From Streptomyces sp. NBC_00670 (GTDB lineage: Bacteria > Actinomycetota > Actinomycetes > Streptomycetales > Streptomycetaceae), in the NCBI RefSeq assembly GCF_036226765.1, contig NZ_CP109017.1, positions 4,465,001-4,529,000 on the forward strand: DNA of 64,000 nucleotides. The letters are read 5' to 3'. Below the pieces are notes generated by a model that made no database searches, was not told where the DNA came from, and was given only the letters and a program-made list of their open reading frames with translations. This document shows positions 1-64,000 of the stretch, in pieces. How positions within the stretch are numbered: position 1 is the first letter of the stretch; each line of letters opens with the position of its first letter. The position numbers and the translations under genes are program-made.

Positions 1-272
1 AGATCGTCGACACGGCGATCCAGGAGGACGCCGACGCGATCGGGCTGTCGATTCTGTCCGGGGCGCACAACACGCTCTTCGCGGCGGTGATCGAGCTGTT
101 GAAGGAGCGGGACGCGGAGGACATCAAGGTGTTCGGGGGCGGGATCATTCCGGAGGCGGACATCGCGCCGTTGAAGGAGAAGGGGGTCGCGGAGATTTTC
201 ACGCCGGGGGCGACGACGGCGTCGATCGTCGAGTGGGTGCGGGGCAATGTGCGGCAGCCGGCGGGGGCGTAG
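1..272 (+). CDS. icmB: Isobutyryl-CoA mutase small (B12-binding) subunit, C-terminal part
   Basis: The reading frame is open from base 3 to the stop at 270-272, so only the last ~89 residues are in the window. They form the second half of a cobalamin-binding flavodoxin-like domain: 'GLSILSGAH' and 'VFGGGIIP' are the strands and Gly loops that hold the nucleotide tail of B12, followed by 'FTPGATTASIVEWV', the usual end of stand-alone B12 subunits. The DxHxxG B12-ligand motif lies before the window. Such ~137-residue subunits pair with a separate catalytic chain to interconvert isobutyryl-CoA and n-butyryl-CoA. The match to S. coelicolor IcmB is from memory; a methylmalonyl-CoA mutase-type subunit is the alternative. 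Confidence 0.85.
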   Translation, partial: IVDTAIQEDADAIGLSILSGAHNTLFAAVIELLKERDAEDIKVFGGGIIPEADIAPLKEKGVAEIFTPGATTASIVEWVRGNVRQPAGA

Positions 273-668
273 GGCGGGGCTGCGGTTTGTGTGACGGCGG
301 TGGCTTTTTCTCGCCCCCGCCGCCCCTGCCCTTCCCGTCCTCCAGGGGGCTCCGCCCCCTTCGCCCCCGGGGTGGGCGGCACGCGGGGGCTCCGCCCCCT
401 GCACCCCGAAGACGTGAGGGGCTCCGCCCCGGGGGGTGGCAGTCACGGGGCTCCGCCCCCGCCCCCGAGGGGGTTCCACCCCTGGACCCTTGGACCCTCG
501 AAAACACGCGGGGCTGCGCCCCTGACCCCCGCGAACCCCAGGGGTTGCGCCCCTGCGACCCCGGACCACTCCGGCCAACCCAGGGGCGCGGGGAACTGCG
601 CGACCGGCCGTCACGGGGCCGCACTCGCCGTACGACCTCGCCCCCGCCCCCTCCCGCGCAACCGGGGG
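273..668. repeat. Gene-free gap with expanded GC-hairpin repeat (composite repeat copy 1)
   Basis: This convergent gap between icmB and the DUF5691 gene holds no credible gene. It begins at about 296 with the pyrimidine-rich lead (TTTTTCTCGCCCCCGCC) of the composite repeat found elsewhere in the window and ends near 581-603 with GGGGCGCGGGGAACTGCGCG. Between them are four copies of GGGGCTCCGCCCC (345-359, 385-399, 418-430, 447-459) and two variants, GGGGCTGCGCCCC (510-522) and GGGGTTGCGCCCC (541-553). Each can fold into a short hairpin. The run may end transcription from both sides, but there is no U-tract. Confidence 0.7.
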
Positions 669-2297
669 TCAGGGGCCGGCGCCTCCCGGCAGAGGGGTCA
701 GTTCGCTCGTCATCGTCGCGCGTAGCCGCAACGTCGCCGTCAGGCGTTGGAACGCCTCCGCCCAGTAACCCCCCGCCCCCGGCGCCGAGCCCTCCGTTTC
801 GTTGGGGGTCGCCGTGAGCGCCTCCAGCCGGTTCGCCTCCGCAGGAGCCAGGCAGCGTTCCGCCAGGCCCATCACCCCGCTGAAGCTCCACGGGTAACTC
901 CCGGCATCCCGTGCGATGTTGAGCGCGTCCACCACCGCCCCTCCCAGTTCCTCCGCCCACGGGACCGCGCACACGCCGAGGAGCTGGAACGCCTCCGACA
1001 GCCCGTGCGTTCCGATGAACCCCGCCACCCACGCCGCCCGCTCCACCGCCCCGAGCGTGCCGAGGAGCTTCGCCCGTTCCGCCAGGGACACCGCGCCGGG
1101 GCCACCCGCCTCCGGCGCGGACGGTATGCCGAGGAGCGCCCGCGCCCACCCGGGGTCCCGCTGCCGTACCGCCGCCCGGCACCACGCCGCGTGCAGTTCG
1201 CCCTGCCAGTCGTCGGCCACGGGCAGGGCGACGATCTCCTCCGGTGTACGGCCCCCGAACCGGGCCGGCCAGGTCGCGAGCGGTGCGGCGTCCAGCAACT
1301 GGCCCAGCCACCAGGAGCGTTCGCCGCGCCCGGCCGGCGGCTGGGCCACCACTCCGTCGCGCTCCATGCCCGCGTCGCACTCGTGCGGGGCCTCCACCAC
1401 CAGCGTCGGCACCCGGCCGGTCACGTCGACCGCCACGCAGGTGGCCGCGCGCCGGCCCATCCGCGCGGCCAGCGCCGACCCCGGCAGCGCCGACAGCAAC
1501 TCCGCCGCCGTGGCCCGTACGTTGCGGCTGCGGTCGGCGAGGGCCTGTTCCAGGAACGGCTCGTCCTCGGGGCCGAGCCCCGTCCGCAGCGAGTCGAGGA
1601 ACATCAGCCGGTCCTCGGCCCGCTCCGCCGGCCACGTCGTCGACAGCAGCGCACGGCCGGCGGCGGGGGTGCGTGCCCTGAGCGCCGTGAGCAGCGCCAC
1701 GCGCTCGGCGAACAGGCCCTCCTGCCACAGCTCCCGCACCCGGTCGGACTCCTCGGCCGACGGCAGTTCCGCCCCGCCGCCCGGCGCGGCCCGCAGGGCG
1801 AACCGCCAGTCCGGGTTGAGCCGGGCCAGCCACAGTGCCCGCGGCCCCGCGAAGGCGAGCGCCGCCGGGCGCAGGTCCGTACGCCCCCGCGCCGCGTCCA
1901 GCAGCGCAGGCAGCGCCTCGGGCGGCGCCGCGAAACCCCGCTCGTTCGCCAGCGACAGCCACTGCGGGAGCAGCTCCCTCAGGTCCGGCGCCGCTCCCCG
2001 GCGGCCGCCCGCCGTCCCGGGCCGGTCCGTCAGCAGTGCCGCCAGCCGGCGCGCCGCCGCGGGCGGCAGCGGGGGACGAGGGTCGGGCTCGGCGGGCTCC
2101 GGCCGCGCGGCGGCGGGCGCGGCGCGCAGCCCCGCCCGCCGCCGTACGGTCGCCACGGCCGCCGCGTCCAGCAGCGCCGCCGGTGCCTCGCGGCCGGGCG
2201 GCAGCCCCGGCGGCGTCCGACGGTCGGTGCCCAGCAGGGCCGCCGTCACCAGTTCCTCCCAGGGGAGCGGGCCGGGAGCGGAGCGGGTGCCGCTCAT
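669..2297 (-). CDS. DUF5691 family protein
   Basis: This 542-residue soluble protein lies downstream of the SWIM-like gene on the same strand (67-bp gap). It starts at an ATG preceded by GAAAGGAAC. The middle contains HEAT-like helical stretches ('RSRNVRATAAELLSALPGSALAARM' region, split here around residues 245-270). Such proteins (DUF5691) travel with SWIM, MoxR, DUF5682 and vWA genes in actinobacteria. No catalytic motif is visible. A scaffold or adaptor role for the neighbouring AAA+ system is inferred only from gene neighbourhood and helical character. The family call is from recall of the neighbourhood and the 'PWEELVTAALLGTDRR' N-terminus. Confidence 0.75.
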   Translation of the reverse strand: MSGTRSAPGPLPWEELVTAALLGTDRRTPPGLPPGREAPAALLDAAAVATVRRRAGLRAAPAAARPEPAEPDPRPPLPPAAARRLAALLTDRPGTAGGRRGAAPDLRELLPQWLSLANERGFAAPPEALPALLDAARGRTDLRPAALAFAGPRALWLARLNPDWRFALRAAPGGGAELPSAEESDRVRELWQEGLFAERVALLTALRARTPAAGRALLSTTWPAERAEDRLMFLDSLRTGLGPEDEPFLEQALADRSRNVRATAAELLSALPGSALAARMGRRAATCVAVDVTGRVPTLVVEAPHECDAGMERDGVVAQPPAGRGERSWWLGQLLDAAPLATWPARFGGRTPEEIVALPVADDWQGELHAAWCRAAVRQRDPGWARALLGIPSAPEAGGPGAVSLAERAKLLGTLGAVERAAWVAGFIGTHGLSEAFQLLGVCAVPWAEELGGAVVDALNIARDAGSYPWSFSGVMGLAERCLAPAEANRLEALTATPNETEGSAPGAGGYWAEAFQRLTATLRLRATMTSELTPLPGGAGP

Positions 2298-2364
2298 ACG
2301 CGTTCCTTTCGGGAGGAGAAGGGGTGAGTGAGGGGGAGGCGCGGCGCTGGGCGCGGGGCTCGGG

Positions 2365-3591
2365 TCAGCACAGTGCCACCGCCTCTCCGGTCCCCTCCGG
2401 CCAGGCCGTCAGCGGGGCGAGGCCGCGGTGGCCGCACTCGCCGAAGACCGTGACCGGGGCGCCGCCCGACAGGGCGACCAGCCGCCACAGGCCCGGGCGG
2501 GTTCCCGCCGCCGGAGTGACAGGAAGCGCCAGATCGCCGTCCGCGTCGGCCAGTTGCCAGGAGCCCTCCCCGGCCGGGACCGGCACCACGCGGCGCAGCG
2601 TCACCGGATGGGCGTCCAGCCACGGGTCGTCCCGCAGTGCCTCGCCGTACCGGGCTGCGGCCTCGGCCGGGCCGCCGCCCGGCGGGCGTATCGGTGCCGG
2701 ACCGGGGGCCGAGAACCGCTCGCCCAGAGCCACCCGCAATTGGCCCGCACCGGGGTACGCCACCGTCTCCGCGTCCAGCGCCAGCCCCACCGGCAGGGAC
2801 AGCTCCGGGGCCCGGCCCCCGCCCCCGTACGACAGGACCAGTGCCGTACGGCCGGATTCCGTGCCGTGCAGCCAGATCCGGCGCGTGGTGAGCCGGCTGT
2901 CCTGCGTGTCGTACTGGGCCAGCACCAGCCAGCGGTCCCGCACCGGCGGTCCCGCGGGCGAGGCGGGCAGGCCGATCCGCGAGCGGACCGTCGCCGCGAG
3001 GCCGTCGGGCAGGTCGCCGTGGCGCAGCCAGCCCCGGTCGAGGAGATGGAGCAGCGCGCACTCCTCCAGCAGCCGGGCGGGCCAGCCGGGACCCGACCCC
3101 GGTATCGCCCCCAACTCCCGCACGCGCGCGGCCAGTCCGGGTGCCTGCGCGTCGACCATGCGGGCCGCCGTCTCCTCCCAGAGCCCGTACCCCTCCTCCT
3201 CGGCGGCGGCCAGGCCCCCGCGCAGCAGATCGGCCAGCCGTTGCTCCAACTCCGTGGCGCCCGCCGTGATCCGGGCCGCCCGCAGCTCCGCCCGGCGCCG
3301 GGCCGCCCGGGGATCGGCCGGCCCGGAACCGGTGGGAGCGGGATCGTTGGGCCCGGAACTCGTGGGACCGGAGCTTCCGCCGTCGTCCGCCGTCCGCTCC
3401 TCTCCCGCGCGCCGCGTTCCGCGAACCGTGACCGCCCCCTCTCCTGAACTCCCCACGCCCGGCCGCGGACCGGCCGCACCGGACCCGCCGGACGCCGCGC
3501 CCGGCACAACGCCGGCCGCCGTGCCCGGCCCGGTGCCGGACGTCGGTGCCGGGACCTGGTCCGTGGCCCGGCGCACCCCCGCATCACTCAT
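2365..3591 (-). CDS. SWIM-family protein lacking the SWIM zinc finger
   Basis: 408 residues. From about residue 95 the protein follows the C-terminal region of actinobacterial 'SWIM zinc finger' proteins: 'RAARITAGATELEQRLADLL', then 'MVDAQAPGLAARVRELG', 'GPGWPARLLEECALLHLL' and 'VRDRWLVLAQYDTQDSRL'. The usual N-terminal CxCx…CxH module is missing: residues 1-95 are Gly/Ala/Pro/Ser-rich with no cysteine. The ATG at 3591 was chosen because an in-frame TTG at 3621 lies inside the promoter -35 element. The ATG sits 7 nt below the -10 box, so the mRNA is probably leaderless. It heads the SWIM-like/DUF5691 arm, divergent from MoxR. Confidence 0.75.
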   Translation of the reverse strand: MSDAGVRRATDQVPAPTSGTGPGTAAGVVPGAASGGSGAAGPRPGVGSSGEGAVTVRGTRRAGEERTADDGGSSGPTSSGPNDPAPTGSGPADPRAARRRAELRAARITAGATELEQRLADLLRGGLAAAEEEGYGLWEETAARMVDAQAPGLAARVRELGAIPGSGPGWPARLLEECALLHLLDRGWLRHGDLPDGLAATVRSRIGLPASPAGPPVRDRWLVLAQYDTQDSRLTTRRIWLHGTESGRTALVLSYGGGGRAPELSLPVGLALDAETVAYPGAGQLRVALGERFSAPGPAPIRPPGGGPAEAAARYGEALRDDPWLDAHPVTLRRVVPVPAGEGSWQLADADGDLALPVTPAAGTRPGLWRLVALSGGAPVTVFGECGHRGLAPLTAWPEGTGEAVALC

Positions 3592-3598
3592 GCCAACG

Positions 3599-3621
3599 AC
3601 GGTAGATCCCGCCACTGACAA
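3599..3621 (-). promoter_or_regulatory. RecA-NDp / PafBC-type DNA-damage promoter (SWIM-like arm)
   Basis: Read on the minus strand, TTGTCAGTGGC (3621-3611) is followed by six bases and TACCGT (3604-3599). This fits the LexA-independent damage promoter of actinobacteria, TTGTCAGTGGC-N6-TAnnnT. The downstream ATG at 3591 falls where transcription should start. Confidence 0.8.
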
Positions 3622-3657
3622 TCCGCCCTGCGAGCGCGTTTGTGCAGGTCAGGGCGA

Positions 3658-3680
3658 TTGTCAGTGGCGTGGTGCAGGGT
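3658..3680 (+). promoter_or_regulatory. RecA-NDp / PafBC-type DNA-damage promoter (MoxR arm)
   Basis: TTGTCAGTGGC (3658-3668), six bases, then CAGGGT (3675-3680), one mismatch from TAGGGT. With its mirror copy it forms an inverted repeat about 46 bp centre to centre. Expected start ~3687, leaving a ~36-nt leader with the ribosome site CTGGAGGGGGA before the MoxR ATG. Confidence 0.75.
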
Positions 3681-3722
3681 GGAACCAGATCCGGACCGGC
3701 CGAGCTGGAGGGGGACCTGCCC

Positions 3723-4877
3723 ATGCCTGCGCCCGTGGAAGAGACGACGACCGCACACGGCGGAACCGACGACGACAACGTGCACGCGACGAGGGCCGCC
3801 GGGGCCCTGCGGCCGCACGCCGAGGACGCGTTCGCCGGCGAACTCGCCGCCCTGGCCGCGCAGGACGACCGCCCGCGTCCGCCCCGCTGGAAACTGTCGC
3901 CGTGGGCCGTGGCGACGTACCTGCTCGGCGGCACGCTGCCGGACGGCACGGTGATCACCCCGAAGTACGTGGGCCCGCGCCGCATCGTCGAGGTCGCCGT
4001 CACCACCCTCGCCACCGACCGCGCCCTGCTCCTGCTCGGCGTGCCCGGCACCGCCAAGACCTGGGTGTCGGAACACCTCGCCGCGGCCGTCAGCGGCGAC
4101 TCGACGCTGCTGGTCCAGGGCACCGCCGGCACCCCGGAGGAGGCGATCCGCTACGGCTGGAACTACGCGCAACTGCTGGCCCGCGGCCCCAGCCGGGAGG
4201 CGCTGGTGCCGAGCCCCGTGCTCCGCGCGATGGCAGCGGGAACGACCGCCCGCGTCGAGGAACTGACCCGCGTTCCGGCGGACGTCCAGGACTCGCTCAT
4301 CACGATCCTGTCCGAGAAGACCCTGCCGATACCGGAGCTGGGAGAGGAGGTGCAGGCCGTCCGCGGCTTCAACCTCATCGCCACCGCCAACGACCGCGAC
4401 CGCGGGGTCAACGAGCTCTCCAGCGCCCTGCGCCGCCGCTTCAACACGGTGGTGCTGCCCCTGCCGGAGACCGCCGAGGCCGAGGTCGAGATCGTCACCC
4501 GTCGGGTCGACCAGATCGGCCGCGCCCTCGACCTGCCCACGGCGCCCGACGGCATCGACGAGATCCGCCGCGTCGTCACCGTCTTCCGCGAACTGCGCGA
4601 GGGCGTCACCGCGGACGGCCGGACGAAGCTGAAGTCGCCCAGCGGCACCCTCTCCACGGCCGAGGCGATCTCCGTGGTCACCGGCGGGCTCGCCCTCGCC
4701 GCCCACTTCGGTGACGGCGTACTGCGGCCGGGCGACGTCGCCGTGGGCATCCTCGGTGCCGTCGTCCGGGACCCGGCGGCCGACCGGGTCGCCTGGCGCG
4801 AGTATCTGGAGGCGGTCGTCCGGGAGCGGGAGGGGTGGGCGGACTTCTACCGGGCCTGCCGGGAGGTGAGCCCATGA
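3723..4877 (+). CDS. MoxR-type AAA+ ATPase
   Basis: 384 residues. Walker A is 'LLLGVPGTAKTWVSEHL'. The Walker-B region is 'TRVPADVQDSLITILSEK', and the sensor-1 stretch is 'GFNLIATANDRDRG', all typical of MoxR ATPases. These use ATP to remodel partner proteins, usually together with a vWA protein. The ATG at 3723 was preferred over an upstream in-frame GTG (3642) because that GTG lies before the -10 box, while 3723 has a strong GGAGGGGGA site. The stop overlaps the next start by 4 nt (ATGA), so it is translationally coupled to the DUF5682 gene. Expression is probably induced by DNA damage. Confidence 0.9.
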   Translation: MPAPVEETTTAHGGTDDDNVHATRAAGALRPHAEDAFAGELAALAAQDDRPRPPRWKLSPWAVATYLLGGTLPDGTVITPKYVGPRRIVEVAVTTLATDRALLLLGVPGTAKTWVSEHLAAAVSGDSTLLVQGTAGTPEEAIRYGWNYAQLLARGPSREALVPSPVLRAMAAGTTARVEELTRVPADVQDSLITILSEKTLPIPELGEEVQAVRGFNLIATANDRDRGVNELSSALRRRFNTVVLPLPETAEAEVEIVTRRVDQIGRALDLPTAPDGIDEIRRVVTVFRELREGVTADGRTKLKSPSGTLSTAEAISVVTGGLALAAHFGDGVLRPGDVAVGILGAVVRDPAADRVAWREYLEAVVREREGWADFYRACREVSP

Positions 4878-7273
4878 CCGGCACGGGGCCACTGCTGCTC
4901 GGCGTCCGCCATCACGGGCCGGGCTCGGCGCGGGCGGTGCGGGCCGCGCTCGAGGCGGCGGGCCCGGGGACCGTACTGATCGAGGGGCCGCCGGAGGCGG
5001 ATCCGCTGATCCCGCTCGCGGCGGACGAGGCGATGCGGCCGCCGGTCGCGCTGCTCGCCCACGCGGTGGACGAGCCGGGGCGCTCGGCGTTCTGGCCGCT
5101 GGCCGAGTTCTCCCCGGAGTGGGTGGCCCTCCGCTGGGCGCTGGAGCACGACGTGCCCGCCCGCTTCATCGACCTGCCGGTCGCGCACACCCTGGCATGG
5201 GAGAGCGACGAGGCCGACGAGGCCGGGGAGACCGACGAGGCCGGGCGCGTGCGGGTCGATCCGCTCGCCGTGCTCGCCGACGCCGCCGGGTACGACGATC
5301 CCGAGCGCTGGTGGGAGGACGCCGTCGAGCACCGGGGCGCGGCGGGGGACGCCCTCGCGCCGTTCGCGGCGCTCGGCGAGGCGATGGGCGCGCTCCGGGA
5401 GACCTACGGCGACGGCGGGCACGCGCGGGACCTGGTGCGCGAGGCGTACATGCGGATCCAGGTGCGGGCGGCGGTCAAGGAGTTCGGGGACCGGGTGGCC
5501 GTGGTGTGCGGGGCCTGGCACGTGCCCGCGCTGCGGGAGCGCACCACCCTGGCCGCCGACCGGGCGCTGGTGAAGGGCCTGCCCCGGGTGAGGGCCGACA
5601 TGACGTGGGTGCCGTGGACCCACCGCAGACTGTCCCGGGCGGGGGGCTACGGCGCCGGCATCGAGTCGCCCGGCTGGTACGGCCATCTGTTCGCCGCCCC
5701 GGACCGGCCCGTCGAACGGTGGCTGACCAAGGTGGCCGGGCTGCTCCGGGCCGAGGACCGGATCGTGTCGTCCGCCGACGTCATCGAGGCGGTACGGCTG
5801 GCGGAGACGCTCGCGGTGCTGCGCGGCCGGCCGCTGCCCGGGCTGACCGAGACGCTCGACGCCGTGCGGGCGGTCATGTGCGAGGGCTCGGACGTGCCGC
5901 TGGCGCTGGTGCGGGACCGGCTCGTGCTCGGGGAGGTAAGGGGAGAGGTCCCCGACTCGGCGCCCGCGGTGCCCCTGCAACGGGACCTCGCCCGGCACCA
6001 GCGGCGGCTGCGGCTGAAACCCGAGCCGTCGGCGCGTGAGGCGGAACTGGACCTGCGCAAGGAGACGGACGCCGGACGCAGCCGGCTGCTGCACCGGCTG
6101 CGGCTGCTGGGCGTCGGCTGGGGCGAGCCGACCGGGGGCCGTGCCGGTACGGGCACCTTCCGGGAGACCTGGCGGCTGCGCTGGGAACCCGAACTGGCGG
6201 TGCGGGTCGCCGAGGCGGGGGTGTGGGGCACCACGGTGCTCGCCGCGGCGACCGCGAAGGCCGAGGCGGAGGCGCTGTCCGCGCGAGGGCTCGCCGAGGT
6301 CACCGCGCTCGCCGAACGGTGTCTGCTCGCCGGGCTCCCGGACGCGCTGCCGGTGGTGATGCGGGTCCTCACCGACCGCGCGGCACTCGACACCGATGTA
6401 GGGCGCCTCGCCCAGGCCCTGCCCGCGCTCGTCCGCTCCCTGCGCTACGGCGACGTGCGCGGCACGGACACCGGGGCCCTGGCCGAGGTCGCCGGAGGCC
6501 TGGCCGAGCGGGTGTTCGTCGGCCTCCCGCCCGCCTGCGCCGCGCTCGACGCCGAGGCCGCGGCCGCGCTGCGGGGCCATGTCGACGCCGTGCATGGGGC
6601 GGTGGCGCTGCTGGCCGAGGGGACCGGGCCGCCGCCCGGCCGCGGTGGGCTGCGCCGGCGCTGGCACGCGGTGCTGCGCGTGCTGTCGGCGCGGGACACG
6701 GTCGCGGGGCTCGTACGCGGCCGAGCCGTACGGCTGCTGCTCGACGACGGAGAGCTGGACGAGGAGGAGGCGGCCCGGCTGATGGGGCTCGTCCTGTCGC
6801 CGGGCACGCCGCCGGCGGACGCGGCCGCATGGATCGAGGGGTTCCTCGGAGGCGGCTCCGGCGGCGGAATGCTGCTCGTGCACGACGAACGGCTGCGGGG
6901 GCTGGTGGACGCCTGGCTCACGGGGGTCCCCGCGCAGGCGTTCGACGACGTACTGCCGCTGCTGCGGCGCACGTTCGCGGCGTACGAGGCGGGGGTGCGC
7001 AGAACGCTCGGCGAACTGGTGCGGCGCGGTCCCGGGGAGCGGGGGAGCGCCGGGCACGGGGGAGCGGGCGTCCCGGGGTTCGGAGACGGCCTGGACGCGG
7101 GGCGCGCGGACGCCGTACTGCCGGTGCTGGGACTGCTCCTCGGCCTCCCCGGCACGGAGGAGAAGGAGGAGCCGCCGCACACCGGCCTTCCGGGCGACGG
7201 CTTTCCACCCGCCGGTCTCCCGCGTGACGGCGGGCGGGACGTGTGCAACGGGTGTGGGGAGGCGGCGGTATGA
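4874..7273 (+). CDS. DUF5682 family protein
   Basis: 799 residues, starting 'MTGTGPLLLGVRHHGPGSARAV'. The N-terminal ~300 residues resemble the TraB/ChaN-like fold: 'GVRHHGPGS', 'VLIEGPPEADPLI', 'YMRIQVRAAV' and 'VAVVCGAWHVPAL' are the conserved blocks of DUF5682, with a His-Gly and a late WH pair like the metal-binding residues of that superfamily. The rest is helical with no motif I recognise. It is coupled to both neighbours by ATGA overlaps, so it is presumably made in a fixed ratio with the MoxR ATPase and the vWA protein. Activity is unproven; a hydrolase-like effector is a reasonable inference. Confidence 0.85.
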   Translation: MTGTGPLLLGVRHHGPGSARAVRAALEAAGPGTVLIEGPPEADPLIPLAADEAMRPPVALLAHAVDEPGRSAFWPLAEFSPEWVALRWALEHDVPARFIDLPVAHTLAWESDEADEAGETDEAGRVRVDPLAVLADAAGYDDPERWWEDAVEHRGAAGDALAPFAALGEAMGALRETYGDGGHARDLVREAYMRIQVRAAVKEFGDRVAVVCGAWHVPALRERTTLAADRALVKGLPRVRADMTWVPWTHRRLSRAGGYGAGIESPGWYGHLFAAPDRPVERWLTKVAGLLRAEDRIVSSADVIEAVRLAETLAVLRGRPLPGLTETLDAVRAVMCEGSDVPLALVRDRLVLGEVRGEVPDSAPAVPLQRDLARHQRRLRLKPEPSAREAELDLRKETDAGRSRLLHRLRLLGVGWGEPTGGRAGTGTFRETWRLRWEPELAVRVAEAGVWGTTVLAAATAKAEAEALSARGLAEVTALAERCLLAGLPDALPVVMRVLTDRAALDTDVGRLAQALPALVRSLRYGDVRGTDTGALAEVAGGLAERVFVGLPPACAALDAEAAAALRGHVDAVHGAVALLAEGTGPPPGRGGLRRRWHAVLRVLSARDTVAGLVRGRAVRLLLDDGELDEEEAARLMGLVLSPGTPPADAAAWIEGFLGGGSGGGMLLVHDERLRGLVDAWLTGVPAQAFDDVLPLLRRTFAAYEAGVRRTLGELVRRGPGERGSAGHGGAGVPGFGDGLDAGRADAVLPVLGLLLGLPGTEEKEEPPHTGLPGDGFPPAGLPRDGGRDVCNGCGEAAV

Positions 7274-8475
7274 CGGTGGAACGGCAGGTGCCGCGGGCGG
7301 CGGGGAAGCCGGACGGGCCGGGGGCTCCGGACGCGGCGGGAGAGCGGTTGCGGCGGTGGCGGCTCGTGCTCGGCGGGGGCGGCGCCGACGGCACCGGACA
7401 CGAACTCGTCGGGCGGGACGCGGCGATGGACGGCGCACTGGGCGCGCTCTACGGGAAGGAGGAGAAACCGGCGTCGGGCCGGGACCGGTCGGCGGGGCTC
7501 GGGGCGTCCGCGCCGGCGGTCGCCCGCTGGCTCGGGGACATACGGACGTACTTCCCGGCCTCCGTGGTGCGGGTGATGCAGCGGGACGCCATCGACCGGC
7601 TCGGCCTTGCCACGCTGCTGCTGGAGCCGGAGCTGCTCGAGGCGGTGGAGGCGGACGTCCACCTCGTCGGCACCCTGCTCTCCCTCAACAGGGCGATGCC
7701 CGAGACGACGAGGGAGACGGCACGGGCGGTGGTGCGCAAGGTGGTCCAGGAGCTGGAGAAGCGGCTCGCCACCCGCACGCGGGCCGCGCTCACCGGCGCC
7801 CTCGACCGCGGCGCCCGGGTCACCCGGCCCCGCCACGGCGACGTCGACTGGAACCGGACGATCGCGGCCAACCTCAAGCACTACCTGCCCGAGCACGGCA
7901 CGGTCGTGCCGGAGCGGCTCGTCGGGCACGGGCGTGTGTCGCCGTCGGTGAGGAAGGAGGTGATCCTCTGCATCGACCAGTCGGGGTCGATGGCGTCGTC
8001 GGTCGTGTACGCGTCCGTGTTCGGGGCGGTGCTGGCGTCGATGCGGTCGATCGCCACGCGGCTCGTCGTCTTCGACACGGCAGTGGCCGATCTGACGGAC
8101 CGGCTCGACGACCCGGTCGACGTCCTCTTCGGCACCCGGCTCGGCGGCGGCACGGACATCAACAGGGCGCTGTCCTACTGCCAGTCGCGGATCACCCGCC
8201 CCGCCGACACGGTCGTGGTCCTCATCAGTGACCTCTACGAAGGGGGGATACGGGACGAGATGCTGAAGCGGGTGGCGGCGATGCGGGCGTCGGGGGTGCG
8301 GTTCGTGGCGTTGCTCGCGCTGTCCGACGAGGGGGCGCCCGCCTACGACCGCGAGCACGCGGCGGCGCTCGCGGCGCTCGGGGCACCGGCGTTTGCGTGC
8401 ACGCCCGAGCTGTTTCCCGAGGTGATGGCGGCGGCGCTCGAGAAACGGCCGCTGCCGATACCGGACGTGGGCTGA
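7270..8475 (+). CDS. vWA-domain protein partner of MoxR
   Basis: 401 residues. The ATG at 7270 overlaps the previous stop (ATGA) and follows GGGGAGGCGG. The C-terminal half is a von Willebrand A domain with a complete MIDAS metal site: 'CIDQSGSMASS' (DxSxS), 'GGGTDIN' (Thr) and 'LISDLYEGG' (Asp). The N-terminal half is helical ('DVHLVGTLLSLNRAMPET'). In MoxR systems the vWA protein binds the ATPase and substrate through the Mg-bound MIDAS. It ends the MoxR–DUF5682–vWA operon. No signal peptide or membrane segment is visible, so it acts in the cytoplasm. Confidence 0.9.
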   Translation: MTVERQVPRAAGKPDGPGAPDAAGERLRRWRLVLGGGGADGTGHELVGRDAAMDGALGALYGKEEKPASGRDRSAGLGASAPAVARWLGDIRTYFPASVVRVMQRDAIDRLGLATLLLEPELLEAVEADVHLVGTLLSLNRAMPETTRETARAVVRKVVQELEKRLATRTRAALTGALDRGARVTRPRHGDVDWNRTIAANLKHYLPEHGTVVPERLVGHGRVSPSVRKEVILCIDQSGSMASSVVYASVFGAVLASMRSIATRLVVFDTAVADLTDRLDDPVDVLFGTRLGGGTDINRALSYCQSRITRPADTVVVLISDLYEGGIRDEMLKRVAAMRASGVRFVALLALSDEGAPAYDREHAAALAALGAPAFACTPELFPEVMAAALEKRPLPIPDVG

Positions 8476-8586
8476 GGGAGGGGACGAGGACAGGGGCTTG
8501 CGCGGGCTCGGAGGCGGCGTGCGAGTATCGGTGCTCCTTCGCTCGTACCCCTCTCGTTCCGCCCGTCCCACGGAGGCTGTTCCGCC

Positions 8587-9720
8587 TTGGCCCCGCCCGC
8601 CGCGCCGCACCCCGCAGGCGCCGTCCTGCGCGTCACGCGCACGGCGGCCGGCCGGCGCGCGCTGCGACTGGCGCTGCTGGTGGGCGGGTTGGTGGTGCTC
8701 GGGTTCCTGTACGGAGGGAGGGCGCAGGCGGCGGAGGGGACGCCGGTGCCGGTGGCCGACGGGTCGGTGACGCTGACCGACGTGCCGGTGACCGATGTGC
8801 CGGCGGTCGTGGCCGAGGTGACGCCGGCCGTGGACGAGGCGGTGTCCGGTGCGGCGCCTGCTCACCGTGCGACGAGAGCAACGAGAGCAACGAGAGCAAC
8901 GAGTGCGACGGGTGCGGCGCGGCCGGTGCGGGGCGGCGGTGCCGACAGCACGCCTCACAAGCCGGGCCGTCGCGCCACGCCCAGCGCGCCGACCGTGCCC
9001 AGCGCACCAGCCACACCCACCGCACCGGCCGCACCCACCGCACCGGCCGTCCCCGGCGTCGGAGGGGCCGTGGCCCGGGTGGGCGGTGCCGTGCGGCAGG
9101 TGGTCGTGCCGGTTGTCGACGGGCTGGTGCGGCCGGTGGTGGAGGAGGCCGTGGCGCCGGTCGGCGGGATCGTCGAAGCGGTCACCGGTGGGCCGGGGGC
9201 CGTGACGGTGCCGTTGCCGCAGGTGCCGGCGTTGCCGCTGCCGCTGCCCGTGACTTCGGTGCCGCTCCTGCCCGTACCGGTCACCCCGTCGGAGCCGCCC
9301 TCCCCGACGGAGCCGGCGGCCGGGGTCGTACGGGAGCCGCCCGCGTCGTCGGCGTCGAAGCGGGCGGCGGCGGAGCCGCGGGAGCGGGCGGAACCCGTGG
9401 TGTCCGTCGCGCACGGGCCGTGGCCCGGGGGTGCCGAGGTGGCCGCCCTGGCCGAGGCGGGGAGCGCGGGCCGTGCGGCGGAGTCCGCCGCCCGGGCCGG
9501 GCAGCTTCCCGCGCCCCCGCACCAGTCGCCCGGCGGTGACCCGTCCGGGCTGCTGGGCGAGCGGTCCGCCGTCGACAACGGCGGCCCCCGGCACGGCGAC
9601 GCGCACGCCGTGCCCTTCCACCACCGCGCGCTGCCGAGGCTCGCGCCCGGTGCCGTCGCGGAGTGCGTCGCCGCCGGAACGCGGGACCTGAACGGGACCG
9701 TTCCGGAGCCCCCGGACTAG
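8587..9720 (+). CDS. Secreted Pro/Ala/Val-rich protein of unknown function
   Basis: 377 residues from a TTG preceded by CGGAGG. A basic N-terminus is followed by the hydrophobic stretch 'LALLVGGLVVLGFLYGG' and 'AQAAEGT', which reads as a signal peptide. Residues ~40-90 have repeated 'VPVTDVP' motifs. A perfect nine-base repeat near 8870-8904 encodes ATR-ATR-ATR-ATS. The central part is low-complexity PTAPAAPT and PLPLPVT. I recognise no enzymatic domain; a cell-wall or sheath protein is possible. It lies 111 bp after the vWA gene on the same strand and may be read from its own promoter. Confidence 0.7.
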   Translation: MAPPAAPHPAGAVLRVTRTAAGRRALRLALLVGGLVVLGFLYGGRAQAAEGTPVPVADGSVTLTDVPVTDVPAVVAEVTPAVDEAVSGAAPAHRATRATRATRATSATGAARPVRGGGADSTPHKPGRRATPSAPTVPSAPATPTAPAAPTAPAVPGVGGAVARVGGAVRQVVVPVVDGLVRPVVEEAVAPVGGIVEAVTGGPGAVTVPLPQVPALPLPLPVTSVPLLPVPVTPSEPPSPTEPAAGVVREPPASSASKRAAAEPRERAEPVVSVAHGPWPGGAEVAALAEAGSAGRAAESAARAGQLPAPPHQSPGGDPSGLLGERSAVDNGGPRHGDAHAVPFHHRALPRLAPGAVAECVAAGTRDLNGTVPEPPD

Positions 9721-10096
9721 GACCGCACAGGGACCGTCCGGCCGCCCCGGCCGTGTGCCCGCGTTCCCCTGTGCCCGCGTGCGCGCCCGCCCCCCTCCCC
9801 GTTCTCTTCTGGGGGTCGGCGTCCGACGCGTCCGGCGCCCGGCGGCCGCTCTCCTCACGACCCGCAACCGGCGGGACGGGACACGACGTCCCGTCCGAAC
9901 ACGGCATCGACTCCCGGCACCTCATGTACCGCCGACCGTCACACACGCCTCACACGTCCGACAGACGCGACAGGTCTGACCGTCGTCACGCCGGACAACA
10001 GAGAACCGCGGCGTCCAAGCGCCGCCCCACCGCTCCACAGGGAGCCGTCGCCGGACGGCCGAAAGCCGTCGGAACCGTCCGGCCGGGCCCTGCGGA

Positions 10097-10134
10097 CGGG
10101 GCGGGCTCCCCTTGGGGAAGGGGGGCCCGCCCCG
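10097..10134. terminator. GC-rich terminator hairpin
   Basis: CGGGGCGGGC (10097-10106) pairs with GCCCGCCCCG (10125-10134), and the inner CCCC/GGGG can extend the stem. There is no U-tract, which is common for Streptomyces terminators. Confidence 0.6.
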
Positions 10135-10178
10135 CGCACCTCGCGGGAGCAGCGAATGTCCCGCGCGGTGCTGAACAG

Positions 10179-10212
10179 GGCCTCACCGGGCCAACCCCAG
10201 CCCGGTGAGGCC
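10179..10212. terminator. Hairpin terminator upstream of sucC
   Basis: A perfect 13-bp stem, GGCCTCACCGGGC against GCCCGGTGAGGCC, with the loop CAACCCCA. It insulates sucC from upstream reading. Confidence 0.65.
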
Positions 10213-10497
10213 TCCCCCTCCGGACGCCACCGGCCCTGCCCGCGCCCCCTCCCCGCAACCCCTCCCGCGCGGCACGCCGTGCCAGTAAGCTAGGCATCAT
10301 GTGACAGGTATCACCGCTCAGGTGTGATCTGCGATTTAGAGCCCCACCCCCGGCGGCGATAACCTGCGAGACGGACATGCCGCGCGCTCGGACACCGTGT
10401 GCGCCTTCCTTGTGACTCACAGCGGACGTCACGTTGCCCTTCGCGGCACGCCCACGCATCCAACGAACCGCGAGATCACTGATAGGGACGGAAGCGC

Positions 10498-11679
10498 GTG
10501 GACCTGTTCGAGTACCAGGCGAGGGACCTCTTCGCCAAGCACGATGTACCGGTGCTGGCCGGTGAAGTCATCGACACGCCTGAGGCGGCGCGCGAGATCA
10601 CCGAGCGTCTGGGCGGCAAGTCCGTCGTCAAGGCGCAGGTGAAGGTCGGTGGTCGTGGCAAGGCCGGTGGCGTCAAGCTGGCCGCCTCCGCGGACGAGGC
10701 CGTCGCCCGTGCGACGGACATCCTCGGCATGGACATCAAGGGCCACACGGTCCACAAGGTGATGATCGCCGAGACGGCCCCGGAGATCGTCGAGGAGTAC
10801 TACGTCTCCTTCCTCCTCGACCGTGCCAACCGCACCTTCCTCTCCATCGCCTCGGTCGAGGGCGGCATGGAGATCGAGGAGGTGGCCGCCACCCGTCCGG
10901 AGGCCGTCGCCAAGACCCCGATCGACGCGATCGACGGCGTGACGCCGGAGAAGGCGCGCGAGATCGTCGAGGCCGCGAAGTTCCCGGCCGAGGTCGCCGA
11001 CCAGGTCGCGAACGTGCTGGTCAAGCTGTGGGACACCTTCATCAAGGAGGACGCCCTCCTGGTCGAGGTCAACCCGCTGGCCAAGGTCGCCTCCGGTGAC
11101 GTCCTCGCCCTCGACGGCAAGGTCTCCCTGGACGACAACGCCGAGTTCCGTCACCCGGACTTCGAGGAGCTCCACGACAAGGCCGCGGCCAACCCGCTCG
11201 AGGCCGCCGCCAAGGAGAAGAACCTCAACTACGTCAAGCTCGACGGCGAGGTCGGCATCATCGGCAACGGCGCGGGTCTCGTCATGAGCACCCTGGACGT
11301 CGTCGCGTACGCCGGTGAGAAGCACGGCAACGTCAAGCCCGCCAACTTCCTGGACATCGGTGGCGGCGCCTCCGCCCAGGTCATGGCGAACGGCCTGGAG
11401 ATCATCCTCGGCGACCCGGACGTCCGCTCCGTGTTCGTCAACGTCTTCGGTGGCATCACCGCCTGCGACGAGGTCGCCAACGGCATCGTCCAGGCGCTGA
11501 AGCTCCTGGAGGACCGCGGCGAGAACGTCAGCAAGCCGCTGGTCGTCCGCCTCGACGGCAACAACGCCGAGCTGGGCCGGAAGATCCTCACCGACGCCAA
11601 CCACCCGCTGGTGCAGCGCGTCGACACCATGGACGGCGCGGCCGACAAGGCCGCCGAGCTGGCCCACGCCGCCAAGTAA
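10498..11679 (+). CDS. sucC: Succinate–CoA ligase (ADP-forming), beta subunit
   Basis: 393 residues, starting GTG after GGGACGGA. The protein opens '[15 protein letters not shown]', the standard SucC start. It carries the ATP-grasp fold: '[20 protein letters not shown]' for nucleotide binding, 'LLVEVNPLA' for the metal site, and the power-helix side '[15 protein letters not shown]' with 'NFLDIGGGA' near the phosphohistidine partner site. With SucD it converts succinyl-CoA, ADP and Pi to succinate, ATP and CoA in the TCA cycle. It is followed after 28 bp by sucD, making a two-gene operon. Length is normal. Confidence 0.97.
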
Positions 11680-11707
11680 TCACTCAGGACGAGGACATCA
11701 ACACACC

Positions 11708-12592
11708 ATGGCTATCTGGCTCAACAAGGACAGCAAGGTCATCGTCCAGGGCATGACCGGCGCCACGGGCATGAAGCACACCAAGCTCATGCTCGGTGAC
11801 GGCACCGAGGTCGTGGGCGGCGTCAACCCGCGCAAGGCGGGGCAGACCGTGGACTTCGACGGCACCGAGGTACCGGTCTTCGGCACCGTCAAGGAGGCCA
11901 TCGAGAAGACCGGCGCCAACGTCTCCGTCATCTTCGTGCCGGAGAAGTTCACCAAGGACGCCGTCGTCGAGGCCATCGACGCCGAGATCCCGCTGGCCGT
12001 CGTGATCACCGAGGGCATCGCCGTGCACGACTCGGCGTCGTTCTGGGCGTACGCCGGCAAGAAGGGCAACAAGACCCGGATCATCGGTCCGAACTGCCCC
12101 GGCATCATCACGCCGGGCCAGTCCAACGTCGGCATCATCCCGGGCGACATCACCAAGCCGGGCCGCATCGGCCTGGTCTCGAAGTCCGGCACGCTGACGT
12201 ACCAGATGATGTACGAGCTGCGGGACATCGGCTTCTCGACCGCCGTCGGCATCGGTGGCGACCCGATCATCGGCACCACGCACATCGACGCCCTCGCCGC
12301 GTTCGAGGCCGACCCCGAGACCGACCTCATCGTGATGATCGGCGAGATCGGCGGCGACGCCGAGGAGCGTGCGGCCGACTTCATCAAGGCCAACGTGACC
12401 AAGCCGGTCGTCGGCTACGTCGCGGGCTTCACCGCGCCCGAGGGCAAGACGATGGGGCACGCGGGCGCGATCGTGTCCGGTTCGTCCGGGACCGCGCAGG
12501 CGAAGAAGGAGGCCCTTGAGGCCGCCGGGGTCAAGGTCGGCAAGACGCCGACCGAGACGGCGAAGCTGGCGCGGGAGATCCTCGCGGGCTGA
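11708..12592 (+). CDS. sucD: Succinate–CoA ligase (ADP-forming), alpha subunit
   Basis: 294 residues, starting ATG ('[18 protein letters not shown]'). The Rossmann CoA-binding domain shows '[13 protein letters not shown]'. '[11 protein letters not shown]' and '[10 protein letters not shown]' belong to the CoA and phosphate loops. The active-site phosphohistidine lies in '[13 protein letters not shown]'. It forms the catalytic heterodimer with SucC. The gene ends 18 bp before a strong factor-independent terminator, so sucCD is a closed bicistron. Confidence 0.97.
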
Positions 12593-12609
12593 CGCGCCCT
12601 TGGCGTCCT

Positions 12610-12647
12610 GGGTCCGCCATCCCTTTGTGAGGGTGGCGGACCCTTTT
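12610..12647 (+). terminator. Rho-independent terminator of sucCD
   Basis: GGGTCCGCCA (12610-12619) pairs with TGGCGGACCC (12634-12643). Inner CCC/GGG pairs enclose a TTTGTGA loop, with TTTTGTGT directly after the stem. Confidence 0.9.
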
Positions 12648-12691
12648 GTGTCTGGGGGGTGCGGAGGCGGAGGCGGGTGGGGGTGCGCGTG

Positions 12692-12797
12692 GGTTTCTTC
12701 GCCCCCGCCGCCCCTACCCTTCCCGTCCCCGGGGGCTTTGCCCCCGGACCCCCTTACGGAGCTTCGCTCCGTTTTGCGCAGTTCCCCGCGCCCCTTT
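12692..12797 (+). repeat. Composite intergenic repeat, copy 2
   Basis: Lies between converging sucD and the sigma-like gene. Order: TTCGCCCCCGCCGCCCCTACCC lead (shortened here to its core), hairpin GGGGGCTTTGCCCCC, a second hairpin GGAGCTTCGCTCC, then GCGCAGTTCCCCGCGCCCC. The same blocks in the same order recur at 15324, 25845 and, inverted, at 38620. Confidence 0.75.
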
Positions 12798-12807
12798 GGG
12801 CCTCGCC

Positions 12808-13617
12808 TCAGTCCGTCGATGGAGTGAGGCGTTGGGGACCGTGGGGAAGGTGGGATTGTAGTTTCTTGTGCAGCTTGCGGGATTTCTCCGACAGGGGCCC
12901 CTGGACCGTGTGTGGGGGCAGGCCGTGGATGGCCTGGCCCTGGGGGACCGGGCGTTCGTAGTGGTCGGGGGCGTGCTGGAGGGTGAGCGCCGTCGTGCCG
13001 GTCAGGGTGGTGACCAGCACCGCCGCCGTCCGTACCCACTGGCGGTCGCGTCGCTCGCCCGTCGAGCGGATCGTCGGCGGGAGCGCGGGGGTCAGGGTCT
13101 CCGCGGCCGCCAGTTCGGTCAGGCGCCGATGGAGGTCCGACGGTGCCGCCAGGTCCGGCAGCCGCGCGGTCACCGCCTCGCGCGCGTGGCGCAGACGGTT
13201 CGCCGTGGCGGACGTGGTCGCCTCCGTCTCGGCCGCGATCTGCCGTACGCCCAGCCCGACGCCGTCGTGCAGCAGGAGCGTGCGCCGGTACGGCGGCGGC
13301 AGGCGGAGCAGGGCGTCGAGGAGCGCGCGGCCGGCCGGGTCGCCGGGCAGCGCCTCCGGTTGCCGGTGGCGCCGGCGGAATCGGTGCCAGGGGGAGAGCG
13401 CGTACTCGTGCGTGGCCGCCCGCACCCATCCGCCGGGGTCGCGGTCGCGTGCCACCTCGGGCCAGCGCTGCCAGGCCAGCTCGAACGCCCGCTCCACCGA
13501 TTCCCGGGCCAGCGCCCGGCGCCCGGTGAGCAGATAGGCCTGCCGTACGAGGACGGGGGCGCAGAAGCCGTGCAGCGCGTCGAAGGCTTGAGCGGGCGTG
13601 AGCTGACTGTGCGTCAC
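12808..13617 (-). CDS. ECF-sigma-like protein with C-terminal membrane segment
   Basis: 269 residues from a GTG; the RNA leader carries AAAGGG. Residues ~10-75 resemble sigma region 2 ('LVRQAYLLTGRRALARESVE', 'AWQRWPEVARDRDPGGWV'). Residues ~105-150 resemble region 4 with a helix-turn-helix ('LPPPYRRTLLLHDGVGLGVR', 'TTSATANRLRHAREAV'). After a linker, 'VRTAAVLVTTLTGTTALTL' is hydrophobic enough to cross the membrane, followed by a ~60-residue basic tail. No separate anti-sigma gene is adjacent, so the protein may tether itself. The sigma domains look degenerate, and promoter recognition is uncertain. It is divergent from perM. Confidence 0.65.
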   Translation of the reverse strand: MTHSQLTPAQAFDALHGFCAPVLVRQAYLLTGRRALARESVERAFELAWQRWPEVARDRDPGGWVRAATHEYALSPWHRFRRRHRQPEALPGDPAGRALLDALLRLPPPYRRTLLLHDGVGLGVRQIAAETEATTSATANRLRHAREAVTARLPDLAAPSDLHRRLTELAAAETLTPALPPTIRSTGERRDRQWVRTAAVLVTTLTGTTALTLQHAPDHYERPVPQGQAIHGLPPHTVQGPLSEKSRKLHKKLQSHLPHGPQRLTPSTD

Positions 13618-13626
13618 CGGACACCC

Positions 13627-13638
13627 TTTCGTACGAAA
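13627..13638. promoter_or_regulatory. Perfect 12-bp palindrome in the sigma-like/perM divergent promoter
   Basis: TTTCGTACGAAA lies in an AT-rich 78-bp divergent gap, just before the sigma-like gene's ribosome site. Its core TTCGTACGAA recurs in the purN leader (16774-16783). A shared regulator is inferred; none is identified. Confidence 0.4.
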
Positions 13639-13695
13639 AATGACATAAACGTATTTTGAGCGACACTGCCGAGTCTCGCCCGTTGCGACGGAAAA

Positions 13696-15309
13696 GTGGG
13701 TGTCGTTGGGAGCATGGCCGTCGTGCTCCCACGGATTGCTCGTCGCGCTGCTTCGTTCTCGTCCGCCTCGTCGTCTTCGTCCGCCTCGTCGTCCTCATCC
13801 GCCTCCTCCGCCTCGGCGCCCTCGTTGACCACGCGGTCGCTCACCCGGCTGCTCGCGTGGCTGCTCACCCGGTTGCTGCTCCGGCTGCGCGGGCGGCTGC
13901 GCAGCAGGGTGCGGGAGCGGTCGCCCGGGCTCGGGGCCGGGCTGCTCGGCGGTGCGATCGCGGCGGGGCTCGGGCTCGGTGCGTTCGCCGTGCTGGTGTT
14001 GGCGCTGTGGGTCACCTCCCCGTACCCGGACGGGGGACCGGACGGTGCGCTGCATCTGGCCGCCTCGCTCTGGCTCCTGGGGCACGGGGTCGAACTGCTG
14101 CGCACCGACACGTTGAGCGGGGTGGCCGCGCCGGTCGGGGTCACTCCGCTGCTGCTGCCCGCGCTGCCGGTGTGGTTGCTGTATCGGGCGGGGCGGGATG
14201 CGGTGGACGCGTCTCGGGAGGGGCGAGGCGGGCGCCGGGGGGCGGGGTCCTTCGCGTCGCCGCACGCGTCGTCGGTCTCGGCGCGTACGGCGTGGGTCGG
14301 GGTTGTCGTCGGCTATCTCGCGGTCGGCGCCGCGGCGGCGGTGTACGCCTCCGGGGGTGAACTGCGGCCCTCCGTGGTCTGGACCGTCTGTTGCCTGCCG
14401 CTGCTCACCGGGCTCGCTGCGGGGTGGGGTGTGTGGGCGGCGTACGGGGCGCCGCGGGGGGCGGTGCCGTGGTGGGTACGGGTTGCCCTGCGGGCGGCGC
14501 TGCGGGGGGTCGCGGTGCTGGTGGGGGGCGGGGCGCTGCTCGTCGTCGGCTCGTTGGCCTGGCACGGCGGGGCCGTGCGGGACTCCCTGGTGCAGCTCAC
14601 GCCGGGGTGGTGGGGGCGGCTCACGGTGGTGCTGCTGGGGGTGTTGCTGCTGCCGAATGCGGCGGTGTGGGGGGCCGCGTACGGGGTGGGGCCGGGGTTC
14701 GTGGTGGGGGCGGGGCAGGTGGTGGGGCCCTGGGGGGCCGGGATCGACGCGGGGGCGGGGGCCGGGGCTGGGGTGTTGCCTCGGTTTCCGTTGTTGGCGG
14801 CGGTGCCGGGGGAGGCGGGGGCATGGCTCGGGTGGGGAGTGGCTGTGGTGCCGGTGGTCGCGGGGGTGGTTCTGGGGTGGAGTGTGGCCGGGGCGGCAGT
14901 GGGGGAGCCTGCGCGCGGGCGGTGGTCCTGGGTGCGGGTGGCGGGGGTTGTGGTGGTGGCGGGGGTTGGGTGTGGGGTGCTGATCGCGGGGTTGGCGGGG
15001 GTTGCCGGTGGGGCGATGGGGGTGCGGGGGTTGGCCCGGTTCGGGCCGGTGTGGTGGGAGGTTGGTGGGGTGGGAGTGGGGTGGGTTGTGGGGGTGGGGG
15101 TGCCGGTGGGGGTTGTGCGGTGGTTGGGCTGTGTGGTGCGGAAGGTGGCGCCTCCGGCGCCTGGGGGGTCGGATGTGAGGGTGGGTGAAGTGAAGGAGGG
15201 AGTGGTGGAGCAGAAGCAGAAGCCGGAGCCGGAGCGGGGGTTGGAGCCGGAGGATGCGTATGACTTCCTGCCGGTGGACGGGGAGGAGCCGGGGGTGTCG
15301 GCCGAGTGA
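13696..15309 (+). CDS. perM: PerM-like cell division membrane protein (DUF6350)
   Basis: 537 residues. The cytoplasmic N-terminus has a polyserine run (about residues 20-45, from a TCGTCC-type simple repeat). About ten hydrophobic segments follow, for example '[20 protein letters not shown]' and '[20 protein letters not shown]', then a charged Gln/Glu-rich tail. The position directly before purN-purH matches mycobacterial Rv0955 (perM)–purN–purH, where PerM supports divisome function and chronic persistence. Start is uncertain: GTG 13696 follows GACGGAAAA, and an ATG lies 18 nt later. Gene GT bias rises strongly toward the 3' end. Function in Streptomyces is inferred from family and synteny. 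Confidence 0.75.
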
Positions 15310-15323
15310 GGGTGCTGTGGGGG

Positions 15324-15475
15324 TTTTCGCCCCCGCCGCCCCTACCCTTCCCGTCCTTACCAGGGGCTCTGCCCCTTGGACCCCGGAGAACTCGGGTGGG
15401 TGGGGTCGAGTGGGGAGTGCGGATGGGTGGGGGTTGAGCGCACAGTTCCCCGCGCCCCTTGCAGGGGCGCGGTTG
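15324..15475 (+). repeat. Composite intergenic repeat, copy 3 (reference full-length copy)
   Basis: The most complete copy: TTTTCGCCCCCGCCGCC lead, hairpin AGGGGCTCTGCCCCT, spacer with GGACCCCGGAGAACTCGGGT and GGGGTCGAGTGGGGAGTGCG, then CACAGTTCCCCGCGCCCCTT followed by its own hairpin partner GGGGCGCGG. Nearly the same sequence appears inverted at 38620-38762. It lies between converging genes. Confidence 0.8.
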
Positions 15476-15533
15476 CCCGCGCCCCCCCCGCGGCGGAGCC
15501 GCGCGACGAGTAGTTGCCGGTGCTTCGCGCCTG

Positions 15534-16454
15534 CTACGGCGTGCTCAGGAGGTCGCGGAGTTGGTGGGGGAGCAGGGAGTCGCAGTTCTGTTTGGCTGTG
15601 GTGGTGAGGGCGTCGTTCGTGCAGGTGTAGTAGTCGTTGTAGACCAGGTGGGCGGTGAAGGTCGTCGCCACCATGAGCAGGGCCAGGGACGCCGTGACCA
15701 GGCCGCTCACCGCTGCCGTCGTCTGGGGGCGGCGGCCCGGGGGCTGGGGGGCCGGCGGGGCGGGCGTGCCGTTCTCCGGGCGGTGGGGCTTGGCGCGCAA
15801 CGCGCTCACGCCCCAGTACAGCGCGAGCGCGCCCAGCAGCAGTGACACCGACGGCCAGCCGAACAGCACGAAGAAGAAGGCCCACATGCCGGACAGGAGC
15901 GCGTAGCGCGCCCTGCGCTGGGCGGGGTCGGTCGGGTCCCAGCGCATCCCCGCGTTGCCCGGGCCACCGGGACCGTTGGGTCCGCCCTGGCCACCGGGAC
16001 CGCCGGGGCCACCGCCCTGGCCCTCCGGGCCGCCGGGCCGGCGCGGGCGCGTGCCGAAGCTGCCGTCCGTCGACGGGCCGGGCTGCCGGTCGCTCCACTG
16101 ACTGCCCCACGCGGAGCCGCCCCGGCCCTGACCCTGCCCCTGGTCGTGCCCCTGGCCCTGACCCTCGCCCTGGCCGCCCCAGGCCGAGCTGCCCCGGCCG
16201 CCCTCCGGGCGGCGCGGCTGCCAGGGGCGGTCCGGGGTGCCCTCCGGCGGCGGGGCGAACGGGTTGTCGTCACCGGAAGGAGGCCCGCCGCCCTCGCGAC
16301 CGGACCCGGAGCCGGACCCGGAGCCGGACCCGGATCCGTCCGTCGCCCCCGGACCCTCCCCGCCCGGCGCGGACGTGCCCCCGTGCGACGGGTACGGGGG
16401 CTGATGCCGCTCGCGCGGCAGGAGGTGCGGGTGTCGGAAACGGCTGTCCGGCAT
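15534..16454 (-). CDS. Gly/Pro-rich membrane protein of unknown function
   Basis: 306 residues from an ATG with a distant AAGGGGA. Residues 1-180 are low complexity: an SGSGSGSGSG run (~40-52), GQGQGHDQGQGQG, and GGPGGPGGQGGPNGPGGPG. Two or three hydrophobic segments follow ('LLSGMWAFFFVLFGWPSVSLLLGALALYWG', read in two blocks, and 'VSGLVTASLALLMVATTFTA'). The tail 'CTNDALTTTAKQNCDSLLP' has two cysteines. The C-terminal layout resembles DUF4190-type proteins with a short soluble end. Function unknown. The first ~60 residues may not be translated if an internal start is used. Confidence 0.6.
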   Translation of the reverse strand: MPDSRFRHPHLLPRERHQPPYPSHGGTSAPGGEGPGATDGSGSGSGSGSGSGREGGGPPSGDDNPFAPPPEGTPDRPWQPRRPEGGRGSSAWGGQGEGQGQGHDQGQGQGRGGSAWGSQWSDRQPGPSTDGSFGTRPRRPGGPEGQGGGPGGPGGQGGPNGPGGPGNAGMRWDPTDPAQRRARYALLSGMWAFFFVLFGWPSVSLLLGALALYWGVSALRAKPHRPENGTPAPPAPQPPGRRPQTTAAVSGLVTASLALLMVATTFTAHLVYNDYYTCTNDALTTTAKQNCDSLLPHQLRDLLSTP

Positions 16455-16720
16455 CAGGTGTGCGTCTTCCCCTTGGTGGTTCCGGCGGGCGGCGTGCGGT
16501 GCGGTCCGTGCGGCTCGTCAGCGTTGCGCGTACGGGTGTGCGGATGCGCACCCCGGGCGTGCGTACCGGTCACGAGGACCCGTACCCCGGCACCCGTGGC
16601 GTCCGTCGCCCGGATGTCGCGTACCCACCTGTGAACGTCCCGCGCGCACGGGTCGTTCCCCGCACGCTACCGCCCGGCTCCGCCCCCGTCCCCCGGGGGT
16701 TGTCCGGTGTGCCGGTATCG

Positions 16721-16748
16721 TTGCTGACGGTCGGCCGCTTCGTAGGCT
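16721..16748 (+). promoter_or_regulatory. Candidate purN promoter
   Basis: TTGCTG (16721-16726), a 16-bp spacer and TAGGCT (16743-16748) fit the Streptomyces housekeeping sigma pattern. Predicted start ~16755, giving a ~95-nt leader. Confidence 0.5.
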
Positions 16749-16773
16749 TCCCCGTATGCGGGGGCCCGAAGCA

Positions 16774-16783
16774 TTCGTACGAA
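16774..16783. promoter_or_regulatory. Palindrome TTCGTACGAA in the purN leader
   Basis: The 10-bp palindrome, followed by ACGTAC and ACGTCGTACG, lies between the candidate promoter and purN. It repeats the core of the palindrome at 13627-13638. Confidence 0.35.
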
Positions 16784-16850
16784 CGTACAAAGAAGAACGT
16801 CGTACGCGCCGCCCGCACACCGCATGCTCCTCCCGACGAAAGGGCCCGCC

Positions 16851-17507
16851 GTGGCCGCCAAGCCCGTGGCTCCCGTGGCCGGACGCCGTCCCCGTACGGG
16901 ACGTCTCGTCGTCCTGGTCTCCGGATCCGGCACCAATCTGCAGGCGCTGCTCGACACCATCGCCGAGGCGGGAGCCGCCGCCTACGGCGCGGAGGTCGTC
17001 GCCGTCGGGGCCGACCGTTCCGGCATCGAGGGGCTGGCCCGCGCCGAGCGCGCCGGACTGCCCACCTTCGTCTGCCGGGTCGGGGACCACGCCACCCGTG
17101 AGGAGTGGGACGCGGCGCTCGCCGAGGCGGTCGCCGCGTACGAGCCCGACCTGGTCGTCTCGGCCGGGTTCATGAAGATCGTGGGGAAGGAGTTCCTCGC
17201 GCGGTTCGGTGGACGGTTCGTCAACACCCACCCCGCCCTCCTCCCCAGCTTCCCCGGGGCCCACGGTGTGCGGGACGCGCTCGCGTACGGCGCCCGGGTC
17301 ACCGGCTGCACCGTCCACTTCGTCGACGACGGCGTCGACACCGGGCCGATCATCGCGCAGGGCGTGGTGGAGGTCCGGGACGAGGACGACGAGAGCGCGC
17401 TGCACGAGCGCATCAAGGAAGTCGAGCGAAGGCTGCTCGTCGATGTCGTGGGGCGGCTCGCCCGCAACGGCTATCGCATCGAGGGACGAAAGGTAGTTAT
17501 CCAGTGA
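16851..17507 (+). CDS. purN: Phosphoribosylglycinamide formyltransferase
   Basis: 218 residues. GTG 16851 is preferred over the ATG 27 nt upstream because GAAAGGG precedes it and it gives the common 'MAAKPVA' start. PurN transfers a formyl group from 10-formyl-THF to GAR in purine synthesis. Seen: the phosphate-binding loop '[14 protein letters not shown]', the catalytic Asn/His in '[12 protein letters not shown]', and the catalytic Asp in '[10 protein letters not shown]'. The stop overlaps purH by 4 nt (GTGA), so the two are coupled. FolD, which makes the cofactor, is encoded 2.5 kb away. Confidence 0.96.
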
Positions 17508-19075
17508 CCGCCACCGCCGGAACCGACAAGCGGGCCATCCGTAGGGCGCTCGTCAGCGTCTACGACAAGACCGGACTCGAGGAGCTCGCCCGCGGGCTGC
17601 ACGAGGCCGGGGTCGAACTCGTCTCCACCGGCTCCACCGCCGGGCGGATCGCGGCCGCCGGGGTCCCCGTGACCAAGGTCGAGGAGCTCACCGGGTTCCC
17701 CGAGTGTCTCGACGGCCGGGTCAAGACCCTGCACCCCAAGGTGCACGCCGGCATCCTCGCCGACCTGCGCCTGGACAGCCACCGGCAGCAGCTCGACGAG
17801 CTGGGCGTGGCGCCGTTCGACCTCGTCGTCGTCAACCTGTACCCGTTCCGCGAGACCGTCGCCTCGGGTGCCGCGCCGGACGAGTGCGTCGAGCAGATCG
17901 ACATCGGCGGCCCGTCGATGGTGCGCGCCGCGGCCAAGAACCACCCCTCCGTCGCCGTCGTCACCAGCCCCGCCCGCTACGCCGACGTGCTCTCCGCGGT
18001 CCGGGACGGCGGCTTCGACCTCGCCGCCCGCAAGCGGCTGGCCGCCGAGGCCTTCCAGCACACCGCCGCGTACGACGTCGCCGTGGCCTCCTGGTTCGCC
18101 GCCGAGTACGCCCCCGTCGACGAGTCCGGCTTCCCGGACTTCCTCGGTGCCACCTACGAGCGCGCCCACACCCTGCGCTACGGCGAGAATCCGCACCAGC
18201 CCGCCGCGCTCTACACCTCCCCCGAGGGCGGCGGCCTCGCCCAGGCCGAGCAGCTGCACGGCAAGGAGATGTCGTACAACAACTACACGGACACGGACGC
18301 CGCCCGCCGTGCCGCGTACGACCACACCGAGCCCTGCGTCGCGATCATCAAGCACGCCAACCCCTGCGGCATCGCCGTCGGTGCGGACGTCGCCGAGGCC
18401 CACCGCAAGGCGCACGACTGCGACCCGCTGTCCGCGTTCGGCGGCGTCATCGCCGTCAACCGGCCGGTGAGCAAGGAGCTGGCCGAGCGGGTCGCCGGGA
18501 TCTTCACCGAGGTCATCGTCGCGCCGGACTACGAGGAGGGCGCCCTCGAAGCGCTCACCAAGAAGAAGAACCTCCGCGTGCTGCGCGCCCCCGAGGCGCC
18601 CGCCGCCCCGGTCGAGGTCAAGCCGATCGACGGCGGCGCCCTCCTCCAGGTCACCGACCGCCTCCAGGCCGAGGGCGACGACCCCGCCACCTGGACCCTG
18701 GCCACCGGCGAGGCCCTCTCCGAGGCGGAGCTGGCCGAGCTGGCGTTCGCCTGGAAGGCCTGCCGGGCCGTCAAGTCCAACGCGATCCTGCTCGCCAAGG
18801 ACGGCGCCTCCGTCGGCGTCGGCATGGGCCAGGTCAACCGCGTCGACTCCGCGAAGCTCGCGGTGGAGCGGGCGGGCGCCGAGCGCGCGCGGGGGGCGTA
18901 CGCGGCCTCCGACGCGTTCTTCCCGTTCCCGGACGGTCTGGAGATCCTCACCGAGGCCGGCGTGAAGGCCGTGGTCCAGCCCGGCGGTTCGGTCCGTGAC
19001 GAGCTGGTCGTCGAGGCGGCGAAGAAGGCCGGCGTGACGATGTACTTCACGGGGACGCGGCACTTCTTCCACTGA
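17504..19075 (+). CDS. purH: Bifunctional AICAR transformylase / IMP cyclohydrolase
   Basis: 523 residues, the normal PurH length. GTG 17504 overlaps the purN stop and has GAAAGG 10 nt upstream; the open frame extends ~400 bp further 5' but that is purN in another frame. The N-terminal MGS-like IMP cyclohydrolase domain shows 'ISVYDK'-type '[14 protein letters not shown]' and '[11 protein letters not shown]'. The C-terminal transformylase domain contains '[14 protein letters not shown]', '[12 protein letters not shown]' (catalytic Lys-His) and '[10 protein letters not shown]'. It catalyses the last two steps to IMP, consuming 10-formyl-THF. It is followed by a strong hairpin, so purNH is a closed operon. 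Confidence 0.97.
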
Positions 19076-19107
19076 CACGGCCGTGGCCGTGGCCGTGGCC
19101 GCACGAT

Positions 19108-19154
19108 GAAAGGCCCCGGGCCGACGGCGGAAAGCCGTCGGCCCGGGGCCTTTC
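19108..19154. terminator. Bidirectional terminator between purH and the converging membrane gene
   Basis: A perfect 21-bp stem: GAAAGGCCCCGGGCCGACGG… (19108-19128) and its complement (19134-19154) around the loop GGAAA. The AAAG/CTTT ends give short A/U runs on both strands. Confidence 0.9.
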
Positions 19155-19178
19155 GTGCCGCGCGGGCGCAGCGCCCGG

Positions 19179-19775
19179 TCAGTACCGGGGGCGGTTGAAC
19201 CAGGCCGACCCCGTCGAGTTGCCGACGAAGATGGCGATCAGGATGCCCAGCACCGTGTGCACCAGGCCCACGATGATGAACGGGTAGATGCCCGCTATCG
19301 CGGTGACGATGGCGAACACCAGGGTGGTGATGCGGACGCCGTTGCCGCCGGTCCTGAACTTGGTCGCGAGCACGATGGCGAAGATCAGCCAGGCGACGCC
19401 GAAGACGACGAACGCCCACATCACGCCCGTCGACTGGTCGGCCAGGCGCTGGAAGTCGGAGTCGTCCTTCAGCCCGTTGTCGTCCTTCGCCGCGTTGATG
19501 CCGACCGCCGCGATGGCGAAGACTGCCACGCCGATGACCTGGAGGCCGACGATGACCCACATCAGGGCGCGCGCGGCGCTCACCGTGCCCGGCATCGATG
19601 TCATGGCCGGCCCGCCGCCGTACTGCTGCGGGACCGGGGGAGCCTGCGGATAGCCGTAACCGGGCTGCTGGCCCTGCGGGTAGCCGTAGTGGGGCTGCTG
19701 GGGGGCGCCGTAACCGGGCTGCTGTTGGCCCTCTTGCGGGGCGCCGTAGGGGTTGTTCGGGTCGCCGTAACTCAT
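19179..19775 (-). CDS. Small membrane protein with Pro/Gln/Gly/Tyr-rich N-terminus
   Basis: 198 residues, ATG ('[14 protein letters not shown]'). Residues 1-58 are PQ/GY-rich with repeated 'QPGYG', as in many Streptomyces membrane proteins. Four hydrophobic segments follow: '[20 protein letters not shown]', '[20 protein letters not shown]', '[20 protein letters not shown]' and '[13 protein letters not shown]'. An acidic extracellular loop ('[20 protein letters not shown]') lies between the first two. No enzymatic motif. It converges on purH and shares its terminator. Function unknown. Confidence 0.75.
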
Positions 19776-20077
19776 GGCGCTCTTCTTCCCTCCATCTGCC
19801 GTTCGAGTGCGGGGACACGCGGCGCGCTGCGGAGGAAGTGGTGGGAATGAGCGGTCCGTCCCCCCGGTACTGCCCGCGGCACTGCCCGGTCATGGTTCTC
19901 AGGGGCGCGCTCGTTTGTCCAGAGCCATGCCATATGTGTTGTGCAAGTGCAACCTTCCGATCATGCGTTGATCAGGGCGGATTGCCGTGTGCCGCGGCGG
20001 ACCACGCGGACCGGCTCCCGGTCTCGCATCGCGACCCGGATTGGAACCGCCGGGCGGTCATCCGGGAGGATGGGGTC
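19776..20077. other. 302-bp divergent region before folD
   Basis: Divergent gap of the PQ-rich membrane gene and folD. Near 19936-19955 the minus strand reads TTGCACTTGCAC, a direct repeat of TTGCAC that could be an operator or a -35 cluster. I find no ZTP-riboswitch pattern here, unlike at glyA. Confidence 0.4.
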
Positions 20078-20932
20078 ATGACCGCCCAGATTCTCGATGG
20101 CAAGGCCACCGCAGCCGCGATCAAGTCCGATCTGACCGCCCGCGTGGCGGCCCTCAAGGAGAAGGGCGTCACGCCCGGCCTCGGCACCGTCCTGGTCGGC
20201 GACGACCCCGGGAGCCACAAGTATGTCGCCGGCAAGCACCGCGACTGCGCGCAGGTCGGCATCGCCTCCATCCAGCGCGAACTGCCCGCGACGGCGACGC
20301 AGGAGGAGATCGAGGCCGTCGTCCGCGAACTGAACGAGGACCCGGCCTGCACGGGGTACATCGTGCAGCTCCCGCTGCCCAAGGGCATCGACGAGAACCG
20401 CATCCTGGAGCTGATGGACCCCGCCAAGGACGCGGACGGTCTGCACCCGATGAACCTCGGCCGGCTGGTGCTCAACGAGCCCGCGCCGCTGCCCTGCACC
20501 CCCAATGGCATCCTCACGCTGCTGCGCGCGCACGGCGTGGAGATCAAGGGTGCGGAGGTCGTGGTCGTCGGCCGCGGGGTGACCATCGGGCGCCCGATGC
20601 CGCTGCTGCTGACCCGGCGCAGCGAGAACGCGACGGTCACGCAGTGCCACACCGGCACGCGTGACCTGTCCGCCCACCTGAAGCGCGCGGACATCATCGT
20701 TGCCGCGGCGGGGGCGCCGCACCTGGTGCGCGCGGAGGACGTCAAGCCGGGCGCCGCCGTCCTCGACGTGGGCGTCTCCCGCAACGCCGAGGGCAAGATC
20801 GTCGGCGACGTCCACCCCGACGTCACCGAGGTCGCCGGCTGGATCTCCCCGAACCCGGGCGGCGTCGGCCCCATGACCCGCGCCCAGCTGCTCGTCAACG
20901 TGGTCGAGGCGGCGGAGCGCAGTGTCGGCTGA
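20078..20932 (+). CDS. folD: Bifunctional methylene-THF dehydrogenase / methenyl-THF cyclohydrolase
   Basis: 284 residues from ATG 20078, preceded by GGGAGGA. Frames extending upstream lack a ribosome site. FolD interconverts 5,10-methylene-THF, methenyl-THF and 10-formyl-THF with NADP. Seen: '[14 protein letters not shown]' (catalytic Lys equivalent lies in this helix), '[12 protein letters not shown]', '[11 protein letters not shown]', the Rossmann loop '[13 protein letters not shown]' and the signature '[10 protein letters not shown]'. It supplies the formyl donor for PurN and PurH nearby. The stop lies inside the next gene (11-bp overlap). Confidence 0.96.
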
Positions 20933-21659
20933 GCGGGCGGAGGACGGCGGAGCCGTCCAGGACGACGGCGTGCGGCCGACGGCGCCGGACGCGGCGCCCG
21001 CGGCCCGCGGCGCCCGGTCTGCGGGGGCGGGCGCCCGGCCGGCCACCACCGCCGGGAACGACCGGACGCCGGAGGGCGCGTCCGGCGCCGGCTCGGACAC
21101 CGCGCGCCGCGAACCGGCGGCTGCGGAGGACGAACCGTCCGACGGAGCCGGTGCTCCGGCGGACGCCACCGCCGACGCCACCGCCGACGCCACCGCCGAC
21201 GGCGACGACGAGGGCGAGCTCACCGTGCGCGACCCCATCGCCGTGGGCGGCCGCTTCGAGCGGGCCCGCCGTGGTGTGCGGCGGTTCCCGCTGTTCACGC
21301 GGGACACCGCCCCGCCCGAGGGCGGCGGCCGTGCCGCGCCCGGCGACGCGCCCGCGCCCGCCCGGCAGTGGCCGATCCTCGCCGTACTGCTGACCGTCGG
21401 GCTCGGGCTGCTGCTCACCGCGCTCGACGTGTTCCGCGTCGGCACGATCCTCATCGGCGTCGCCCTGCTCGGCGGGGCGGCCCTGCGCTGGGCGCTGCCG
21501 GACGTCGGCATGCTCGCCGTCCGCTCCCGCTTCACGGACCTGATCACGTACGGCACGCTCGGCGCCGTCATCGTCCTGCTGGCGCTGATGGTGCAGCCGA
21601 ACCCCTGGCTGGTCATCCCGTTCCTGGACGACACGCTGCACTTCACGATCCGTACGTGA
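20922..21659 (+). CDS. DUF3017 family membrane protein
   Basis: 245 residues from GTG 20922, overlapping the folD stop by 11 bp, so it is translationally coupled to folD, the usual position of DUF3017 genes in actinobacteria. The first ~100 residues are Ala/Gly/Asp-rich with a tandem '[13 protein letters not shown]' from a 12-bp repeat (21162-21200). Three hydrophobic segments follow: '[20 protein letters not shown]', '[20 protein letters not shown]' and '[13 protein letters not shown]'. Function unknown; the coupling suggests a link to membrane supply or growth rather than catalysis. Confidence 0.8.
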
Positions 21660-21664
21660 GGAAG

Positions 21665-21703
21665 TCCCGTACGAGGAGGCGGCGCGTCCCCCCCCGTACG
21701 GGA
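21665..21703. terminator. Hairpin just after the DUF3017 gene
   Basis: TCCCGTACG (21665-21673) pairs with CGTACGGGA (21695-21703) around a 21-nt loop. It is the first of two hairpins between converging genes. Confidence 0.45.
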
Positions 21704-21726
21704 CATCCCGTGCGACCGGACGACGT

Positions 21727-21759
21727 CGGCTCGCCCTTCCCCCCGGAAGGGACGAGCCG
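21727..21759. terminator. Bidirectional terminator between converging genes
   Basis: CGGCTCGCCCTTCC (21727-21740) pairs with GGAAGGG-A-CGAGCCG (21745-21759) around CCCC: 14 bp with one bulged A. Confidence 0.75.
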
Positions 21760-21774
21760 CAGCCGTCCGGCGGG

Positions 21775-22158
21775 TCAGTGCCGGCTGCTGGGGATGTAGG
21801 TGTAGCAGGCGGCTCGGAAGTTGCCGTCGCCCGTCAGGTTGTCCAGCAGGCTGTTGCCGGTGTTCTTGCCGACGATGCCGTCGACCTGCAGGTGCGAGGC
21901 CGACTGGAACGTGCGCACCCACTTCCTCGTGTCCTTGCCGAAGAGCTTGTCCTCCGCCAGCGGGCGGCCGTGCCCGGTCCGCTGGGCCCAGTCGTTCACC
22001 CCGCGCTGCACACACAGCACCCCGGCCCGGTTGGCGCTGCCCTGGCTGATGTTGGGCACGCCCGGTGCGGCACCCGCCGTCGGCGCGACGGCGGTCACAC
22101 CCGCGCCGAGCAGCAGGGCGGTGGACACAACGGTGGCAAGTCGCCTCTGTACGCTCAT
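21775..22158 (-). CDS. Secreted peptidoglycan-binding-domain protein
   Basis: 127 residues. The signal peptide is 'RRLATVVSTALLLGAGVTAV' with likely cleavage at 'TAGAA-PG'. The mature part is a PG_binding_1-like domain: 'VLCVQRGVNDWAQ', 'FGKDTRKWVRTFQSASHL' and 'VDGIVGKNTGNSLLDNL' give the three helices and the D-G-x-V-G turn. Two cysteines could form a disulfide. With no catalytic domain attached it may be a wall-bound accessory or inhibitor. It is divergent from the two-component system. Confidence 0.8.
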   Translation of the reverse strand: MSVQRRLATVVSTALLLGAGVTAVAPTAGAAPGVPNISQGSANRAGVLCVQRGVNDWAQRTGHGRPLAEDKLFGKDTRKWVRTFQSASHLQVDGIVGKNTGNSLLDNLTGDGNFRAACYTYIPSSRH

Positions 22159-22341
22159 GAGCTGGTTCCCCTCTTCCGGTGCGAAGGCCGGTGGTCGGCC
22201 GGCCCCGTCGCGACGTGCGCCGATCTCCGGTGCCTGCGTCGCCTTGCGAACGAGAACCTAGGGCGCGCCCCGCCGCCCCCGCGTCCCGCGCCGGGTGGAA
22301 GTCCGGGCGCACCGCACGCGGTAGCCGCGCGGTTCCTGCAA

Positions 22342-22361
22342 CTTCCGCGGTACCGCGGAAG
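22342..22361. promoter_or_regulatory. Perfect 20-bp palindrome upstream of the NarL-type two-component genes
   Basis: CTTCCGCGGTACCGCGGAAG is self-complementary over all 20 bases. It ends 40 bp before the kinase ATG and lies in the divergent gap with the peptidoglycan-binding gene, so one regulator could control both. Confidence 0.55.
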
Positions 22362-22401
22362 GTTGACTCGCCGCCCGGTGCACCGGCGTTACGCTGCGAC
22401 G

Positions 22402-23673
22402 ATGCGCCCGCGGCCGACCCGTCCCCGTACCGTCCCCCCGGGTGCCGCCCGCACGGACGGCACCCTGGCGGCCCGGCTGCGCGGTGCCCGCCCGCGCATC
22501 CCCCACGCCCCGTACGTCGTCGACGCGCTGACCGCGCTCGCCATGGCCGCCGTCGCCCTGCTGCTCGGCCGGGAGTCCGCCGCGCAGGGGTGGCCGGAAC
22601 TCGACGCCCGCGCCCTGCCCTGGATCGCCCTGTCGCAGCTCCCGGTGGCGCTGCGCGGCCGCGCCCCGGTCACCGTCTTCGCGGTGGTCGGCGCCGCCGA
22701 CGCCGTTTACATCGGGCTCGGCTACTGGCCGGTGGTGTGCACCTTCGGCCCGATGCTCGCCCTCTACACCGTCGCCGCCCTGCGCCGGCTGCGCACCGCC
22801 CTGTGCTGCGCCGCCGTCCTGAACGGCCTGTGGATCTACGCGGGACTCGTCACCGACGGTTCCTCCATGCCGTCCGTCGTCGGCCAGGGCCTGCTGTTCA
22901 CCGCCGTGCTGGTCCGCTTCGGCACCCTCGCCCGGCGCTCCGCCGAACTCGCCCGCCGGCTCCGCGCCGAACAGGCCGAGCGGGCCCGCCGCGAGGTCGC
23001 CGAGGAGCGCGGCCGCATCGCCCGCGAACTGCACGACGTGGTCGCCCACCACATGTCGGTGATCTCCGTGCAGGCAGGCCTCGCCCGGTTCGTCTTCGAC
23101 TCCGACCGCACCACCGCCCGCACCGCCCTCGACACGATCGCCGGCACCGGCGCCGAGGCGCTCGACGAACTGCGCCGCATGCTCCAGGTGCTCCGCGAGG
23201 AGGACCTGCGCGGCCCCGACGGCGGCCCGGGCGGCGCACCGGCCGCGCCCATGCCCGGACTCGACCGCCTCGAAGAACTGGTACGGCGGGTGCGCGCGGG
23301 CGGCGTCCCGGTCGAACTCCGCGTCGAGGGCACCCCGCGCCCCCTCGCGCCCGGCGTCGACCTGTGCGCGTACCGGGTCGTGCAGGAGGCGCTGACCAAC
23401 GTCCTCAAACATGCCCGCGGCGCACGTGCCGTCGTCCGGGTCGACTATCTGCCGCACCACGTGACGGTGTGTGTCACCGATGACGGGGAGGGGGTGATTC
23501 CGGACAGAGTCGCCGGTGGCGGCGGGCACGGCTTGATTGGCATGCGCGAACGGGCCAAGCTCTACGGCGGGACGATCAGCATCGGCCCGCGGAGCGAGGG
23601 CGGGTTCGCCGTACGGCTGACCCTGCCGACCTCGGCCGCGGCCACTCGGCAGGGGGACGGCCGCACGGAATGA
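22402..23673 (+). CDS. Sensor histidine kinase, NarL/DesK class (HisKA_3)
   Basis: 423 residues from ATG 22402. Four to five hydrophobic segments in the first ~170 residues ('ALTALAMAAVALLLG', 'APVTVFAVVGAADAVYIGLG' and others) form a membrane sensor without a large outer domain. A coiled linker rich in Arg/Glu leads to the HisKA_3 box 'RIARELHDVVAHHMSVISVQ' with the phospho-acceptor His211. The HATPase region has 'VVQEALTNVLKHA' (N box), 'DDGEGV' and 'GHGLIGMRERAKLYGG' (G boxes). The response regulator follows after 94 bp. Ligand unknown. The palindrome at 22342 may give autoregulation. Confidence 0.92.
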   Translation: MRPRPTRPRTVPPGAARTDGTLAARLRGARPRIPHAPYVVDALTALAMAAVALLLGRESAAQGWPELDARALPWIALSQLPVALRGRAPVTVFAVVGAADAVYIGLGYWPVVCTFGPMLALYTVAALRRLRTALCCAAVLNGLWIYAGLVTDGSSMPSVVGQGLLFTAVLVRFGTLARRSAELARRLRAEQAERARREVAEERGRIARELHDVVAHHMSVISVQAGLARFVFDSDRTTARTALDTIAGTGAEALDELRRMLQVLREEDLRGPDGGPGGAPAAPMPGLDRLEELVRRVRAGGVPVELRVEGTPRPLAPGVDLCAYRVVQEALTNVLKHARGARAVVRVDYLPHHVTVCVTDDGEGVIPDRVAGGGGHGLIGMRERAKLYGGTISIGPRSEGGFAVRLTLPTSAAATRQGDGRTE

Positions 23674-23767
23674 CCGGACACGGGACGACCGGACGACGCG
23701 GCGGACACGGGTTCCCGGGGCGGTCGTTCGGGCGGGGCGCGCGAGCCCGGTGTGACGGGCGGGGCGC

Positions 23768-24439
23768 ATGATCAGGGTGCTCGTCGTCGACGACCAGTTC
23801 CTGATCCGGGCCGGCCTCGTCGGACTGCTGAACGCGGCCCCCGGCATCGAGGTCGTCGGCGAGGCCGAGGACGGCGACGAGGCGGTGCGGGTCGCCGCCG
23901 CGACCCTGCCCGACGTCATCCTCATGGATATCCGGATGCCCGGCACCGACGGCGTGCGGGCCACCGAACGCATCCTCGCCCAGGCCACCGACCCCGTGCC
24001 GCGCGTCCTGGTGCTCACCACCTTCGACCTCGACGAGTACGTCTACGGGGCGCTGCGCGCGGGCGCCTCCGGGTTCCTGCTGAAGGACTCGGGTCCCGAG
24101 CGCCTGCTCGCCGCCGTGACCGCCGTACGGGGCGGGGACGCGCTGTTCGCGCCCAGCGTCACCCGGCGGCTGGTGGAGGCGTTCGCGGGACGGGTCGGAA
24201 GCCGGCCGCGCGCGTCCGGACCGCCGCCGGAACTGGGCGCGTTGACCACCCGCGAGGTCGAGGTCCTCGGCCTCATCGGCCGCGGTCTGTCCAACCTGGA
24301 GATCGCCGACCGGCTGTACATCAGCGAGGCCACGGTCAAGACCCACCTCAACCGCACGATGACCAAGCTCGACCTGGACAGCCGCGCGCAGGCCGTGGTC
24401 GTGGCGTACGAGACGGGACTGGTCACGCCCGGCGGCTGA
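23768..24439 (+). CDS. Response regulator, NarL/LuxR class
   Basis: 223 residues, ATG. The receiver domain has the acid pair 'VVDDQ' (Asp8-Asp9), the phospho-acceptor Asp54 in 'VILMDIRMPG', Thr in 'VLVLTTFD' and Lys in 'GFLLKDSG'. The LuxR helix-turn-helix 'LTTREVEVLGLIGRGLSNLE' and 'YISEATVKTHLNRTMTKL' is at the C-terminus. Partner of the preceding kinase. As these dimers bind inverted repeats, the 20-bp palindrome upstream of the kinase is a plausible target. Confidence 0.93.
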   Translation: MIRVLVVDDQFLIRAGLVGLLNAAPGIEVVGEAEDGDEAVRVAAATLPDVILMDIRMPGTDGVRATERILAQATDPVPRVLVLTTFDLDEYVYGALRAGASGFLLKDSGPERLLAAVTAVRGGDALFAPSVTRRLVEAFAGRVGSRPRASGPPPELGALTTREVEVLGLIGRGLSNLEIADRLYISEATVKTHLNRTMTKLDLDSRAQAVVVAYETGLVTPGG

Positions 24440-24595
24440 CCCAAGTCGGCGGCGGGCGGGGGTGGTGGGCGGCCGCCGCCGTGACGCCCTGCTGCGGTCG
24501 GGTCCCCGGACCTGGAATCCTGGTCCGGTACGCGGCCGGCGGGGGTGCCGGGCGCCGGGGCACAGGGTGCGGGGAGCAAGGGGGGAAGGGACGTC

Positions 24596-25834
24596 ATGCC
24601 TCGTTGGAAGGGCCTGCCGGAGGAACTCGATCCACAGCTCAAGGAGTTCGCGGGGCAGCTGCGGCGGCTCGTGGACCGCAGCGGGCTGAGTGTCGCGGCG
24701 GTGGCCGACCGCACGGGCTACAGCAGGACGTCGTGGGACCGGTACCTGGGCGGGCGGCTGCTCGCGCCCAAGGGCGCGGTGCTCGCGCTGGCCGAGGTCA
24801 CGGGGGCCGATCCGGAGCACCTCACCACGATGTGGGAGCTGGCCGAACGGGCGTGGAGCCGCTCGGAGATGCGGCAGGACATGACGATGGAGGCGCTGCG
24901 GATCGCACAGGCGCGGGAGGCGCTGGGCGAGCGGGGGACGCTGGGGGAGCGGGGGACGCTCGGGGAGCGGGGCGCGGGGGGCGGGTCCGCGCCGGTACCT
25001 GCGGCGCCGGGGCCCGCTCCGGGTTCGGTGCCGCCGGGATCCGCTCCGGGGCCGGTGCGGGGCGGGGACGCGGAGGCGCGCGTCGAGGCCGGTGGTGGGG
25101 GGCGGGGTACGACGGTCAGGGCCGGGGTGGCCGGGCCTGCCGGAGTGTCGCCGACGTGGCCGCCGGGGGCGGGGGAGGCGGACGTCGACGCCCGGGGCCT
25201 CGCGCGGCTCCGGGACCGTGCGGCCGTGCCGCCGTACGGGCCCCGGGGCGACGGTGTGCCGGAGGACGCGCGGCCGTCGGGTGCGGGTGGCCGGCCCCGG
25301 CCGGGGGCGCGGCGGCGACGTCGGCTGACGGTTTTCCTGTCGGCCGTCGCCGGGGCGCTCGCCGTGGTGGCGGGGGTGGTGTGGTTCACCTCGGGCGGTG
25401 ACCGGGCGGCGGAGGGGCGCTCGCCCGCGAAGTCCCCGGCGGCCACCACGGCCAGTGCCGCGCCCGCACTGCCGGACGGGGTCCGGTGCGCCGGGGCCGG
25501 CTGTGTCGGCAAGGACCCGGAGGAGATGGGATGCGGCGGGGCCCGGGCCCGTACGACGAACAGCGTCACGGTGGGGACGACGTTGGTGGAGGTGCGGTAC
25601 AGCGAGGTGTGCGGGGTGGCGTGGGGGAGGATCACGCGGGCGGTGCGGGGGGACGCGGTGACGGTGCGGGTGGTCGCCCCTGACGGGGCGGGGGCGAAGG
25701 GGAGGGTGCAGCGGGGGGTCGTGGCGGAGCGGGGGGACGTGGACGCGTATACGCCGATGGTGCGGGTGGGAGGCGCCGGGGGCGCCGAAGTGTGTGCGGT
25801 GCTGGTGTCCGGGCGGGACGGGTGTGTGGAGTAG
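24596..25834 (+). CDS. XRE-type regulator with membrane segment and DUF2690 domain
   Basis: 412 residues from ATG 24596 after GGGGAAGGG. The N-terminal helix-turn-helix is at about residues 20-75 ('VDRSGLSVAAVADRTGYSRT', 'DRYLGGRLLAPKGAVLALAE'). A low-complexity linker includes a GERGTL hexapeptide repeated three times from an 18-bp repeat. 'LTVFLSAVAGALAVVAGVVW' crosses the membrane once. The outer domain has four cysteines in DUF2690-like positions ('VRCAGAGCVGKDPEEMGC', 'YSEVCGVAWGRI'). The layout suggests transmembrane signalling: DNA or partner binding inside, disulfide-bonded sensor outside. Confidence 0.8.
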   Translation: MPRWKGLPEELDPQLKEFAGQLRRLVDRSGLSVAAVADRTGYSRTSWDRYLGGRLLAPKGAVLALAEVTGADPEHLTTMWELAERAWSRSEMRQDMTMEALRIAQAREALGERGTLGERGTLGERGAGGGSAPVPAAPGPAPGSVPPGSAPGPVRGGDAEARVEAGGGGRGTTVRAGVAGPAGVSPTWPPGAGEADVDARGLARLRDRAAVPPYGPRGDGVPEDARPSGAGGRPRPGARRRRRLTVFLSAVAGALAVVAGVVWFTSGGDRAAEGRSPAKSPAATTASAAPALPDGVRCAGAGCVGKDPEEMGCGGARARTTNSVTVGTTLVEVRYSEVCGVAWGRITRAVRGDAVTVRVVAPDGAGAKGRVQRGVVAERGDVDAYTPMVRVGGAGGAEVCAVLVSGRDGCVE

Positions 25835-25844
25835 GGGCGCGTGA

Positions 25845-25990
25845 TTTTTTCGCCCCCGCCGCCCTTACCCTTCCCGTCCCGGGGGCTGCGCCCCCGGACC
25901 CTCCCACGGAGCTTCGCTCCGTTTTGCGCTCACGCGGCGGAGCCGCATATTGACACAGCCCCGCGCCCCTTTCGGGGCGCGCCCCCCGTA
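25845..25990 (+). repeat. Composite intergenic repeat, copy 4
   Basis: TTTTTTCGCCCCCGCCGCCC lead, hairpin GGGGGCTGCGCCCCC, hairpin GGAGCTTCGCTCC, an inserted GCGGCGGAGCCGC hairpin, then CCCCGCGCCCCTTTCGGGGCGC. This is the only copy lying between two genes on the same strand. It is followed by ~200 bp without a gene up to the mdh control region. Confidence 0.75.
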
Positions 25991-26181
25991 CACAAAACAA
26001 TCACCCCTCCGCGGGGTTGGCCCCGTGGTGGCTGGGCACGCGGAATGTACCCCCACGGGATTCGGGTGTTCCGGTCCCCGGTCGGCGGTCGTTGTGGGTC
26101 CCTCTCTCCCGGGCCGAGCGGCCGCCGCCCTTGTGGGGTGGGCCACAGGAACCCCGTCCGTGCGGTGTGCCGGATGCGCGA

Positions 26182-27246
<1,065 letters not shown>

Positions 27247-27290
27247 CCCCCCGGCGCCCTCCGCGCCCGAAGTTCCTTACACCGTTCCGC

Positions 27291-27328
27291 ACAGGCTCCG
27301 TCCCGTTTTCGTACCGGACGGGGCCTGT
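27291..27328 (+). terminator. mdh terminator
   Basis: ACAGGCTCCGTCC (27291-27303) pairs with GGACGGGGCCTGT (27316-27328), with one T-G wobble and the loop CGTTTTCGTACC. Confidence 0.75.
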
Positions 27329-27383
27329 CGGCGTGTACGCCGCTATCGTCGAGTTCCGGGCGGGATTCGGGGGACGGTACGAC

Positions 27384-28454
27384 ATGCGCCAACGGTGGGA
27401 CGCGGAACAGCAGCGCTGGGTGGACGACGACGGGGGCGCGGTCGGCGCGCAGCCCCCGGCGGGGGAGCAGCCGCCGGAACGGCCCTGGTGGGCCGGGGCC
27501 GAGACGCAGGTCGGCGGGGTCTGGCCGCCGTCGACCGCACCGGAGGCCCCGATCACGCCGTCGGCCTCTCTGCCGCCGGTCCCGACCACGCCGCTCGCCC
27601 CGCTGCCGCCGGCCCCGGCCGGGCCGTCGGCGTACGGCACGCCTGCGCCGGGCCCCGTGCCGCCGTACCCGGAGCCGCCGACGGCCGTCACCGGCCCGCT
27701 CCCAGTGACCGGCCCCATGACCGGTCCAGTGAACGGTCCCCTGACCGGCCCGGGGCCGGATCCCCGCCGCCCCCGCACCGTTCTGGTGCTGGTCGCCGTG
27801 CTGGCCGTGCTCGCCGGGGGCGGGGCCGGGGCGGGGGCCTGGTGGCTGACCCGGGACGGCTCGGCGCAGCACCCCGAGGCCCGCCCGTCCGTGACCGTCA
27901 CGGCCACGGCGAGCCGGCCGGCCGTGCCGCCGGCGGACACCGGGGACGCCCCGTCCTCGCCGTCGGACACGGAGTCGGCGCTCGCCGCCTCCGCGCGGCC
28001 CTCGCCCGGGTACCGCCGGGCCGAGGACCCCGTCGGCTACCGCGTGGACGTGCCCGAGGGGTGGGTGCGCCGGGCGGAGCGCGGGGTCAGCGCCGAGGTC
28101 GTCACCTACCGTTCGCCCGCCGACGGGCGCAGCCTGATGCTCTTCGAGGTGGTCGAACAGACGCCCGCCGCCTCCCTGGACCTCGCCGAGAACGGTCCCG
28201 CCGGCTTCACCGAGAAACTGGCCGGCTACCGCGTCCTGGACCGCTCCTCGGGGGCGGACTGGGCGCAGCTCGACTACCGGTACGACGACAGGTCCACCGG
28301 CGCCACCCAGGTCATCGACCGCCGCTTCACCGCCGCCGACGGCACGCTCTACGCGCTGCGCTCCAGCGGCCCGGAGGGCGCGGACATCCAGGAGCCGTTC
28401 GACATGGCGTTCGCCTCCTTCTGCCCGACCGGGGCGAGTTGCCCGGCGGCGTGA
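27384..28454 (+). CDS. Membrane-anchored protein with PsbP/LpqN-like outer domain (locus gene 1)
   Basis: 356 residues from ATG 27384. The N-terminus 'MRQRWDAEQQRWVDDDGG' is a tryptophan-bearing cytoplasmic tag shared with the gene at 30709. A Pro-rich stretch with VTGPLPVTGPMTGPVNGP repeats follows, then one membrane helix 'VLVLVAVLAVLAGGGAGAGA', a Ser/Thr/Pro linker, and a ~150-residue outer domain ('YRVDVPEGWVRRAERGVSAE', 'SLMLFEVVEQTPAASLD'). This outer domain type also occurs at the end of Streptomyces Ser/Thr kinases. A sensor or ligand-binding role is inferred. It lies 138 bp before locus gene 2. Confidence 0.7.
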   Translation: MRQRWDAEQQRWVDDDGGAVGAQPPAGEQPPERPWWAGAETQVGGVWPPSTAPEAPITPSASLPPVPTTPLAPLPPAPAGPSAYGTPAPGPVPPYPEPPTAVTGPLPVTGPMTGPVNGPLTGPGPDPRRPRTVLVLVAVLAVLAGGGAGAGAWWLTRDGSAQHPEARPSVTVTATASRPAVPPADTGDAPSSPSDTESALAASARPSPGYRRAEDPVGYRVDVPEGWVRRAERGVSAEVVTYRSPADGRSLMLFEVVEQTPAASLDLAENGPAGFTEKLAGYRVLDRSSGADWAQLDYRYDDRSTGATQVIDRRFTAADGTLYALRSSGPEGADIQEPFDMAFASFCPTGASCPAA

Positions 28455-28592
28455 GCGCCCCCGGCACGCGCGGGGTCACCCAGGGCTGACCGGCGGTGAC
28501 AATTCGCTTCCTGGGGCGTCTGTGCCGCACTATGCTGATGCTCCATCACACCGCGTGTCATGTACGCGCGTTTCGACCATCGGGGGATGGGC

Positions 28593-30347
28593 GTGAGTAC
28601 CGCCTACGTGCCGCAACAGCCACAGCCTCAGCCGCAGCCGGATCCGCGGGCCTCGGCCACGGCGTCGCTCCCGGAACTGCCGGCGACACCGCCGTACGCC
28701 AGTGAGGCCACCCGGCTGCTGTGCGCGGGGACCTATCTGGACTCGGCCTACCGCGACCGGGTCATCGACGAGCTGTACCTCAACGAACAGCGCCTGGCCG
28801 CGCCCTCGCTCGGGCTCGACGCGGCCCGGGTCCTGGCGCACGCCCTGCGCGCCCGCCGGCTGGAACTGGCCTGGTCCGGGGCGATCCTGGGGCTGTGGGT
28901 GGTGGGCATGCCGCTCACCCGGTACTTCCTCGCCCTCTTCCTCGGCTTCGGCTTCTACTCCGCCCTCGCCCCCTGGGTGCGCGGCCGGAGCGAGCACCCG
29001 CCCATGTACCGGCGCGTGTTCGCCTTCCTGCTGCGCTGGTACAGCCGCCTCGGCATCGCCGCCCTGCTCGCCGCCACCCTGTACGTCGCCTGCGGGGGCG
29101 GGGACGACGTCCCCCCGTCCTATCCGTCCGCGTACGACAGCATGTACGGCACGTCGAGCGGCCCCGACTTCTCGCTCCCCGACGCCCTGCACGAGTGGCT
29201 CGGCGTCCTGGGCGCCTGGCTGACCCTCGCCGTCCTCGCGCTCACCGTCGTGTTCCTCGCCGCCCAGCGCAGCCAGGTCACGCGCTCACTGGCCGCCGAG
29301 CTGTCCACGCGGCGCTTCCCCGACGTGGCCGCCGACCCCGCCGAGCAGGCGGAGGGGCGGCGGCTGCGGCGGCTGGCGCAGCGCGTGCGGGCCGAGCAGT
29401 GGCAGCCGCTGGTCATGTACCACGAGGCCCGTCCGTTCTGCGGGGCCGGCACCGCGCACGACACCTGGGTGCTCGCCGTCGAACTGCGCCCCGACGGGGC
29501 GAAGAAGCAGCGGCCGCTCAGCAACCGGGCCGTCCTGGAGACCGTCCGCCCGCTGCTCGAACAGCTGCGGGAGTCCGCCGTGACGGCCGAGCACCCGGTG
29601 CGCGACCGGCTGCGCCGGCTGGAGATCGACGAGTGCGTGTTCCTGCCGGTCGAGGGGCTGCTGCGGCGCGAGGACGCCCCGTACGCCCCCGGGGACTTCG
29701 AGAACCACCTGGCCCGCGCCGTCGAGGAGGGCGCCGAGAAGCGGCGGCACTTCCTGCGGGTGCGGGTCGGCGGCTGGGAGGAGGAGCTGGTCGTCAGCGT
29801 CTTCGTCCGCGTCCACACCCAGGGCCGGATGCTGATGCTGGAGATCGCCCCGCACGTCCTCACTCCGGTGCGCGAGGACTTCAAGGAGGCCGACCGCACC
29901 GCCCACCGCTACAACCACAACAGCCTGCTCGGCAAGGCCGCCTGGGCCGTGCCGAGGGTGCCGGCCGCGGCAGCCGTGGCGGTGTACCAGCTGGCCCGGC
30001 AGGTCGTGTTCGGCTGGCGCCTGGTGACCTCGGGCAACGCGGGCGCGCTGCCCGAGGGGCCCGCCGTGTCGGTGCGCGAACTGGGGGCGGCGCCGGACGG
30101 TTCGCTGTTCCAGACCATGGACGTCGACCGCTATCTGCGGGCCGTGCAGGACCGGATCGCGCACGGCGTGCGCACCGCGCTGGCCGACGCCGGCTACCAG
30201 ACCGGCGAATTCGTCCAGAAGATCGTCAACATCAGCAACGGCGGCGTGAACATCGAATCGGTGGCGGACTCCACCTTCGCCGTCGGCGACCACGCCACCG
30301 CGCGGAGCGGCGGCCCGGCCGCCGCGCCGCAGAAGGGAACGGATTAG
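28593..30347 (+). CDS. Large multi-segment membrane protein of unknown function (locus gene 2)
   Basis: 584 residues. GTG 28593 was chosen because GGGGGA sits 6 nt upstream; ATGs at 28560 and 28587 lack spacing. After a PQ-rich start come hydrophobic segments at about residues 85-130 ('WSGAILGLWVVGMPLTRYFL'), 155-175 ('IAALLAATLYVACGGG') and 205-230 ('AWLTLAVLALTVVFLAA'). A ~330-residue cytoplasmic region has conserved-looking blocks ('WQPLVMYHEARPFCGAG', 'RVGGWEEELVVSVFVRVH'). The end carries 'VNIESVADSTFAVGDHATA', matching the start of the next protein. No known domain. It is separated from gene 3 by 2 bp. Confidence 0.7.
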   Translation: MSTAYVPQQPQPQPQPDPRASATASLPELPATPPYASEATRLLCAGTYLDSAYRDRVIDELYLNEQRLAAPSLGLDAARVLAHALRARRLELAWSGAILGLWVVGMPLTRYFLALFLGFGFYSALAPWVRGRSEHPPMYRRVFAFLLRWYSRLGIAALLAATLYVACGGGDDVPPSYPSAYDSMYGTSSGPDFSLPDALHEWLGVLGAWLTLAVLALTVVFLAAQRSQVTRSLAAELSTRRFPDVAADPAEQAEGRRLRRLAQRVRAEQWQPLVMYHEARPFCGAGTAHDTWVLAVELRPDGAKKQRPLSNRAVLETVRPLLEQLRESAVTAEHPVRDRLRRLEIDECVFLPVEGLLRREDAPYAPGDFENHLARAVEEGAEKRRHFLRVRVGGWEEELVVSVFVRVHTQGRMLMLEIAPHVLTPVREDFKEADRTAHRYNHNSLLGKAAWAVPRVPAAAAVAVYQLARQVVFGWRLVTSGNAGALPEGPAVSVRELGAAPDGSLFQTMDVDRYLRAVQDRIAHGVRTALADAGYQTGEFVQKIVNISNGGVNIESVADSTFAVGDHATARSGGPAAAPQKGTD

Positions 30348-30349
30348 CG

Positions 30350-30712
30350 ATGGCTGACACGAACGAGCCCGGCGTCTCCCTGGGGAACGTCTCGGGCAGC
30401 ACGTTCGCCATCGGCAGCCACGCCAGCGCGGTGAGCCACCACGGCACGGCGCCGGGGCGCGACGCCGCGACGGAGGAGCTGCTGACGGCGGTGCGCGAGC
30501 TGCGCGCCGATCTGACCCGGGTGCGCGCCACCGACCGGACGGCCGAGCTGGACGCCGCGCTCGCCGACACGGAGGACGAGATCACCAGCACGGGACAGGC
30601 CGGGCCGACCCGGCGCGAGCGGCTGCGGGCACTGCTCGCCGACTCCGAGTCCCTGCTGAGCGTGCTCGCCTCGGCGGGGGCGGTGGCCGGGATGCTCGGG
30701 ATCGGGCTGTGA
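30350..30712 (+). CDS. Small helical protein, DUF5955-like (locus gene 3)
   Basis: 120 residues, ATG 30350. The first ~30 residues contain 'VSLGNVSGSTFAIGSHASAV', a beta-like motif shared with the end of locus gene 2. The rest is predicted amphipathic helix ('LLTAVRELRADLTRVRATDR', 'LRALLADSESLLSVLASAGA') ending in a small hydrophobic segment. This layout fits a DUF5955-type family as I remember it. Similar NxSGS-G-H motifs precede effector-associated domains in actinobacterial multi-gene systems. It overlaps the next start by 4 nt (GTGA). A partner or adaptor for gene 2 is inferred. Confidence 0.65.
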   Translation: MADTNEPGVSLGNVSGSTFAIGSHASAVSHHGTAPGRDAATEELLTAVRELRADLTRVRATDRTAELDAALADTEDEITSTGQAGPTRRERLRALLADSESLLSVLASAGAVAGMLGIGL

Positions 30713-31635
30713 CGGGCGGAGGAGCGCGGCACTGGAACGAGGAGACGCAGCGCTGGGAGGACGCGGACGCGCCCGCGGTTCCGCCCGCGGTTCCGCCCGT
30801 GGCTCCGCCTACGGTTCCGCCCGCGAGTTCGCCCGCGGGTGAGTCGCTGCCGCCACTGCCGCCGCTGCCCGCGCGGCCGGAGCACCTGCCGTACGTGCCC
30901 TCGGAGCCGACGCCGCCCGTGCCGTCGGCCGGGGGCGGGCGTGCGCTGTGGTGGAAGGTCGTGGCCGGAGCCGTCGTGCTCGGGGTCGGCGCCGGTTACG
31001 GCGTGCTGAAGCTGACCGGCGACGGCGACGACGGCTCCGACCGCACCCGTACGGCCGCGACGGCGCCGGCGGGCGGGGACGGTGCCCCCATGGACGCCGA
31101 CACGGGCGCCGGCGCCCCGGCCTCCGAGTCCGCCTCCGCGTCCCCGTCCGCGACGGAGAGCGCGCTGCCGACGGGCTTCCGCGAGGTCACCGACCCCGCC
31201 GGCTTCTCGCTCGCCGTGCCCGACGGGTGGAAGCGCAGCGAGCGCGACGCCGGGGTCTTCTACGCCACGGACGGCGACCGCAACCTGCTGCAGATCTTCG
31301 TCGTCACGGAACCGGAGCTCACGCCGTACGAGGCGGTGGCCCAGTCCTCCAAGAACCTGGGCACCCAGCAGCCGGGCTACGAGGAGATCTCCCTCGACCG
31401 CGCCGCCGCCCCCGACGACGCCTCACCCGCCGTCGGCGACGACGCGGCCCGCCTCGTCTACGCCTACGACAGCGAGAAGCTCGGCACCCGCAAGCAGGGC
31501 GTGGAGTACGTCTTCACGGCGGACAACGGCAAGAAGTACGCGGTGGTGGCGGCGGGCCCGCAGGACGACTGGCCCACCACGGAGGAGTCGGCCCGGGTGG
31601 CACTGGCCCACCTGTCGACGGACGGCGCGCCCTGA
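30709..31635 (+). CDS. Membrane-anchored outer-domain protein, paralogue of locus gene 1 (locus gene 4)
   Basis: 308 residues from GTG 30709, coupled to gene 3 by GTGA. Same plan as the gene at 27384: 'RHWNEETQRWEDADA' tag, repeated 'VPPAVPPVAPPTVPP', one membrane helix 'VVAGAVVLGVGAGYGVLKL', a Ser/Ala linker, and the outer domain 'FSLAVPDGWKRSERDAGVFY', 'LLQIFVVTEPELTPYEAVAQ'. Its presence on both sides of genes 2-3 suggests a local duplication and a shared module. Function unknown. Confidence 0.72.
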   Translation: MTGGGARHWNEETQRWEDADAPAVPPAVPPVAPPTVPPASSPAGESLPPLPPLPARPEHLPYVPSEPTPPVPSAGGGRALWWKVVAGAVVLGVGAGYGVLKLTGDGDDGSDRTRTAATAPAGGDGAPMDADTGAGAPASESASASPSATESALPTGFREVTDPAGFSLAVPDGWKRSERDAGVFYATDGDRNLLQIFVVTEPELTPYEAVAQSSKNLGTQQPGYEEISLDRAAAPDDASPAVGDDAARLVYAYDSEKLGTRKQGVEYVFTADNGKKYAVVAAGPQDDWPTTEESARVALAHLSTDGAP

Positions 31636-31637
31636 AA

Positions 31638-31743
31638 CGGGCGCGGGGAACTGCGCGATCAGCCACAGCGCACCCGCACCCGCCACACCACCCCACCACC
31701 CGAGCTCTCCCGCGTCCGGGTCACAGGGGGCGCAGACCCCCTC
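31638..31743 (-). repeat. Composite intergenic repeat, copy 5 (partial, inverted)
   Basis: Starts with GGGCGCGGGGAACTGCGCGA at the 3' end of locus gene 4, continues with CCACCCGAGCTCTCC and the remnant hairpin AGGGGGCGCAGACCCCCT. The pyrimidine lead is missing. It lies between converging genes. Confidence 0.65.
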
Positions 31744-32290
31744 AGCCCCGCTGCCCCGCCTGGTAGTGACCCGGCACCATCCGAGTCGTCACCCCGAACC
31801 GATTCCACGCATTGATCACAGTGATCGCCGCGATCAACTTCGCCAGCTCCCCCTCCTCGAACTGCTCCGCCGCCCGCGCGTACACCTCGTCCGGCACGAA
31901 CCCGTCCGTCAGGACGGTCACCGCCTCCGTCAGCTCGATCGCCGCGATCTCCCGCTCCGTGTAGAAGTGCCGCGACTCCTCCCACGCCGAGAGCTGCACG
32001 ATCCGCTCCACGCTCTCCCCCGCCGCGAGCGCGTCCTTCGTGTGCATGTCCAGGCAGAACGCGCAGTGGTTCAGCTGCGAGGCCCGGATCTTCACCAGCT
32101 CCCGCAGCTTCGGGTCGAGCCCGTCGGACGCGGCCGCGTCGAGCCGCACCATCGCCTTGTAGACCTCGGGCGCGTACTTGGTCCACTGCAGGCGGGGCGC
32201 GTGCTCGTGCGCGTACACAGGGGCCGGGGCCCCGTCCGCCGTCGAACCGCTCGTTCCGCTCGTCCCGCTCACCGTCTCGTTCGTCGTCAT
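31742..32290 (-). CDS. Carboxymuconolactone decarboxylase / AhpD-like protein
   Basis: 182 residues from ATG 32290. The active-site motif 'LNHCAFCLDMHTKDAL' has the CxxC-x3-H of AhpD-type peroxidase partners. Upstream 'DPKLRELVKIRASQ' and downstream 'YTEREIAAIELTEAVTVL' are the conserved helices. Likely a thiol-dependent peroxidase-related enzyme of oxidative or xenobiotic stress; the physiological substrate is unknown. It is divergent (47-bp gap) from a MocR regulator, so it is probably its target. Confidence 0.88.
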   Translation of the reverse strand: MTTNETVSGTSGTSGSTADGAPAPVYAHEHAPRLQWTKYAPEVYKAMVRLDAAASDGLDPKLRELVKIRASQLNHCAFCLDMHTKDALAAGESVERIVQLSAWEESRHFYTEREIAAIELTEAVTVLTDGFVPDEVYARAAEQFEEGELAKLIAAITVINAWNRFGVTTRMVPGHYQAGQRG

Positions 32291-32323
32291 GGCACCGACC
32301 CTAGGAGCCGGGCAGCCCAACGG

Positions 32324-32329
32324 TATGGT
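32324..32329 (+). promoter_or_regulatory. -10 box giving a leaderless MocR transcript
   Basis: TATGGT lies 8 bp before the MocR ATG with no ribosome site between. TGGTCCA, overlapping it, resembles half-sites used by MocR regulators, suggesting autoregulation and control of the divergent AhpD-like gene. Confidence 0.5.
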
Positions 32330-32337
32330 CCACTTCC

Positions 32338-33747
32338 ATGCCGAATCATCGGGCCACTTCCGCGCTCGACCTCCATCTGCACCTGGACCGCGGCGACGGC
32401 ACCGGCCTCCGCCGCGGTCTCACCACCGCCCTGCGCGACGCCGTCCGCACCGGCCGCCTCGCCCCCGGCACCCGGCTGCCCTCCTCCCGCACCCTCGCCG
32501 CCGACCTCGGCGTCGCCCGCAACACGGTCGCCGACGCCTACGCCGACCTCGTCGCCGAGGGCTGGCTCACCGCCCGCCAGGGCTCCGGCACCCGCGTCGC
32601 CGACCGCCCCGTCACCACGCCCAGCCGCCCCGTGGCACCGCCCCGCACCCGCCCCCGCCCCACCTACGACCTCACCCCCGGCACCCCCGACCTCGCCTCG
32701 TTCCCCCGCGCCGAATGGCTCCGCGCCGCCCGCCGCGCCCTGGCCCGCGCCCCGCACGAGGCCCTCGGCTACGGCGACCCGCGCGGCCGTCCCGAACTGC
32801 GCACCGCGCTCGCCGGCTACCTCGCCCGCGCCCGCGGCGTCCGCGCCGACCCCGAACGCATCCTCGTCTGCGCCGGCTTCACCCACGGGCTCGCGCTGCT
32901 CGCCGCCGTCCTGCGCGAGCGCGGCGTGCGCACGGTCGCGGTGGACGAGTACGGCCTCGACGTCCACTGGAACGTCCTGACCCGCGCCGGTCTGCGCACC
33001 ACACCCCTCCCCGTCGACGCACACGGCACCCGTACCACCGAGCTGACGCCCGCGCGCGGCGGACCCGGGGCCGTCCTCCTCACCCCCGCCCACCAGTTCC
33101 CGCTCGGCGTGCCGCTGCACCCCGACCGGCGCGCGGCGGTCGTCGACTGGGCCCGGCGCACCGGCGGAGTCGTCCTGGAGGACGACTACGACGGCGAGTT
33201 CCGCTACGACCGCCAGCCGGTCGGCGCCCTCCAGGGCCTGGACCCCGACCGCGTCGTCCACCTCGGCACCGCCAGCAAGGCCCTCGCCCCCGGGCTGCGG
33301 CTGGCCTGGATGGTGCTGCCGTCCGCGCTGGCCGGGGAGGTGGTGGCGGCCACCGGCGGCCACCACCGCTGCGGCGTCCTCGACCAGCTCACCCTCGCCG
33401 AGTTCCTCTCCTCGGGGGCGTACGACCGTCACGTGCGCGCCTCCCGGCTGCGCCACCGGCGCCGCCGCGACCAGCTCGTCGCGGCCCTCGCCGCCCGCGC
33501 CCCCGAGGTGCGGCCCACCGGTATCGCGGCCGGACTGCACGCGGTGCTGCGGCTGCCGCCGGGCACCGAGGAGACGGTGGTCAGGGCGGCCGCCTGGCAG
33601 GGCCTCGCCCTGCACGGGCTCTCCCCCCACCGCCACCCGGAGGCCGGCCCGGCGCACGCCGCCGACGCCCTCGTCGTCGGCTACGGCACGCCCCCCGACC
33701 ACGCGTGGTCGGGGGCTCTGGACGCGCTGTGCCGGGCGGTGCCGTAA
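32338..33747 (+). CDS. MocR-family regulator (GntR HTH + aminotransferase-like domain)
   Basis: 469 residues. The N-terminal winged helix is at about 10-80 ('LPSSRTLAADLGVARNTVAD', 'EGWLTARQGSGTRVA'). From ~115 a fold-type-I PLP domain follows: 'YGDPRGRPELRTALAGYLAR', 'TPAHQFPLGVPLHPDRR', 'VLEDDYDGEFRYDRQP' and the PLP-lysine 'LGTASKALAPGLRLAWM'. MocR proteins sense PLP or amino-acid adducts. Many are PdxR regulators of vitamin B6 genes, but no pdx gene is nearby; the divergent AhpD-like gene is the likely target. Confidence 0.93.
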   Translation: MPNHRATSALDLHLHLDRGDGTGLRRGLTTALRDAVRTGRLAPGTRLPSSRTLAADLGVARNTVADAYADLVAEGWLTARQGSGTRVADRPVTTPSRPVAPPRTRPRPTYDLTPGTPDLASFPRAEWLRAARRALARAPHEALGYGDPRGRPELRTALAGYLARARGVRADPERILVCAGFTHGLALLAAVLRERGVRTVAVDEYGLDVHWNVLTRAGLRTTPLPVDAHGTRTTELTPARGGPGAVLLTPAHQFPLGVPLHPDRRAAVVDWARRTGGVVLEDDYDGEFRYDRQPVGALQGLDPDRVVHLGTASKALAPGLRLAWMVLPSALAGEVVAATGGHHRCGVLDQLTLAEFLSSGAYDRHVRASRLRHRRRRDQLVAALAARAPEVRPTGIAAGLHAVLRLPPGTEETVVRAAAWQGLALHGLSPHRHPEAGPAHAADALVVGYGTPPDHAWSGALDALCRAVP

Positions 33748-33795
33748 GGTACCGCCGCACAGCGGAACAACAGCGGCCACGGGGGAGTACGGAAC

Positions 33796-34146
33796 ATGGC
33801 GGACATACGCCGGCAAATGCGGTCCACGACGGTCGTCCTCGGAAGCGTGGGGCTGCTCGCCGCCGCGCTCACGGCCTGCTCGTCCGACCCGGACAAGCGG
33901 TGCGTGGACAAGGACAGTTACACCGCGGGCAAGGGCTACCGCACCGTCGACGGCAAGTACTGCGACTCCTCCTCCACCAAGTCCGGCGTCAACGGCGTCT
34001 GGTACTACGGCGGCACGAAGAAGGGGCAGCGCGTCAGCGGCGGTTCCTTCACCAAGCCCCACTCGGGCTCCGGCTCCTCCGGCAGCACCAGCGGCGGCGT
34101 CAAACGGGGCGGATTCGGCGGCAAGGGCGGCGGCTCCGGAAGCTGA
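33796..34146 (+). CDS. Small lipoprotein, YgiB-like
   Basis: 116 residues, ATG. Signal sequence with lipobox 'LLAAALTAC', so Cys ~28 is lipidated. The mature part is short: 'KRCVDKDSYTAGKGYRTVDG', 'GVWYYGGTKKGQRVSGGSF', then a Ser/Gly tail ending 'KRGGFGGKGGGSGS'. The Arg-Gly-Gly-Phe-Gly end and the placement 12 bp before an ATP-grasp gene recall the E. coli ygiB–ygiC pair, where a lipoprotein precedes a glutathionylspermidine-synthase-like ligase. The tail may be the partner's substrate or docking site; that is inference. Confidence 0.65.
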   Translation: MADIRRQMRSTTVVLGSVGLLAAALTACSSDPDKRCVDKDSYTAGKGYRTVDGKYCDSSSTKSGVNGVWYYGGTKKGQRVSGGSFTKPHSGSGSSGSTSGGVKRGGFGGKGGGSGS

Positions 34147-34158
34147 GGGCCGAGCCGC

Positions 34159-35382
34159 ATGGAACGCCGCACCCTCACCCCCCGCCCCGGCTGGCAGCGG
34201 ACCGTCGAGGCCCAGGGGCTGATCTACCCGCTCACCCTGCCCCGCGCCTGGGAGTCCGTCCGGGCGGCGGGCGACCCCGTCCCCGACGACGCCTGGGTGC
34301 CGTACTGGGACGAGAGCGCCTGTTACGTCTTCTCGCTGCCCGAGGTCGAGGCGCTGGAGGAGACCGTCGAGGAACTGCACCGCATGTGCCTCGCCGCCGC
34401 CGGCCACATCGTCGCCCACGACCGCTTCGCCGACCTCGGCATCACCGACCCGCGCGTCGCCGCGGCCGTCACCGAGGCCTGGCGGCGGCGCGCCGAACTC
34501 CCCTCCCTCTACGGCCGCTTCGACCTGCGCTACGACGGCAGCGGCCCGGCCAAGCTCCTGGAGTACAACGCCGACACCCCGACCTCGCTGGTCGAGGCGG
34601 CCTCCCCGCAGTGGTTCTGGATGGAGGACCGGTTCCCCGGCGCCGACCAGTGGAACTCCCTGCACGAACGCCTGGTCGACTCCTGGCGGAAGCAGTCCGC
34701 GCTGCTCCCGCCCGGCAGCCCGCTGTACTTCGCGCACTCCTCCGTCGACGAACTCGGCGAGGACCTGATGACCGTCGCGTATCTGAAGGAGACGGCAAAA
34801 CAGGCCGGGCTGGAGACCGACTGGATCTCCATGGAGGAGATCGGCTGGGACCCGCTGTCCGCGCGCTTCGTCGACAACCGGCTCCGCTTCATCCGCGCCT
34901 GCTTCAAGCTGTACCCGTGGGAGTGGCTCACCACCGACGAGTTCGCCGACCACGTCCTCGCCACCCTCGACAACGGGGGCGGCACCGGCAGCACGCTGTG
35001 GATCGAGCCCGCCTGGAAGATGCTGCTCAGCAACAAGGCGCTGCTGGCGATCCTCTGGGAGCTGTACCCCGGCCACCCCAACCTGCTCCCGGCGTACCTC
35101 GACGGCCCGCGCGAACTGGCCGCCACGACCGGCTACGTCGCCAAGCCGCTGCTCGGCCGCGAGGGCGCCGGCGTCACCGTGCACGAGCCGGGCGCCGGGG
35201 CGGTCCCGCGCGACGAGCCCTGCTGCTACCAGGAGTTGGCCCCGCTGCCCGACTTCGACGGCAACCGGACCGTGCTCGGCGCGTGGGTCGTCGGCGACGA
35301 GTCGGCGGGGCTCGGCATCCGCGAGTCCGCCGGGCTGATCACCGACGAGTACGCCCGCTTCCTGCCGCACGTGATCCTCTGA
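34159..35382 (+). CDS. Glutathionylspermidine synthase-like ATP-grasp ligase (YgiC type)
   Basis: 407 residues, ATG. Conserved blocks of the family are visible: 'SLYGRFDLRYDGSGPAKLLE' followed by 'YNADTPTSLVEAA', 'NKALLAILWELYPGHPNLLP', and the ATP-grasp lysine loop 'YVAKPLLGREGAGVTVHEPG'. Real glutathionylspermidine synthases have an added N-terminal amidase domain, absent here. Streptomyces lacks glutathione, so the true substrate must be another peptide or amine. It is operonic with the upstream lipoprotein. It ends 7 bp before the rocD stop on the other strand. Confidence 0.85.
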   Translation: MERRTLTPRPGWQRTVEAQGLIYPLTLPRAWESVRAAGDPVPDDAWVPYWDESACYVFSLPEVEALEETVEELHRMCLAAAGHIVAHDRFADLGITDPRVAAAVTEAWRRRAELPSLYGRFDLRYDGSGPAKLLEYNADTPTSLVEAASPQWFWMEDRFPGADQWNSLHERLVDSWRKQSALLPPGSPLYFAHSSVDELGEDLMTVAYLKETAKQAGLETDWISMEEIGWDPLSARFVDNRLRFIRACFKLYPWEWLTTDEFADHVLATLDNGGGTGSTLWIEPAWKMLLSNKALLAILWELYPGHPNLLPAYLDGPRELAATTGYVAKPLLGREGAGVTVHEPGAGAVPRDEPCCYQELAPLPDFDGNRTVLGAWVVGDESAGLGIRESAGLITDEYARFLPHVIL

Positions 35383-35389
35383 CCGGTGC

Positions 35390-36601
35390 TCACCGGGCGC
35401 CGAGCACCGCCGCGAACTGCTCCAGCCCCCACTCCAGGTCCTCCTCGGAGATCACCAGGGGCGGGGCGATGCGCAGCGTCGAGCCGTGGGTGTCCTTGAC
35501 CAGGACGCCCCGCTCGAGCAGCCGCTCCGAGATCTCCCGGCCGCTGCCGAACGCCGGGTCCACGTCCACGCCCGCCCACAGCCCGCGCCCGCGCACCGCC
35601 GTCACCGGCCCCGTACCACCGGTGAGCGCCGACAGCCGCCGGTGCAGCACTCCGCCCAGCCGGGCCGCCCGCTCCTGGTACTCGCCCGTGCGCAGCAGCG
35701 CCAGCACCTCCAGGGCCACCGCGCAGGCCAGCGGGTTGCCGCCGAACGTCGAGCCGTGCTCGCCGGGCCGGAACACCCCGAGCACCTCCTCGTCGGCCAC
35801 CACCGCCGACACCGGCACGATCCCGCCACCGAGCGCCTTGCCCAGCACGTAGACGTCCGGCACCACGCCCTCGTGCGCGCAGGCGAACGTGCGTCCGGTG
35901 CGGCCGAGCCCGGACTGGATCTCGTCCGCCACGAACAGCACCCCCCGCTCCCGGGTCAGCTCCCGCACCCCGGCCAGATAGCCTGCCGGCGGCACCCGCA
36001 CCCCCGCCTCGCCCTGGATCGGTTCGAGCAGGACGGCCACGGTGTTCTCGGTGACGGCACCGCGCAGCGCGGTGAGGTCGCCGTACGGGACGATCTCGAA
36101 GCCGGGCGTGTAGGGACCGTAGTCCGCGCGGGCCTCGGGGTCGGTGGAGAAGCTGATGACCGTCGTCGTACGGCCGTGGAAGTTGTTGCCCGCGACGACG
36201 ATCTTCGCCATCTCCGCCGGCACGCCCTTCACCCGGTAGCCCCACTTCCGGGCCGTCTTCACCGCCGTCTCGACCGCCTCCGCGCCCGTGTTCATCGGCA
36301 GCACCATCTCCTTGCCGCACAGCGCGGCCAGCTCGGAGCAGAACGCGGCGAACCGGTCGTGGTGGAACGCCCGCGAGGTCAGCGTCACCCGCTCCAGCTG
36401 GGCCCGGGCCGCGTCGAGCAGCCGCCGGTTGCCGTGGCCGAAATTGAGCGCCGAGTAACCGGCCAGGAAGTCCAGGAAACGGCGCCCCTCCACGTCCGTC
36501 ATCCAGGCGCCCTCCGCCGTGGCGACGACGACCGGCAGCGGGTGGTAGGTGTGCGCGCAGTGCGCGTCGGCCTCGGCGATCAGGTCGTCGGAGATGCTCA
36601 C
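35390..36601 (-). CDS. rocD: Ornithine aminotransferase
   Basis: 403 residues. GTG 36601 was chosen because AAAGGGGA lies 7 nt upstream and it gives the usual '[14 protein letters not shown]' start; the frame continues further but without support. Class-III aminotransferase motifs: '[20 protein letters not shown]', '[15 protein letters not shown]' (PLP Asp) and the PLP lysine in '[16 protein letters not shown]', plus '[16 protein letters not shown]'. It converts ornithine and 2-oxoglutarate to glutamate semialdehyde and glutamate in arginine use. It stands alone here, without arginase or an Lrp-type gene next to it. Confidence 0.93.
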
Positions 36602-36616
36602 GGAGTCCCCTTTCGG

Positions 36617-36645
36617 ACTGTATGACGGAGATCTCCCCTTCATAC
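36617..36645 (-). promoter_or_regulatory. Candidate rocD promoter/operator
   Basis: On the minus strand a -10-like TACAGT (36622-36617) lies ~16 bp before the rocD GTG. Overlapping it are GTATGA…TCATAC arms (36620-36625, 36640-36645) around the 10-bp palindrome GGAGATCTCC. No regulator is identified. Confidence 0.35.
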
Positions 36646-36696
36646 CGTCCCCGCTCGTATGGTGGACGCGGGACCCGGCCGCCGCGTCGCGCCCGG

Positions 36697-36815
36697 TAGG
36701 CTGGCCGCGGGCCGTGACTGGCGCGCTGGGATGGGACCGACCATCGGGAAGCGGCCCCGGACCTGCCGTGACGGTGCGGGGATCCGTGCGTGTGTGCCGT
36801 GCGCCTGGGCCGACC
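36697..36815 (+). ncRNA. ZTP riboswitch (pfl motif) controlling glyA
   Basis: After a -10 box TAGGCT (36697-36702) comes the conserved core in order: CCGTGACTGGCG, CTGGGATGGGACCGACCATC, GGGAAGC, a variable loop, then the 3' block GTGCGCCTGGGCC. These match the pfl/ZTP consensus (CGUGACUGGCG … ACCGGGAAGC … GCCUGGGC). The aptamer senses ZMP/ZTP, which builds up when 10-formyl-THF is short, and typically turns on one-carbon genes. The glyA ATG lies ~55 nt downstream; GGAGGCCGAG is its ribosome site, so control of translation is possible. Confidence 0.88.
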
Positions 36816-36869
36816 GTGACACGTGACCGCTTGTACGCCACTTGTACGCCACGCCGCCCGGAGGCCGAG

Positions 36870-38321
36870 ATGTCAGAGCAGCCGCCCCTGTCCAGCGAGT
36901 CCACCGCCTTCCGCAGTGCCCTCGACGTGATCCGCGCCGTCGAACCCCGCATCGCCGACGCCATCGGCCAGGAGGTCGCCGACCAGCGCGAGATGCTCAA
37001 GCTGATCGCGTCCGAGAACTACGCCTCCCCGGCCACGCTCCTCGCGATGGGCAACTGGTTCAGCGACAAGTACGCCGAGGGCACGGTCGGCCGCCGCTTC
37101 TACGCCGGCTGCCGCAACGTCGACACCGTCGAGTCGCTCGCCGCCGAGCACGCCCGCGAGCTGTTCGGTGCCCGGCACGCCTACGTCCAGCCGCACTCCG
37201 GCATCGACGCCAACCTCGTCGCCTTCTGGGCCGTCCTCGCCGACCGCGTCGAGGCGCCGTTCCTCCAGAGGACCGGCGTCCGCCAGATCAACGACCTCTC
37301 CGAGGCCGACTGGGCCGAGCTGCGCCAGGCCTTCGGCAACCAGCGCATGCTCGGCATGTCCCTGGACGCCGGCGGCCACCTCACCCACGGCTTCCGCCCG
37401 AACATCTCCGGCAAGATGTTCGACCAGCGCTCCTACGGCACGGACCCGGCCACCGGGCTCATCGACTACGAGGCCCTGCGCGCCCAGGCCCGCGAGTTCA
37501 AGCCGCTGATCATCGTCGCGGGCTACTCGGCCTACCCGCGGCTGGTCAACTTCCGGATCATGCGCGAGATCGCCGACGAGGTCGGCGCGACCCTCATGGT
37601 CGACATGGCGCACTTCGCCGGTCTCGTCGCCGGCAAGGTCCTCACCGGCGACTTCGACCCGGTCCCGCACGCCCAGATCGTCACGACGACCACCCACAAG
37701 TCCCTGCGCGGCCCGCGCGGCGGCATGGTCCTGTGCGACGACTCCCTCAAGGACCAGGTCGACCGCGGCTGCCCGATGGTGCTCGGCGGCCCGCTCCCGC
37801 ACGTCATGGCCGCGAAGGCGGTCGCCCTCGCCGAGGCGCGGCAGCCGTCCTTCCAGGACTACGCCCGGCGCATCGTCGACAACGCCCGCGCGCTCGCCGA
37901 GGGGCTGACGAAGCGCGGCGCCACGCTGGTCACCGGCGGCACGGACAACCACCTCAACCTGATCGACGTCGCCTCCTCCTACGGCCTCACCGGCCGCCAG
38001 GCCGAGCAGGCGCTGCTCGACTCCGGCATCGTCACCAACCGCAACGCGATCCCGGCGGACCCGAACGGTGCGTGGTACACCTCCGGCATCCGCATCGGCA
38101 CGCCCGCGCTGACGACGCGTGGCCTGGGCACCGCCGAAATGGACGAGATCGCGGCGCTGATCGACCAGGTCCTGACCGCCACGGAACCGGGCACGACGGC
38201 CAAGGGCACGCGCTCCAAGGCCCAGCACGTGCTGGACGCCAAGCTGGCCGACGAAGTCGCCCACCGAGCGAAGGACCTGGTAGCGGGCTTCCCCCTCTAC
38301 CCCGAGGTCAACCTGGGCTGA
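36870..38321 (+). CDS. glyA: Serine hydroxymethyltransferase
   Basis: 483 residues from ATG 36870, after GGAGGCCGAG. Longer than the ~420 residues of E. coli GlyA; this is an actinobacterial long form. Seen: '[20 protein letters not shown]', '[18 protein letters not shown]', '[12 protein letters not shown]', and the PLP lysine in '[18 protein letters not shown]'. It makes glycine and 5,10-methylene-THF from serine and THF. The ZTP riboswitch ties it to purine synthesis (PurN/PurH) and FolD. Confidence 0.95.
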
Positions 38322-38346
38322 CAACTTCGTTGCCGGGTGCGGCCAG

Positions 38347-38762
38347 TACGTGGCCGCCCGCGCAGTTCCCCGCGCCCCTAAAAGCCCGGGGGCACCCCCT
38401 GCGTCACCGTGCCCCTGTAAGGGGCGCGGGGCTGTGTCTTCTGCGCGGCTCCGCCGCGGGGGCGCGAGCACTCCCCGTGCCCCTGTAAGGGGCGCGGGGC
38501 TGTGTCTTCTGCGCGGCTCCGCCGCGGGGGCGCGAGCACTCCCCGGCCCCTGTAAGGGGCGCGGGGCTGTGTCTTCTGCGCGGCTCCGCCGCGGGGGCGC
38601 GAGCACTCCCCGGCCCCTGTAAGGGGCGCGGGGAACTGCGCGAGAAGTCCCCACCCACCCGCACTCCCCACTCGACCCCGCCCACCCGAGCTCTCCGGGG
38701 TCCAAGGGGCGGAGCCCCTTGTGAGGATGGGACGGGTAGGGGCGGCGGGGGCGAGAAAAATC
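38347..38762 (-). repeat. Composite intergenic repeat, copy 6, with inserted tandem array
   Basis: This 459-bp convergent gap between glyA and the next gene contains a nearly full inverted copy of the composite repeat (38620-38762, reading GGGGCGCGGGGAACTGCGCG to GGCGGGGGCGAGAAAAA) and a further core (CGCAGTTCCCCGCGCCCCT) at 38359-38377. Between them lies the tandem array at 38409-38630. No gene is present. Confidence 0.8.
38409..38630. repeat. Tandem array of a 67-68-bp unit, 3.3 copies
   Basis: Units start at 38409, 38477, 38545 and 38612. Each holds CCCCTGTAAGGGGCGCGGGG, CTGTGTCTTCTGCG, the hairpin CGGCTCCGCCG and GGGGGCGCGAGCACT. The fourth unit breaks off and joins the GGGGAACTGCGCG core. 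Units are almost identical, so expansion was recent. Confidence 0.9.
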
Positions 38763-38780
38763 CACCCGCGCCCCAACCCC

Positions 38781-40659
<1,879 letters not shown>

Positions 40660-40896
40660 CCCCACCGGCCCCACCGGCCGCCCCCTCGCACAGAAGACCG
40701 CACGGCCACCGTCCGGCCCCGTGTACCACCGGGCAGAGCGCTGCACATCACTACCGCTGCGCCTGCCCGGGGCACAGCCGTGGCCGTACAGTCGATAGCC
40801 GGGCGGCGCACAGCCGGCCGACAAGGCCCGAACCGGACCGACCCGAACCGACCCGATGACCGGGGCGACGCCCGACCCGACGACGAAGGAGACGAC

Positions 40897-41475
40897 GTGG
40901 GGACCGTAACGATCGGTGTGTCGATCGCGGTCCCGGAGCCGCACGGCACCCTGCTCCAGCAGCGGCGCGTCGGCTTCGGCGACGCCGCGGCCCACGGCAT
41001 CCCCACGCACGTCACCCTGCTGCCGCCGACCGAGATCGACGAGGCGGACCTGCCGTCCGTCGAGGCGCATCTGGCGCGGGTCGCGGCGGCCGGCCGGCCC
41101 TTCCCGATGCGGCTGTCCGGCACGGGCACCTTCCGGCCGCTGTCACCGGTGGTGTTCGTCCAGGTGGTCGAGGGCGCCGAGGCGTGCGCCTGGTTGCAGC
41201 GGCAGGTGCGGGAGGCGTCCGGGCCCGTCGCCCGTGAACTGCAGTTCCCGTACCACCCGCACGTCACCGTGGCCCACGGCATCGACGAGGCGGCGATGGA
41301 CCGCGCCTACGAGGAGCTCGCCGACTACCGGGCCGAGTGGCCCTGCACCGGCTTCGGCCTGCACGAGCAGGGAGCCGACGGGGTGTGGCGCAAGCTGCGC
41401 GACTTCCCCTTCGGCTCCACGGTGGTCCCGCCGCAGGCGACCGCCCCCGAGGGCAGCTCCCTGCCCGCCCGCTGA
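40897..41475 (+). CDS. 2'-5' RNA ligase / phosphoesterase family protein
   Basis: 192 residues from GTG 40897 after GAAGGAG. Two HxTx motifs, 'THVTLLPPTE' and 'PHVTVAHGID', spaced ~85 residues apart, are the catalytic histidines of the 2H phosphoesterase fold. Such proteins open 2',3'-cyclic or 2'-5' phosphodiesters in RNA. The substrate is unknown. It may be co-transcribed with trpS across 237 bp, but a separate promoter is equally likely. Confidence 0.85.
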   Translation: MGTVTIGVSIAVPEPHGTLLQQRRVGFGDAAAHGIPTHVTLLPPTEIDEADLPSVEAHLARVAAAGRPFPMRLSGTGTFRPLSPVVFVQVVEGAEACAWLQRQVREASGPVARELQFPYHPHVTVAHGIDEAAMDRAYEELADYRAEWPCTGFGLHEQGADGVWRKLRDFPFGSTVVPPQATAPEGSSLPAR

Positions 41476-41530
41476 GCCCGCCCCGGTCCGCGGCCGCTCA
41501 CATCGGCGGCAGCCCTCCGCCCGCGGCCGC

Positions 41531-42286
41531 TCACATCGGCAGCAGGCGGAACAGCGGCCGCGGCACGTGCCGCAGCGCCGACATCACCACCCGCAGCCGT
41601 CCCGGCACCCACACCGTCTCCGAGCGCCGCCGCAGCCCCAGCTCCACGGCCCGTGCCACCGCCTCCGGCGTGGTCGTGAACGGCACGTCCGGCCGCTCGG
41701 TGCTCGCCGCCGTCCGGACGTACCCCGGGCGTACGACCATCACGTGGACGCCGGTGCCGTACAGGGCGTCGCCCAGGCCCTGCGCGAAGGTGTCCAGGCC
41801 CGCCTTGCTGGAGCCGTAGATGAAGTCCGAGCGGCGGGCCCGCTCCCCGGCGACGGACGACAGCACGACCAGCGAGCCGTGCCCCTGCGTCTGCAACGCC
41901 TTCCCGCACACCAGTCCGGCCGAGACCGCGCCGGTGTAGTTGGTCTGCGCGACCCGGGCCGCGGCCACCGGGTCGCGCTCGTCGGTGGCCTGGTTGCCGG
42001 GCACGCCGAAGGCCAGCAGCACCATGTCGACGTCGCCCTCGGCGAACACCTTGCCGAGCACCGCCTCGTGCGCCTCGGGGTCGAGCGCGTCGAAGGCGAC
42101 GGTACGGACGTCCGCGCCGGCCCGGCGGATCTGCTCGGCGGCCTTCTCCAACGCCGGGGAGGGCCGCCCCGCCAGCCACACGAGCCGCGTCCGCCGCGCG
42201 ATCAACCGCCGCGCGGTCGCCAGCGCGATCTCGGACGTACCCCCGAGAACGAGCAGAGAGGTGGGAGCTCGATAACCGTCCATCAT
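41531..42286 (-). CDS. SDR oxidoreductase, DprE2-like
   Basis: 251 residues (two adjacent ATGs at 42286/42283). NAD(P) loop 'LLVLGGTSEIALATARRL', then 'LLAFGVPGNQ', the catalytic Ser in 'VVLSSVAGERAR' and Tyr-x3-Lys in 'FIYGSSKAGLD', plus 'VVRPGYVRT'. The TSEIALA loop and size are those of decaprenylphosphoryl-2-keto-ribose reductases, which make decaprenyl-phospho-arabinose with DprE1. No dprE1 is in the window and Streptomyces lacks arabinogalactan, so the in vivo substrate is uncertain. A minus-strand TACCGT 7 nt before the ATG suggests a leaderless mRNA. Confidence 0.75.
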   Translation of the reverse strand: MMDGYRAPTSLLVLGGTSEIALATARRLIARRTRLVWLAGRPSPALEKAAEQIRRAGADVRTVAFDALDPEAHEAVLGKVFAEGDVDMVLLAFGVPGNQATDERDPVAAARVAQTNYTGAVSAGLVCGKALQTQGHGSLVVLSSVAGERARRSDFIYGSSKAGLDTFAQGLGDALYGTGVHVMVVRPGYVRTAASTERPDVPFTTTPEAVARAVELGLRRRSETVWVPGRLRVVMSALRHVPRPLFRLLPM

Positions 42287-42431
42287 GCGCCCGACGGTAT
42301 CGGTCGGAAGGGTACGTACCCGTCCAAAACACGCCGTTCACGGCGCCGCTACCGGCGCCGTCGGCGGGTAACCGCACATCAGGCAGCCGACGAGAACATC
42401 AAGCCGTCGGCAAGAGGGGAGCGTCAGGATC

Positions 42432-43343
42432 ATGGACTGGCTGAAAAGACTCCCCGGCATCGGCCCCGCCCTGGCCCACCTCGTGACCACCCACGCCTGG
42501 CGCTCCTACGAACGCCTGGACCGCGTCAAGTGGACCCGCCTCGCCGCCGCGATGACCTTCACCAGCTTCGTCGCCCTCTTCCCCGTCCTCACCCTCGCCG
42601 CCACCCTCGGCACCGCCGCCCTCAGTGACGCCCAGCAGCGCACCCTCCAGAACCGCATCGCCGACCAGGTCCCCGGCATCGCCGACGAACTCGACATCCA
42701 CGGCCTGGTCGACAACGCCGGCACCGTCGGCGTCATCGCGGCCGTCGTCCTGCTGTTCACCGGCATCGGCTGGGTGGACGCCATGCGGGACTGTCTGCGC
42801 ACGGTCTGGGAACTGCCCGACGACGAGGAGAACCCCGTCCTGCGCCGGGTCAAGGACGCCGGCGTCCTCGTCGGCTTCGGCGGCGCCGTCCTCCTCACCC
42901 TGGCCGCGTCCGCGATCGCCACCGCGCTGGTCGGCTGGAGCGCCGACCGGCTCGGCCTGGAGGAGGCCGGCTGGGGCCGCGCGCTGCTGCAGCTCGCCGC
43001 GTTCGCGGTCGCCGTCCTCGCCGACTTCCTGCTCCTGCTGTACGTCCTGACCCTGCTGCCCGGCGTCGAGCCCTCCCGGCACCGGCTGTTCGTCGCCGCG
43101 CTGCTCGGCGCCGTCGGCTTCGAGGTGCTGAAGCTGCTGCTCAGCGGCTACCTCCAGGGCGTCGCCGCGAAGAGCATGTACGGCGCCTTCGGCGTGCCGG
43201 TCGCGCTGCTGCTGTGGATCAACTTCACGGCCAAACTCGTGCTGTACTGCGCCTCCTGGACGGCGACGGGCAGCAAGGCCGAGGAGGGGATCACTCGCCC
43301 TTCCCGCGCCGCGCCGAACCCGGCAGCGGCCAGCGGCGGTTGA
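42432..43343 (+). CDS. YihY/BrkB family inner-membrane protein
   Basis: 303 residues, ATG. Six hydrophobic segments of the YihY/UPF0761 fold, with the family blocks 'MTFTSFVALFPVLTLAATLG', 'LFTGIGWVDAMRDCLRTVWE' and 'YGAFGVPVALLLWINFTAKL'. Often labelled ribonuclease BN by mistake; the true function is unknown. The last 53 bp overlap the 3' end of the convergent carboxypeptidase gene, so the tail of one is antisense to the other. Confidence 0.9.
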   Translation: MDWLKRLPGIGPALAHLVTTHAWRSYERLDRVKWTRLAAAMTFTSFVALFPVLTLAATLGTAALSDAQQRTLQNRIADQVPGIADELDIHGLVDNAGTVGVIAAVVLLFTGIGWVDAMRDCLRTVWELPDDEENPVLRRVKDAGVLVGFGGAVLLTLAASAIATALVGWSADRLGLEEAGWGRALLQLAAFAVAVLADFLLLLYVLTLLPGVEPSRHRLFVAALLGAVGFEVLKLLLSGYLQGVAAKSMYGAFGVPVALLLWINFTAKLVLYCASWTATGSKAEEGITRPSRAAPNPAAASGG

Positions 43344-44688
43344 CCAGCCAGACACCGGCGGCGACCAGCACCAGCAGGCCGCCGGCCATCCCCAGCGCGA
43401 CGCCCATCCCGCCGGACCCGCCCCGCACCGCCGAGGCGGCCACCGGCTCGGCCGACGGCACGGGCGCGGCCGTCGGCGTACCGCTGCCGGAGTCGTCGCT
43501 CTCCGCGCCGACGGGGGCGACCAGCTCACCGACGGGCGTCGCCTTGCCCGCCGCCGAGAACCCCCAGTCGAGCAGCTTGGCGGCCTCCTTGTAGACCTCG
43601 TTGTGCGCGCCGTTCTCCGGGTTCATCACCGTGACGAGCAGCACCCGGCCGCCGCGCTCGGCGACCCCGGTGAAGGTCGCGCCCGCCTTGGTGGTGTTGC
43701 CGTTCTTCACGCCGGCGAGGCCCGGGTAGGGGGTGACGTCGGTGTCCCCGGCCAGCAGCCGGTTGGTGTTGCGTATCTCGATCGTGCTGCTGCTCGTCTT
43801 CTTCCCGCCCTTCCCGCCGCTCTTGGCCGGCGCGCCGGGGAGGGTGGCCGTCACGGTGGAGCAGTACTCCCGGAAGTCCTTCTTCTGCAGCCCCGAGCGG
43901 GCGATCAGCGTCAGGTCGTACGCGGAGGAGACCTGCTTCGGGGAGTCGTACCCGTCCGGGCTGACGACGGTCGTGTCCAGGGCGCGCAGCTTCTTGGCGT
44001 GCGCCTGCATGTCGTCGACGGTGGCGTCGATGCCGCCGTTCATCGCGGAGAGGACGTGCACGGCGTCGTTGCCGGACTTCAGGAAGACGCCGAGCCACAG
44101 GTCGCGCACGGAGTACGTCTGGCCCTTGTGCAGCGGGACCACGCTGGAGCCGGTGCCCATGCCGGCCAGGTCGGAGGCGGTCACCTTGTGCTCGGTGGTC
44201 CGGGGGAGCAGCTTGGGCAGCAGGGTGTCGGCGAACAGCATCTTCTGGGTGCTGGCCGGGGGGAGCTTCCAGTGCGCGTTGTGCGCGGCGAGGACGTCGC
44301 CGGACTCGGCGTCGGCGACGATCCAGGAGCGGGCGGTGATGTCCTTCGGCAGTACGGGCGCGTCGCTGCCGAGCTCGGCCTGCGTCCCGGGCAGCCCGAG
44401 CCGGGCGCCGCCGACGGTCGACATCGTCGCCGGGGGAGTGGCGGAGGGGCTGCCGGCGGCCGTCGCACCGGCGCCGGCGCTGCTGCTCGTGTTCGGGCTC
44501 GCAGTCGCACTCGCGCTCGAACCGGGGGTGTGCGCCGCGTTCGTACTGGCGCTCGCACCCGGACTGGGCGGCATGGGTGCGGCGAAGGCGGTGCCGGGCA
44601 CGGCGAACGGCAGGGCGGGCAGGGACAGCAGCGCGACGGCGGCGACCGGCGTGCGGCGCCTGCCGGTCTTGGTGTGGGAAGCGGGCAC
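43291..44688 (-). CDS. D-alanyl-D-alanine carboxypeptidase (PBP5/DacA type, S11)
   Basis: About 465 residues; the start is uncertain (GTG 44688 or TTG 44697, both weakly marked). Signal peptide 'VAAVALLSLPALPFAVPGTA', then a ~70-residue Ser/Ala/Pro linker. Active-site motifs are SxxK in 'PPASTQKMLFADT', SxN in 'LKSGNDAVHVL', and KNG (in place of KTG) in 'GVKNGNTTKAGATF', as in other actinobacterial S11 enzymes. A C-terminal membrane helix 'GGMGVALGMAGGLLVLVAAG' and 'NRRWPLPGSARR' anchor it outside the cell. It trims D-Ala from peptidoglycan stems. It overlaps yihY at the 3' end. Confidence 0.9.
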   Translation of the reverse strand: MPASHTKTGRRRTPVAAVALLSLPALPFAVPGTAFAAPMPPSPGASASTNAAHTPGSSASATASPNTSSSAGAGATAAGSPSATPPATMSTVGGARLGLPGTQAELGSDAPVLPKDITARSWIVADAESGDVLAAHNAHWKLPPASTQKMLFADTLLPKLLPRTTEHKVTASDLAGMGTGSSVVPLHKGQTYSVRDLWLGVFLKSGNDAVHVLSAMNGGIDATVDDMQAHAKKLRALDTTVVSPDGYDSPKQVSSAYDLTLIARSGLQKKDFREYCSTVTATLPGAPAKSGGKGGKKTSSSTIEIRNTNRLLAGDTDVTPYPGLAGVKNGNTTKAGATFTGVAERGGRVLLVTVMNPENGAHNEVYKEAAKLLDWGFSAAGKATPVGELVAPVGAESDDSGSGTPTAAPVPSAEPVAASAVRGGSGGMGVALGMAGGLLVLVAAGVWLVNRRWPLPGSARRGKGE

Positions 44689-44827
44689 GGAGGGCAACGT
44701 ACCGGGCGAAGGTGTCGGCGTCGCACCCCCCTTCGGCCGTTCTGCGTCCACGCGGCCGGAACCAGCCGCTCCGGTTGCCGTCCCACCCGCCCGCCGGGCA
44801 CCTCCGCCCACCGGTGATACTGACCGT

Positions 44828-45070
44828 ATGAAGCTCAGCCGACCCGTCTCCTGGTTCCTGCTCGCCTTCGGGGTGTGGAGCTGGGTCATCTGGATCACTT
44901 TCGTCAAGAACCTGTGGAAGGACGGCAGTGGGCTCGCGTTCGACGACGCGGGGGACCCGACGGCGTACTTCTGGGTGCATCTGACGCTCGCCGTCGTTTC
45001 CTTCGTATTGGGGACGGTCGTCGGGGGCATTGGGTTGCGCGGTCTGCGCGCACTGCGTCGTACCGCATAG
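44828..45070 (+). CDS. SCO4848-family small membrane protein
   Basis: 80 residues, ATG 44828. Two membrane helices ('WFLLAFGVWSWVIWITFV' and 'VHLTLAVVSFVLGTVVGGIG') are joined by the outer loop 'KNLWKDGSGLAFDDAGDPTA'. This is the pattern of the actinobacterial family named after SCO4848. GATACT 6 nt before the ATG and no ribosome site suggest a leaderless mRNA. It is followed after 37 bp by the metallophosphoesterase. Function unknown. Confidence 0.85.
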   Translation: MKLSRPVSWFLLAFGVWSWVIWITFVKNLWKDGSGLAFDDAGDPTAYFWVHLTLAVVSFVLGTVVGGIGLRGLRALRRTA

Positions 45071-45107
45071 GGCGGTCACGGCGGGAGGGCTGGAGGAACG
45101 GGGAACA

Positions 45108-46340
45108 GTGATCGTCGTCTTCGTGCTGGCCGCGCTGTTGGTGCTGGCCGCGTTCGTGGCGCTGCACTGGTGGGCGTGGCGCCGCCTGGTGCGCGACACC
45201 ACGTCGGGACCGGGCGCCGCGCGGCGCACCGGCACGGTGGTGCTCGTGGCCGGCCCGGTGCTGATGTTCGGCGCGCTGATCGCGGAACAGGCGCACGCCC
45301 CGTTCTGGCTCCAGCGCACACTGGGCTGGCCGGGCTTCCTGTGGATGGCGCTGTGCCTGTACCTGCTGCTGGCGCTGATCGTCGGGGAGGCGGTGCGGCC
45401 GCTGGTACGGCGGCTGGTGGCGCGCCGGGCGCGCGTGGAGACACGGGAGGCGGTCCCGGAAACGGTCCCGCCGACGGCCCCGAAACCCGAGGCGGACGCG
45501 GAGAACCCCCCGGCCCCCTCCCGCCGCCTGTTCGTCTCCCGGGTGGTGGGCGGCGCGGTCGCGACGGCGGCCGTCGGGACGGTGGGCCTCGGCACGTACG
45601 GCGTCCTGAACGGCCCCCGGGTGAAGCGGATCACGATCCCTCTGGCGAAGCTGCCGCGCGGGGCGCACGGCTTCCGGATCGCGGTGGTGAGCGACATCCA
45701 CCTGGGCCCGGTGCTCGGCCGCGGCTTCGCGCAGCGCGTGGTGGACACGGTGAACGCGACGCAGCCGGACCTGATCGCGGTGGTCGGCGACCTGGTGGAC
45801 GGCAGCGTGAAGGACCTGGGCCCGGCAGCGGCACCGCTGGCACAACTACGCGCCCGCCACGGCAGCTATTTCGTCACGGGCAACCACGAGTACTTCTCGG
45901 GCGCCGAACAGTGGGTGGAGGAGGTCCGCGACCTGGGCCTGCACCCCCTGGAGAACGCCCGCACGGAACTCCCCGCCTTCGACCTGGCCGGCGTGAACGA
46001 CCTCCAGGGCGAGAGCGAGGGCCAGGGCCCGGACTTCGCCCGCGCGCTGGGCGACCGCGACACCTCCCGCGCGGTGGTGCTGATGGCCCACCAGCCCGCC
46101 CAGATCCACGACGCGGTCACGTACGGCGTCGACCTGCAACTCTCCGGCCACACCCACGGCGGCCAGCTCTTCCCCGGCAACTTCCTCGCCGCCGCCGCCA
46201 ACCCCACGGTCGCCGGCCTGGACACCTACGGCGACACGCAGCTCTACGTCACCCGAGGCGCCGGCGCCTGGGGCCCACCGACCCGGGTGGGTGCCCCGTC
46301 GGACATCACGGTGGTGGAACTGGCGTCGAAGCAGGCGTGA
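45108..46340 (+). CDS. Membrane-anchored metallophosphoesterase
   Basis: 410 residues from GTG 45108 after GGAGGAACGGGG. Three or four hydrophobic segments occupy ~1-115, another covers ~145-165. The calcineurin-like domain has all metal motifs: '[12 protein letters not shown]', 'VVGDLVDG', '[10 protein letters not shown]', 'MAHQPAQIH' and '[12 protein letters not shown]'. It resembles YkuE/YaeI phosphoesterases, some of which act on lipid headgroups such as UDP-diacylglucosamine. The substrate here is unknown. Confidence 0.9.
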
Positions 46341-46355
46341 CCCGACCCGCCGCGC

Positions 46356-46973
46356 TCAGCCGGCCGCCCGCTGCCCGGCCCCGAGGATCTCGTCGACGTC
46401 GAGGGTGACCTTGGCCCCGAGCGAGTCGGGCAGGGTGACCAGCTCACCGGGGGCATGGGGCCGGTGGTTCTCGTACCTGTCCCCGACGGGATCGGTGAGG
46501 ACATGCAGGCGCTGGTGCTTGCGGTCGACGATGACGTAGACGGGGATGTTGGCCCGTGCGTAGGCGGCGACCTTGGTCTTCAGGTCGTTCTTCCAGTTCT
46601 TGGAGGTGACCTCCAGCACCAGGCGAAAGCAGACCGGGTCGTACGCGCTGTTCTCGACATGGTGCTCATCAATGTCGGCGTCCACCACGACAAGGTCCGG
46701 AATGGCGTAGTCCTCGTCCTCCAACGGCAACCAGAGACCGACGCCTTGCAGCACCTCGGTCTCGCCGTCGTGCAGACCGGCCGCGATGAAGGAACGCATG
46801 AGCCGGGTCAGGACGCGAGCATGGGCACCGTCCCGAGTGGGGCTTACGAGGAGATGCCCGCCAATGATCTCGACGCGGTACCCCGGATGACGCTCCGAGA
46901 TCTCGTCGGCGATCGCGGTCAGGGCGACAGGCTCGTCGCCGTGAAAGCGCTGCTCGACGGTCGCACCGGACAT
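46356..46973 (-). CDS. Uma2-family PD-(D/E)xK endonuclease-like protein
   Basis: 205 residues from ATG 46973 after GGGAGG. The restriction-endonuclease fold shows the Asp in 'YAIPDLVVVDADID' and E-x-K equivalents in 'LVLEVTSKNWKNDLKTKVAA', followed by 'YARANIPVYVIVDRKHQRLH'. Uma2 proteins are plentiful in Streptomyces and cyanobacteria. Their DNA target and role are unknown. It marks the start of a small accessory patch. Confidence 0.9.
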   Translation of the reverse strand: MSGATVEQRFHGDEPVALTAIADEISERHPGYRVEIIGGHLLVSPTRDGAHARVLTRLMRSFIAAGLHDGETEVLQGVGLWLPLEDEDYAIPDLVVVDADIDEHHVENSAYDPVCFRLVLEVTSKNWKNDLKTKVAAYARANIPVYVIVDRKHQRLHVLTDPVGDRYENHRPHAPGELVTLPDSLGAKVTLDVDEILGAGQRAAG

Positions 46974-47067
46974 CACATGCCTCCCGTGGGCTGGTGTCGA
47001 GAGCATCATCGTAGGCAGCCGTGAGCCCCGGTGTCCCCCGCGAACCGCGTCACCCGAAGGTGTGCGC

Positions 47068-47280
47068 TCAGTCCCTCTGCGGCTGGTCCCGGACCGAAGC
47101 GGGTGCGACCCGTCGTGCCCAGAAGAGCACATGCCCTCCGTCGCCCTCCGGGACGAACCGCTCGCGCTCCACCACCAGCCCGGCCCGGGCGATCCACTCG
47201 CGGCTGGTGGCGGCGTCGGGCTGGCACCACCACATCGGGGCCCCGCCGCCCAGCCAGTCGTCAACCAGGCATGCGAAGAC
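47068..47280 (-). pseudogene. C-terminal remnant of a class I methyltransferase
   Basis: Reading the minus strand from about 47280 to the TGA at 47070-47068 gives 'LVDDWLGGGAPMWWCQPDAA', 'TSREWIARAGLVVERERFV' and 'PEGDGGHVLFWARR'. This is the end of a known actinobacterial SAM-dependent methyltransferase type. The frame hits a stop about 10 codons upstream of this stretch, has no good start, and the SAM-binding core is missing. I read it as a truncated, dead copy. The remaining gap from 46974 to 47386 contains nothing else I can support. Confidence 0.55.
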
Positions 47281-47386
47281 CCTCGACCGGTTTTCACCGG
47301 CTGCACTTCAGCCGCGCGCCCCGGCACCGAGCCGCCGCACGCGGCCCCAGGTGCTCGGATCGGTGCCGTCGCCGAGGGGGTGGTGA

Positions 47387-47836
47387 GTGCCGTCGGCCGT
47401 CGTGCTCCACGAGGACTCGCTTCACTACACGCCCGTGCTATGCACCGTCGGGCTGGCCAGGCGGCGGGCCGCTCGGCTTGTCGGGGAGTGGGGGTATCCC
47501 GGGCTCGCCGGGGACGTCGCGCTCGTCGTTTCCGAGCTCACGACCAACGCCCTGCTGCACGGCAGCCTGCGGGACCGGCTGATCCGGGTCCGGCTCGCCG
47601 TCACTCCCGCCGCGCTGAGCGTCGAGGTCGACGATCCGCGCGGCGAGCGGCTGCCGCGTCCTCGCGAGGTCACCGGCGAGGACCGGTTCGGGCGCGGGCT
47701 GCTGCTGGTCGGGGCGCTGACGGATGACTGGGGCGTACGCCCGCGCCCGGCCGGGGTCGGCAAGACGGTGTGGGCGCGGTGGCACCTCGGCGTCACCCTC
47801 TGCGGTACGGATGCGCACATCGGTGCGGAGGGATGA
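47387..47836 (+). CDS. RsbW-like ATP-binding protein (HATPase_c_2)
   Basis: 149 residues from GTG 47387 with GAGGGGG 6 nt upstream. GHKL ATPase motifs: 'VALVVSELTTNALLHGS' (N box), 'VEVDDPRGE' (G1) and 'DRFGRGLLLVGALTDDWGV' (G2). Streptomyces has dozens of these single-domain anti-sigma/kinase-like proteins. No sigma or anti-anti-sigma partner adjoins it. It lies 62 bp before the DUF6247 gene and could be co-transcribed. Confidence 0.88.
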   Translation: MPSAVVLHEDSLHYTPVLCTVGLARRRAARLVGEWGYPGLAGDVALVVSELTTNALLHGSLRDRLIRVRLAVTPAALSVEVDDPRGERLPRPREVTGEDRFGRGLLLVGALTDDWGVRPRPAGVGKTVWARWHLGVTLCGTDAHIGAEG

Positions 47837-47898
47837 CGGGGATGGCGCTAGCGTGGGCATGTGCCGCAGTGATGCTCGACGAACGGAAGGAGCGGCTG

Positions 47899-48252
47899 AT
47901 GTCGATGCCGCACGAGAACGGGGACGCTCCGCTCGTCCCCCGCCCCGAGCTGACGCTGCCGGCGCTGCGCCAGGCCGTGGCCGCGGTGGCTCCCTCCCGT
48001 CTGCCCGAGTTCTTCGAGGATCTCCAGAAGGCGTTCGTGCGGGCCGGGGACGAGGACAGCGTCGTACCGATCCGCATGTTCTACCGGCAGTGGGGAGTCG
48101 TGGTCGAGATCGAGCGGCAGCCGGAGATCGCCCGGCGGCTGCACGCCGCCGAGCAGGCCGTGGACGACCCGGACCCCGCCGTACGCGAGCGCGCCATTCG
48201 CGATGCCGCCGAGATCGTGCGCGCGGCGCACCGCGAGGTGGCGGGTGGCTGA
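47899..48252 (+). CDS. DUF6247 family protein, antitoxin-like
   Basis: 117 residues from ATG 47899 after GAAGGAG. All helical: 'LTLPALRQAVAAVAPSRLPE', 'FFEDLQKAFVRAGDED' and 'VPIRMFYRQWGVVVEIERQP'. Small acidic helical proteins of this family sit directly before RelE/ParE-sized genes in actinobacteria. Here the stop overlaps the next start by 8 bp. An antitoxin role is inferred from layout only. Confidence 0.7.
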   Translation: MSMPHENGDAPLVPRPELTLPALRQAVAAVAPSRLPEFFEDLQKAFVRAGDEDSVVPIRMFYRQWGVVVEIERQPEIARRLHAAEQAVDDPDPAVRERAIRDAAEIVRAAHREVAGG

Positions 48253-48496
48253 CTGGCGCTGGGAGTTGTTCCAGGACGACATGCTGGACGGCCTCCCGGA
48301 CACCGCCCGCATCGAGGCGGAACGCCTGGCGAACGAGATCGCCGTACGCGAGTCCATGGTCTTCCTGGAAGGAGCCGCCTACACGGGGCCCGGCCCGGGC
48401 GTGCGGAACGAAAGCCTGGGCATGCTCATGCTCACATACCTCACGGATGTGCGCGGCGAGCGGATCGTGGTGGTGCAGGTCAGCTGGTTCGGCTGA
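48245..48496 (+). CDS. Small RelE/ParE-like protein, possible toxin
   Basis: 83 residues from GTG 48245, inside the end of the DUF6247 gene. Helix–helix–strand order: 'MADWRWELFQDDMLDGLPDT', 'ARIEAERLANEIAVRESMVF', then strands 'LGMLMLTYLTDVRGERIVVV' and 'QVSWFG'. Size and a predicted two-helix then beta-sheet order fit the RelE/ParE fold, with an Arg in the penultimate strand (RGER). I cannot name the family with certainty; it could also be a simple DUF. Confidence 0.55.
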   Translation: MADWRWELFQDDMLDGLPDTARIEAERLANEIAVRESMVFLEGAAYTGPGPGVRNESLGMLMLTYLTDVRGERIVVVQVSWFG

Positions 48497-48536
48497 ACGC
48501 ACCCGTGCCATTCCGCTCAACCCGGTCCCGGTTCCG

Positions 48537-49037
48537 CTAACGCGGCCCCAACCCCGTCCGCCCGTCGAGCAGTTCGCGGGCCAGGTCCAGGTGGCCGGCG
48601 TGGCGGGCGGTTTCTTCTATCAGGTGGAGGACTATCCAGCGCAGGTCGGTGACGTCGTCGCCGTCCGGGCCGGGGTGGCGGCCCACCGGTGGTGCCGACA
48701 GCGGTGTGGCGGACAGGACCGCGTCGGAGCGCCGGCACTGTTCGCGGTAGAAGGCGAACACCACCTCCGGCGGCCGTGGCGTCGTCAGCGGGGCGTGGTC
48801 GTCGGGCCAGGCCAGCGGCTCGGCCGTCCCGGTGGCGACCTCCTGGAACCAGTGCCGTTCCGCGTAGCCCAGGTGCTCCACGAGCCCGAGCGGTGTCCAC
48901 CCGGACGGTACGACCGGTGTGGTCAGGGCTTGTTCGTCGAGGCCGTCGAGGATCGCCAGGACACTCGACCGCTGTGCGGCCAGGAACTCCGTCAGCGCCT
49001 GCTTCTCGTACTCGCCTTCGCCCGCTGCTGTGGTCAT
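48537..49037 (-). CDS. DinB-family protein (DUF664), damage-inducible promoter
   Basis: 166 residues, ATG 49037. DinB four-helix fold with metal-binding histidines: 'GLVEHLGYAERHWF' (H-x7-H type) and 'LIEETARHAGHLDLARELL'. Related to mycothiol S-transferases and maleylpyruvate isomerase. The promoter is of the RecA-NDp class and the ATG falls at the expected start point, so the transcript is probably leaderless and damage-induced. It could detoxify reactive electrophiles with mycothiol; the substrate is unknown. Confidence 0.9.
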   Translation of the reverse strand: MTTAAGEGEYEKQALTEFLAAQRSSVLAILDGLDEQALTTPVVPSGWTPLGLVEHLGYAERHWFQEVATGTAEPLAWPDDHAPLTTPRPPEVVFAFYREQCRRSDAVLSATPLSAPPVGRHPGPDGDDVTDLRWIVLHLIEETARHAGHLDLARELLDGRTGLGPR

Positions 49038-49043
49038 GCGGCG

Positions 49044-49066
49044 ATGATGGCAGGCGCCACTGACAA
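49044..49066 (-). promoter_or_regulatory. RecA-NDp / PafBC-type promoter of the DinB gene
   Basis: Minus strand: TTGTCAGTGGC (49066-49056), six bases, CATCAT (49049-49044, one mismatch to TAnnnT), then six bases to the ATG. It is the third copy of this motif in the window. Confidence 0.75.
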
Positions 49067-49089
49067 CCGGCCCGTCGCGGCGGAGCCGC

Positions 49090-50574
49090 TCACTGCCCCT
49101 GCACTTCCGCCGGCAGCACCACCGTCACCGTCAACCCCTTGCCCGGGGCCGTCGTGGCCGCCACGTCGCCGTGGTGGGCCTCGACCACTCCCTGGACTAT
49201 GGCCAGGCCCAGGCCGCTGCCCGCGGTCGAGCCGGTGCGGAAGAAGCGGTCGAACATCCGGGCCGCGTCCTCCTCCGGCAGACCCGGGCCCTCGTCGGCG
49301 ACGGTCAGGCGGACCGTGCCGTCGGACCGCACGGCCGAGAGGCGCACGGGCACGTCCGGCGCGGTGTGCGTGCGGACGTTGGTCACCAGGTTGCCCAGCA
49401 CCTGGCGCAGGCCCGACTCGTCGGCGCGGACCAGCAGGGCCCCGGACGCCGCGACGGACACGGGGCGGCCCGGCTGCTGCGCACGCAGATCCTCCGCCGC
49501 GTCCCGCACCAGCCGGCTCACGTCCACGTTGCGCAGCCGCAGCTCGGGCCGCTGGTCCAGACGGGCCAGGGTCAGCAGCTCGTCGACCAGCCGCCCCATC
49601 CGGTCCACCTCGCCGTTCATCCGGTCCCAGGCCCGCTTGCGCTCGTCCGGGTCGGTCAGCATGCCCCGCTCGTACAGCTGGAGGTAGCCGCGGATCGCGG
49701 ACAGCGGGGTGCGCAGCTCGTGCGAGGCGTCGGCGACGAAGTGGCGCAGTTGGGCCGCGCTGCGCTCGCGCGTGCGGTACGCCGACTCGACCTGGTGCAG
49801 CATCGAGTTGAGCGCCAGCCGCAGCTGCTCCACCTCCAGGCTGGTCTCCCGCCGCGACGGCACCCGCCGGGTCAGATCGCCCTCGGCGATCGCCGACGAC
49901 GTCTCCACCATGTCCTCGAGGGGCCGCATCCGCCGCCGTACATGGACCATCGTCAGGCAGAAGAGAAGCGCCAGCAGCAGCCCGCCCACGGTCAGATCGA
50001 GCCGGAGCGCCTTGGCGATGCCCTGCTTCAGCCCCTCGGTCGAGGTGGCGAACAGGACGTAGGAGCCGTCGTCCAGGCGTGCGGCGGTCGCCCGGTAGGG
50101 GTCACCGTTGAGGGTCACATTCCGCGGTTCGTCGGCGGTGGCGAAGGCCGCGGGGTCCCCGACCGCCGCCGCGAGCGCCCGCTGCGCCCTGGTCGGAGTC
50201 AGCTGGGCCACCTTCAGGACGGTGCCGTCCCGGTCGACCGCCGCGAACGTGTCGTTCGGCGTTCCCGACCCGTCGTCCTGCGGCAGCAGCCCCTCCCGGA
50301 CGACGGCCATGGCGCCCAGGGAGTCCAGTTGGCGCAGCGTGAGGTGCGACTCGGACAGCGAGTCGCGGTTGCGGAGCAGATGCGCGTCGATCTGGCCGAG
50401 CAGATAGTGCCCGGCCCCCATCAGGGTGACCGTCGTCGCCGCGACCACGCCGACTGCCAGCAACGCCACGTTCACCAGCGTCAGCTGGGCCCGCAGGGAG
50501 TGCAGCCCACGCGGCCGGCCGAACCACCGCGGGACGGCGAGGCGAAACCCCCGCAGGCGCGCGGGGCGCTTCAC
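49090..50574 (-). CDS. Sensor histidine kinase with HAMP domain
   Basis: 494 residues from GTG 50574, overlapping the regulator's stop (GTGA). Two membrane helices ('LTLVNVALLAVGVVAATTVT' and 'LTVGGLLLALLFCLTMVHVR') flank a ~150-residue outer sensor. HAMP follows ('RRMRPLEDMVETSSAIAEGD'), then HisKA 'FVADASHELRTPLSAIRGYL' with His285, and HATPase 'LRQVLGNLVTNVRTH', 'VADEGPGLPEE', 'GSGLGLAIVQGVVEAH'. TrcS/TcrY-like. Partner of the OmpR-type regulator; the nearest likely target is the divergent MMPL gene. Confidence 0.93.
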   Translation of the reverse strand: MKRPARLRGFRLAVPRWFGRPRGLHSLRAQLTLVNVALLAVGVVAATTVTLMGAGHYLLGQIDAHLLRNRDSLSESHLTLRQLDSLGAMAVVREGLLPQDDGSGTPNDTFAAVDRDGTVLKVAQLTPTRAQRALAAAVGDPAAFATADEPRNVTLNGDPYRATAARLDDGSYVLFATSTEGLKQGIAKALRLDLTVGGLLLALLFCLTMVHVRRRMRPLEDMVETSSAIAEGDLTRRVPSRRETSLEVEQLRLALNSMLHQVESAYRTRERSAAQLRHFVADASHELRTPLSAIRGYLQLYERGMLTDPDERKRAWDRMNGEVDRMGRLVDELLTLARLDQRPELRLRNVDVSRLVRDAAEDLRAQQPGRPVSVAASGALLVRADESGLRQVLGNLVTNVRTHTAPDVPVRLSAVRSDGTVRLTVADEGPGLPEEDAARMFDRFFRTGSTAGSGLGLAIVQGVVEAHHGDVAATTAPGKGLTVTVVLPAEVQGQ

Positions 50575-51311
50575 GCCAGCCCGTATCCGACGCCGCGCCG
50601 CGTCGTGATCAGCGGCGGCCCCAGCGGGGCCAGCTTGCGCCGCAGATAGCTGATGTACGTCTCCACCACCGTCGACTCCGCCGGCGCGTGCTCGTACTCC
50701 CAGACGTGGCGCAGCAGTTGCTCCTTGGACACGACGCGCCCGCCGTTGCGCACCAGGAACCGCAGCAGCGCGTACTCGGTCGGGGTGAGCTCGACCGTGC
50801 GGCCCGCGCGGTGCACGCTGTACGTCGTCTCGTCCAGCTCCAGGTCCCCGTAGCGCAGCGGCGGGCGCTGCGGGAGGACGTCGGTGGACCGGGTGCGGCG
50901 CAGTACCGCCGTGACCCGGGCGACGACCTCGTCGATGTGGAACGGCTTGGTGATGTAGTCGTCGCCGAAGCCGAGCGCGCCGACGATCTCCGCGGGCGCG
51001 TCCCGCGCGGTCACGAACACCACCGCCAGGTCGGGCTGCCGGGCGCGCAACTCCTTGCCCAGCGCGCGGCCGTCGCCGTCCGGCAGCATGACGTCCAGGA
51101 GTGCCGCGTCGGGCCGTACCCGCTCGGTGAGCGCGAGGGCCTCGCGGACCGTGCCCGCCCGCATCACCTGGAAGCGGTGGTAGCGCAGGGCGATCGCGAG
51201 GACGTCGGCTATGGACTCCTCGTCCTCGACCAGGAGCACCGTCGCCCCGTCGCCCAACTTCCCGCCCGCGTCGCCCTCCTGGGGACCGCGCCCGTCCGCG
51301 TCGCTCGTCAT
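50571..51311 (-). CDS. Response regulator, OmpR/PhoB class
   Basis: 246 residues from ATG 51311. Receiver: acid pair in 'LLVEDEESIAD', phospho-acceptor Asp73 in 'AALLDVMLPDGDG', Thr in 'VVFVTARD', Lys in 'DYITKPFHID'. The C-terminal winged helix has 'VELTPTEYALLRFLVRNGGR', 'VVSKEQLLRHVWEY' and 'VVETYISYLRRKLAPL'. First gene of the regulator–kinase operon. It is divergent from the MMPL transporter (150-bp gap), which it probably regulates. Confidence 0.93.
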   Translation of the reverse strand: MTSDADGRGPQEGDAGGKLGDGATVLLVEDEESIADVLAIALRYHRFQVMRAGTVREALALTERVRPDAALLDVMLPDGDGRALGKELRARQPDLAVVFVTARDAPAEIVGALGFGDDYITKPFHIDEVVARVTAVLRRTRSTDVLPQRPPLRYGDLELDETTYSVHRAGRTVELTPTEYALLRFLVRNGGRVVSKEQLLRHVWEYEHAPAESTVVETYISYLRRKLAPLGPPLITTRRGVGYGLA

Positions 51312-51461
51312 GGCCCCAGTATCCGCACCGTACCCCGCCACCGGGGCGCTCGCCGCTTTGGAGTTCCTTGAGAGTGCGCCCGGCTCCATGTTCCGGCACC
51401 GCCGCCCTCCCCAATGCTGAGGGCGCAGGCCCGGGGGACCCTGACCGAGGAGCGAGGAAAC

Positions 51462-53933
51462 ATGACGACACTGGCACGCTGGTGCTACCGGCACCGGCTG
51501 GTGGTGGTGCTGCTGTGGGTGGCGGCACTCATAGGGGTGGGGACGGCGGCGACTCACGCCGGCAGCGACTACGCGAACGAGTTCTCCCTGCCGGACACCG
51601 ACTCCACACGGGCGCTGGACCTGATGGAGAAGGCCTTCCCGCAGAGTTCGGGGGACACCGACACGGTGGTGTGGAAGGTCGACGACGGCAAGGTCACCGA
51701 CGCCGCCGTGAAGTCCCGCATCGAGCCCGCGCTGAAGAGGATCGCGGTCATGGACGGCGTCGGCGAGGTCTCCGGACCGTACTCCGGCGCGCGCGGCGCC
51801 ACGCAGATCAGCGAGGACGGGCGGATCGCCTACGCCCAGGTCACCTTCACCGAGCAGGCCTCCGCCGTCTCGAAGGACCTCGTGCAGGACGTCGTCGACA
51901 CCGCACAGGGGGCCGAACGCGACGGCCTCCAGGTGGAGCTGGGCGGCCAGGCGATCGCGAGCACGGAGGAGGCGGGCACCGGACTGGCGGAGATCGTCGG
52001 CCTCGCGGCCGCCGCCGTCGTGCTGTGGCTCGCCTTCGGCTCGCTGCTCGCGATGGTGCTGCCGCTCTGCGTGGCCGTCTTCGGCGTCGGCCTCGGCGAC
52101 TTCGGCATCCAGTTGATCAGCCACGTCACCAACGTCCCCGACCTCGCCCCGCTGCTCGGCTCGCTGATCGGGCTCGGCGTCGGCATCGACTACGCGCTGT
52201 TCATCGTCACCCGGCACCGGCGCGGCATCCTGCGCGGGCTCGACCCGGAGGAGGCGGCCGTCACCGCGCTCAACACCTCGGGCCGCGCGGTGCTCTTCGC
52301 GGGCGGCACGGTGTGCATCGCGCTCGCCGGCATGCTGGTGACCAATCTGCGGTTCCTGGACGGCGTCGTCATCGGCACCACCCTCACCGTCGTGCTGAGC
52401 GTCCTCGCCGCGATCACGCTGCTTCCGGCGCTCCTCGGTGTGTTCGGCACCCGGGTGCTCAGCCGCCGGCAGCGCCGCAGGCTCGCCGCCCAGGGCCCCG
52501 AGACCAGCCCGGAGCGCACCAGCGGCCTCGCCGCCCGCTGGTCGGCGCAGGTGCAGAAGCGTCCGCGGCGCACCGCCGCGCTCGCCGTCGTGGTCATGGC
52601 CGTCCTCGCGCTGCCGGTGCTCTCGCTGCGGCTCGGCACGGTCGACCAGGGCAACAACGACACCACGACCACCACCCGCCAGGCCTACGACCTGCTCGCC
52701 GAGGGCTTCGGGCCCGGCTTCAACGGCCCGCTCCAGGTCGTCGTGGACGGCGGCGGGGACAGTACCGCGCTCGTCAAGGACATCGAGGCCACCGACGGCG
52801 TGGCCCGGGCCGCCGCGCTGCCGCCCGCGCACGGCGTGAGCATCGTCCAGGTCGTGCCGACCACGTCACCGCAGTCGGAGGAGACGTCCGAGCTCATCGA
52901 CCGGCTGCGCGACGACGTCATCCCCGAGGCCGGCGTCACCGCCCACGTCGGCGGGGTCACGGCGGTCTCCAAGGACTTCGCCACCGTCACCGGCGACCGG
53001 CTGCCCCTGTTCATCGCCACCATCATCGTCCTCGGCTTCCTGCTGCTCCTGCTGGCCTTCCGCTCGCTCGTCGTCCCGCTGACGGCCGCGCTGATGAACC
53101 TGATCGCCGCCGCCGCCTCCTTCGGCGTCCTGGTCGCGATCTTCCAGTGGGGCTGGGGGCTCGACCTGCTCGGCCTGGGCAAGGAGGGACCGATCACCTC
53201 CTTCCTGCCGCTGATCATGCTCTCGCTGCTCTTCGGGCTCTCCATGGACTACCAGGTGTTCCTGGTCAGCCGGATGCACGAGGAGTGGGTGCACACCCGT
53301 GACAACGCCCGCGCGGTCCGGGTCGGCCTCGCCGAGACCAGCCGGGTCATCAACAGCGCCGCCCTGATCATGGTCGCCGTCTTCGTCGCCTTCGTGCTCA
53401 GCGGCGACTCCAACGCGGCGATGGCGGGCGTCGGGCTGGCGGCGGCGGTCGCGCTCGACGCGTTCATCCTGCGGACGGCGCTGGTGCCGGCGGCGATGCA
53501 TCTGCTGGGCCGCTCCAACTGGTGGCTGCCGGCCTGGCTGGACAAGCGGCTGCCGCACATGGCGGTGGAACCGCCGGAGGAGCCGGTGCGCACGGAGGCG
53601 GCCCCGACGGGTGCGCGTGGCGCGGACACGGGTGCGGGCCCGGCCGGTACGGGTGCGAACACGGCCGTGCACGGCTTCGTCCGGGACGTGGACGGCCGGC
53701 CCGTCGAGGACGCCGCGGTCACCCTGCTCTCGCCGGGCGGCGGACGCCGGCTGGACGGCGTCACCTCCCTGGCCGACGGCTCCTTCATCGTCTCCGCCCC
53801 GGCCCCGGGCACGTATCTGCTGACGGTGACGGCGTCGCCGTACGGCGCACGGGCGCAGCGCGTGGACGTGGGCGACGAACCGCTGGTCCACGACGTCGAA
53901 CTGCGGCCCGGCGAGGTGGACGTGGCCGGCTAG
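51462..53933 (+). CDS. MMPL/RND-type transporter with C-terminal carboxypeptidase-regulatory-like domain
   Basis: 823 residues from ATG 51462 after GAGGAGCGAGGAAA. Two repeats of the MMPL pattern: one helix, a ~130-residue outer loop, then five helices. The conserved 'LIGLGVGIDYALFIVTRHRR' and 'LIMLSLLFGLSMDYQVFLVS' carry the Asp-Tyr proton-relay pairs. Unusually, residues ~730-823 form a carboxypeptidase-regulatory-like beta domain ('VHGFVRDVDGRPVEDAAVTL', 'SLADGSFIVSAPAPGTYLLT'). MMPL proteins export lipids or hydrophobic compounds. The stop shares CTAG with the opposite TetR stop. Confidence 0.9.
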   Translation: MTTLARWCYRHRLVVVLLWVAALIGVGTAATHAGSDYANEFSLPDTDSTRALDLMEKAFPQSSGDTDTVVWKVDDGKVTDAAVKSRIEPALKRIAVMDGVGEVSGPYSGARGATQISEDGRIAYAQVTFTEQASAVSKDLVQDVVDTAQGAERDGLQVELGGQAIASTEEAGTGLAEIVGLAAAAVVLWLAFGSLLAMVLPLCVAVFGVGLGDFGIQLISHVTNVPDLAPLLGSLIGLGVGIDYALFIVTRHRRGILRGLDPEEAAVTALNTSGRAVLFAGGTVCIALAGMLVTNLRFLDGVVIGTTLTVVLSVLAAITLLPALLGVFGTRVLSRRQRRRLAAQGPETSPERTSGLAARWSAQVQKRPRRTAALAVVVMAVLALPVLSLRLGTVDQGNNDTTTTTRQAYDLLAEGFGPGFNGPLQVVVDGGGDSTALVKDIEATDGVARAAALPPAHGVSIVQVVPTTSPQSEETSELIDRLRDDVIPEAGVTAHVGGVTAVSKDFATVTGDRLPLFIATIIVLGFLLLLLAFRSLVVPLTAALMNLIAAAASFGVLVAIFQWGWGLDLLGLGKEGPITSFLPLIMLSLLFGLSMDYQVFLVSRMHEEWVHTRDNARAVRVGLAETSRVINSAALIMVAVFVAFVLSGDSNAAMAGVGLAAAVALDAFILRTALVPAAMHLLGRSNWWLPAWLDKRLPHMAVEPPEEPVRTEAAPTGARGADTGAGPAGTGANTAVHGFVRDVDGRPVEDAAVTLLSPGGGRRLDGVTSLADGSFIVSAPAPGTYLLTVTASPYGARAQRVDVGDEPLVHDVELRPGEVDVAG

Positions 53934-54730
53934 CCCTTCTCCGGGTCCGCTCCGGAGCCCGGTGCCGTGTCCGGTGCGGCGTCCGCTTCGGAGTCCTGGC
54001 GCCCGCGACCCCGTCGCCCCTTGGCGGCGGGGTCCGGCATCGCCCTGGTCATCCCCGGCAGGAAGTCCGTGAACAGCTCGTGCACCTCGTGGACGAGGGG
54101 GCGCAGCACGCGGAAGCGGGAGAGGACCACACCGCGCGCGGTGAGCCGGGCGCCGCGCTCGGCGAGCCGGTAGCTGCGCTCGCTGCCCTCCGTGCGGTCG
54201 AAGATCCAGTACAGCACCAGCCCCATCTGGGCCAGCCACATCAGCTCCGGGAGCACGTCCTTGAGGTCGGCGGGCACCTTGGTGCGGGAACCGGCCAGCA
54301 CCTCGCGCTGGAGGGCGACGACCTCCGTGCGCGCGGGCTCCGACTCGGCGGAGAAGGGGCTGAGCGGGCTGTCCGGGTCGGCCGCGTTCTTGAAGAACTG
54401 CACCGCGAACTCGTGGTACGGGGCCGCCACGTCCAGCCAGGCCTTGAGCACCCCGGCGAACCGGGCGTGCAGCTCCGTCTCCCGGGCCAGGACCTCCCGG
54501 ACCGCCTCCCGGTGCTCGGCGGCGATCCGGTCGTAGAAGCCCTGGATCAGGTGTTCCTTGCCGGCGAAGTAGTAGTACGCGTTCCCGACGGAGACCCCCG
54601 CCTCCTGGGCGATGGCCCGCATGGTGGTCTTGTCGTACCCCCGCTCCTGGAAGAGCCGCATCGCGGTCTCCAGGATCAGGGCACGGGTCTGCTCGCTCTT
54701 GGTCACCGGGGGGTCGTTCTTCGCAGGCAC
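53930..54730 (-). CDS. TetR-family regulator
   Basis: 266 residues from GTG 54730. HTH at ~15-60: 'ALILETAMRLFQERGYDKTT', 'MRAIAQEAGVSVGNAYYYFA' followed by 'GKEHLIQGFY'. The C-terminal ligand domain is helical and ends in a charged Asp/Glu/Gly tail. Third gene of the minus-strand operon: membrane protein – DCC protein – TetR, with gaps of 4 and 9 bp. The two TTGAAC-type operators before the operon (55736-55794) are its likely binding sites, giving autorepression. Confidence 0.92.
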   Translation of the reverse strand: MPAKNDPPVTKSEQTRALILETAMRLFQERGYDKTTMRAIAQEAGVSVGNAYYYFAGKEHLIQGFYDRIAAEHREAVREVLARETELHARFAGVLKAWLDVAAPYHEFAVQFFKNAADPDSPLSPFSAESEPARTEVVALQREVLAGSRTKVPADLKDVLPELMWLAQMGLVLYWIFDRTEGSERSYRLAERGARLTARGVVLSRFRVLRPLVHEVHELFTDFLPGMTRAMPDPAAKGRRGRGRQDSEADAAPDTAPGSGADPEKG

Positions 54731-54739
54731 GGGTCGAGC

Positions 54740-55309
54740 CTAGCCAGTCGGACAGGTGCCGTCCGGGCAGGCACCCGGGGTGGGGCCGGGGCCGCGGTAC
54801 ACCCAGCCGGCGCGGGGGTCGTAGACCCAGCCGTCCCGGCGGACGTAGGCGGTGCCGCCCCAGTGCGGGCTCCGCCCGGCCGCCGTGCGGGCCCGGCCGG
54901 CCTCCCGCCACTTCGCGGCGGCGAGCACCGCGCTGCGGGCCACCCGCAGGCCCGCCGGGGTGGACAGCCGGTGGGCGAGCCGGCGGTGCTCGCGCAGCGC
55001 CCACAGGCAGACGATCCAGGCGGCGGCCCCGCGGTAGACCTGGCCGCCGTCGCCGACGACGGTGATCTCCTCCATCGTCGCCCCGTGGTCAAGACCCGGC
55101 AGCAGCCGCCGGGCCTCCCCGGACCCCGCCGGGACGAAGTCCAGGGGCACGAGCTGCCGTTGCCGGCCGAGCCAGCCGCGGACGAAGGTGCACAGGGCGC
55201 ACCGTTCGTCGTAGAGGACCGTGAGCCGGCGGACCGGGGGCCGCGGGGCCGCGGCGGGGACGGCCGAGGGGGAGACGGCCGGGGCGGCCGTCGTGTGCGG
55301 CGTGCGCAT
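54740..55309 (-). CDS. DCC-family thiol-disulfide oxidoreductase-like protein (DUF393)
   Basis: 189 residues, ATG 55309. 'TVLYDERCALCTFVRGWL' contains the DxxCxxC signature of DCC proteins. The next strand is 'LVPLDFVPAGSGEARRLL', then 'EEITVVGDGGQVYRGAAAW'. The C-terminal part is extended with 'YDPRAGWVYRGPGPTPGACP', longer than the ~120-residue core. Likely a thioredoxin-fold redox protein working with the membrane partner encoded just upstream. Confidence 0.88.
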   Translation of the reverse strand: MRTPHTTAAPAVSPSAVPAAAPRPPVRRLTVLYDERCALCTFVRGWLGRQRQLVPLDFVPAGSGEARRLLPGLDHGATMEEITVVGDGGQVYRGAAAWIVCLWALREHRRLAHRLSTPAGLRVARSAVLAAAKWREAGRARTAAGRSPHWGGTAYVRRDGWVYDPRAGWVYRGPGPTPGACPDGTCPTG

Positions 55310-55313
55310 CGGG

Positions 55314-55721
55314 TCACGCTCCGGCGGGCGGGGCGACGTAGCCCTGCGGCGGGACCGGCGGGAACTGCTCGCGCTCCATCGCCCCGCGCCGGCGGATCCG
55401 GCTGAGCACGTACACGTTGCCCAGGTGCATCACGCCGAGGACCAGCAGCACCACGCCGAGCTTGGTCGACAGGGCCTCGAAGACCCCGCGGGCGTCGGTG
55501 ACGGTGCCGTCGCCGTTGAGGTACAGCGCGACGAAGCCGAGGTTGACGAGGTAGAAGCCGACCACCAGGAGGTGGTTGACGGCGTCGGCGAGCTTCTCGT
55601 TCCCGTGCAGGACGTCGGCGAGGAAGATCCGCCCGTTGCGGCTCAGCGTCCGGGCGACCCAGATGGTCAGGGCGATGCTGATCACCAGGTAGATGACGTA
55701 CGCGACGACTGTGAGGTCCAT
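55314..55721 (-). CDS. Small membrane protein, first gene of the TetR operon
   Basis: 135 residues, ATG. Three membrane helices: 'VVAYVIYLVISIALTIWVA', 'AVNHLLVVGFYLVNLGFVAL' and 'KLGVVLLVLGVMHLGNVYVL', with His residues in helices two and three. 'LHGNEKLADAVNHLL' is a conserved-looking amphipathic block. The tail is 'EREQFPPVPPQGYVAPPAGA'. No family name known to me. Co-expression with a DCC protein hints at membrane redox or haem-related work. Confidence 0.8.
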   Translation of the reverse strand: MDLTVVAYVIYLVISIALTIWVARTLSRNGRIFLADVLHGNEKLADAVNHLLVVGFYLVNLGFVALYLNGDGTVTDARGVFEALSTKLGVVLLVLGVMHLGNVYVLSRIRRRGAMEREQFPPVPPQGYVAPPAGA

Positions 55722-55735
55722 GTCCCCACCCCTTC

Positions 55736-55794
55736 TTGAACGCGTTCAAAAGGCTGTCAGGGATGACTGTAGACCTGTTTTTGAACACGTTCAA
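55736..55794 (-). promoter_or_regulatory. Promoter with two TetR-type operators
   Basis: O1 TTGAACGCGTTCAA (55736-55749) is a perfect 14-bp palindrome. O2 TTGAACACGTTCAA (55781-55794) differs at one base; centres are 45 bp apart. On the minus strand, TTGAAC of O2 (55794-55789), a 17-bp spacer and TACAGT (55771-55766) make a good promoter. O2 thus covers the -35 and O1 the early transcript. Both sites suit repression by the operon's own TetR. Confidence 0.8.
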
Positions 55795-55835
55795 GCCGAG
55801 GGGTGGCCGAGCGAAGTGCGCAGGCGGGCGTGCCC

Positions 55836-56270
55836 TCAGTGCGCGGCGGCCCCGCGCCGCTGCGCCGCGCGCCCCAGCTCGGGCCGCTTGGCGTAGTCGG
55901 TGAAGCCGAGGACGTTCCCCCAGGGGTCGGCCGCCTCGACGGTCCACCCCGTGGCGACGGCGAACGGCTCGTCCAGCGGGCGCACCCCCGCGGCGGCCAG
56001 CGTGCGCGCCGTCACGCGCGCGTCGCGCACCTCCAGCCACACGCGGGGCGCGGCCCACGGCGGCGGCCGGTGGCCGAGGCCCTCCTCGTGCCGCAGCAGC
56101 AGCCCCGGGGTCTCGCCGCCCACGCCCAGCAGGGCGATCCCGGCCTCGTCGAGCCGGAACCGCAGCGGAAAGCCGGCCGCCTCGTAGAAGGCCACGGCCT
56201 CGTCGAGATCCCCGACGGACAGCAGCACGTTGTCGAAGCCGAGCAGCTCGTACGACTCGTCGTCTGACAT
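55836..56270 (-). CDS. VOC (glyoxalase/bleomycin-resistance fold) protein
   Basis: 144 residues, ATG 56270. Paired beta-alpha-beta-beta-beta units: 'LGFDNVLLSVGDLDEAVAFY', 'YEAAGFPLRFRLDEAGIALL' and 'WTVEAADPWGNVLGFTDYAK'. Possible metal ligands Asp/Glu at the DPWGN turn. Reaction unknown. On the minus strand TAATCT lies 6 bp before the ATG, so the transcript is likely leaderless. Confidence 0.88.
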   Translation of the reverse strand: MSDDESYELLGFDNVLLSVGDLDEAVAFYEAAGFPLRFRLDEAGIALLGVGGETPGLLLRHEEGLGHRPPPWAAPRVWLEVRDARVTARTLAAAGVRPLDEPFAVATGWTVEAADPWGNVLGFTDYAKRPELGRAAQRRGAAAH

Positions 56271-56429
56271 GCCATCAGATTAGGTGGCCGGTTCCCGGAA
56301 GCCCGTGCACACCGGCGGCGGGGTCACCCGCCCGGGCGAGACGTGGACCCGACTTCTCTTCGGGAGGGTTTCTCCTGCAAGATGACCTGCACTCATACTT
56401 ATGCACATCTGATGCCAGGAGTGGTCGCC

Positions 56430-56876
56430 GTGACCCAGCCGCCCAACCAGCCGCCGCAGCCCCCGAACCAGCCGCCGGGGTACGGCTACCCGAACTCGGG
56501 CGAACAGAACCCCTACGGGGCCGCGCCCGGCGCCGGTCCCTACCAGCAGCCGCAGTACGGCTACCCGCAGGCGGGCGGCTACCCGGCGGGCGGCGCCGTG
56601 CCGCCGCCCGGTGCGTTCGGCGGCGACCCCAACGCCCCCTACGGCTACGACCCCTACGGACGGCCGTACTCCGACAAGTCGAAGATCGTCGCGGGCGTGC
56701 TCAGCATCTTCCTCGGCTACCTCGGCATCGGGCGGTTCTACATCGGGCACGTGGGTCTGGGCATCGCCCAGCTGCTCACCTGCGGCGGTCTCGGCATCTG
56801 GTCGCTGATCGACGGGATCGTGCTGCTGACCAGCAACAACACCACGGACTCCAATGGACGGATCCTGCGTGGCTGA
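56430..56876 (+). CDS. TM2-domain protein with Pro/Gln/Gly/Tyr-rich N-terminus
   Basis: 148 residues from GTG 56430 after AGGAG. Residues 1-75 are PNQPPQPP/GYGYP-rich. The TM2 domain starts at 'GRPYSDKSKIVAGVLSIFLG' with 'YLGIGRFYIGHVGLGIAQLL' and ends 'SLIDGIVLLTSNNTTDSNGR'. Two helices with the short DR/GR-F-Y turn are typical. Its last bases overlap the DUF2752 gene. It is a paralogue of the gene at 57561. Confidence 0.92.
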   Translation: MTQPPNQPPQPPNQPPGYGYPNSGEQNPYGAAPGAGPYQQPQYGYPQAGGYPAGGAVPPPGAFGGDPNAPYGYDPYGRPYSDKSKIVAGVLSIFLGYLGIGRFYIGHVGLGIAQLLTCGGLGIWSLIDGIVLLTSNNTTDSNGRILRG

Positions 56877-57318
56877 CGCGGGCCCGCGCACCGGACGGGT
56901 GCCGGCCGGTCCCCGGCCGGCCCTCCGGTGGCTGCCGCCCGTGCTGCGCCGCCCCGAGGCGGCGCCGCTCGCGGTGGGCGCCGCGGGGCTCGCGGGCGCC
57001 GCGTACCTCTACGGGACGAACCCGCACGAGCCCGGGCACGCCCTGCCGGGCTGCCCCTTCCGGTTCGTCACCGGACTGCTCTGCCCGGCCTGCGGCGGCA
57101 CCCGCATGGTGTACGACCTGATGCACGGGCAGTTCGCGCAGGCCTGGCTCGACAACCGGATGCTGCTGCTCGCCGCGCCGTTCGCCCTCGCACTGCTCGG
57201 CCGCTGGGCGCTGGAGGGGCTGCGGGGCCGCCGCTGGCGTCCCCGACTGCGCCCGCGCACCCAGGTGTTGATCCTCGCCCTCGCCGTGACCTGGACCGTG
57301 GCCCGCAACATCCGCTGA
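56869..57318 (+). CDS. DUF2752 membrane protein
   Basis: 149 residues; GTG 56869 overlaps the TM2 stop by 8 bp (an ATG at 56854 is possible). The DUF2752 signature 'GCPFRFVTGLLCPACGGTRM' with three Cys is followed by 'MLLLAAPFALALLGRWALEG' and 'QVLILALAVTWTVARNI' helices. Function unknown. DUF2752 genes often stand next to TM2 genes in actinobacteria, as here on both sides. Confidence 0.9.
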   Translation: MADAGPRTGRVPAGPRPALRWLPPVLRRPEAAPLAVGAAGLAGAAYLYGTNPHEPGHALPGCPFRFVTGLLCPACGGTRMVYDLMHGQFAQAWLDNRMLLLAAPFALALLGRWALEGLRGRRWRPRLRPRTQVLILALAVTWTVARNIR

Positions 57319-57339
57319 GCGCCGCATGGTTGTCCAACC

Positions 57340-57358
57340 GTCAAGTTTGGGACTTGAC
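57340..57358. promoter_or_regulatory. Inverted repeat in the leader of the second TM2 gene
   Basis: GTCAAGTttgggACTTGAC (7-bp arms) lies in an unusually AT-rich 242-bp stretch (57319-57560). Its right arm contains TTGACC, a possible -35. CCGGAGCgatgtGCTCCGG near 57512 can fold in the leader RNA. Confidence 0.4.
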
Positions 57359-57560
57359 CGTTACTTGGTCATTGTTTGATCACGGGATGACTACAAATGG
57401 CCGTTTGCTCTCCCTGGGTGTGATCGGACTCTCTAAGCTCCCTGCTCACAGGGGGGATGACGTGTGCTGCACGACCTTCGGCGAACTCTGCCGCGGGTCC
57501 CTCCTGAAGCGCCCGGAGCGATGTGCTCCGGACACATTTCAGTCATTCAGGAGCCACACC

Positions 57561-57824
57561 ATGACCGTCCCCGCCCCCGACGCCCCCTACGGTTTCGACC
57601 CCCAGGGCCGTCCCTACTCCGACAAGTCGAAGATCGTCGCCGGCATCCTCCAGCTCTTCCTGGGCACGCTCGGCATCGGACGCTTCTACGTCGGCTCCGT
57701 GGGCGTCGGCGTCGCCCAGCTCCTCACCTGCGGCGGCCTGGGCTTCTGGGCCCTGATCGACGGCATCATCTTCCTCACCAGCAACGACCGCACCGACGGC
57801 CAGGGCCGAGTCCTCCGCGGCTGA
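57561..57824 (+). CDS. TM2-domain protein, short
   Basis: 87 residues, ATG 57561 after CAGGAG. It lacks the Pro-rich N-terminus and consists almost only of TM2: 'GRPYSDKSKIVAGILQLFLG', 'TLGIGRFYVGSVGVGVAQLL', 'ALIDGIIFLTSNDRTDGQGR'. About two-thirds identical to the TM2 part of the gene at 56430, so a local duplication. It is separated from it by DUF2752 and has its own promoter region. Confidence 0.93.
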   Translation: MTVPAPDAPYGFDPQGRPYSDKSKIVAGILQLFLGTLGIGRFYVGSVGVGVAQLLTCGGLGFWALIDGIIFLTSNDRTDGQGRVLRG

Positions 57825-57864
57825 CCCCACAAGGGGGTGCCCTCCCACCCCCCGGCACGCCGAA

Positions 57865-57894
57865 GGGCCCGCCTCCCCCGAGGGAAGCGGGCCC
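57865..57894. terminator. Bidirectional terminator between TM2 and sdhB
   Basis: GGGCCCGC (57865-57872) pairs with GCGGGCCC (57887-57894); the inner TCCC/GGGA can extend the stem. It lies between converging units. Confidence 0.7.
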
Positions 57895-57932
57895 CACGCG
57901 CGTGTACGACGGCCTCCGGCCGGAGCGGGAGA

Positions 57933-58712
57933 TCAGAGGCGCCGGGTGATCAGCGCCCGCTTGACCTCCTGGATCGCCTTCGTGACCTCGATGCCACGGG
58001 GACAGGCGTCCGTGCAGTTGAACGTCGTCCGGCAGCGCCAGACGCCGTCCTTGTCGTTCAGGATCTCCAGCCGCTGCTCCCCGGCCTCGTCACGCGAGTC
58101 GAAGATGAACCGGTGGGCGTTGACGATCGCGGCCGGCCCGAAGTACTGGCCGTCGTTCCAGAACACCGGGCACGACGACGTGCACGCCGCGCACAGGATG
58201 CACTTCGTCGTGTCGTCGAACCGCTCCCGGTCCTCCGCCGTCTGCAGCCGCTCGCGGGTGGGCTCGTTCGTGTCCTTCGTGATCAGGAAGGGCATCACGT
58301 CCCGGTACGCCTGGAAGAACGGCTCCATGTCCACGACGAGGTCCTTGAGGACCGCCATGCCCTTGATGGGCTCGACCGTGATCGGCTTCTCGGGGTTGAT
58401 GTCCTTGATCAGCGTCTTGCAGGCCAGCCGGTTCTTGCCGTTGATCCGCATGGCGTCGGAACCGCAGATGCCGTGCGCGCAGGAGCGGCGGAACGTCAGG
58501 GTTCCGTCCACGTCCCACTTGATCTTGTGGAGGGCGTCCAGGACCCGCTCCTTGGGGTCCATCTCCAGCTGGAAGTCCTGCCAGGTCGCCTCGGCCGCCA
58601 CCTCGGGGTTGAAGCGGCGCACGCGCAGGGTGACCGTGATGTAGGGGGAGTCGGCGAAGCCGGGCTCGGGCGTGCCGGCCGCGTCCGCCTTGTCCAGGGT
58701 CGGGGTTGCCAT
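57933..58712 (-). CDS. sdhB: Succinate dehydrogenase iron–sulfur subunit
   Basis: 259 residues, ATG 58712. The [2Fe-2S] ligands are in 'RRSCAHGICGSDAMRINGKN' and 'RLACKTLI'. The [4Fe-4S] site is 'TKCILCAACTSSCPVF', and the [3Fe-4S] site is 'FNCTDACPRGIEVT'. It passes electrons from the FAD of SdhA to the membrane subunits. Last gene of sdhC-D-A-B; start and sdhA stop overlap by one base (TGATG). Confidence 0.97.
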   Translation of the reverse strand: MATPTLDKADAAGTPEPGFADSPYITVTLRVRRFNPEVAAEATWQDFQLEMDPKERVLDALHKIKWDVDGTLTFRRSCAHGICGSDAMRINGKNRLACKTLIKDINPEKPITVEPIKGMAVLKDLVVDMEPFFQAYRDVMPFLITKDTNEPTRERLQTAEDRERFDDTTKCILCAACTSSCPVFWNDGQYFGPAAIVNAHRFIFDSRDEAGEQRLEILNDKDGVWRCRTTFNCTDACPRGIEVTKAIQEVKRALITRRL

Positions 58713-60466
58713 CAGTACTTACGCTCCATCGGCTGGTAGCGGGTCTGGACGACCGGCTTGTAGTCGAGACGGATGGACTCGCTGCCGTCGTCGCCCACCT
58801 CGCGGTACGCCATGGTGTGGCGCATGAAGTTGACGTCGTCGCGGTTGGGGTAGTCCTCGCGGTAGTGACCGCCGCGGGACTCCTTGCGGGCGAGGGCGGA
58901 GACGGCCATGACCTCGGCCAGGTCGAGCAGGTTGCCCAGCTCGATCGCCTCCAGCAGGTCCGTGTTGAACCGCTTGCCCTTGTCCTGGATCGCCACGTTC
59001 TTGTAGCGGGCGCGCAGTTCGCCGATCTTCTCGACCGCGGTCTTGATCGTCTGCTCGGTGCGGAACACCATGACGTTGGCGTCCATGCACTCCTGCAGCT
59101 CGCGCCGCAGGTCGGCCACCCGCTCGCTGCCGGTGGAGGAGCGCAGCCGCTCGATCTGGGCGACGACGAGGCTCTCCGGCTCCTCGGGCAGCTCCACGAA
59201 GTCCGCCTTCTGCGCGTACTCCGCGGCGGCGATGCCCGCGCGGCGGCCGAAGACGTTGATGTCGAGCAGCGAGTTGGTGCCGAGCCGGTTGGCGCCGTGC
59301 ACGGAGACGCAGGCGACCTCGCCGGCCGCGTACAGGCCCGGGACGACCGTCGTGTTGTCGGTCAGGACCTCACCCTCGACGTTGGTCGGGATGCCGCCCA
59401 TCGCGTAGTGCGCGGTGGGCTGGATCGGGATCGGGTCCGTGTAGGGCTCGATGCCGAGGTAGGTCCGCGCGAACTCGGTGATGTCGGGCAGCTTGGCGTC
59501 GAGCTGCTCCGGCGGGAGGTGGGTGAGGTCGAGGTACACGTGGTCGCCCTCGGGACCGCAGCCGCGGCCCTCGCGGATCTCCGTGTAGATGGAGCGCGAG
59601 ACGACGTCACGGGACGCGAGGTCCTTCATGACCGGCGCGTACTTCTCCATGAAGCGCTCGCCGTCCTTGTTGCGCAGGATGCCGCCCTCACCGCGGGCGC
59701 CCTCCGTCAGCAGGATGCCCATGCGCCAGATGCCGGTCGGGTGGAACTGGAAGAACTCCATGTCCTCCAGCGGCAGCCCGCGCCGGTAGACGGCCGCCTG
59801 GCCGTCGCCGGTGAGCGTGTGCGCGTTCGACGTCACCTTGAAGAACTTGCCGGTGCCGCCGGACGCGTAGATCACGGACTTGGCCTGGAAGACGTGGATC
59901 TCGCCGGTGGCCAGCTCGTAGGCGACCACGCCCGCCGACTTCTTGACGCCGTCGACCTCGGTGAGCAGCTGGTCCAGGACGTAGAACTCGTTGAAGAACT
60001 CCACGCCCTCCTTGACGCAGTTCTGGTACAGCGTCTGGAGGATCATGTGGCCGGTGCGGTCCGCGGCGTAGCAGGACCGGCGGACCGGGGCCTCGCCGTG
60101 GTTGCGGGAGTGGCCGCCGAAGCGGCGCTGGTCGATGGTGCCGTTCGGCGTGCGGTTGAACGGCAGGCCCATCTTCTCCAGGTCGAGGACGGAGTCGATG
60201 GCCTCCTTCGCCAGGATCTCGGCGGCGTCCTGGTCGACCAGGTAGTCACCGCCCTTGACCGTGTCGAAGGTGTGCCACTCCCAGTTGTCCTCCTCCACGT
60301 TGGCCAGCGCGGCGGCCATGCCGCCCTGCGCGGCGCCCGTGTGGGAGCGGGTGGGGTAGAGCTTGGTCAGCACGGCCGTGCGGCTGCGCTTGGTCGACTC
60401 GATGGCCGCGCGCATGCCCGCGCCGCCGGCGCCGACGATGACAGTGTCGTACTTGTGGATCTTCAT
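58712..60466 (-). CDS. sdhA: Succinate dehydrogenase flavoprotein subunit
   Basis: 584 residues, ATG. FAD loop '[20 protein letters not shown]'; the covalent FAD histidine is His42 in '[16 protein letters not shown]'. The substrate side has 'GFHPTG'-type '[10 protein letters not shown]' and '[12 protein letters not shown]' with the catalytic Arg region '[13 protein letters not shown]', and '[20 protein letters not shown]'. It oxidises succinate to fumarate in the TCA cycle. The gap to sdhD is 19 bp. Confidence 0.97.
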
Positions 60467-60485
60467 GATTCTCGCAGCCCCGTGC

Positions 60486-60977
60486 CTAGCGGATGTTCGG
60501 GTCGAAGGTGAAGATCACCAGCGTGCCCAGGACGATCGTCCACACCGTCGCGGTGTAGAGCAGACCCTTGAGCCACAGCCGGCTCTTCACGCTCTCCGCG
60601 TAGTCGTTGATGATGGTGCGCAGGCCGTTGGCGCCGTGCAGCATCGCCAGCCACAGCATGGCCAGGTCCCAGACCTGCCACCACGGGGAGGCCCAGCGGC
60701 CGGCCACGAAGGCGAAGCCGACCTTGGAGACGCCGCCGTCCAGCACGAGCTGGATCAGCAGGTGGCCGATGACCAGGAAGACGAGGACGACGCCGGACAG
60801 CCGCATGAACAGCCAGCCGTACATCTCGAAGTTGCCGCGGGTGGAGCGCGGGGTCTTCTTGGTGCGCTTGCGCGGGGGCTCGATGACGGGCGCCGGGTTG
60901 TCGACGCCGTACGAGGCCTCGTACGCTCCGGAGCCCTCGACGGGGCCGATTCCGGTTGCGGTGGTCTCAGTGGACAT
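60486..60977 (-). CDS. sdhD: Succinate dehydrogenase membrane anchor subunit
   Basis: 163 residues from ATG 60977, 5 bp after the sdhC stop. A charged N-terminus ('[18 protein letters not shown]') precedes three helices: '[20 protein letters not shown]', '[20 protein letters not shown]' and '[20 protein letters not shown]'. His in 'IGHLL' and 'LHGANG' are probable haem ligands. It anchors SdhAB and helps reduce menaquinone. Confidence 0.93.
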
Positions 60978-60982
60978 GCGCG

Positions 60983-61363
60983 TCAGCTCCCGAACACGAC
61001 TCGAGCGGCGTGACCGAGGACGGGGTAGATCGCGCCGAGCATCAGCACGATCCACACGCCGACGACGGTCCACAGCATCTGCTTCTGGTAGCGCGGGCCC
61101 TTCGACCAGAAGTCGACGGCGATGACCCGCAGGCCGTTCAGCGCGTGGAAGAGGATGGCCGCCACGAGGCCGTACTCGAGCACCGCGACCACGGGCGTCT
61201 TGTACGTCGATACGACGTTGTCGTAGGCCTCGGGCGAGACACGGACGAGTGCGGTGTCCAGCACGTGAACGAACAGGAAGAAGAAGATGAGGACGCCGGT
61301 GACTCGGTGAGCCACCCAGGACCACATTCCTTCCCGGCCGCGGTACAGCGTTCCAGCCGGCAC
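60983..61363 (-). CDS. sdhC: Succinate dehydrogenase cytochrome b556 subunit
   Basis: 126 residues from GTG 61363 after GGAGAGGG. Three helices: 'WVAHRVTGVLIFFFLFVHVL', 'VAVLEYGLVAAILFHALNGL' and 'TVVGVWIVLMLGAIYPVLGH'. The 'SWVAHRVTG' and 'LFHALNGLR' motifs are the conserved SdhC signatures with haem-binding His. First gene of the operon. A weak promoter candidate (TACGAT, 61459-61454 on the minus strand) lies upstream. Confidence 0.93.
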   Translation of the reverse strand: MPAGTLYRGREGMWSWVAHRVTGVLIFFFLFVHVLDTALVRVSPEAYDNVVSTYKTPVVAVLEYGLVAAILFHALNGLRVIAVDFWSKGPRYQKQMLWTVVGVWIVLMLGAIYPVLGHAARVVFGS

Positions 61364-61514
61364 GGAAGAACCCTCTCCAGAAGCGGGGACTGGGGCCTGC
61401 CGGCTTCGGTGTGTCGGTCGGGCCCGGCCGGGTACGGTCCACCGGCCCCGGCCATCGTAGCGACGTGTTGTCGGAACGCTTACCCGGCCCCTGCCGATGT
61501 GATCAAACTGGCAA

Positions 61515-62165
61515 TCAATGAGGCACGTACGGCCTACTGGGACGTTCCGAACCGGGGGATTCCGGGGCGATCCCGTCCGTAGCGGCCGTGCTGTCGGCGT
61601 AGCCCCGGACGAGCCGGGTGAGGCGGCCGCGGGCCAGCCGGCGCAGCTCCTCCGCGGCCGCGACCCGCTCGTCCTCGGGATCGTTGTTCCATCGTGACCG
61701 GATTCCGGCCAGTACCTGATCGGCCGCCTCGTCCGGTGCCACGTCGTCCAGACAGATCACGAACACGTGCCCGAAGCGGCTCTCGTACGCGGCGTGCGCG
61801 GCGCTGAGCGCGGTCTGTGCGGCGGAGTACGCGCCGTCGGGGAGCAGGGTGAGCGACTCGCCCGCCAGGGCCTCCGCGAGATCGGCCGGGGCCAGGTCGT
61901 ACGCCGCCTCGTCGGCCGCGGCGAGCAGGGCGGGCAGATCGGGGTAGGGGCGGTGGGCGGCGATCCGGCGGGCCCAGCGCAGGCTGCGGCAGCAGGTCAG
62001 CAGGGCGCGCTCGGCCTCGTCTGCGGGGACCGTGTTGAAACGGTGCGGGTCGGGCGTGAGGTGCGGGCGATGCGCGGGCAGCGTGGGTCCTCGGCGAGGC
62101 AAGGCCGCGGTGGTGTGTGCACGCGGCGTGTGGGTCGGCAGGGGATGAGGTGACAGAAGTGACAT
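61515..62165 (-). CDS. OHCU decarboxylase (ureide pathway)
   Basis: 216 residues. Starts are doubtful: ATG 62165 is used, but it lies only 3 bp after a -10-like GATAAC, so the true start may be downstream. The first ~40 residues are atypical and His/Pro/Thr-rich. The OHCU family core is clear: 'ALLTCCRSLRWARRIAAHRP', 'YPDLPALLAAADEAAYDLAP', 'AAYESRFGHVFVICL' and 'RWNNDPEDERVAAAEELRRL'. It turns 2-oxo-4-hydroxy-4-carboxy-5-ureidoimidazoline into S-allantoin in uric acid breakdown. No other uricase gene is nearby. Confidence 0.87.
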   Translation of the reverse strand: MSLLSPHPLPTHTPRAHTTAALPRRGPTLPAHRPHLTPDPHRFNTVPADEAERALLTCCRSLRWARRIAAHRPYPDLPALLAAADEAAYDLAPADLAEALAGESLTLLPDGAYSAAQTALSAAHAAYESRFGHVFVICLDDVAPDEAADQVLAGIRSRWNNDPEDERVAAAEELRRLARGRLTRLVRGYADSTAATDGIAPESPGSERPSRPYVPH

Positions 62166-62370
62166 CACGTTATCGAGGTCGGTCGAAGGCTGTCCGCGGA
62201 AGTCCGGGATTTCACCCGGACGGGGAAGTTTCGGAACCGGTGGTGGACGTGGGGGGTCGGAGGAGGTCGTGGGTGTCGGTGGTGGGCCGTAGGTTCGGGA
62301 GAGTGAACAGGGAGGCGTGAGTGCGGTTGAGCGCTGACGTGACGGCCGGCGTGGAGAGGAGGCTCGTGCG

Positions 62371-64000
62371 GTGAGCGGCCGGAGGAGAAGGGTCCCGGAC
62401 CCCAGGACGTCCGTGGGGCGCCGCGGGTTGCTCCTGGGCGCCGGGATCGTCGTGGCGGGCGGCGCGGCGGCGGCCGCCGTGACGCTGTGGCCCGCCGGTG
62501 ACGGCGGCGGGGGCGGCGGGACACGCGCCTCCGGCAGCGCCTCGGCGGGGGCGGGGTCGCCCAGCGTCTCGCCGTCGCCGAGCCGCAGCTATCCGCTGTC
62601 GAAGCCGCCGCGCACCATCCCCGCCGTGCGGGCGCACACCGCCGCGCACGGACCGGGCTGGCGTCCGGCGTCCGGCGCCCGGGTCGTGGTGGACGACGAC
62701 GCTCTCGCCGACGAGGGGAAGCTGCTCGCGGGCGAGCTGAGGATGACGTACGGCGGACGGAACGGGGCCCGGGCCGGGGACGTGGAGCTGGCGCTCGGCG
62801 GGAGCGGCGGCGCCGAGTCGTACACCCTGACCGTCGGTGACGGCCGGGTGCGGATCGCCGGGCCGGGCCAGTCCGGCGTCTTCTACGGCACCCGCACGCT
62901 GAAACAGGAGGTGCGCGACGGCGGCACGGCACCCGAGGGCGTCGTGCGCGACGGACCGGCCAAGCCGGTGCGCGGGTTCATGCTCGACATCGCCCGCAAG
63001 CACTTCACCGCGGACTGGATAGAGGACCGCGTCCGCGAGCTGGGCGACCTGAAGTACAACGAGATCGGGCTGCACTTCTCGGACGACCAGGGGTTCCGCA
63101 TCGCCTCGGACACCCATCCCGAGGTGGTCTCCAAGGAGCATCTGACCAAGGCGGAGGTGCGGCGGATCGTGGACCTGGCGGCGAGCCGGCACATCGCCGT
63201 CGTCCCCGAGATCGACTCCCCGGGTCACCTGGGCGCGGTCATCGACGCCCACCCCGACCTGCAGCTGCGCAACGCGGCGGGCGCGTCGGCGAGCCGGGGC
63301 ACGCTCGACATCTCCAAGCCGGCGGCCGCGAAGATCGTCGACGAGCTGCTGGGGGAGTACGCGGACCTCTTCCCCGGCTCCGACTGGCATCTGGGCGGCG
63401 ACGAGTACCAGGCGCTGACCGCGTCCAACCCGGCCGCCTCCTACCCGCAGCTCGCCTCGGCGGCGGTGAAGCGGTACGGGGCGGGGGCGACCATCGCCGA
63501 TCTGGCGACGGGCTGGCTCAACGACCGGGCGGCGGTGGTCAACCGGAACGGGCGGACGCCCCGCGCCTGGAACGACGGCTTCTACCGCTCGGTGAAGAAG
63601 GCGAGCGTCTCCAAGGACATACGGGTCGCCTACTGGACGGGCAAGGAGATCGGGGCCCGGCAGCCCACGGAGTACCTCGCGGCCGGCCGCGAGGTCGTCA
63701 ACTACAACGACGAGTTCCTCTACTACGTGCTCGGCGAGCCGCAGACCTTCGTCTACCCGACCGGGCAGCGCATCTACGAGCAGTGGACACCCCGGGTGCT
63801 GCGCGGCACGACGGCGGTCCCGGCCTCGTACGACGACCGCATACGCGGCGGGGTGTTCGCGGTGTGGTGCGACCTGTCGGGTGCGCAGACCCAGGACCAG
63901 GTCGCGGCCGGCATCCGGATGCCGCTGCGGGCGCTGGTGCAGAAGCTGTGGGACCCGGGGAAGCCGGAGCTGTCCTGGAAGGAGTTCCAGGGCCTGGCGG
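62371..64000 (+). CDS. GH20 beta-N-acetylhexosaminidase, 3' end beyond the window
   Basis: 543 codons are present from GTG 62371 (GGAGAGGAGG upstream) with no stop before the window ends. The N-terminus 'TSVGRRGLLLGAGIVVAGG' is a twin-arginine-type signal, followed by a Gly/Ser/Pro linker (~50-75). GH20 N-domain ~80-200, then the catalytic barrel: 'RGFMLDIARKHFTADWIEDR', 'EIGLHFSDDQGFRI', 'VVPEIDSPGHLGAVID' and the catalytic pair Asp344-Glu345 in 'HLGGDEYQ', with 'AWNDGFY' and 'VVNYNDEFLYY'. It removes terminal GlcNAc/GalNAc from chitin or peptidoglycan fragments outside the cell. About 10-20 residues seem to be missing. Confidence 0.94.
   Translation, partial: MSGRRRRVPDPRTSVGRRGLLLGAGIVVAGGAAAAAVTLWPAGDGGGGGGTRASGSASAGAGSPSVSPSPSRSYPLSKPPRTIPAVRAHTAAHGPGWRPASGARVVVDDDALADEGKLLAGELRMTYGGRNGARAGDVELALGGSGGAESYTLTVGDGRVRIAGPGQSGVFYGTRTLKQEVRDGGTAPEGVVRDGPAKPVRGFMLDIARKHFTADWIEDRVRELGDLKYNEIGLHFSDDQGFRIASDTHPEVVSKEHLTKAEVRRIVDLAASRHIAVVPEIDSPGHLGAVIDAHPDLQLRNAAGASASRGTLDISKPAAAKIVDELLGEYADLFPGSDWHLGGDEYQALTASNPAASYPQLASAAVKRYGAGATIADLATGWLNDRAAVVNRNGRTPRAWNDGFYRSVKKASVSKDIRVAYWTGKEIGARQPTEYLAAGREVVNYNDEFLYYVLGEPQTFVYPTGQRIYEQWTPRVLRGTTAVPASYDDRIRGGVFAVWCDLSGAQTQDQVAAGIRMPLRALVQKLWDPGKPELSWKEFQGLA

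Follow-up and report, generated by a model that had tools for sequence, protein, structure and literature searches.

A DUF6247 gene and an overlapping gene for a predicted RelE/ParE-fold protein in Streptomyces sp. NBC_00670: a candidate toxin-antitoxin-type module

Results

Gene organisation of the locus

The window, that is, the whole stretch of 64,000 nucleotides analysed from Streptomyces sp. NBC_00670, comes from a genome of one contig of 7.58 Mb. It contains two small genes, called ORF 1 and ORF 2 here, within an accessory patch. The features are given below in window coordinates.

46356-49037, no strand, accessory patch between conserved flanks (Uma2, a fragment, HATPase, the pair and a mycothiol-S-transferase-type gene)
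46356-47327, minus strand, Uma2 gene
47387-47836, plus strand, HATPase_c_2 (RsbW-like) gene upstream of the pair (Pfam PF13581, E 9e-12)
47849-47854, plus strand, TAGCGT, a possible -10-like element 50 bases 5' of ORF 1, its sequence kept by close orthologues
47885-47892, plus strand, GGAAGGAG, presumably a ribosome-binding-like stretch before ORF 1 (from the sequence)
47899-48252, plus strand, ORF 1, 117 amino acids, divergent DUF6247 protein and candidate antitoxin (Pfam, matches of relatives, model)
48245-48252, plus strand, 8-base overlap of the ORF 1 and ORF 2 frames, probably with translational coupling (from the sequence)
48245-48496, plus strand, ORF 2, 83 amino acids, GTG start, RelE/ParE-fold partner and candidate atypical toxin (model, profile link)

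ORF 1 runs from an ATG at 47899 to a TGA ending at 48252, and ORF 2 from a GTG at 48245 to a TGA ending at 48496. The sequence thus agrees with the preliminary description, which had given the gene pair at these positions with an 8-bp overlap and a second protein of 83 residues. Both genes are small and co-oriented and they overlap, which is the layout of type II toxin-antitoxin systems (two small co-oriented genes, overlapping or adjacent).

A sigma-70 scan gave no site, the -10-like TAGCGT before ORF 1 included, and nothing was returned by a terminator scan and Rfam. The -10-like boxes (47849-47854, and also those before other DUF6247 genes) lie within short palindromes in two subgroups, CGCTAGCG and CCGTACGG. 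These palindromes are possible operators.

The patch is bounded by a metallophosphoesterase gene on one side and by HK, RR and MMPL genes on the other. In 16 stretches of relatives selected for holding both flanks, neither ORF 1 nor ORF 2 had a tblastn match at E<=1e-4. Three of these stretches have the HK gene immediately after the metallophosphoesterase gene, with nothing between, and nine have a different HATPase (38-42% identity) at the site. Both of the neighbours named earlier, the Uma2 gene and the RsbW-like gene, are confirmed by Pfam, while the supposed "dead methyltransferase" is a 55-aa fragment with no convincing Pfam match (best E 0.26, to another family). In PADLOC, the Uma2 protein hits the candidate-defence models PDC-S03 as well (best E 5e-14). 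For the adjoining mycothiol-S-transferase-type gene, a comparison with 198 further genomes of the genus gave matches at E<=1e-30 in two of them.

ORF 1 is a divergent member of DUF6247

ORF 1 has a pI of 5.19 (D+E = 20 versus K+R = 15). It matches Pfam DUF6247 (PF19760) over residues 24-108 with an E value of 5e-4 and 20.6 bits, which is below the gathering cut-off of 26.9. DUF6247 is matched at E<=1 by 16 of the 17 rows of the ORF 1 family alignment, ORF 1 included, the best at 1.2e-9; ORF 1 is therefore a divergent member of the family, by homology and not by the cut-off. Its predicted model is a five-helix bundle with a mean pLDDT of 92.7. The first protein had been described as small, acidic, helical and a possible DUF6247 member, and it is all of these. 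Against seven close orthologues its dN/dS was 0.09-0.22, and against six others 0.13-0.33.

No usable PDB match was found for the DUF6247 fold (best Foldseek E 1.3, highest VIA Z 4.7), and neither a DNA-binding domain nor an antitoxin fold already known could be recognised in these structure searches. The DUF6247 profile gave nothing below E 0.2 against PDB sequences. The Pfam entry of DUF6247 gives its function as unknown. A name search of the open literature returned no mention of "DUF6247" or "PF19760", and the family may have been described under another name.

At four loci, L076, L082, L084 and L090, the DUF6247 protein is extended at its N-terminus and reaches about 155-160 aa. The C-terminal part of the four is DUF6247-like (hhalign probability 84.5). 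A Phd/YefM fusion was considered for them and rejected, as Pfam gave E 0.061 in one of the four only, and hhalign of the extensions with 14 Phd/YefM sequences scored 13.7 while 100 shuffles reached 14.2. Behind the extended DUF6247 gene, L076 and L084 both encode a RelE/HigB-like protein of a different kind, with an HPK.TE end in common.

Predicted structure of ORF 2

The protein encoded by ORF 2 has a pI of 4.3. No match at E<=1 was found for it in Pfam, NCBIfam or PADLOC, and its branch reaches no cut-off of Pfam or NCBIfam. Among 19 relatives, the best match to Pfam ParE_toxin was E 0.037, in one relative. The anti-phage defence models of PADLOC matched neither protein of the pair at E<=1.

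An AlphaFold model built on 25 sequences reached middling confidence (pLDDT 77.2, pTM 0.68). Its predicted order is a strand, one long helix and three strands (E4-7, H18-40, E53-57, E60-66, E72-80), which replaces the two helices followed by strands suggested earlier and corresponds to the strand, helix and three-stranded sheet of the BECR fold. Foldseek with this model gave toxin or toxin-antitoxin labels in 48 of the best 50 rows listed, the two others being a hypothetical protein of H. pylori and TrmO. The best Foldseek match had E 0.013 and probability 0.97, and none reached E<=0.001.

Structure prediction had been proposed as a check of the pair, and it assigns ORF 2 a RelE/ParE fold. VIA-align gave Z 8.6 to M. 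tuberculosis RelE1 (rmsd 3.0, 72 residues aligned) and Z 8.5 to RelE2 (rmsd 3.2, 72 aligned), values to be read with the program's own caution that Z below 8 is common by chance, so that 8.6 barely exceeds unrelated models; TrmO, which is not a toxin, gave 6.5. The predicted RelE fold draws its weight from the agreement among the families of the structure matches and from the separate profile evidence given below. The preliminary description had also pointed to a late Arg. It exists as R70, which is invariant in 19 of 19 rows of the family alignment and lies in the turn joining the last two strands of the model, and it is not aligned with a catalytic residue of RelE.

Profile links to the RelE/ParE superfamily

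The ORF 2 family profile alone gave nothing below E 0.59 against PDB sequences, and its direct hhalign comparison with ParE_toxin sequences was not significant (probability 2.9). An intermediate profile was made from ten partners of Pfam-strong DUF6247 genes in class loci. The ORF 2 family matched it with hhalign probability 96.1, P 3e-9 and a score of 49, where 200 column shuffles did not exceed 18. The intermediate profile in turn matched the ParE_toxin sequences of relatives with probability 82, P 1e-5 and score 32 (200 shuffles, at most 23). Against PDB it found YoeB (E 6e-4), Rv2866 RelE2 (8e-4) and T. thermophilus RelE (3e-3). A joint profile of the ORF 2 family and the Pfam-strong partners found T. 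thermophilus RelE at E 1.1e-4 and Rv2866 at 1.2e-3, the next match being at 0.11.

Other DUF6247 partners did not join the ORF 2 family: two further sets gave hhalign probabilities of 0.6 and 0.2, and the L073 partner 10.3. The set of L075, L077 and L078 joined the Pfam-strong partner profile (probability 90.2) and had no direct relation to ParE_toxin (1.4). The profile comparisons thus suggest a relation between ORF 2 and the RelE/ParE superfamily that passes solely through the intermediate family of Pfam-strong DUF6247 partners. Taken together, the modelled structure, the profile comparison and the genomic pairing support the descent of ORF 2 from the RelE/ParE toxin superfamily.

Departure of ORF 2 from canonical RelE

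According to the accessible part of PMC12620021, the toxicity of RelE1 requires R60, R65, R85 and Y89, of which R65, R85 and Y89 correspond to R61, R81 and Y87 of E. coli RelE. The paper also reports that neither RelE1 nor RelE2 was toxic in E. coli. When the profile was aligned to Rv2866 and T. thermophilus RelE, the basis of this comparison throughout, no counterpart of R60, R65, R85 or Y89 was found in ORF 2. The RelE stretch R-x-G-x-Y-R aligns to Arg-free residues of ORF 2 (S57/L58 and M62/L63, the two alignments being one position apart), and the C-terminus of ORF 2 lies at about the last RelE Arg, short of the Tyr. By alignment ORF 2 has no match to the conserved Arg/Arg/Tyr that RelE RNases need for cleavage, and by its pI it is not basic as these RNA-binding proteins are.

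The acidity is general. Within the matched stretches, the pI of the 62 intact partners, counting the one in the window, runs from 4.05 to 6.69 (median 4.6), so that every one is acidic, as are 8 of the 10 alignment rows of the partners of Pfam-strong DUF6247 genes. The ParE_toxin sequences of relatives have a median pI of 9.5 (ten of 19 places), with 3 of the 10 acidic. The RNase residues are likewise missing from ParE toxins, as stated in the part of PMC11980606 that is available.

Distribution and conservation of the pair

ORF 2 was matched in 53 of 297 genomes of the family, its own included. Thirty ORF 2 loci were retrieved, one of which (L003) is the window itself. At 27 of the 29 relatives' loci a DUF6247-like ORF ends at most 8 bases from the start of the ORF 2 match, so that the type II layout claimed for the window is conserved; at L024 such an ORF lies further upstream of a partial match, and at L014 none was found. 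In one collection, 34 named ORF 2 loci were detected, mostly of Streptomyces, the other genera being Nocardiopsis, Actinomadura, Kineosporia, Jiangella and Actinacidiphila.

A HATPase copy of at least 67% identity lies upstream in 13 of these 34 loci; in some loci the upstream DNA is too short for a decision. The HATPase_c_2 gene is a possible third component of the module, its membership being uncertain. Distant Uma2 genes (28-36%) occur elsewhere in 8 of the 34, and the mycothiol-type, HK and MMPL genes were near the pair in none. At L054, of Nocardiopsis halotolerans, a tRNA-Pro gene (L054:3500-3574) directly precedes the pair and is a possible integration site.

The DUF6247 profile was matched in 107 of 200 Streptomycetaceae genomes sampled. 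Ninety DUF6247 places of the family were examined (30 retrieved loci and 60 chosen from the rows listed; three lie in the window's genome, one of them the pair itself). The partner was intact at 62, broken or partial at 16 and without a profile match at 12, some of which show short remnants by eye. Among the 62 intact pairs, the window's included, an in-frame start codon for the partner overlaps the DUF6247 stop by 4 bases in 50 and by 8 bases in seven; it lies 4 bases behind the stop in two, and no such codon was found within 12 bases in three.

In the class, DUF6247 was found at E<=1e-5 in 63 of 394 genomes. RelE-like ORFs were directly downstream in part of the 30 class loci retrieved, as judged by an ORF filter. 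The partner profile matched in 25 of the 30, in 24 at or behind the DUF6247 end; at L134 the match lies upstream and probably belongs to a neighbouring copy. Several of these matches are fragments or contain stops. Among the class loci outside the profile building, 14 of 20 had a partner match at or behind the DUF6247 end.

Purifying selection acts on ORF 2: comparison with nine close orthologues gave a dN/dS of 0.06-0.11, and with six more distant ones 0.14-0.29. Distances between ORF 1-type and ORF 2-type proteins were correlated over the 62 pairs (Mantel r 0.79; maximum of 1000 permutations 0.18), a correlation that common descent alone would also yield.

When 396 genomes of the phylum were searched, the ORF 2 profile matched in at least three, all of the same genus; at most 13 candidates were scored per genome, and this count is therefore no measure of absence. 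No match was found in 50,697 phage records, none was confirmed in two scans of viral contigs, and PHROGs gave nothing below E 0.08. Two plasmid records were matched, both of Embleya.

Decay of partner genes

The window's genome has five DUF6247 loci, and only the pair in the window has an intact partner. Four were listed by the profile search, and the fifth match was taken to be the one at 4630470. At 4630805 the partner, by reading, meets a stop some 40 codons in, and at 6231116 it is frameshifted, also by reading. At 3061271 a partner fragment accompanies a DUF6247 gene that itself has a stop, and at 4350552 there is no partner profile match and a remnant by eye. With its five DUF6247 matches, this genome has no ParE_toxin and no Phd/YefM match at E<=0.001.

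Of the 34 loci retrieved with ORF 2 as bait, 10 have a broken or partial ORF 2; the same is true of DUF6247 in six, or in seven if L049 is counted, where the first nine profile positions are missing. By manual classification, ORF 2 alone is broken in six, L049 among them, and DUF6247 alone in two. At the 90 places found by DUF6247, one DUF6247 gene has a stop in its matched part versus the 16 broken or partial partners, an excess explained in part because the DUF6247 bait favours open DUF6247 genes. An asymmetry of decay, with the partner lost more often than DUF6247, is suggestive only. In two of the 34 loci (L051 and L054) an intact-looking ORF 2 match stands beside a frameshifted DUF6247 gene, which misfits a potent toxin unless these are sequencing errors.

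Discussion

We propose, with a probability of about 0.5, that ORF 1 and ORF 2 form a toxin-antitoxin-type module of type II layout, which would belong to an undescribed branch of the RelE/ParE superfamily and whose toxin would not cleave RNA as RelE does; the proposal is built on sequence comparison and models. What was computed is a conserved overlapping two-gene cassette, the ancestry of ORF 2, an all-helical DUF6247 protein, presence at different sites and frequent decay of the partner. The toxicity of the module, its neutralisation and its target are what we infer. The "RelE-like toxin" of the preliminary description thus stands for fold and ancestry, and fails for the RelE residues, absent at the aligned positions, and for charge. 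A toxin-antitoxin pair by descent is supported, and ORF 2 as a RelE-like toxin in action is a candidate only.

In the proposed mechanism DUF6247 would be the antitoxin, made first and coupled in translation to its partner, and it may wrap or cap the RelE-fold protein. The putative toxin would probably cleave no RNA by the RelE mechanism, given its acidity and the absence of the RelE residues at aligned positions. More probably it would inhibit a protein target by binding, as ParE does with gyrase, or hit some other target. RelS (Rv2663), a toxin of the RelE superfamily, cuts 16S rRNA although the conserved RelE residues are missing, according to the accessible text of PMC13284704, and an RNase activity of another kind is therefore conceivable for ORF 2. 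The wider proposal, that DUF6247 and its partners form an actinobacterial toxin-antitoxin branch with an acidic non-nuclease toxin, a new protein target and an antitoxin fold new to such systems, is tentative, and we consider it doubtful in its full form.

The main rival is domestication, in which a former RelE/ParE toxin, no longer toxic and without its active site, serves with DUF6247 as a regulator or sensor. The missing active-site residues at the aligned positions, the acidity of every intact partner, the purifying selection on ORF 2 and the RsbW-like gene that precedes the pair in 13 of 34 relatives would all agree with it, and the XRE-DUF397 pair Scr1/Scr2 of S. coelicolor offers a precedent (PMC6262351, as far as its available part goes). 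However, an addiction-type module would better account for the patchy distribution (53 of 297 genomes), the presence at different sites and the many cases in which DUF6247 stays and its partner is lost, and we hold domestication to be rather unlikely. A decaying remnant of a mobile element, non-functional here and with ORF 2 open merely for lack of time, could be imagined from the many broken relatives and from the broken or missing partners at the other four DUF6247 loci of the genome. It becomes very improbable in view of the low dN/dS of ORF 2 against its nine intact close orthologues, the two open frames and the retained start overlap. Equally hard to maintain is a canonical RelE-type ribosome-dependent mRNA interferase with DUF6247 as a RelB-like antitoxin: the predicted RelE fold and RelE structures as best matches favour it, but R60, R65, R85 and Y89 have no aligned counterpart, ORF 2 ends before the Tyr, and its pI is far from basic.

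The nearest in structure are RelE1-RelB1 (Rv1246c/Rv1247c) and RelE2-RelB2 (Rv2866/Rv2865) of M. tuberculosis, which include the best structural matches of ORF 2 and likewise pair a small protein of RelE fold with a second product of the same operon. Unlike them, ORF 2 lacks the residues required in RelE1, is acidic and is partnered by DUF6247, not RelB. ParE_toxin (PF05016) belongs to the same superfamily as ORF 2 and shares the lack of RNase residues (PMC11980606, accessible part), whereas ORF 2 is acidic, has no Pfam match and shows no significant direct profile similarity to it. Among the closest known systems are also the DUF6247 genes and partners of other actinobacteria: ORF 1 is a divergent member and ORF 2 is homologous to the partners, but ORF 1 falls below the Pfam cut-off and the ORF 2 branch has an N-terminal W-x-W-E motif of its own. 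RelS-RelI (Rv2663-Rv2664) resembles the pair by description only, in that the available portion of PMC13284704 presents an atypical RelE-superfamily toxin missing conserved RelE residues and an antitoxin, RelI, without structural homologues, as with DUF6247; unlike ORF 2, RelS resembles BrnT. The XRE-DUF397 pair is also small and from Streptomyces, and its kind was once put forward as toxin-antitoxin; it is of other families and is reported as a positive regulator (both from the accessible part of PMC6262351). The relBE1 locus of S. cattleya was predicted but is not toxic, according to the part of PMC4989188 that is available.

DUF6247 genes occur in more than half of the sampled Streptomycetaceae genomes (107 of 200), mostly with an ORF 2-type partner at the 90 places examined. 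If ORF 2 is toxic, the RelE/ParE superfamily would gain a branch in which the nuclease residues are lost and the charge is reversed, a natural experiment on how one fold changes its target. If it is not, the pair would be a clear case of the domestication of a toxin fold. With either outcome, a function could be assigned to a domain of unknown function.
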